From NCBI GenBank assembly GCA_028289265.1, contig JAQGGU010000085.1:1-15938 (forward strand): a stretch of DNA of 15,938 bases, given 5' to 3'. This stretch comes from Candidatus Saccharimonadota bacterium (GTDB lineage Bacteria > Patescibacteriota > Saccharimonadia > Saccharimonadales > UBA4665). This document shows, piece after piece, positions 1-15,938 of the stretch. Every line of letters starts with the position of its first letter. The first letter of the stretch is position 1. The translations under genes were made by a program, and so were the position numbers. Below the pieces are notes generated by a model. That model was not told the DNA's origin and did not search any database. It was given only the letters and a program-made list of their open reading frames with translations.

Positions 1-440
1 GTCCTATCAACGGCAAGGGCATCGATGGTCATGCCTTCCGGAACGACTCCAATCGTCTGTTTCATACGAACTACCAAGTTACTAAACAAACCGAAAGCTT
101 CTTCTACGTCAGTAACCGCGTCCTCAACACCCATGCTGGCGTTGATGATGGCTGGCAGACTGACGAGATCCTCTTCCTCAGGAAACTTGAGGGCGACGGG
201 GGTGTTGTGACCATCATATACTACCTCGCTGTCCTGCAAACCCGTCTCATGAAGCGCCTCGGAAATATGAAAGTCATAATCTGTAGTGGGCATCAAATAC
301 GTTGCCCCCTCGTGGTCCATAAGCGTGATAGCAGCCAGATCATTCCTGAGTGCTGTCGGAGGGTTGACCTCATTAAGAACAGGCGCAGAAGGCCACAAAT
401 CGCGGATCTCACGCTTATTATGTTGTGGGGTTTCGCTAAT
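1..440 (-). CDS. Unrecognised protein, 5' part only (runs off left edge), probable ATT start
   Basis: An open frame on the minus strand runs from 440 to the window edge without a stop (about 146 codons; the C-terminus is missing). No ATG, GTG or TTG lies between the upstream in-frame stop and the region behind the ribosome-binding site. An ATT at 440-438 sits eight bases after an AAGGA motif and is the best start; the first in-frame ATG is about 40 codons in and has no ribosome-binding site. The predicted protein begins ISETPQHNKREIRDLW, is acidic and lacks membrane segments. I do not recognise the family. A consensus-like promoter lies upstream (482-510). Plus-strand frames over the same bases are shadows. 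The reading frame is fairly secure; the start is less so. Confidence 0.65.
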   Translation of the reverse strand, partial: MSETPQHNKREIRDLWPSAPVLNEVNPPTALRNDLAAITLMDHEGATYLMPTTDYDFHISEALHETGLQDSEVVYDGHNTPVALKFPEEEDLVSLPAIINASMGVEDAVTDVEEAFGLFSNLVVRMKQTIGVVPEGMTIDALAVDR

Positions 441-481
441 GGTAGATATCCTTATGATTATTGAAGTGATTTATATACTAT

Positions 482-510
482 AATGTACTACATAATCAAT
501 GAATTGTCAA
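482..510 (-). promoter_or_regulatory. Sigma-70-type promoter of the left-edge gene
   Basis: On the minus strand, a perfect TTGACA (510-505) is followed by a 17-bp spacer and TACATT (487-482), which matches four of six bases of the -10 consensus. It points toward the left-edge gene and leaves a leader of roughly 35 nt containing AAGGA. Confidence 0.55.
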
Positions 511-546
511 TGTGCTTATGCCGTTCCGATTCCCCTGTTCACATCG

Positions 547-555
547 TGGTAAACT
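547..555 (+). promoter_or_regulatory. Extended -10 promoter candidate of rocF
   Basis: TGG followed by TAAACT (550-555) forms an extended -10 element that ends six bases before the rocF ATG. Transcription would start at or next to the start codon, so GGAG at 556-559 could instead act as a Shine-Dalgarno for a promoter further upstream. No good -35 is visible. Confidence 0.35.
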
Positions 556-561
556 GGAGTA

Positions 562-1494
562 ATGACACAAGCCACACTTATAGGAGCTCCGCTCGATCTT
601 GGCGCCGAAAACCTTGGCGTCGACATCGGACCGAATGCTTTTAGATACCAGCACCTTATTCAGAAACTTGCTACCGCCGACCTTGAGGTACATGACAATG
701 GCAATATAAGCGTCACTGAGCGCAAGAAACTACAGCCTGGGAATCCTCGCCTGAAATACGCCGCGGAAATTATCCGCGTTAACGAAGAACTCGCCAGGCA
801 GACAGAAGAGGCTATCCGCGGAGGCAATAAAGCCATCGTCCTGGGTGGAGACCATTCACTCACACTTGGTACAGTTAGCGGCGCATCAGCTGCAGTCGAC
901 GGCAATATAGGCGTTATTTACTTTGATGCCCATGGCGACATGAACACCGATGAGACGACACTTTCCGGCAACATCCACGGCATGCACTTGGCCTCTCTTA
1001 TGGGTTTTGGTGCACCTGAGTTGGCTCATGCCTATGGCGAGCGGGTAAAACTGCCCAAAGAAAACCTATTGCATGTCGGCGGCAGCGACTTCGACCAGGC
1101 AGAAATTGATCTGATTGAACGCGAAAAACTGCAGACATTCACTCTATTTGACCTGCTCACTTCAAACCTCGCTCCCCTTTTAGCCAAAATTGACGAGCTG
1201 GCTTCACGCGTACCAAACATATGGGTGAGCCTCGATTTGGATTCTATTGATCGTGTCTACGCTCCCGGAGCCGGCATGCCTAACCCCAAGGGACTTACTT
1301 ACCGCGAGATCGCGACTATCGCCGAATATATCGGTCGCGAATGTAACGTCGTCGGTGTTGACGTCGTTGAATACAATCCGCTGCAGGATGAGCAAAACAA
1401 GACTGCCGAACTCGGCATCGAACTCATCGCCAAGTTCCTCGGCAAAGAATACAGCTGGTACACCGGCTACATGTCCCGCAACCAAGTCGGCTGA
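562..1494 (+). CDS. rocF: Arginase (L-arginine to ornithine and urea)
   Basis: Arginase/ureohydrolase family, 310 residues, which is a normal length. All binuclear manganese ligands are visible: His98 in GGDHS, Asp122/His124/Asp126 in DAHGD, and Asp225/Asp227 in SLDLDSID. His139 in GNIHGM and Glu270 in VEYNP match the catalytic and substrate-guiding positions of known arginases. The N-terminus (GAPLDLGAENLGVDIGP) and the C-terminal NKTAELGIELI segment resemble Bacillus-type RocF rather than agmatinase. The usual DP after SxDxDxxD is DR here (Asp230-Arg231), a small deviation. The enzyme is soluble and cytoplasmic and would hydrolyse arginine to ornithine and urea. No partner genes for urea or ornithine use lie nearby. 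The ATG at 562 is preceded by GGAG and by an extended -10 box. It is divergently transcribed from the left-edge gene. Confidence 0.93.
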   Translation: MTQATLIGAPLDLGAENLGVDIGPNAFRYQHLIQKLATADLEVHDNGNISVTERKKLQPGNPRLKYAAEIIRVNEELARQTEEAIRGGNKAIVLGGDHSLTLGTVSGASAAVDGNIGVIYFDAHGDMNTDETTLSGNIHGMHLASLMGFGAPELAHAYGERVKLPKENLLHVGGSDFDQAEIDLIEREKLQTFTLFDLLTSNLAPLLAKIDELASRVPNIWVSLDLDSIDRVYAPGAGMPNPKGLTYREIATIAEYIGRECNVVGVDVVEYNPLQDEQNKTAELGIELIAKFLGKEYSWYTGYMSRNQVG

Positions 1495-1510
1495 TTCAAC
1501 AACACCATTC

Positions 1511-1539
1511 TCGACATTACCCCTGTTATTTATTATCAT
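1511..1539 (+). promoter_or_regulatory. Promoter candidate for the 61-residue ORF
   Basis: TCGACA (1511-1516) and TATCAT (1534-1539) are separated by exactly 17 bp. The -10 ends nine bases before the ATG at 1549, which lacks a Shine-Dalgarno, so the transcript would be almost leaderless. Confidence 0.35.
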
Positions 1540-1548
1540 ACTAATAAC

Positions 1549-1734
1549 ATGACCGGGCCAGAAAATAATCATGAAGAGAACGAGACACCGATTGAAGAAT
1601 CGGAGTCTACCCGTATACTGCGGGAAGCCTTCGGATTATTAAGTGAATATGGTTTCGATACTACCGTGACCGACAAAGGCGACCATACGGAAATCGAGGG
1701 TCCGGACACCGAACCGCCCGCTACGCAGCCCTAG
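1549..1734 (+). CDS. Small acidic hypothetical protein
   Basis: A 61-codon frame encoding a very acidic N-terminus (EENETPIEESES), a likely amphipathic helix (STRILREAFGLLSEYGF), a short beta-like stretch (DTTVTDKGDHTEIEG) and a Pro-rich tail. No known domain is recognised. It lies about 54 bp after arginase on the same strand. Its 3' end overlaps the convergent 390-residue gene by 14 bp. No Shine-Dalgarno is seen, but a TCGACA-N17-TATCAT promoter-like arrangement ends just before the ATG. The alternation of acidic and hydrophobic residues looks like a real small protein rather than a chance frame, but it could be spurious. Confidence 0.5.
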   Translation: MTGPENNHEENETPIEESESTRILREAFGLLSEYGFDTTVTDKGDHTEIEGPDTEPPATQP

Positions 1735-2893
1735 ATTTGGGCAACATAAATGGCTTGACTACTTCACTCACTAGCGGCAGCTGAGCCACAGGGCTTTGAT
1801 ATCTGCCGCTGGCATAGACTTGTCGCAAGCTTCTAGCAATATCGAATATGGTCCGCATACTTACATTTCGCGCGGCTACAACGTCTATTGCAGGGTGATA
1901 ATTTCTCTCTCCCTCGCTACCCATTTTCATTTGCCACAGGCGTGAGCCAACCACATGATCGTCGCGTGTCACCCGTGTATGCACGAGGTCAAAAGAGCGC
2001 TTACGAAGCGTGCCTCCTGGATGCATGGGATGTTCTTCGCTATCGAAAGCTGTGCGTATTTGGCTATGGTCACCCTTGAGATCAGACGAAAGATACACGA
2101 GGTGCCTTACGGTAATAGTAGTCAGAAGTTCAAAAGCGTTACCAGACAAATTCCTGGGTTGGCCTCCTTTGTCCAGTAAATCTTCATACCGTAACAAATC
2201 TTCAGCCTGCCCTCGCAGTAAGCCGGCGGCCTCTCGGCGATATGCCTTAACTCCCTGCCTCGCCCGGCATGCACTGCGAATATTCTGGCTCAAGCGATGG
2301 AAGTTGATATCGGCTAAAAGCTGGCCGGTATGAATCTTTTCTTTATCCCAAGGTGTATCGGCTCTGTAGTTTCGTCCGTACATAGCCCCAGCTACTTCTA
2401 ATAATGCTGTCTGGCGGGCGCTATCCCGCTCTACCAGAGCAGCCTTGTGTACGAGTTGGCTTCCAAGTTTTAAAGCTCGTGACGGTTTCTGGTCCGTCAT
2501 ATCACCCAGCTGTTCGGCTACGTCAAGAAACGCTTCAGGGACATTCTTAGGATCGGGTATCCTCACTACCGGGAACTCACTGGGGCCGCCCTCATGATTC
2601 GTCCTGAGCAATATGGCTGCACCCCTCAGCAAATCACCTTCACCATACTGCATATGATTGAACGACCCTAATGATGAGTCCCATGCAAGTACGGCTTTGT
2701 ATGGAAAAGTGTCGTCTGGTTCTCGTACGAATGCAGCACCAACAAGAGTGGCCCTATGAAGTGCCTTGGCACCTAGTAAGTCCGGGTCGGCAGCATCGTG
2801 CCGAGCCCAATAGTCGAGATAGTTTTGGCCACCTTCAATGGGCGCAGGAACTTCCAACGACGTAAAAGACACAGAAGGAGACGACTCACTCAT
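1721..2893 (-). CDS. Unknown 390-residue protein with a PD-(D/E)xK-like C-terminal pattern
   Basis: A long, clean reading frame of 390 residues, soluble and without a signal peptide or membrane segment. I do not recognise a family. Residues 140-240 look helical and basic. The C-terminal part contains GNAFELLTTITVRHLV (Glu255 in a helix), then RSFDLVHTR (Asp302), then a strand RLWQMKM (Gln321, Lys323). That order, helix-Glu, strand-Asp, strand-(E/Q)xK, is the layout of PD-(D/E)xK nuclease folds, some of which use Gln in place of the second acid. This is inference from spacing only; no restriction or toxin partner lies beside it. The ATG at 2893 follows a consensus promoter carrying a palindrome, with no strong ribosome-binding site. 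The 3' end overlaps the convergent 61-residue ORF by 14 bp. Confidence 0.85.
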   Translation of the reverse strand: MSESSPSVSFTSLEVPAPIEGGQNYLDYWARHDAADPDLLGAKALHRATLVGAAFVREPDDTFPYKAVLAWDSSLGSFNHMQYGEGDLLRGAAILLRTNHEGGPSEFPVVRIPDPKNVPEAFLDVAEQLGDMTDQKPSRALKLGSQLVHKAALVERDSARQTALLEVAGAMYGRNYRADTPWDKEKIHTGQLLADINFHRLSQNIRSACRARQGVKAYRREAAGLLRGQAEDLLRYEDLLDKGGQPRNLSGNAFELLTTITVRHLVYLSSDLKGDHSQIRTAFDSEEHPMHPGGTLRKRSFDLVHTRVTRDDHVVGSRLWQMKMGSEGERNYHPAIDVVAARNVSMRTIFDIARSLRQVYASGRYQSPVAQLPLVSEVVKPFMLPKSRAA

Positions 2894-2915
2894 TACTTTA
2901 CGCTTACGCTTACTT

Positions 2916-2937
2916 TATAAGATAATTATATCTTATA
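2916..2937. promoter_or_regulatory. Operator-like palindrome over the -10 box
   Basis: A perfect inverted repeat with 9-bp arms, TATAAGATA (2916-2924) and TATCTTATA (2929-2937), with a 4-bp centre. It overlaps the -10 hexamer and the predicted start point, where a dimeric repressor would block polymerase. As RNA it would be incomplete, because part of it lies upstream of the start point, so a DNA-level operator is the better reading. Confidence 0.45.
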
Positions 2938-2952
2938 CTAGCATATTGTCAA
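2925..2952 (-). promoter_or_regulatory. Consensus promoter of the 390-residue gene
   Basis: On the minus strand, TTGACA (2952-2947), a 16-bp spacer and TATAAT (2930-2925) are both perfect matches to the vegetative consensus, the strongest promoter in the window. The predicted start of transcription is near 2918, about 25 nt before the ATG. Confidence 0.75.
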
Positions 2953-2966
2953 ATGTAATTAAATGG

Positions 2967-4277
2967 TTACTTGGGCGTTCTTTTAAGCGATATAACTGCC
3001 TTGTGCGCGGTGCCGATCTCGTCCCATTTGTGTTCGCCGTCTTTGCGCTCGATGGTCTTCTCGTGGCCCTTACCGAGTAAAAGCACAGTATCCCCTTTGC
3101 CGGCACGCTTGATGGCATATGTAATGGCTTCGGTGCGGTCGTGGATCAGGAAGAGGTCGCGCTCTCGGACTTTGCCTTCCTTTTCTGCTCCTTGGGCTAT
3201 CTGCTCCATGATGTGGTAGCCGTCAGCGTCGCGGTCGTCTTCTTCAGTGACGATAACTTCGTCGGCATATTTACCGGCCAAGCGGCCCTGCACGCCGCGC
3301 TTCTTCTCGTCGCGCCGACCAGCAGAACCGAACATGACGATCAGCTTGCCCTTTACGACGGGTCTGAGATCTTTGAATAATTTTTCGAAAGCGTCCGGGG
3401 TGTGCGCGAAGTCGACGATGACACTAAAATCTTGGCCTTCTTCGATGGTAGTCATGCGGCCTTCGACTCCTTCCAGCGCAGCAATCCCCTTCTCTATTTG
3501 TTCGTCAGTAAGTCCGACGGCGATTCCGGCACCCACAGCTGCCAAGGCATTTGATATATTGAACGAACCCGGCAGGTTTACCTTGATATTCAGTTCCCTA
3601 CTTTCGTATTTAGCGATAAAAGTGCTGCCGTGGGGAGTAGAGACGATATCTGTCGCCTGCAGCTGTCCTTCCTTCAGGCCATAAGTGATAGGGAATGGTA
3701 CAGCACCAGCGAAGTGACTAACTGAAGGATCTTCGGCATTCACGATGCCGGTACGGAGGCCTTTCTTATTCTTTGCGGCTAGTTCAAATAATTTGACCTT
3801 GGCCTTCCGGTAGTCCTCAAACGACTTGTGCCAACCAGAGTCATCTTCAGTAAGGTTCGTCATAACTGCCACAGAATACGGCACACCCCATACACGGTTC
3901 TGGGCTAGTGCCTGCGATGTCGTCTCAAGCACGAGCCACTCAACTCCTTGTCCCCGCATCCATTTGAGCCGCTTCATGAGCTCCGGCTGCGACACGCTGG
4001 TCATGTGGTGCATCTGCGGCTGCACCTTCCTGCCTGCTCCATATGCAACGGTCGTCATGAAGCCCGTCTTATAGCCGGCTTCGTGTAACATACGATGGAT
4101 CATGTATGTAGTAGAGGTTTTACCATTGGTGCCGGTCACGCCGATGACTTTCATGCCCCGTCCGGGGAAACCATTAATTGTGTTCAGCAGTACTGCTTCG
4201 CCCAGGTGCCCGTAAGGCTCAATGGCCGGAAAGAGGCCGGTTGGTATTACTTTTTTAACTATTTTTCGTATATCCAT
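2967..4277 (-). CDS. MurE-type Mur ligase with a reduced N-terminal domain
   Basis: An ATP-dependent amide ligase of the Mur family, expected to add the third residue to UDP-MurNAc-Ala-Glu in peptidoglycan synthesis in the cytoplasm. Numbered from the ATG at 4277 (436 residues), it has the P-loop GVTGTNGKTST (46-56), the carbamylated-lysine region YRKAKVKLF (Lys160 as the likely residue), GRMTTI (273-278), VDFAHTPDAFEKL (288-300), typical of MurE, and GKGHE (402-406). Two things are odd. Only about 45 residues precede the P-loop, against roughly 110 in E. coli MurE, so the UDP-binding first domain is mostly missing. The amino-acid-selecting DNPR motif is replaced by EEDDRDAD (345-352), and the usual SSHAL is TSQAL. 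The substrate amino acid therefore cannot be predicted. A TTG at 4301 in frame would lie inside a hairpin, so ATG 4277 is preferred. Confidence 0.85.
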   Translation of the reverse strand: MDIRKIVKKVIPTGLFPAIEPYGHLGEAVLLNTINGFPGRGMKVIGVTGTNGKTSTTYMIHRMLHEAGYKTGFMTTVAYGAGRKVQPQMHHMTSVSQPELMKRLKWMRGQGVEWLVLETTSQALAQNRVWGVPYSVAVMTNLTEDDSGWHKSFEDYRKAKVKLFELAAKNKKGLRTGIVNAEDPSVSHFAGAVPFPITYGLKEGQLQATDIVSTPHGSTFIAKYESRELNIKVNLPGSFNISNALAAVGAGIAVGLTDEQIEKGIAALEGVEGRMTTIEEGQDFSVIVDFAHTPDAFEKLFKDLRPVVKGKLIVMFGSAGRRDEKKRGVQGRLAGKYADEVIVTEEDDRDADGYHIMEQIAQGAEKEGKVRERDLFLIHDRTEAITYAIKRAGKGDTVLLLGKGHEKTIERKDGEHKWDEIGTAHKAVISLKRTPK

Positions 4278-4284
4278 AAGTGTA

Positions 4285-4290
4285 AGTATA
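4285..4290 (-). promoter_or_regulatory. -10 box candidate of the Mur ligase
   Basis: TATACT on the minus strand ends seven bases before the ATG at 4277, with no Shine-Dalgarno in between. This favours a leaderless transcript from ATG 4277 over the TTG at 4301. No -35 is convincing at the right spacing. Confidence 0.35.
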
Positions 4291-4299
4291 CCCTGTTCC

Positions 4300-4340
4300 A
4301 ACTTAAGACCCCCAGCTATTACTACTGGGGGTCTTAAGTT
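4300..4340. terminator. Perfect 16-bp stem-loop between two minus-strand genes
   Basis: Arms 4300-4315 and 4325-4340 pair over 16 consecutive bases (outer AACTTAAG, inner ACCCCCAG) around a 9-nt loop. It lies 11 bases after the stop of the 97-residue gene, where a terminator is expected. There is no U-tract on either strand, so it may be a weak terminator, a transcript stabiliser or a processing site. Confidence 0.6.
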
Positions 4341-4351
4341 ATCACTAGTGT

Positions 4352-4645
4352 CTATATTTTATCAGCGCTCTCGGCGAGTTCGCCTAAAAGTATGTCGTAC
4401 TCATCCTGAGCGATCTGTTCGAACTCAGGAATATTCTTCTGCAACCACGCGGTTGTTTCTTCCTGGTCACCATTTTTAGAGAGCTCCATGAGGTGCTTTG
4501 CCTGGTCATCATCAAGCAAATCGATGACCGTCATGCCGACTCGCTCGTTAAGTGTTGTCTCGAAGTGTTCGACAAGAACCTGCTCCTCATCATCACTTTT
4601 GTGAATACCGAGGTCATGCAATGTAGCAGTAGTAATGAGATTCAT
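4352..4645 (-). CDS. Small acidic protein, DUF5663-like
   Basis: 97 residues, strongly acidic and mostly helical. The pattern is a short N-terminal strand or helix (LITTATLHDLGI), a run of acidic residues, a helix with a conserved-looking VIDLLDDDQAKHLMEL, then AWLQKNIPEFEQIAQDEYDILLGEL. This resembles the small DUF5663 proteins I recall from Patescibacteria; the assignment is from memory of the pattern, and the function is unknown. The ATG at 4645 has a good Shine-Dalgarno (AAGGA, eight bases upstream). It lies about 40 bp downstream of the 292-residue gene in the same direction, so the two could be co-transcribed, with the 4300-4340 hairpin ending the unit. Confidence 0.8.
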   Translation of the reverse strand: MNLITTATLHDLGIHKSDDEEQVLVEHFETTLNERVGMTVIDLLDDDQAKHLMELSKNGDQEETTAWLQKNIPEFEQIAQDEYDILLGELAESADKI

Positions 4646-4688
4646 ATTTTATATTCCTTTTTGTTTTTATGCTTGGTTCAAGCTTATT

Positions 4689-5567
4689 CTACTCTGATTC
4701 GCCGCGCATAGCCTTAAGGCGCTGCTCGGTATCAAACTGGCGGTTCATGCGGTGCGCTTCTTTAAGCATGGCCTTATTAGCCTTCTTGCCAGCACGTTGA
4801 GCACTGTGTTTCTGAACACCAGCGCGGATATCAACCACATTCTCGTGCATAAGTCCGACAGTCTCCATGGCGTATTCCTTACTGGCAATAACCTTGGTGC
4901 GGCCGTAGTCCATTGTCTTTTCAGTGCCATGAGCTACCTTGTCGACACCGTAGCGCACACCCTTAGCGGCAACTTCAGTGGCAATCGCGCCCGTACCGAG
5001 TACGGCGAGACCGCTGAACTTCAAGGCTTCCTTGCCTACGCGTCCGGCGCGGTTCACGCCATTCTTTGAGGTTTCGTATTTGCGGGCTGTGCCTCCGGTA
5101 ACCTTCTCGGAGCGATTCTTTACTGTGGTAAGGAGTGTATCCTTACGTGCTCGAGCCGATTCTGAACGAGCCTTGAGGAAGTTACGGAAACTGTTAATTC
5201 CCTTCTTGCTCGCTTCAGTTACAGCAGAAAATGTCTCTGACAATTTTGTCCCAGCAGTTTGCGTAGCAGTAATAACAGAGTTGCCTACGAGGCGAGCTGC
5301 TTCTTTACCACGCTCAACACGGTTGACATCATTTTCATTAGATGCTGGGCTGATACCAGCTTCTTCAGCTAGGTCAGCGGATCGGTTAACAGGGTCTAAC
5401 GCTAAAATCGAGTCTTCAGCAGTTGTTTCCCGAACGGTGACATCAATTGTTTCTACGGGTGTTTCGAAAGATTTAACTACGACTAAATGTGGGTCGATTG
5501 TTGCGGCGTGTCGACCATAAGTATTAGGGTCAAGACTGCTTTGAGGTGCTTGTTCTGCTACTGACAT
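4689..5567 (-). CDS. Unknown helical, basic 292-residue protein
   Basis: No family is recognised. The N-terminal 80 residues are acidic and low in structure. From about residue 85 onward the chain is Lys/Arg/Ala-rich and amphipathic, with LEA- or apolipoprotein-like repeats (for example GKEAARLVGNSVITATQTAGTK). Residues 181-203 (ALKFSGLAVLGTGAIATEVA and following) form the only hydrophobic segment, borderline for a membrane span. The last 40 residues are strongly basic (QRAGKKANKAMLKEAHRMNR). A membrane- or nucleic-acid-associated structural role is possible but not shown. The start is secure: AGAAGGA precedes the ATG at 5567, and a promoter lies at 5632-5660. It is probably the first gene of a two-gene unit with the DUF5663-like protein. 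Confidence 0.85.
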   Translation of the reverse strand: MSVAEQAPQSSLDPNTYGRHAATIDPHLVVVKSFETPVETIDVTVRETTAEDSILALDPVNRSADLAEEAGISPASNENDVNRVERGKEAARLVGNSVITATQTAGTKLSETFSAVTEASKKGINSFRNFLKARSESARARKDTLLTTVKNRSEKVTGGTARKYETSKNGVNRAGRVGKEALKFSGLAVLGTGAIATEVAAKGVRYGVDKVAHGTEKTMDYGRTKVIASKEYAMETVGLMHENVVDIRAGVQKHSAQRAGKKANKAMLKEAHRMNRQFDTEQRLKAMRGESE

Positions 5568-5631
5568 GATTCTTCCTTCTATCTATACTTACTAAATTAT
5601 TTTTGTTTTGTTGGTTGTGTTTAACTGCCAT

Positions 5632-5660
5632 ATAGTAGCAAAAAGCTAGTGATTTGTCAA
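5632..5660 (-). promoter_or_regulatory. Promoter of the 292-residue gene
   Basis: On the minus strand, TTGACA (5660-5655), a 17-bp spacer and TACTAT (5637-5632). It gives a leader of roughly 55 nt containing the AGAAGGA ribosome-binding site. Confidence 0.55.
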
Positions 5661-5710
5661 TAGTACTGACCTGTTTTTGTGCTTATGGCAAATATAGATG
5701 CTATTAATCG

Positions 5711-5719
5711 TGTTATGCT
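5711..5719 (+). promoter_or_regulatory. Extended -10 candidate of tsaD
   Basis: TGT plus TATGCT (5714-5719) ends nine bases before the GTG start of tsaD. There is no Shine-Dalgarno, consistent with a nearly leaderless transcript. Confidence 0.35.
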
Positions 5720-5728
5720 ATATGCATA

Positions 5729-6790
5729 GTGAAGGTTTTGGGCATTGAGACGAGTTGCGACGAAACGGCTGCTTCCGTAGTAGAAGACGGCCGTGTTTTA
5801 CTGTCCAATGTCGTTGCTAGCAGCATGGATCTGCATGCCCAGTACGGGGGTGTGGTGCCAGAGATCGCCGCGCGCAGCCATATCGAGGCAATAACTCCTG
5901 TCATCAGCGAAGCACTTGAGACAGCAAAGTGCACCTGGGATGATATCGATGCCATCGCCGTAACATACGGAGCCGGACTCGGCGGCAGCCTGCTTATCGG
6001 AGTACTAACCGCGCGGTCGTTGGCCATTGCCTACGATAAGCCCCTTTACGCCATCAACCACGTCGAAGGACACCTCTACGCAAATTTTCTGACGGATACT
6101 ACCCTTCCCTCCTATGTATTACCCGGCAAGCAACCGGAATTCCCCGTACTTGGTCTCATCGTATCAGGCGGACACAGTCAATTGGTGTATTTCCGGGATC
6201 ATTTTGATTACACCTTACTGGGACAGACCAATGATGACGCCATCGGCGAAGCTTTTGATAAGGTAGCCAAGATCCTTGGCCTCCCCTACCCTGGCGGACC
6301 TTCTGTCAGCAAAAAAGCCCTCGAGGGTAACCCGCAGGCCTTCGCACTTCCAAAAGCAAAGCTTACCAATAAGTACGACTTTTCTTTTTCAGGACTTAAA
6401 ACAGCGGTACTACGCCTTGCCCAGGAGCAAATCGGTGAAGACTTCACTTTCCCCTCCACTGCCCTGTCCGACCGCTTATCGGAAAGCCAAAAAGCTGACA
6501 TTGCGGCTAGCTTCCAGCGTATCGCCGTGGAAACAGTAGTGGATAAAGCCGTACTTGCCTACGAAGAATTCCAGCCCAAGACCGTTATCATCGGCGGCGG
6601 CGTGGCAAGCAGTCCGGAACTTCGCCGGCAACTATCAGAAAGACTTCCCTTACCTCTTACATATACTGATCCAAAACTTTGTACAGACAATGGCGCCATG
6701 ATTGCCACACTCGGCTGCTACAAGGCTATGCTCGGAGCCGATGCATCAGACCCCTACACCCTTGACATCGCCCCTAACCTCTCAATGTAG
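5729..6790 (+). CDS. tsaD: tRNA N6-adenosine threonylcarbamoyltransferase TsaD
   Basis: Transfers the threonylcarbamoyl group from threonylcarbamoyl-AMP to A37 of ANN-decoding tRNAs (t6A synthesis), with TsaB and TsaE as usual partners; neither is in this window. The ASKHA fold signatures are intact: GIETSCDETAASVV (5-18), the iron-binding HVEGH (His111, His115), VSGGHSQLVYF (146-156), GEAFDKVAKILGLPYPGGP (173-191), DFSFSGLKTAV, GGGVASSPELR and CTDNGAMIA with Asp320. Its 353 residues are standard for the family. Translation starts at GTG 5729; no other in-frame start exists close upstream and there is no ribosome-binding site. The 3' end overlaps the convergent 162-residue gene by 17 bp. Confidence 0.96.
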   Translation: MKVLGIETSCDETAASVVEDGRVLLSNVVASSMDLHAQYGGVVPEIAARSHIEAITPVISEALETAKCTWDDIDAIAVTYGAGLGGSLLIGVLTARSLAIAYDKPLYAINHVEGHLYANFLTDTTLPSYVLPGKQPEFPVLGLIVSGGHSQLVYFRDHFDYTLLGQTNDDAIGEAFDKVAKILGLPYPGGPSVSKKALEGNPQAFALPKAKLTNKYDFSFSGLKTAVLRLAQEQIGEDFTFPSTALSDRLSESQKADIAASFQRIAVETVVDKAVLAYEEFQPKTVIIGGGVASSPELRRQLSERLPLPLTYTDPKLCTDNGAMIATLGCYKAMLGADASDPYTLDIAPNLSM

Positions 6791-7262
6791 GTATAGGCGG
6801 CTCAACGTAGGCTATTCCAACGAATAACTCGGAAGCTCCCTGCCGGCTATTATTACGCCTGGGCTGAAACTCTTCGGGGATCTGGGCCACTCCTTCGCGG
6901 GCTAAGGCCTCCCATACCTCCACATCGCGTTCATGCTCAGCAAAAGGATCATTCATAAATATCTCCCCGTGTCCAAGCGTCGTGTCCTCGATAGCCAATA
7001 GGTACGCTGCGAGGCGCACTTCCCTGTCTAAATGCCTGTCCGTTACTTCAAGGCGGGTAAAATACCGCCTGGCGTTAGGCGCCCGCACAATGGTAGCCTG
7101 CCCAGCCCCTCCATGGGTCGCATCTATTAGGAGATAATTGTCTGTAATGACATGGAAACTAGGCCTGATATCAGGCACCAAGACAACTTCTGGCAGCTTA
7201 TTGTCCGGATCTACGGCCTCTCTCACAAAGCTCGTCTCTAATCTGTGAATTTCTCGTGCCAT
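6774..7262 (-). CDS. Unknown 162-residue protein, possibly a divergent GNAT-like fold
   Basis: A clean frame with a good start: ATG 7262 follows AAAGGGAAG and an extended -10 promoter. I do not recognise the family with confidence. The first 75 residues look beta-rich (VVLVPDIRPSFHVITDNYLLID). A helical part follows (REVRLAAYLLAIEDTTLG), and then HGEIFMNDPFAEHERDVEVWEALAREGVAQ. The last segment recalls the C-terminal half of small N-acetyltransferases, but no acetyl-CoA-binding RxxGxG/A loop is evident, so this is speculative. No signal peptide or membrane span. Its gene is divergent from valS and overlaps tsaD tail to tail by 17 bp. Confidence 0.8.
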   Translation of the reverse strand: MAREIHRLETSFVREAVDPDNKLPEVVLVPDIRPSFHVITDNYLLIDATHGGAGQATIVRAPNARRYFTRLEVTDRHLDREVRLAAYLLAIEDTTLGHGEIFMNDPFAEHERDVEVWEALAREGVAQIPEEFQPRRNNSRQGASELFVGIAYVEPPIPTLRG

Positions 7263-7280
7263 AGCTTCCCTTTCAAGGCA

Positions 7281-7289
7281 AGTATAGCA
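7281..7289 (-). promoter_or_regulatory. Extended -10 promoter of the 162-residue gene
   Basis: Minus-strand TGC plus TATACT (7286-7281). It predicts a short leader that includes the AAAGGGAAG ribosome-binding site before ATG 7262. Confidence 0.5.
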
Positions 7290-7314
7290 AATTTTAGTTC
7301 ATATTTTGTACAGT

Positions 7315-7344
7315 TTGACACCAGTTCCCTATCGGGGTTATGCT
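7315..7344 (+). promoter_or_regulatory. Promoter of valS and its leader
   Basis: TTGACA (7315-7320), then TATGCT (7339-7344) at an 18-bp spacing, or TTATGC (7338-7343) at 17 bp. The predicted start of transcription is near 7351, far upstream of the valS ATG at 7620. Confidence 0.5.
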
Positions 7345-7396
7345 TAGAGGGTCAAAAACAAAAAGTCCGTCGTACATATAACTGTACAGAGAAAAC

Positions 7397-7435
7397 TTGC
7401 ACATAGTTGCAGACCTCGCACATAGTTTGCGGACG
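7397..7435 (+). repeat. Tandem 19/20-nt repeat forming two similar hairpins
   Basis: Unit 1 is TTGCACATAGTTGCAGACC (7397-7415) and unit 2 is TCGCACATAGTTTGCGGACG (7416-7435). Each folds into a short stem with a CATAGT(T) loop. The T7398-A7411 pair of unit 1 is replaced by C7417-G7431 in unit 2, so the pairing is kept although both bases differ. Confidence 0.6.
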
Positions 7436-7529
7436 AAAATTTGTTCCGGTGGACGGAATGTCAGGAAAGGGAATTAAACAAAGGGCTTTTCATGTGAAAA
7501 GGCTTATGTTTAGTGCGCTTTTCACGTGG

Positions 7530-7585
7530 AATTAGCATAAACATTACAGAGGTGGGAAATTACCCTCTTAGGTGTTATGCTAATT
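7530..7585 (+). repeat. Long imperfect stem-loop upstream of valS
   Basis: Perfect 11-bp outer arms AATTAGCATAA (7530-7540) and TTATGCTAATT (7575-7585), an imperfect middle with G-T pairs, and an inner AGAGG/CCTCT stem (7548-7552 with 7564-7568). It ends 34 bases before the valS start and has no U-tract. Confidence 0.6.
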
Positions 7586-7619
7586 GTAGTTAATGGGACT
7601 ATTTTAAAGAGAGACGTGT

Positions 7620-10181
7620 ATGAAATTGCCGAAAATTTACGAACCAGGTTTATACGAAAATGATATCTACGCCTTATGGGAACGCGCCGAGGCTTTTAAG
7701 CCGTCAGGGAAGGGCGATCCATACACGATCGTCATGCCACCGCCAAACGCGAATGGCAACCTGCACATTGGTCACGAACTAACTGCCGCCCTTGAGGATA
7801 TCGCAGCTCGCTACCACCGCTTAAAAGGCGATAATACTTTACTTCTGCCAGGCGCAGACCATGCTGGCTTTGAAACACAATCAGTTTACGAAAAACACCT
7901 AGCCAAAGAAGGGAAGAGCCGCTTTGATTTCTCGCGCGAGGAGCTGTACCGCCAAATATGGGATTTTGTAGCCCTGAACAGGGATAATTTTGAGATGCAA
8001 ATGCGTCGTATGGGAGTTAGCTGCGACTGGTCGCGTTTTACCTTTACGCTTGACGATAAAATCGTTAAAACTGCTTATCACACTTTCAAAAAAATGTGGG
8101 ATGAAGGCCGTATTTACAGAGGCGAGCGCTTAGTCAACTTCTGTACCTTCCATGGCACGGCCTTTGCCGACATCGAAGTGGTGTACAAGGAAGAAAAAAG
8201 TAAACTGTGGTATCTGAAGTATCCACTGACTGATGGCAGCGGAGAGATCATTGTCGCCACCACCCGTCCGGAGACTATGTTTGGCGACACTGCTGTCGCC
8301 GTCCATCCGAATGACCAAACCTATGCCAAATATATTGGTAAAACGGTTAAACTACCCCTTACAAAAAGGGAAATCCCCGTCATTGCTGACGACTTTGTAG
8401 ACCCGCAGTTTGGCACCGGTGCCGTCAAGATCACGCCAGCCCACGACCAGAACGACTATGACGCCGGCCAACGCCACGACTTGCCAAAAATCACCGTCAT
8501 CCACACCGACGGAACGCTCAACGACGAAGTGCCGGAAGCATACCGTGGTATGCCGGTCCTCGAGGCGCGCGAACGCGTAGCCAAAGATTTGAAAGAGCAG
8601 GGGATACTTGAAAAGACTGAAGACTACGCGCACAACGTCGGACACTGTTACAAGTGCAACACCGTTATCCAGCCACTGCTCCGCGAACAATGGTTTGTCG
8701 ATATGCAGCCGCTCGCTCGTGACGCCATCAAGGTATTGAAGGCGGACAAGATTAAGTTTTATCCGGATGCCAAGAAAGACCAGCTGGTCACATACCTGGA
8801 GGGCCTGCGCGACTGGAACATCTCGCGGCAGATAGCATGGGGTATTCCTATCCCGGCATTCCAGAATGTCGACGATCCTGACGATTGGATTTATGACGAA
8901 AGGGTAGGGGAAGAACTGATAACTATCGGCGACAAGACCTACCACCGCGATCCTGACGTCTTCGATACCTGGTTCTCCAGCAGCTCCTGGCCCTACGCCA
9001 CACTTGGTTACCCGGACAGCGACGACTTCAAGACGTTCTATCCGACTGGCCTCATGGAAACTGGCGGAGAAATCCTTTACCCATGGGTCTCCCGCATGGT
9101 CATGCTGGGGTTGTACGTAACGGGTGATATTCCTTTCAAAGAAGTCTACATCCATGGCTATGTCATGGCCGAAGACGGCTCAAAGATGAGCAAGTCCGTC
9201 GGCAATGTAGTCGACCCGCTACCTGTCATTGAGCAGTACGGATCTGACGCGCTGCGCATGGGTATCATTAGCGGCCGCAGCCCGGCCGTCAACCGCGGCT
9301 ACGACACGCGTAAGGTGGAAGAAGCCCGTAACTTCGCTAACAAGCTATGGAACGTCGCTCGCTTTATCGAAGATATCGTCGGCGATGAATTCAGCGGGAA
9401 GGGAAGCTGCAAACCGCAAACTGCGGCCGACCATTGGATGTTGAGAGAATTACAACGAACAGACGAGTTAATCTCTTCCCACTTGGACGAGTACCGCTTC
9501 AGCGAAGCCTATGACGTTTTGTACCATTTCGTATGGGACGACTTCGCCGACTGGTACATCGAGGCCAGCAAGTCTGCACCAAACAAGGCGTTACTGGCCT
9601 ATGCCTTAGAAAATATTCTCAAACTCGCGCATCCTTTTGCGCCGTTTGTTACTGAAACTATTTGGCAGACCTTAGCGTGGGAAGGGAATAGCATTTTAGC
9701 TAAAGCTTCCTGGCCCGAGAAGTCGCGCTATGACGATGGTGAGGCTGACATTTTCAATGAGATCAAAGCAATCGTCATGGAAACTCGCTTCATTACCACG
9801 GCACTCCGCGTCCAAGGGGCAACGCTCTATTACACCAATGTATCATTCCTGACAGACAATGCCGAGCTCATAACACGTTTGGCGCGCTTGAACGCCGTCA
9901 CAGAAGTCACCGATGGCACTGGGCTGTACCTGACGAGCACTAAGTACCGCAGTTGGCTGGATATCGATGCCGACACCGCTCGGGGCTATCAAAAGCAACT
10001 CGGCGAGAAGCGGGACGCCCAGGAGCAAGTCATCAAGCGCCTGGAAGGCCGCTTAGCTAATAAGTCATATGTCGACAATGCCCCAAAAAAAGTAGTTGAT
10101 GAGACAAAGCAGCAGCTCGAAGATGCTAAAGGACAGCTCGAAGCCCTCACCAAAGAATACGAACGCTTCGGCACGGAATAA
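7620..10181 (+). CDS. valS: Valyl-tRNA synthetase
   Basis: Class Ia aminoacyl-tRNA synthetase that charges tRNA-Val with valine and edits threonine mischarging. The Rossmann-fold signature PPPNANGNLHIGH carries HIGH at 49-52. The editing domain has TTRPETMFGDTAVAVHP (214-230). A zinc-knuckle-like GHCYKC lies near 341-346 and is followed by REQWFV. The DGSKMSKSVGNVVDP segment carries KMSKS at 522-526. The anticodon-binding helical domain follows, and the last 65 residues form the ValS-type C-terminal coiled coil (QKQLGEKRDAQEQVIKRLEG and so on). At 853 residues it is slightly shorter than B. subtilis or E. coli ValS, but no motif is missing. The ATG at 7620 has only a weak purine-rich stretch (AAAGAGAGA) upstream, and the gene has a long structured leader. 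The downstream flavoprotein gene starts two bases after its stop. Confidence 0.97.
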   Translation: MKLPKIYEPGLYENDIYALWERAEAFKPSGKGDPYTIVMPPPNANGNLHIGHELTAALEDIAARYHRLKGDNTLLLPGADHAGFETQSVYEKHLAKEGKSRFDFSREELYRQIWDFVALNRDNFEMQMRRMGVSCDWSRFTFTLDDKIVKTAYHTFKKMWDEGRIYRGERLVNFCTFHGTAFADIEVVYKEEKSKLWYLKYPLTDGSGEIIVATTRPETMFGDTAVAVHPNDQTYAKYIGKTVKLPLTKREIPVIADDFVDPQFGTGAVKITPAHDQNDYDAGQRHDLPKITVIHTDGTLNDEVPEAYRGMPVLEARERVAKDLKEQGILEKTEDYAHNVGHCYKCNTVIQPLLREQWFVDMQPLARDAIKVLKADKIKFYPDAKKDQLVTYLEGLRDWNISRQIAWGIPIPAFQNVDDPDDWIYDERVGEELITIGDKTYHRDPDVFDTWFSSSSWPYATLGYPDSDDFKTFYPTGLMETGGEILYPWVSRMVMLGLYVTGDIPFKEVYIHGYVMAEDGSKMSKSVGNVVDPLPVIEQYGSDALRMGIISGRSPAVNRGYDTRKVEEARNFANKLWNVARFIEDIVGDEFSGKGSCKPQTAADHWMLRELQRTDELISSHLDEYRFSEAYDVLYHFVWDDFADWYIEASKSAPNKALLAYALENILKLAHPFAPFVTETIWQTLAWEGNSILAKASWPEKSRYDDGEADIFNEIKAIVMETRFITTALRVQGATLYYTNVSFLTDNAELITRLARLNAVTEVTDGTGLYLTSTKYRSWLDIDADTARGYQKQLGEKRDAQEQVIKRLEGRLANKSYVDNAPKKVVDETKQQLEDAKGQLEALTKEYERFGTE

Positions 10182-10183
10182 CT

Positions 10184-10669
10184 ATGAGCGGCCCGAATGA
10201 CGGGATTATGAGATTACTCCAAACTGCCCGGCACGCTGCTATGGCCACTGTCAATAATGATGGCTCTCCGCACAATACCCCATTCTTGTTCTTGCATGAC
10301 GAAGGTTTTGCCAAAATATTTTGGAGTTCGCACCTAGAATCACAACATTCACAGAATATACTCCGTACGGGACAGATTTTTGTAGTAGTCTACGATGTCC
10401 TAGAAAAAGGCGGGGTATACTTTCGTGCGAACAATGGGCGCATTCTCGAAGACGAGGAGCTAAAACTTGCGCTCGACACTCATAACGCCATTCGAGCCCA
10501 GGACAACAAAAGAGCCCTCACAGCCAGCTATTACACTGGAGACGCTCCGCAAAAGATGTGGGGTGCCGATATTTCAGAAATTTGGATCAATGATGTCCTG
10601 CGGGATGACTCCGGACTTGTTGTTAAGGACTTCCGACAAAAAGTATCACCCGAAGATTTAATCTCATAA
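10184..10669 (+). CDS. PNPOx-like FMN-binding split-barrel protein
   Basis: 161 residues resembling the pyridoxamine 5'-phosphate oxidase-like superfamily. The N-terminal pattern LLQTARHAAMATVNNDGSPHNTPFLFLHDEG is the characteristic strand-turn-strand start, followed by KIFWSSHLESQHSQNILRTGQIFVVVYD. Members bind FMN or F420 and reduce small substrates or degrade haem; which applies here cannot be told, and a true PdxH is unlikely given the short length. The ATG lies two bases after the valS stop (TAACTATG), so it is almost certainly translated from the valS transcript by coupling. The 3' end stops seven bases short of the convergent HTH-HAD gene, with no room for a separate terminator. Confidence 0.8.
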   Translation: MSGPNDGIMRLLQTARHAAMATVNNDGSPHNTPFLFLHDEGFAKIFWSSHLESQHSQNILRTGQIFVVVYDVLEKGGVYFRANNGRILEDEELKLALDTHNAIRAQDNKRALTASYYTGDAPQKMWGADISEIWINDVLRDDSGLVVKDFRQKVSPEDLIS

Positions 10670-10676
10670 AAACTAC

Positions 10677-11540
10677 CTATACAACAGCGGGCTCGAGAGA
10701 GCCGCGGATGCGGGGGATGGTTTCTTCGGGGTGATAGTCGTCGCACCACAGGACATGCCAACCAAGTTTGTCAGCCGTCATGATATTTGGCCGAGAATCG
10801 TCAATGAAGAGTATTTCCTCGGGCTTTACACCAGCACGCTCAGCAGCTATTTCAAATATCTTTGTCTCAGGTTTGATGGCACCGACTTCTGAAGAGTCAA
10901 TAATAACGTCGTAGTCGACATCCGGCAGAATGCCACGGGCGCGCATTGCAAGAACAAAGCCCGGCATGATATTTGTCAGCAGCCCAACCCTATAATGCGC
11001 GGCGGTCCAGCGGACAAGCTCGTCCATGCCCCTTACGGGCTCAACACTGTCCAGATAATAAGCCTCCCAGTCCAAAGTGGGCATACCCACCCGCTCGGCA
11101 AACCGCCGATTGAATTCATCCATCGACATAGCTCCACGGCAGACGTCGTCGTTATACTGCCAATAGGTCGTCTCAATGACATCGGCCGATACACCGCTCT
11201 CCTCGGCCAACCGCATAAATGCGCGATGAAAGAAGTGCACCAGGCAGCCGTTGATATCAAAGTAAACAAAGCGCACACCGCTCTTCGAAACTGCTTTACT
11301 GGCCTTATTTGTAGAAACTAGCGGCGGCGCCACTGAATGTCCCATAAGCTGGTCCAGTGAAATACCAAGAGCTGTAGAGATGTGCTGAATAGTGAATATT
11401 GAGGGGGACTTGATGGCACCGCGTTCTATCTTAGCAAGGGTAGAGTAGCTTATATTAGCCTTATGGCACAACGCTTGCTGCGTCAGTCCGCTCGCACGGC
11501 GCGCTTCCTGCAATCTTTGGCCCAACCCCTTCTCATCCAT
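10677..11540 (-). CDS. XRE-type HTH fused to a HAD-family hydrolase-like domain
   Basis: 287 residues in two parts. Residues 7-66 are an XRE/Cro helix-turn-helix (GQRLQEARRASGLTQQALCH, then KANISYSTLAKIERG and IFTIQHISTALGISLDQLM). After a linker, residues 89-280 form a HAD-IA domain: motif I FVYFDINGCLV (Asp95, Asn97), motif II LLTN (Thr189), motif III IKPETKIFE (Lys223) and motif IV ILFIDDSRPNI (Asp247-Asp248). In HAD phosphatases the second motif I acid is Asp; here it is Asn, so phosphatase activity may be lost or altered. A one-protein metabolite sensor and DNA-binding regulator is a reasonable inference. The ATG at 11540 follows an extended -10 (TGGTATGAT) by six bases with no Shine-Dalgarno, so the mRNA is probably leaderless. 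Confidence 0.88.
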   Translation of the reverse strand: MDEKGLGQRLQEARRASGLTQQALCHKANISYSTLAKIERGAIKSPSIFTIQHISTALGISLDQLMGHSVAPPLVSTNKASKAVSKSGVRFVYFDINGCLVHFFHRAFMRLAEESGVSADVIETTYWQYNDDVCRGAMSMDEFNRRFAERVGMPTLDWEAYYLDSVEPVRGMDELVRWTAAHYRVGLLTNIMPGFVLAMRARGILPDVDYDVIIDSSEVGAIKPETKIFEIAAERAGVKPEEILFIDDSRPNIMTADKLGWHVLWCDDYHPEETIPRIRGSLEPAVV

Positions 11541-11546
11541 AGCCGT

Positions 11547-11575
11547 ATCATACCAGTTTTAACCATAATTGGAAA
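11547..11575 (-). promoter_or_regulatory. Promoter of the HTH-HAD gene
   Basis: Minus-strand TTTCCA (11575-11570), a 17-bp spacer, and TATGAT (11552-11547) preceded by TGG. The -10 ends six bases before ATG 11540, so transcription should begin at the start codon. Confidence 0.5.
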
Positions 11576-11660
11576 GATAACTAGCACGATAATACTACAG
11601 TCGAGGATAAGCCACCTCTATTAACCTCGCAAAGTAGTGCTTGAGTGAAAAGATAAGATA

Positions 11661-11840
11661 TTAGAAACCGAGGACAAGTTTAAGTAGCGAAAAGATAACA
11701 AGGAACATAATCGCACCGGCCAGGGCGGCAAGAGCGAAATTGGACTGGGGACTAGCGTTACCGTTTGCCCGGGCCAATTTGTTGTACGACCAGGCTGTCA
11801 CGCCGACGGCGAGTATAAGGGAAAGTAACCAGGTAGGCAT
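11661..11840 (-). CDS. 59-residue two-helix membrane protein
   Basis: A short frame beginning MPTWLLSLILAVGVTAWSYN and ending LVIFSLLKLVLGF. It has two hydrophobic segments, residues 3-18 and 36-57, joined by a short polar loop (NKLARANGNASPQSN) with two basic residues. This is a typical small hairpin membrane protein; the function is unknown. It lies 61 bp downstream of the HIT-family gene on the same strand. TGGTAAACT, an extended -10 like the one before rocF, ends nine bases before its ATG. The composition is clearly that of a membrane protein rather than a chance frame. Confidence 0.65.
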   Translation of the reverse strand: MPTWLLSLILAVGVTAWSYNKLARANGNASPQSNFALAALAGAIMFLVIFSLLKLVLGF

Positions 11841-11901
11841 AATATAAGCAGTTTACCATTTATTAGGTATTCGCCCAAGACGTACATATATGAACGGCCA
11901 G

Positions 11902-12294
11902 CTAAAACTTCAGCTTCTCTGCCATAGCTGCCAACGCGGCGTGGTCGGGCTCGGCATGCGGCTTGGGCGTACGGGCAAATTCTTCCGAAGTAGAAAAGGG
12001 GATTAAGTGTACGTGGGCGTGCGGCACATCGGTTCCGATGACCTTTACCCCCACATACGGCACTGGTAGGATTTCGCGCTGGCGTCGAGCAACTTTTTTG
12101 GCCGTCGCCATGAACGCCTCATAGTCCTCGTCCGCTAAATCCCAAAGGAACTCTACCTGTTTTTTAGGAATAACCAAGGCGTGGCCCAGTTGAGAGGAAT
12201 AAATATCAAGAAATACCAATGTTTTTTCATCTTCATAAATTTTGTGGGCGGGAATCTCCCCCTTGATGATCTTCGTAAATATACTGTCTTCCAT
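11902..12294 (-). CDS. HIT-family nucleotide hydrolase/transferase
   Basis: 130 residues with the histidine-triad motif HAHVHLIPF (His92, His94, His96). The HINT/Hit branch N-terminus SIFTKIIKGEIPAHKIYEDE is followed by FLDIYSSQLGHALVIPKKQ. Such proteins hydrolyse nucleoside phosphoramidates or dinucleotides in the cytoplasm. The frame extends upstream to 12582, but everything before ATG 12294 is antisense to the divergent membrane gene and lacks family similarity, so 12294 is the start. TACAAT ends seven bases before this ATG with no Shine-Dalgarno, suggesting a leaderless transcript. Confidence 0.93.
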   Translation of the reverse strand: MEDSIFTKIIKGEIPAHKIYEDEKTLVFLDIYSSQLGHALVIPKKQVEFLWDLADEDYEAFMATAKKVARRQREILPVPYVGVKVIGTDVPHAHVHLIPFSTSEEFARTPKPHAEPDHAALAAMAEKLKF

Positions 12295-12301
12295 ATAAAT
12301 G

Positions 12302-12324
12302 ATTGTACTACTTTGCGGTACAAT
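12302..12324. promoter_or_regulatory. Symmetric divergent promoter between HIT and membrane genes
   Basis: An inverted repeat ATTGTAC (12302-12308) and GTACAAT (12318-12324) contains a TACAAT -10 box on each strand. Each box ends exactly seven bases before an ATG: 12294 on the minus strand and 12332 on the plus strand. Both transcripts would be leaderless, and the two promoters must compete for the same DNA. Confidence 0.5.
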
Positions 12325-12331
12325 ACAAACT

Positions 12332-13495
12332 ATGCCGGAAAGACGCTTTTCTTTTTCCTTTCTCATAATAAGTACACTACTGACCATCGCGCTCGGGGGT
12401 TGGGTCATCACCTCTGCGCTGACTCGGACGGTCGGCCAGCCTGAGCAGGCAAAAGATTTACTCAATAAAAGTGGTTTATACCAGGCAATTATCCCGCAGC
12501 AGGTGGCCGATGCACAGAAAGCCAACCCTTCACTATCTGGTATACCCTTGGATAATCCGGAAATACAAAAAATCCTCGCCACTTCTTTGGATACGCAAAA
12601 ACTCCAGAACGAAGGCGATAAAGCCGTTGATGCCGTGTATGCATGGCTTGAAGGGAAGAGCGGCGAGCCTCGTATTGATATATCTGTTATGGCCGACCAG
12701 GAATCATTGGCACAGGCAGCCGGAGACTACGCCGCTAAACATGCAGCATCCCTACCAGCCTGCGGCCCTGGCGAAGCTGACTATGCCGCCTTTGCCGACA
12801 ACCCGCTCTCTGCGACTTGCTTGCCGGTAGGCATAAGCCCGGAAATCGTTCAAAGTAACGTCGAACAAGCCGTCGCCAATAACCCAGCACTCGGCACGAG
12901 CACACAGCTGACAGAGAACGACCTCAAACTGGCCAATGGAAAGACCATTATGGAGAGCTTCAATAGCGCTCCCGTTTGGTATCAGCGCGCCCGATTATTA
13001 CCTCTGATTTTTATCACTATTGCCGCTATCTGCGTAGTGCTATTACTTCTGATACTCAAGACTGAACAAGGTGTTAGATCAGCTGGCAAACATTTCCTAA
13101 GCGTGGGTATTACATTTGCTCTCGTCGCCATCGCACTAGCCTGGGGACTCGAAAAGTTATTCAGCACATTTATACCGAAGAGCGATAATCCGAACGTTGG
13201 CGACGCCCTCATGAAGTTATCGACGCTCTTTAACGCGGCGCTGCGTGACAATATGGTGCTCGTCAGCCTATATCTTGTAGCAGCCGGAGCCATCTTCTTG
13301 ATTTGCGCTCTACTACTAAGGCGAATGAAGCGGAGTACGGCCGGTACAACAACGCCCGAAGCCCCGACGGATACCCGTACGCCAGCACCACCCAAGACCA
13401 CTTTCGTTCCTGCAGCAAAGCCTGCTACTAAAAAACCAGCGAAAGCAGCGCCAAAAAAGAAACCCGCTACACACAAGAAAAAGAAAGTAGAGTAA
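12332..13495 (+). CDS. Four-helix membrane protein with Lys/Ala/Pro-rich cytoplasmic tail
   Basis: 387 residues from ATG 12332. Predicted spans are 8-30, 222-242, 254-274 and 308-329. The 190-residue region between spans 1 and 2 would be extracytoplasmic and carries two cysteines (Cys144, Cys163) that could form a disulfide. After span 4 a tail of about 55 residues is Thr/Pro-rich, then strongly basic (KPATKKPAKAAPKKKPATHK), like histone H1-type nucleic-acid-binding tails. No family is recognised. An upstream ATG at 12299 is possible but would overlap the divergent promoter. At 12332 a TACAAT box ends seven bases before the start. It is divergent from the HIT gene and ends about 200 bp before the DCC gene's stop. 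Confidence 0.85.
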   Translation: MPERRFSFSFLIISTLLTIALGGWVITSALTRTVGQPEQAKDLLNKSGLYQAIIPQQVADAQKANPSLSGIPLDNPEIQKILATSLDTQKLQNEGDKAVDAVYAWLEGKSGEPRIDISVMADQESLAQAAGDYAAKHAASLPACGPGEADYAAFADNPLSATCLPVGISPEIVQSNVEQAVANNPALGTSTQLTENDLKLANGKTIMESFNSAPVWYQRARLLPLIFITIAAICVVLLLLILKTEQGVRSAGKHFLSVGITFALVAIALAWGLEKLFSTFIPKSDNPNVGDALMKLSTLFNAALRDNMVLVSLYLVAAGAIFLICALLLRRMKRSTAGTTTPEAPTDTRTPAPPKTTFVPAAKPATKKPAKAAPKKKPATHKKKKVE

Positions 13496-13701
13496 ATTTA
13501 AGCACACCTCCGGGTCATCTTTCTCGACCCAACTCAGATGATTGAATGCTTATTCTCTTATGATGACAGGATCCATAAATCGTAAGGCTTCTGGTCCTTG
13601 GGAATCAACAGGGCAATGACTTTGAGCCTGGGATAGAGTCATGTTTATTTCTTTCTTTGTCATTATTCTTTCGGGGTAAGAAATTAACTGACTTCGGTCG
13701 G
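13496..13701. other. Intergenic region between convergent genes, with weak hairpin and a 30-codon frame
   Basis: It contains GGGTC/GACCC (13512-13516 with 13526-13530), a weak hairpin without a U-tract. It also contains a minus-strand frame of 30 codons (13642-13550) reading MTLSQAQSHCPVDSQGPEAL and ending in RFMDPVIIRE, with only a poor purine-rich upstream stretch. I cannot tell whether the frame is translated. Nothing else is evident. Confidence 0.3.
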
Positions 13702-15216
13702 CTAAAGTTCAGCACAACCATATTGTTCAATAAAGCCAGGCTGCCATATAGTCTGCGGCCGCTCAACAACAAGCTTCAAGCTGGAGGCGCCATCCTGGCA
13801 AGCCTGGCGGGCAATATCTTTATAGACGCGCGCCTCAGGATACGGCGGCACATTCAGAGCGGTAAACGACCAACTACTAATAGGTATGGCCAGCTCTCCA
13901 TCCTGGTTACTCTGCGATCCTGACAGGGCATTCTTATGAAAAGTAGTACTATCCTCAGGGCGTATAGTGAGCACGGCTTTCGCAATGTCACCAGAATACA
14001 ACGCCGAAGACAGGTAGTTATCCCACTTTCCAAATAGGCTGAATACAGGCAGCAGGCCAAACATGACGAGCACGACGCCATGGTAGGCAAAGTTTCGATT
14101 CCAAACCAATTTCCTGAAGTGTACCGGAGCAATATTCCAGAATAATATGATATTAAACAGTATCATCGCTATGTTCCACGGCCAAACGACGCTGTTCCAA
14201 TTCTGTCCGAACGGCCCCAGTAATGCCAGGATAGATAAATGCATCCCGACTGCCGCTAACACGGCGAGATTCCGAAACTTGCTAGTTAGCAAAGCGATAC
14301 CGATGCTCATTTCAACAATCGGAATCATTACACCCGTCGCCTGCAAGTATGGATGCAATGCCACGGGCAGGTGACTGGTGATTGGCTGCAGCATCCAGGG
14401 GAAGATGTCGTGAATAAAAGCTTCGTTTACCTTGTGCAGGCCGCTCCAGATGTAGATTGTTGCCACTATCAAACGGCAGACGTTCAGAATGGGCTGTACG
14501 TTCTTGTCACTGGCGCGCCAGGAGAAAAAGCTCAGCGCCAACAGCATAGCACCGTATTGATATACCCATGGCTGCCAACGCATCTGGTCTAGCAGCGCGG
14601 CAACCACCAGTAATCCGGCAAGTACGTATATATAACGACGTGGCTGGCTACTAAAGATAATCGCCATCAGAGCACCCAATAAGCCTGCCGCCAGGATGAA
14701 ATCATAAGGGTAGCCAATTGATAACCCGGCAAACAAGGGACTGAGTGGAAACCGCCTCTCGGATAACCAGAGCGGCGCCGACAATAGAATGCCGCTAATA
14801 AAACTAATTCCTAGTACGAACTTCGTCCAGTATAGCCGACTGGCGGCACCGCTCATGACGTGCCGATTTTTGGCTACGAATGTATACCCCATCGATAGTA
14901 CGTGCTTGATCCCCGGCCACCGGCCAACCCGCGCTAGCCAAGCAAGGCGGGGGTATTCTTCGACTATCTTAAAGACGGCATCAATATTCTTGTATATCTT
15001 ACCGTCATGATCTATAACATGCATTTCCTTCTCGGCTGCTTCCCGGGAAATATTTGCTGGCAGCGGCCCGGCGGACAAGTCCTGCATTATAAAATTAGAT
15101 TTTTTTGATGAATGGTCAATCTTGCCTGCGATTCCTTGGCACATGGTACATAGGCCATCATAAAGTATGACTTTTTGACCAAGCTTGTCGTCCGAACTAT
15201 TCTGTTTGCGCGTCAT
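13702..15216 (-). CDS. DCC (DUF393) thiol-oxidoreductase domain fused to an HTTM-like membrane domain
   Basis: 504 residues. Residues 14-115 are a DCC/DUF393 thioredoxin-like domain: VILYDGLCTMCQG holds the DxxCxxC motif (Asp20, Cys23, Cys26). From about residue 130 there are roughly nine hydrophobic segments (132-150, 161-188, 196-210, 219-232, 246-262, 290-311, 317-335, 344-362, 377-395). One includes IYIWSGLHKVNEAF, which resembles the GlxK-n segment of HTTM/vitamin K carboxylase-like or DoxX-like membrane domains. Residues 396-504 form a soluble C-terminal domain with two cysteines (473, 501). Membrane-linked dithiol or quinone chemistry is plausible, not demonstrated. The ATG at 15216 has no strong ribosome-binding site. 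An extended -10 lies at 15263-15271 and a palindrome lies between it and the start. Confidence 0.85.
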   Translation of the reverse strand: MTRKQNSSDDKLGQKVILYDGLCTMCQGIAGKIDHSSKKSNFIMQDLSAGPLPANISREAAEKEMHVIDHDGKIYKNIDAVFKIVEEYPRLAWLARVGRWPGIKHVLSMGYTFVAKNRHVMSGAASRLYWTKFVLGISFISGILLSAPLWLSERRFPLSPLFAGLSIGYPYDFILAAGLLGALMAIIFSSQPRRYIYVLAGLLVVAALLDQMRWQPWVYQYGAMLLALSFFSWRASDKNVQPILNVCRLIVATIYIWSGLHKVNEAFIHDIFPWMLQPITSHLPVALHPYLQATGVMIPIVEMSIGIALLTSKFRNLAVLAAVGMHLSILALLGPFGQNWNSVVWPWNIAMILFNIILFWNIAPVHFRKLVWNRNFAYHGVVLVMFGLLPVFSLFGKWDNYLSSALYSGDIAKAVLTIRPEDSTTFHKNALSGSQSNQDGELAIPISSWSFTALNVPPYPEARVYKDIARQACQDGASSLKLVVERPQTIWQPGFIEQYGCAEL

Positions 15217-15262
15217 ATTGTTCTATAAAGTCCTGTACAGGCCACAGCGGTTTGATACCTAA

Positions 15263-15271
15263 AGTATAGCA
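15263..15271 (-). promoter_or_regulatory. Extended -10 promoter candidate of the DCC gene
   Basis: Minus-strand TGC plus TATACT (15268-15263). The predicted transcription start lies about 40 nt before ATG 15216. A perfect 10-bp palindrome CCTGTACAGG (15232-15241) lies in the leader. Confidence 0.4.
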
Positions 15272-15350
15272 GCATTGTGGACCGCGGGATCGCATTGATC
15301 CGGGGGGAAGAGATGGTTCGATGAAGCGAATAATTTAGATCCTTTCGCAT

Positions 15351-15384
15351 ATAAAAAGACCCTACCTGCATAGAGTCTTTTTAT
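15351..15384. terminator. Bidirectional terminator hairpin
   Basis: Arms ATAAAAAGAC (15351-15360) and GTCTTTTTAT (15375-15384) pair perfectly over 10 bp, with an inner CTA/TAG. The A- and T-rich outer arms give a U-tract on either strand. It lies downstream of tRNA-Ser and behind a second terminator. Confidence 0.65.
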
Positions 15385-15399
15385 TGGCTTTTTATTGGC
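15378..15399 (+). repeat. 11-bp perfect tandem repeat
   Basis: TTTTTATTGGC occurs twice in direct succession (15378-15388, 15389-15399). The second copy runs into the partial tRNA-Ser sequence. Confidence 0.7.
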
Positions 15400-15413
15400 G
15401 GAGAGGAAGGGAT
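15393..15413 (-). repeat. Partial copy of the tRNA-Ser 3' end (att-like or pseudo-tRNA)
   Basis: 21 bases are identical to 15548-15568. On the minus strand they comprise half of the T-stem, the 3' acceptor strand CCTCTCC, G73, CCA and the following few bases. The rest of a tRNA is absent: no matching T-stem or 5' acceptor strand lies next to it. Confidence 0.7.
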
Positions 15414-15515
15414 AATCGCACGACTCGACCACATGCTCGCTGCGAACAGCTGCGCGTGAGGCGTATCGACCGAACCCTCCGCTTCGCGGCACAGGTTCGA
15501 ATGCTCTTTATCAGC

Positions 15516-15551
15516 AATATAAAAGGAGCCCTTAAGGACTCCTTTTATATT
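15516..15551 (-). terminator. Terminator of tRNA-Ser
   Basis: Arms AATATAAAAGGAG (15516-15528) and CTCCTTTTATATT (15539-15551) pair over 13 bp around a 10-nt loop. On the minus strand the stem begins at the last A of the tRNA CCA and ends in a T-rich arm. Confidence 0.8.
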
Positions 15552-15640
15552 GGCGGAGAGGAAGGGATTCGAACCCTTGGTACCCTTGCGGGCACACTTG
15601 TTTTCGAGACAAGCCAATTCAACCACTCTTGCACCTCTCC
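15551..15640 (-). tRNA. tRNA-Ser(CGA), CCA encoded
   Basis: 90 nt on the minus strand. The acceptor GGAGAGG pairs with CCTCTCC, followed by G73 and an encoded CCA. The anticodon arm is CTTGT-CTCGAAA-ACAAG with anticodon CGA (15606-15604), which reads UCG. A long variable arm (GTGCCCGCAAGGGTACC) marks it as class II serine tRNA. The T-arm AAGGG-TTCGAAT-CCCTT is canonical. Upstream, an extended -10 (TGC TACAAT) lies at 15660-15652. A terminator follows directly. Confidence 0.96.
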
Positions 15641-15651
15641 TGGACTCCGAT

Positions 15652-15660
15652 ATTGTAGCA
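15652..15660 (-). promoter_or_regulatory. Extended -10 promoter of tRNA-Ser
   Basis: Minus-strand TGC followed by TACAAT (15657-15652), ending eleven bases before the tRNA 5' end, so the primary transcript has a leader of only a few bases. No clear -35 is visible. Confidence 0.5.
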
Positions 15661-15756
15661 GATAAGCCAGGGGACCCGACAGGGTATTTAGGTCTAGCCA
15701 TGAGGATAATTTTATGATAGGATAACCTCTGTTGCTTTTGCAGCCCAGCAAATTGA

Positions 15757-15833
15757 GTACCCGTAGCTCAGCTGGATAGAGCGTTGGCTTGCGGAGCCAA
15801 AGGCCGCAGGTTCGAATCCTGCCGGGTACACCA
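15757..15833 (+). tRNA. tRNA-Arg(GCG), CCA encoded
   Basis: 77 nt. The acceptor GTACCCG pairs with CGGGTAC, followed by discriminator A and CCA. The D-arm GCTC-AGCTGGATA-GAGC has the A20 region typical of arginine tRNAs. The anticodon arm TTGGC-TTGCGGA-GCCAA gives anticodon GCG (15791-15793). The variable loop is AGGCC and the T-arm GCAGG-TTCGAAT-CCTGC. It reads CGC and, by wobble, CGU. Most bacteria use an ACG (inosine) arginine tRNA here, so a G34 version is noteworthy. Confidence 0.96.
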
Positions 15834-15871
15834 AAATAAATCCCTCAGCGAAAGCTGGGGGTTTTATTTTT
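15834..15871 (+). terminator. Terminator of tRNA-Arg
   Basis: CCCTCAGC (15842-15849), a GAAA tetraloop and GCTGGGGG (15854-15861) form an 8-bp stem with one T-G pair. It is followed by TTTTATTTTT, a classic intrinsic terminator beginning right after the CCA. Confidence 0.9.
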
Positions 15872-15890
15872 GCCTCGTGAGAATTCCGGT

Positions 15891-15938
15891 TCTGCGGCTC
15901 GGATTTACAAAGTAAATACGAAAGCCGCAGGTTCGGTC
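15891..15938 (+). repeat. Hairpin with similarity to the tRNA-Arg 3' half, cut by the window end
   Basis: CTGCGGCT (15892-15899) pairs with AGCCGCAG (15923-15930), and an inner ATTTAC/GTAAAT stem is also present (15903-15908 with 15912-15917). The right arm and what follows share the 12-mer GCCGCAGGTTCG with the T-stem region of tRNA-Arg (15803-15814). It may be the start of another element beyond the edge. Confidence 0.4.

Follow-up and report, generated by a model that had tools for sequence, protein, structure and literature searches.

What lies in the long intergenic stretch upstream of the valyl-tRNA synthetase gene valS, and does it control that gene? The window, by which we mean the whole 15,938-nucleotide stretch of DNA analyzed here, is Saccharibacteria-type DNA; it belongs to an assembly of 896 kb in 113 contigs, and the nearest named relatives of its valyl-tRNA synthetase (ValRS) are Candidatus Saccharibacteria, the closest being CP023991.1 at 81%. 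The valS gene is encoded on the plus strand at positions 7620-10181 (NCBIfam valine--tRNA ligase). A sequence-only reading of this DNA had remarked on a conspicuous leader RNA in front of valS, and the core of that observation holds: the leader contains a hairpin that is conserved and valS-specific. The same reading had raised the possibility of an undescribed valS control element; an undescribed valS element without a T-box is indeed supported by its conservation, its tie to valS and the lack of an Rfam match, while control of valS by the leader is likely, judging from position, valS specificity and conservation.

The region holds a real sense-strand RNA element that is tied to valS in Saccharibacteria and is matched by no Rfam family in the searches made; this hairpin RNA is probably an undescribed control element for valyl-tRNA synthetase. 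Among the literature matches listed, there was no native leader RNA of valS or of another synthetase gene in Saccharibacteria or Patescibacteria; the excerpted text of PMC11665869 names riboswitches as a possible tool and reference, with nothing native.

Architecture of the valS leader

Between the opposing open reading frame (ORF) at 6774-7262 and valS, the window presents, in order, a predicted promoter, an A-rich tract, a variable stretch, a long hairpin, a box, an inverted repeat particular to the window and a predicted extended -10 element, all on the plus strand. The A-rich tract AAAAACAAAAA (7354-7364) lies at the predicted 5′ end, and a AAAACAAA-like tract is found at the same place in relatives. 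It is followed by a variable 5′ domain (7366-7462) that contains GUACAU (7372-7377) and GCACAU (7399-7404 and 7418-7423), and then by the long conserved hairpin, P2/P3 (7464-7523), which runs into the box UUUCACGUGGAA, or TTTCACGTGGAA (7520-7531; TTTCAYRTGAAA in relatives). The window-only inverted repeat, with its hairpin, occupies 7530-7585 (arms 7530-7540 and 7575-7585). Long ORFs without a Pfam match are present in the window at 1721-2893, 4689-5567, 6774-7262 (minus strand) and 12299-13495 (plus strand); 1721-2893 and 6774-7262 are also without an NCBIfam match.

The leader had been described as about 270 nt long with at least five hairpins, a description that is overstated, because only one hairpin is both strong and conserved and a second is strong but not common to relatives. 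As a whole, positions 7348-7640 yielded a fold with a z of -3.12, with 2/200 shuffles equally good. The 5′ half of the proposed leader (7351-7464) folded at chance (z -0.72; 49/200 shuffles equally good), and its variable domain is missing from the minimal form of the leader that is described below. The strong folds are those of the hairpin (7463-7533; z -5.36) and of the segment that follows (7528-7619; z -3.80), each with 0/200 shuffles equally good. An inverted repeat (at least 9) at the equivalent place was present in 4/55 leader loci, the window included, and the other three are different sequences.

A sigma-70-like upstream promoter (TTGACA-18 nt-TATGCT, 10/12 consensus matches) is predicted at 7315-7344, with a start expected near 7351. 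The scan covered 701 bases, and shuffles of it contained a mean of 1.0 such site; one site is thus expected by chance, and this promoter gains its weight solely from relatives whose parts are arranged in the same way. By eye, promoter, A-rich tract and hairpin do follow one another in the same order in relatives, where the promoter is succeeded by the A-rich tract ~10 nt past the -10, a variable 5′ domain, the hairpin, the box and, in many cases, another promoter next to the start codon. The putative second promoter of the window is an extended -10, TGTTATGCT (7573-7581), which ends 38 nt before the ATG; absent from the promoter-scan list, it is a reading of the sequence by eye. A -10-like TAYNNT stood 5-10 nt before the ATG in 50/90 relatives' loci vs 7/90 in a control window, and the window's site, at 38 nt, lies farther from its ATG than those of the relatives. 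Since the second promoter sits at the start codon at such loci, we infer that the leader could govern the long transcript only. The RNA start near 7351 that had been put forward fits the predicted upstream promoter, but a single start does not fit the second predicted -10. A second start was probably overlooked, and a transcription start just upstream of 7620, which the earlier reading had named as evidence against a leader, is touched upon by the predicted extended -10.

The motif ACAGAGGTGNTATNNT occurred at 32 sites in 29/80 genomes, with a start codon within ~10 nt in several cases. It was rejected as a valS-specific motif, being present also before other genes (thrS-, der-, metG- and prfA-like by ORF reading). 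It is probably an ordinary promoter, and likely represents a Saccharibacteria promoter type that would yield leaderless mRNAs, before apparent housekeeping genes.

Conservation of the hairpin and its tie to valS

A pattern search for an A-rich tract with a TTTCACGTGAA-like box after it was performed on the valS upstream regions of 90 relatives' loci (30 from the ValRS search and 60 fetched) and retrieved 37 of them; eight of the 37 (L033, L037, L047, L049, L054, L058, L059, L071) were left out of the first alignment. By our own reading of single-sequence folds, most have the same long hairpin. A covariance model, R1, of 69 positions and 20 pairs was built from 11 relatives that were hand-picked for equal hairpin length, with the window excluded. 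R1 matched 93/294 related genomes at E<=0.1; in the other 201/294, which had no match at this threshold, the leader is accordingly dispensable or diverged. The sole R1 match in the window's genome at E<=0.1 is 7465-7532 (32.0 bits, E 1.3e-4). The covariance search over valS upstream regions that had been suggested for conservation in relatives thus recovers the hairpin with a model that does not contain the window, and ties it to valS.

All 30 of the strongest R1 matches in the 294 genomes lie upstream of valS, 29 of them within ~240 nt and one (L110, genome G015) at ~690 nt. Of the next 20 matches that were fetched, 18 are just upstream of valS in sense; the match in L140 is false, being inside valS, and for L124 there was no valS in the 330 nt examined. 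Across 80 named valS loci (357 kb), which overlap the first genome set, R1 gave 24 matches at E<=0.01, none away from the valS start: 21 in sense in 21 loci, each starting no more than ~305 nt upstream of valS, and three antisense at the same place. At locus L017, the hairpin (740-808) stands after tsaD, and an opposing ORF (956-1396) lies between it and valS, ~690 nt apart; this hairpin is either a relic or an RNA working on its own.

A phylum sample of 286 genomes contained 14 R1 matches at E<=0.01, four in the same order (valS) and ten others; 8/10 of these weak matches outside the order were examined, and no ValRS was present in the fetched flanks. The leader RNA has so far been found in one order of Saccharibacteria. 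ValRS itself was matched in 148/148 genomes searched, and the leader also stands before ValRSs that are ~41-43% identical to that of the window over 300 residues (L105, L108, L116). A second ValRS type, ~40-51% identical to the window's, was noted in the same order (e.g. genomes G089, G126, G134), and some of its carriers have the same leader (L116, L108, L105).

A minimal form of the leader was recognized in family f34, for which 70 valS upstream regions (30 loci and 40 fetched), a subset of the f34 valS loci listed, were read. The compact leader was present in 32/79 sequences, comprising these 70, seven model-search loci and two others; 25/32 were among the 70. It consists of a -10, ~7 nt, (G)AAAACAAA, a single hairpin closed by CACGUG, and ~15-45 nt to the ATG, with the closing helix formed between a CACGUG near the 5′ end and the CACGUG of the box. 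The 32 sequences were picked for their A-rich tract and box, irrespective of pairing, and L211, L200, L166, L172, L155 and L145 were removed by hand. By a mechanical rule, the closing helix is fully paired in 24/32, and compensated variants were seen: CAUGUG/CACAUG (3), CACGCG/CGCGUG (2), CACAUG/CAUGUG (1) and ACGAG/CUCGU (2, at 5/6 positions). A first count of this helix was barely above shuffles, 57/5000 of which reached it; for the 18 departing rows, 86/108 cells pair vs a shuffled mean of 79.9, and 3/10,000 shuffles were as high. Rows L185, L187 and L197 are visibly mis-anchored, and L157, L175 and L134 have real mismatches.

The RNA hairpin and the palindromic box

In a structure-fitted alignment of 53 elements, which also includes the 11 hand-picked R1 seeds, 87.2% of cells are paired, 18/20 pairs are changed at both positions, and covariation scores 0.609 vs 0.248 shuffled and at most 0.164 slid. 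Under a null in which substitutions were scattered along a FastTree tree (52 rows), 8/20 structure pairs were supported at E<0.05; when all column pairs were considered, four were significant and 4/4 fell in the structure. The 11 seeds, ungapped over the hairpin and unfitted, scored 0.514 vs 0.273 shuffled and at most 0.225 slid. Neither the 52 elements nor the 32 minimal leaders had a significant pair when aligned by sequence only with MAFFT, which for the 52 elements is ascribed to unequal hairpin lengths. The covariation that the sequence-only reading had called for is therefore found in the fitted alignment and in the 11 unfitted sequences, but not in the sequence-only alignments; likewise, covariation above a phylogenetic null, by which a new RNA family would be recognized, was obtained on the structure-fitted alignment and not reproduced on the sequence-only ones. 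One antisense match (L005:4202) is counted among the 53; it was dropped from the 52-row tree null, the sequence-only alignment, and the z and strand tests.

Folding of single hairpins, for which no alignment is used, gave a mean z of -3.70 against shuffles (52 hairpins; 36/52 below -3), and the minimal leaders gave a mean z of -3.48 (n=32); mean z values for two sets of fold controls (60 each) were 0.13 and -0.31. A census of 1015 cells counted 217 G-U vs 13 A-C, and the sense strand was the more stable one in 51/52 hairpins vs 32/89 and 26/90 in controls. Because G-U far exceeds A-C and the sense strand is more stable, the hairpin is an RNA read in the valS sense; pure DNA inverted repeats were rejected for P2/P3 by the G-U vs A-C counts.

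The box can be followed on its own. Exact TTTCACGTGAAA was found at 23 sites in 18/80 genomes, 62/80 being without it; 20/23 sites lie upstream of valS at a distance of no more than ~320 nt, and the remaining three, of which one is inside valS, are within 2 kb of the valS start. Three sites had the pattern reversed. TTTCAYRTGAAA is present once in the window's genome, within the hairpin, and in the 320 nt upstream of valS at 34/80 named loci vs 1/80 and 0/80 in two coding windows; a tolerance of one mismatch changes these counts to 60 vs 13 and 0. The box is a valS signature, also at loci without a visible hairpin (e.g. L085, L089), and since it marks valS even there, a DNA role in some lineages is possible. 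By eye, motifs of the CGAACAAAAA type, resembling the A-rich tract that comes second in large leaders, seem reversed upstream of hairpin-less valS (L085, L087, L090).

Such a DNA role would be primary if the TTTCAYRTGAAA box were an operator for a valS-specific transcription factor, with the RNA hairpin adding a further layer or arising in part from clustered palindromes. A perfect palindrome that is nearly confined to the valS locus, that persists at L085 and L089 where no hairpin is seen, and that by eye often sits ~60 nt upstream of the downstream promoter agrees with such an operator. A protein that might bind it is encoded at 10680-11540 on the minus strand, convergent to valS: a fusion of an XRE-type HTH with a HAD hydrolase domain. 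It is matched at E<=1e-6 in 136/148 relatives, some matches being to the HAD part only; the best ten rows are all on the valS contig, convergent and within ~1.3 kb of valS, and the HTH-HAD protein may regulate valS or be its functional partner. As the sole reader of the box it is weakened, however, for the gene does not follow the box in two groups. In f34, where the box is present, none of the matches listed for 61 genomes covers HTH and HAD together, and no HTH-HAD gene is seen in the 2.8 kb beyond valS at 7 loci; in genus g36, the HTH-HAD gene is present (G039) and the box is absent by eye (L048, L050, L051). Furthermore, P2 is no palindrome and admits G-U but very little A-C, and the closing-helix variants CGCGTG and CTCGTG break the palindrome yet keep the RNA pair. 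With these observations in hand, we judge a DNA operator to be an unlikely primary function. A related system is E. coli alaS, where a DNA palindrome is bound by AlaRS; the palindromic valS box, too, belongs to one synthetase gene, but the conserved valS hairpin is RNA by the G-U test, and we know of no case of ValRS binding to DNA.

Candidate routes to valS control

An RNA hairpin in this position could also act without sensing, as a 5′ stability hairpin or as an independent small RNA that stands before valS by chance. The f34 hairpin does start near the predicted 5′ end, valS can be made without the leader where a second promoter lies beside the ATG, and the hairpin of L017 is remote from valS. 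A general stability element, however, would be expected before many genes, and the 30 best, 18/20 of the next and 24/24 of the named-locus matches are at valS; the f34 hairpin lies within the valS 5′ region, close to the ATG. We assign a low probability to this explanation.

Transcription attenuation, in which P3 and its U-rich 3′ flank would form a terminator that is countered by upstream strands or by a translated valine-rich peptide, is improbable. A U-rich strand does follow P3 in many members, and terminator-like sites, at 3/54 leaders vs 0.8 (sd 0.8) in shuffles, are slightly above chance; however, 51/54 leaders are without one, as is the window between 7100 and 7800. The ORFs of at least 8 codons in the window's leader contain no run of valine codons, and start codons at the A-rich tract are, by eye, not conserved in relatives. 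A valine-rich ORF followed by a terminator, as in a peptide-leader attenuator, was not found, and a leader peptide with terminator was rejected because it lacks the valine-codon run and terminators are rare.

Searching the window against Rfam returned no match except two tRNAs; with E allowed up to 10, there were three matches below threshold, all unrelated, and 20 relatives' loci had no match at gathering score, T-box included; T-box and other Rfam families were rejected on these grounds, in agreement with the earlier statement that the leader is without a T-box. A diverged T-box riboswitch for tRNA-Val is very improbable: gene class and leader length fit and the GUAC of the 5′ domain contains the valine codon GUA, but GUAC alternates with GCAC (alanine codon), so that no T-box specifier codon is kept, and a stem I would not fit into the minimal f34 leader.

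Mimicry of tRNA-Val by the leader, and pairing between the two, were considered as well. In our own reading, UUCACGU of the box agrees at 6/7 positions with the anticodon loop UUGACGU of the window's own tRNA-Val(GAC), a weak likeness that is weakened further by the conserved fold, which pairs those U residues, and by the many boxes that have CAU for CAC. In a scan for leader-tRNA duplexes, tRNA-Val ranked 4 and 6 of the 21 tRNAs found by one pattern; as it is not the best partner, pairing with it was rejected.

Taken together, a cis-acting leader of the valS mRNA that adjusts valS within a two-promoter scheme, most likely by product feedback, is the reading that we favor, with slightly less than even confidence. 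Computation shows that the hairpin is an RNA in the sense strand, that it is tied to valS and that it has no Rfam match; both promoters are predictions. The transcript from the upstream promoter would carry the A-rich 5′ end, the 5′ domain that is variable here, the long covarying hairpin and the UUUCACGUGAAA-type box, and a second promoter near the start codon would give a short or leaderless valS mRNA. The leader would read ValRS or the charging state of tRNA-Val and lower translation or elongation of the long transcript, and would in this manner adjust valS expression. ValRS, tRNA-Val or valine is the simplest reader because the element has a single target gene in each genome and no regulator linked to it shares its distribution; as a counterpoint, one binding protein would have to track ValRSs that are only ~41-43% identical to the window's.

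Known systems offer partial parallels. According to the excerpted text of PMC7373986, ThrRS of E. coli acts on the thrS mRNA by binding tRNA-like stem-loops of its own message, and this operator resembles the valS leader as a structured leader before a synthetase gene, with a single target and no terminator needed. Unlike the thrS operator with its tRNA-like domains, the valS leader is composed of a long hairpin, an A-rich 5′ tract and a CACGUG box, and is without a convincing mimic of the tRNA-Val anticodon arm. T-box riboswitches are leader RNAs before synthetase genes too, but the valS leader has neither an Rfam match nor a T-box sequence and hardly any terminators. In the same bacterial group, a 2017 survey reportedly described a TM7-linked structured RNA motif, lysM-TM7; that motif belongs to another gene, and the valS element is without an Rfam match.

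We tentatively propose, as a conjecture that may well fail, a leader with no relation to the T-box that would directly read ValRS, valine or the charging of tRNA-Val, by way of its A-rich 5′ end, its long hairpin and a CACGUG box that RNA and DNA have in common. If true, this would be a further way for bacteria to sense the supply for one synthetase, kept before very different ValRS lineages in reduced genomes. The element, if real, would offer a model in which control by amino acids or by tRNA charging can be tested in an episymbiotic, reduced lineage; it would also be a candidate for a new RNA family and a natural part for gene expression in Saccharibacteria.
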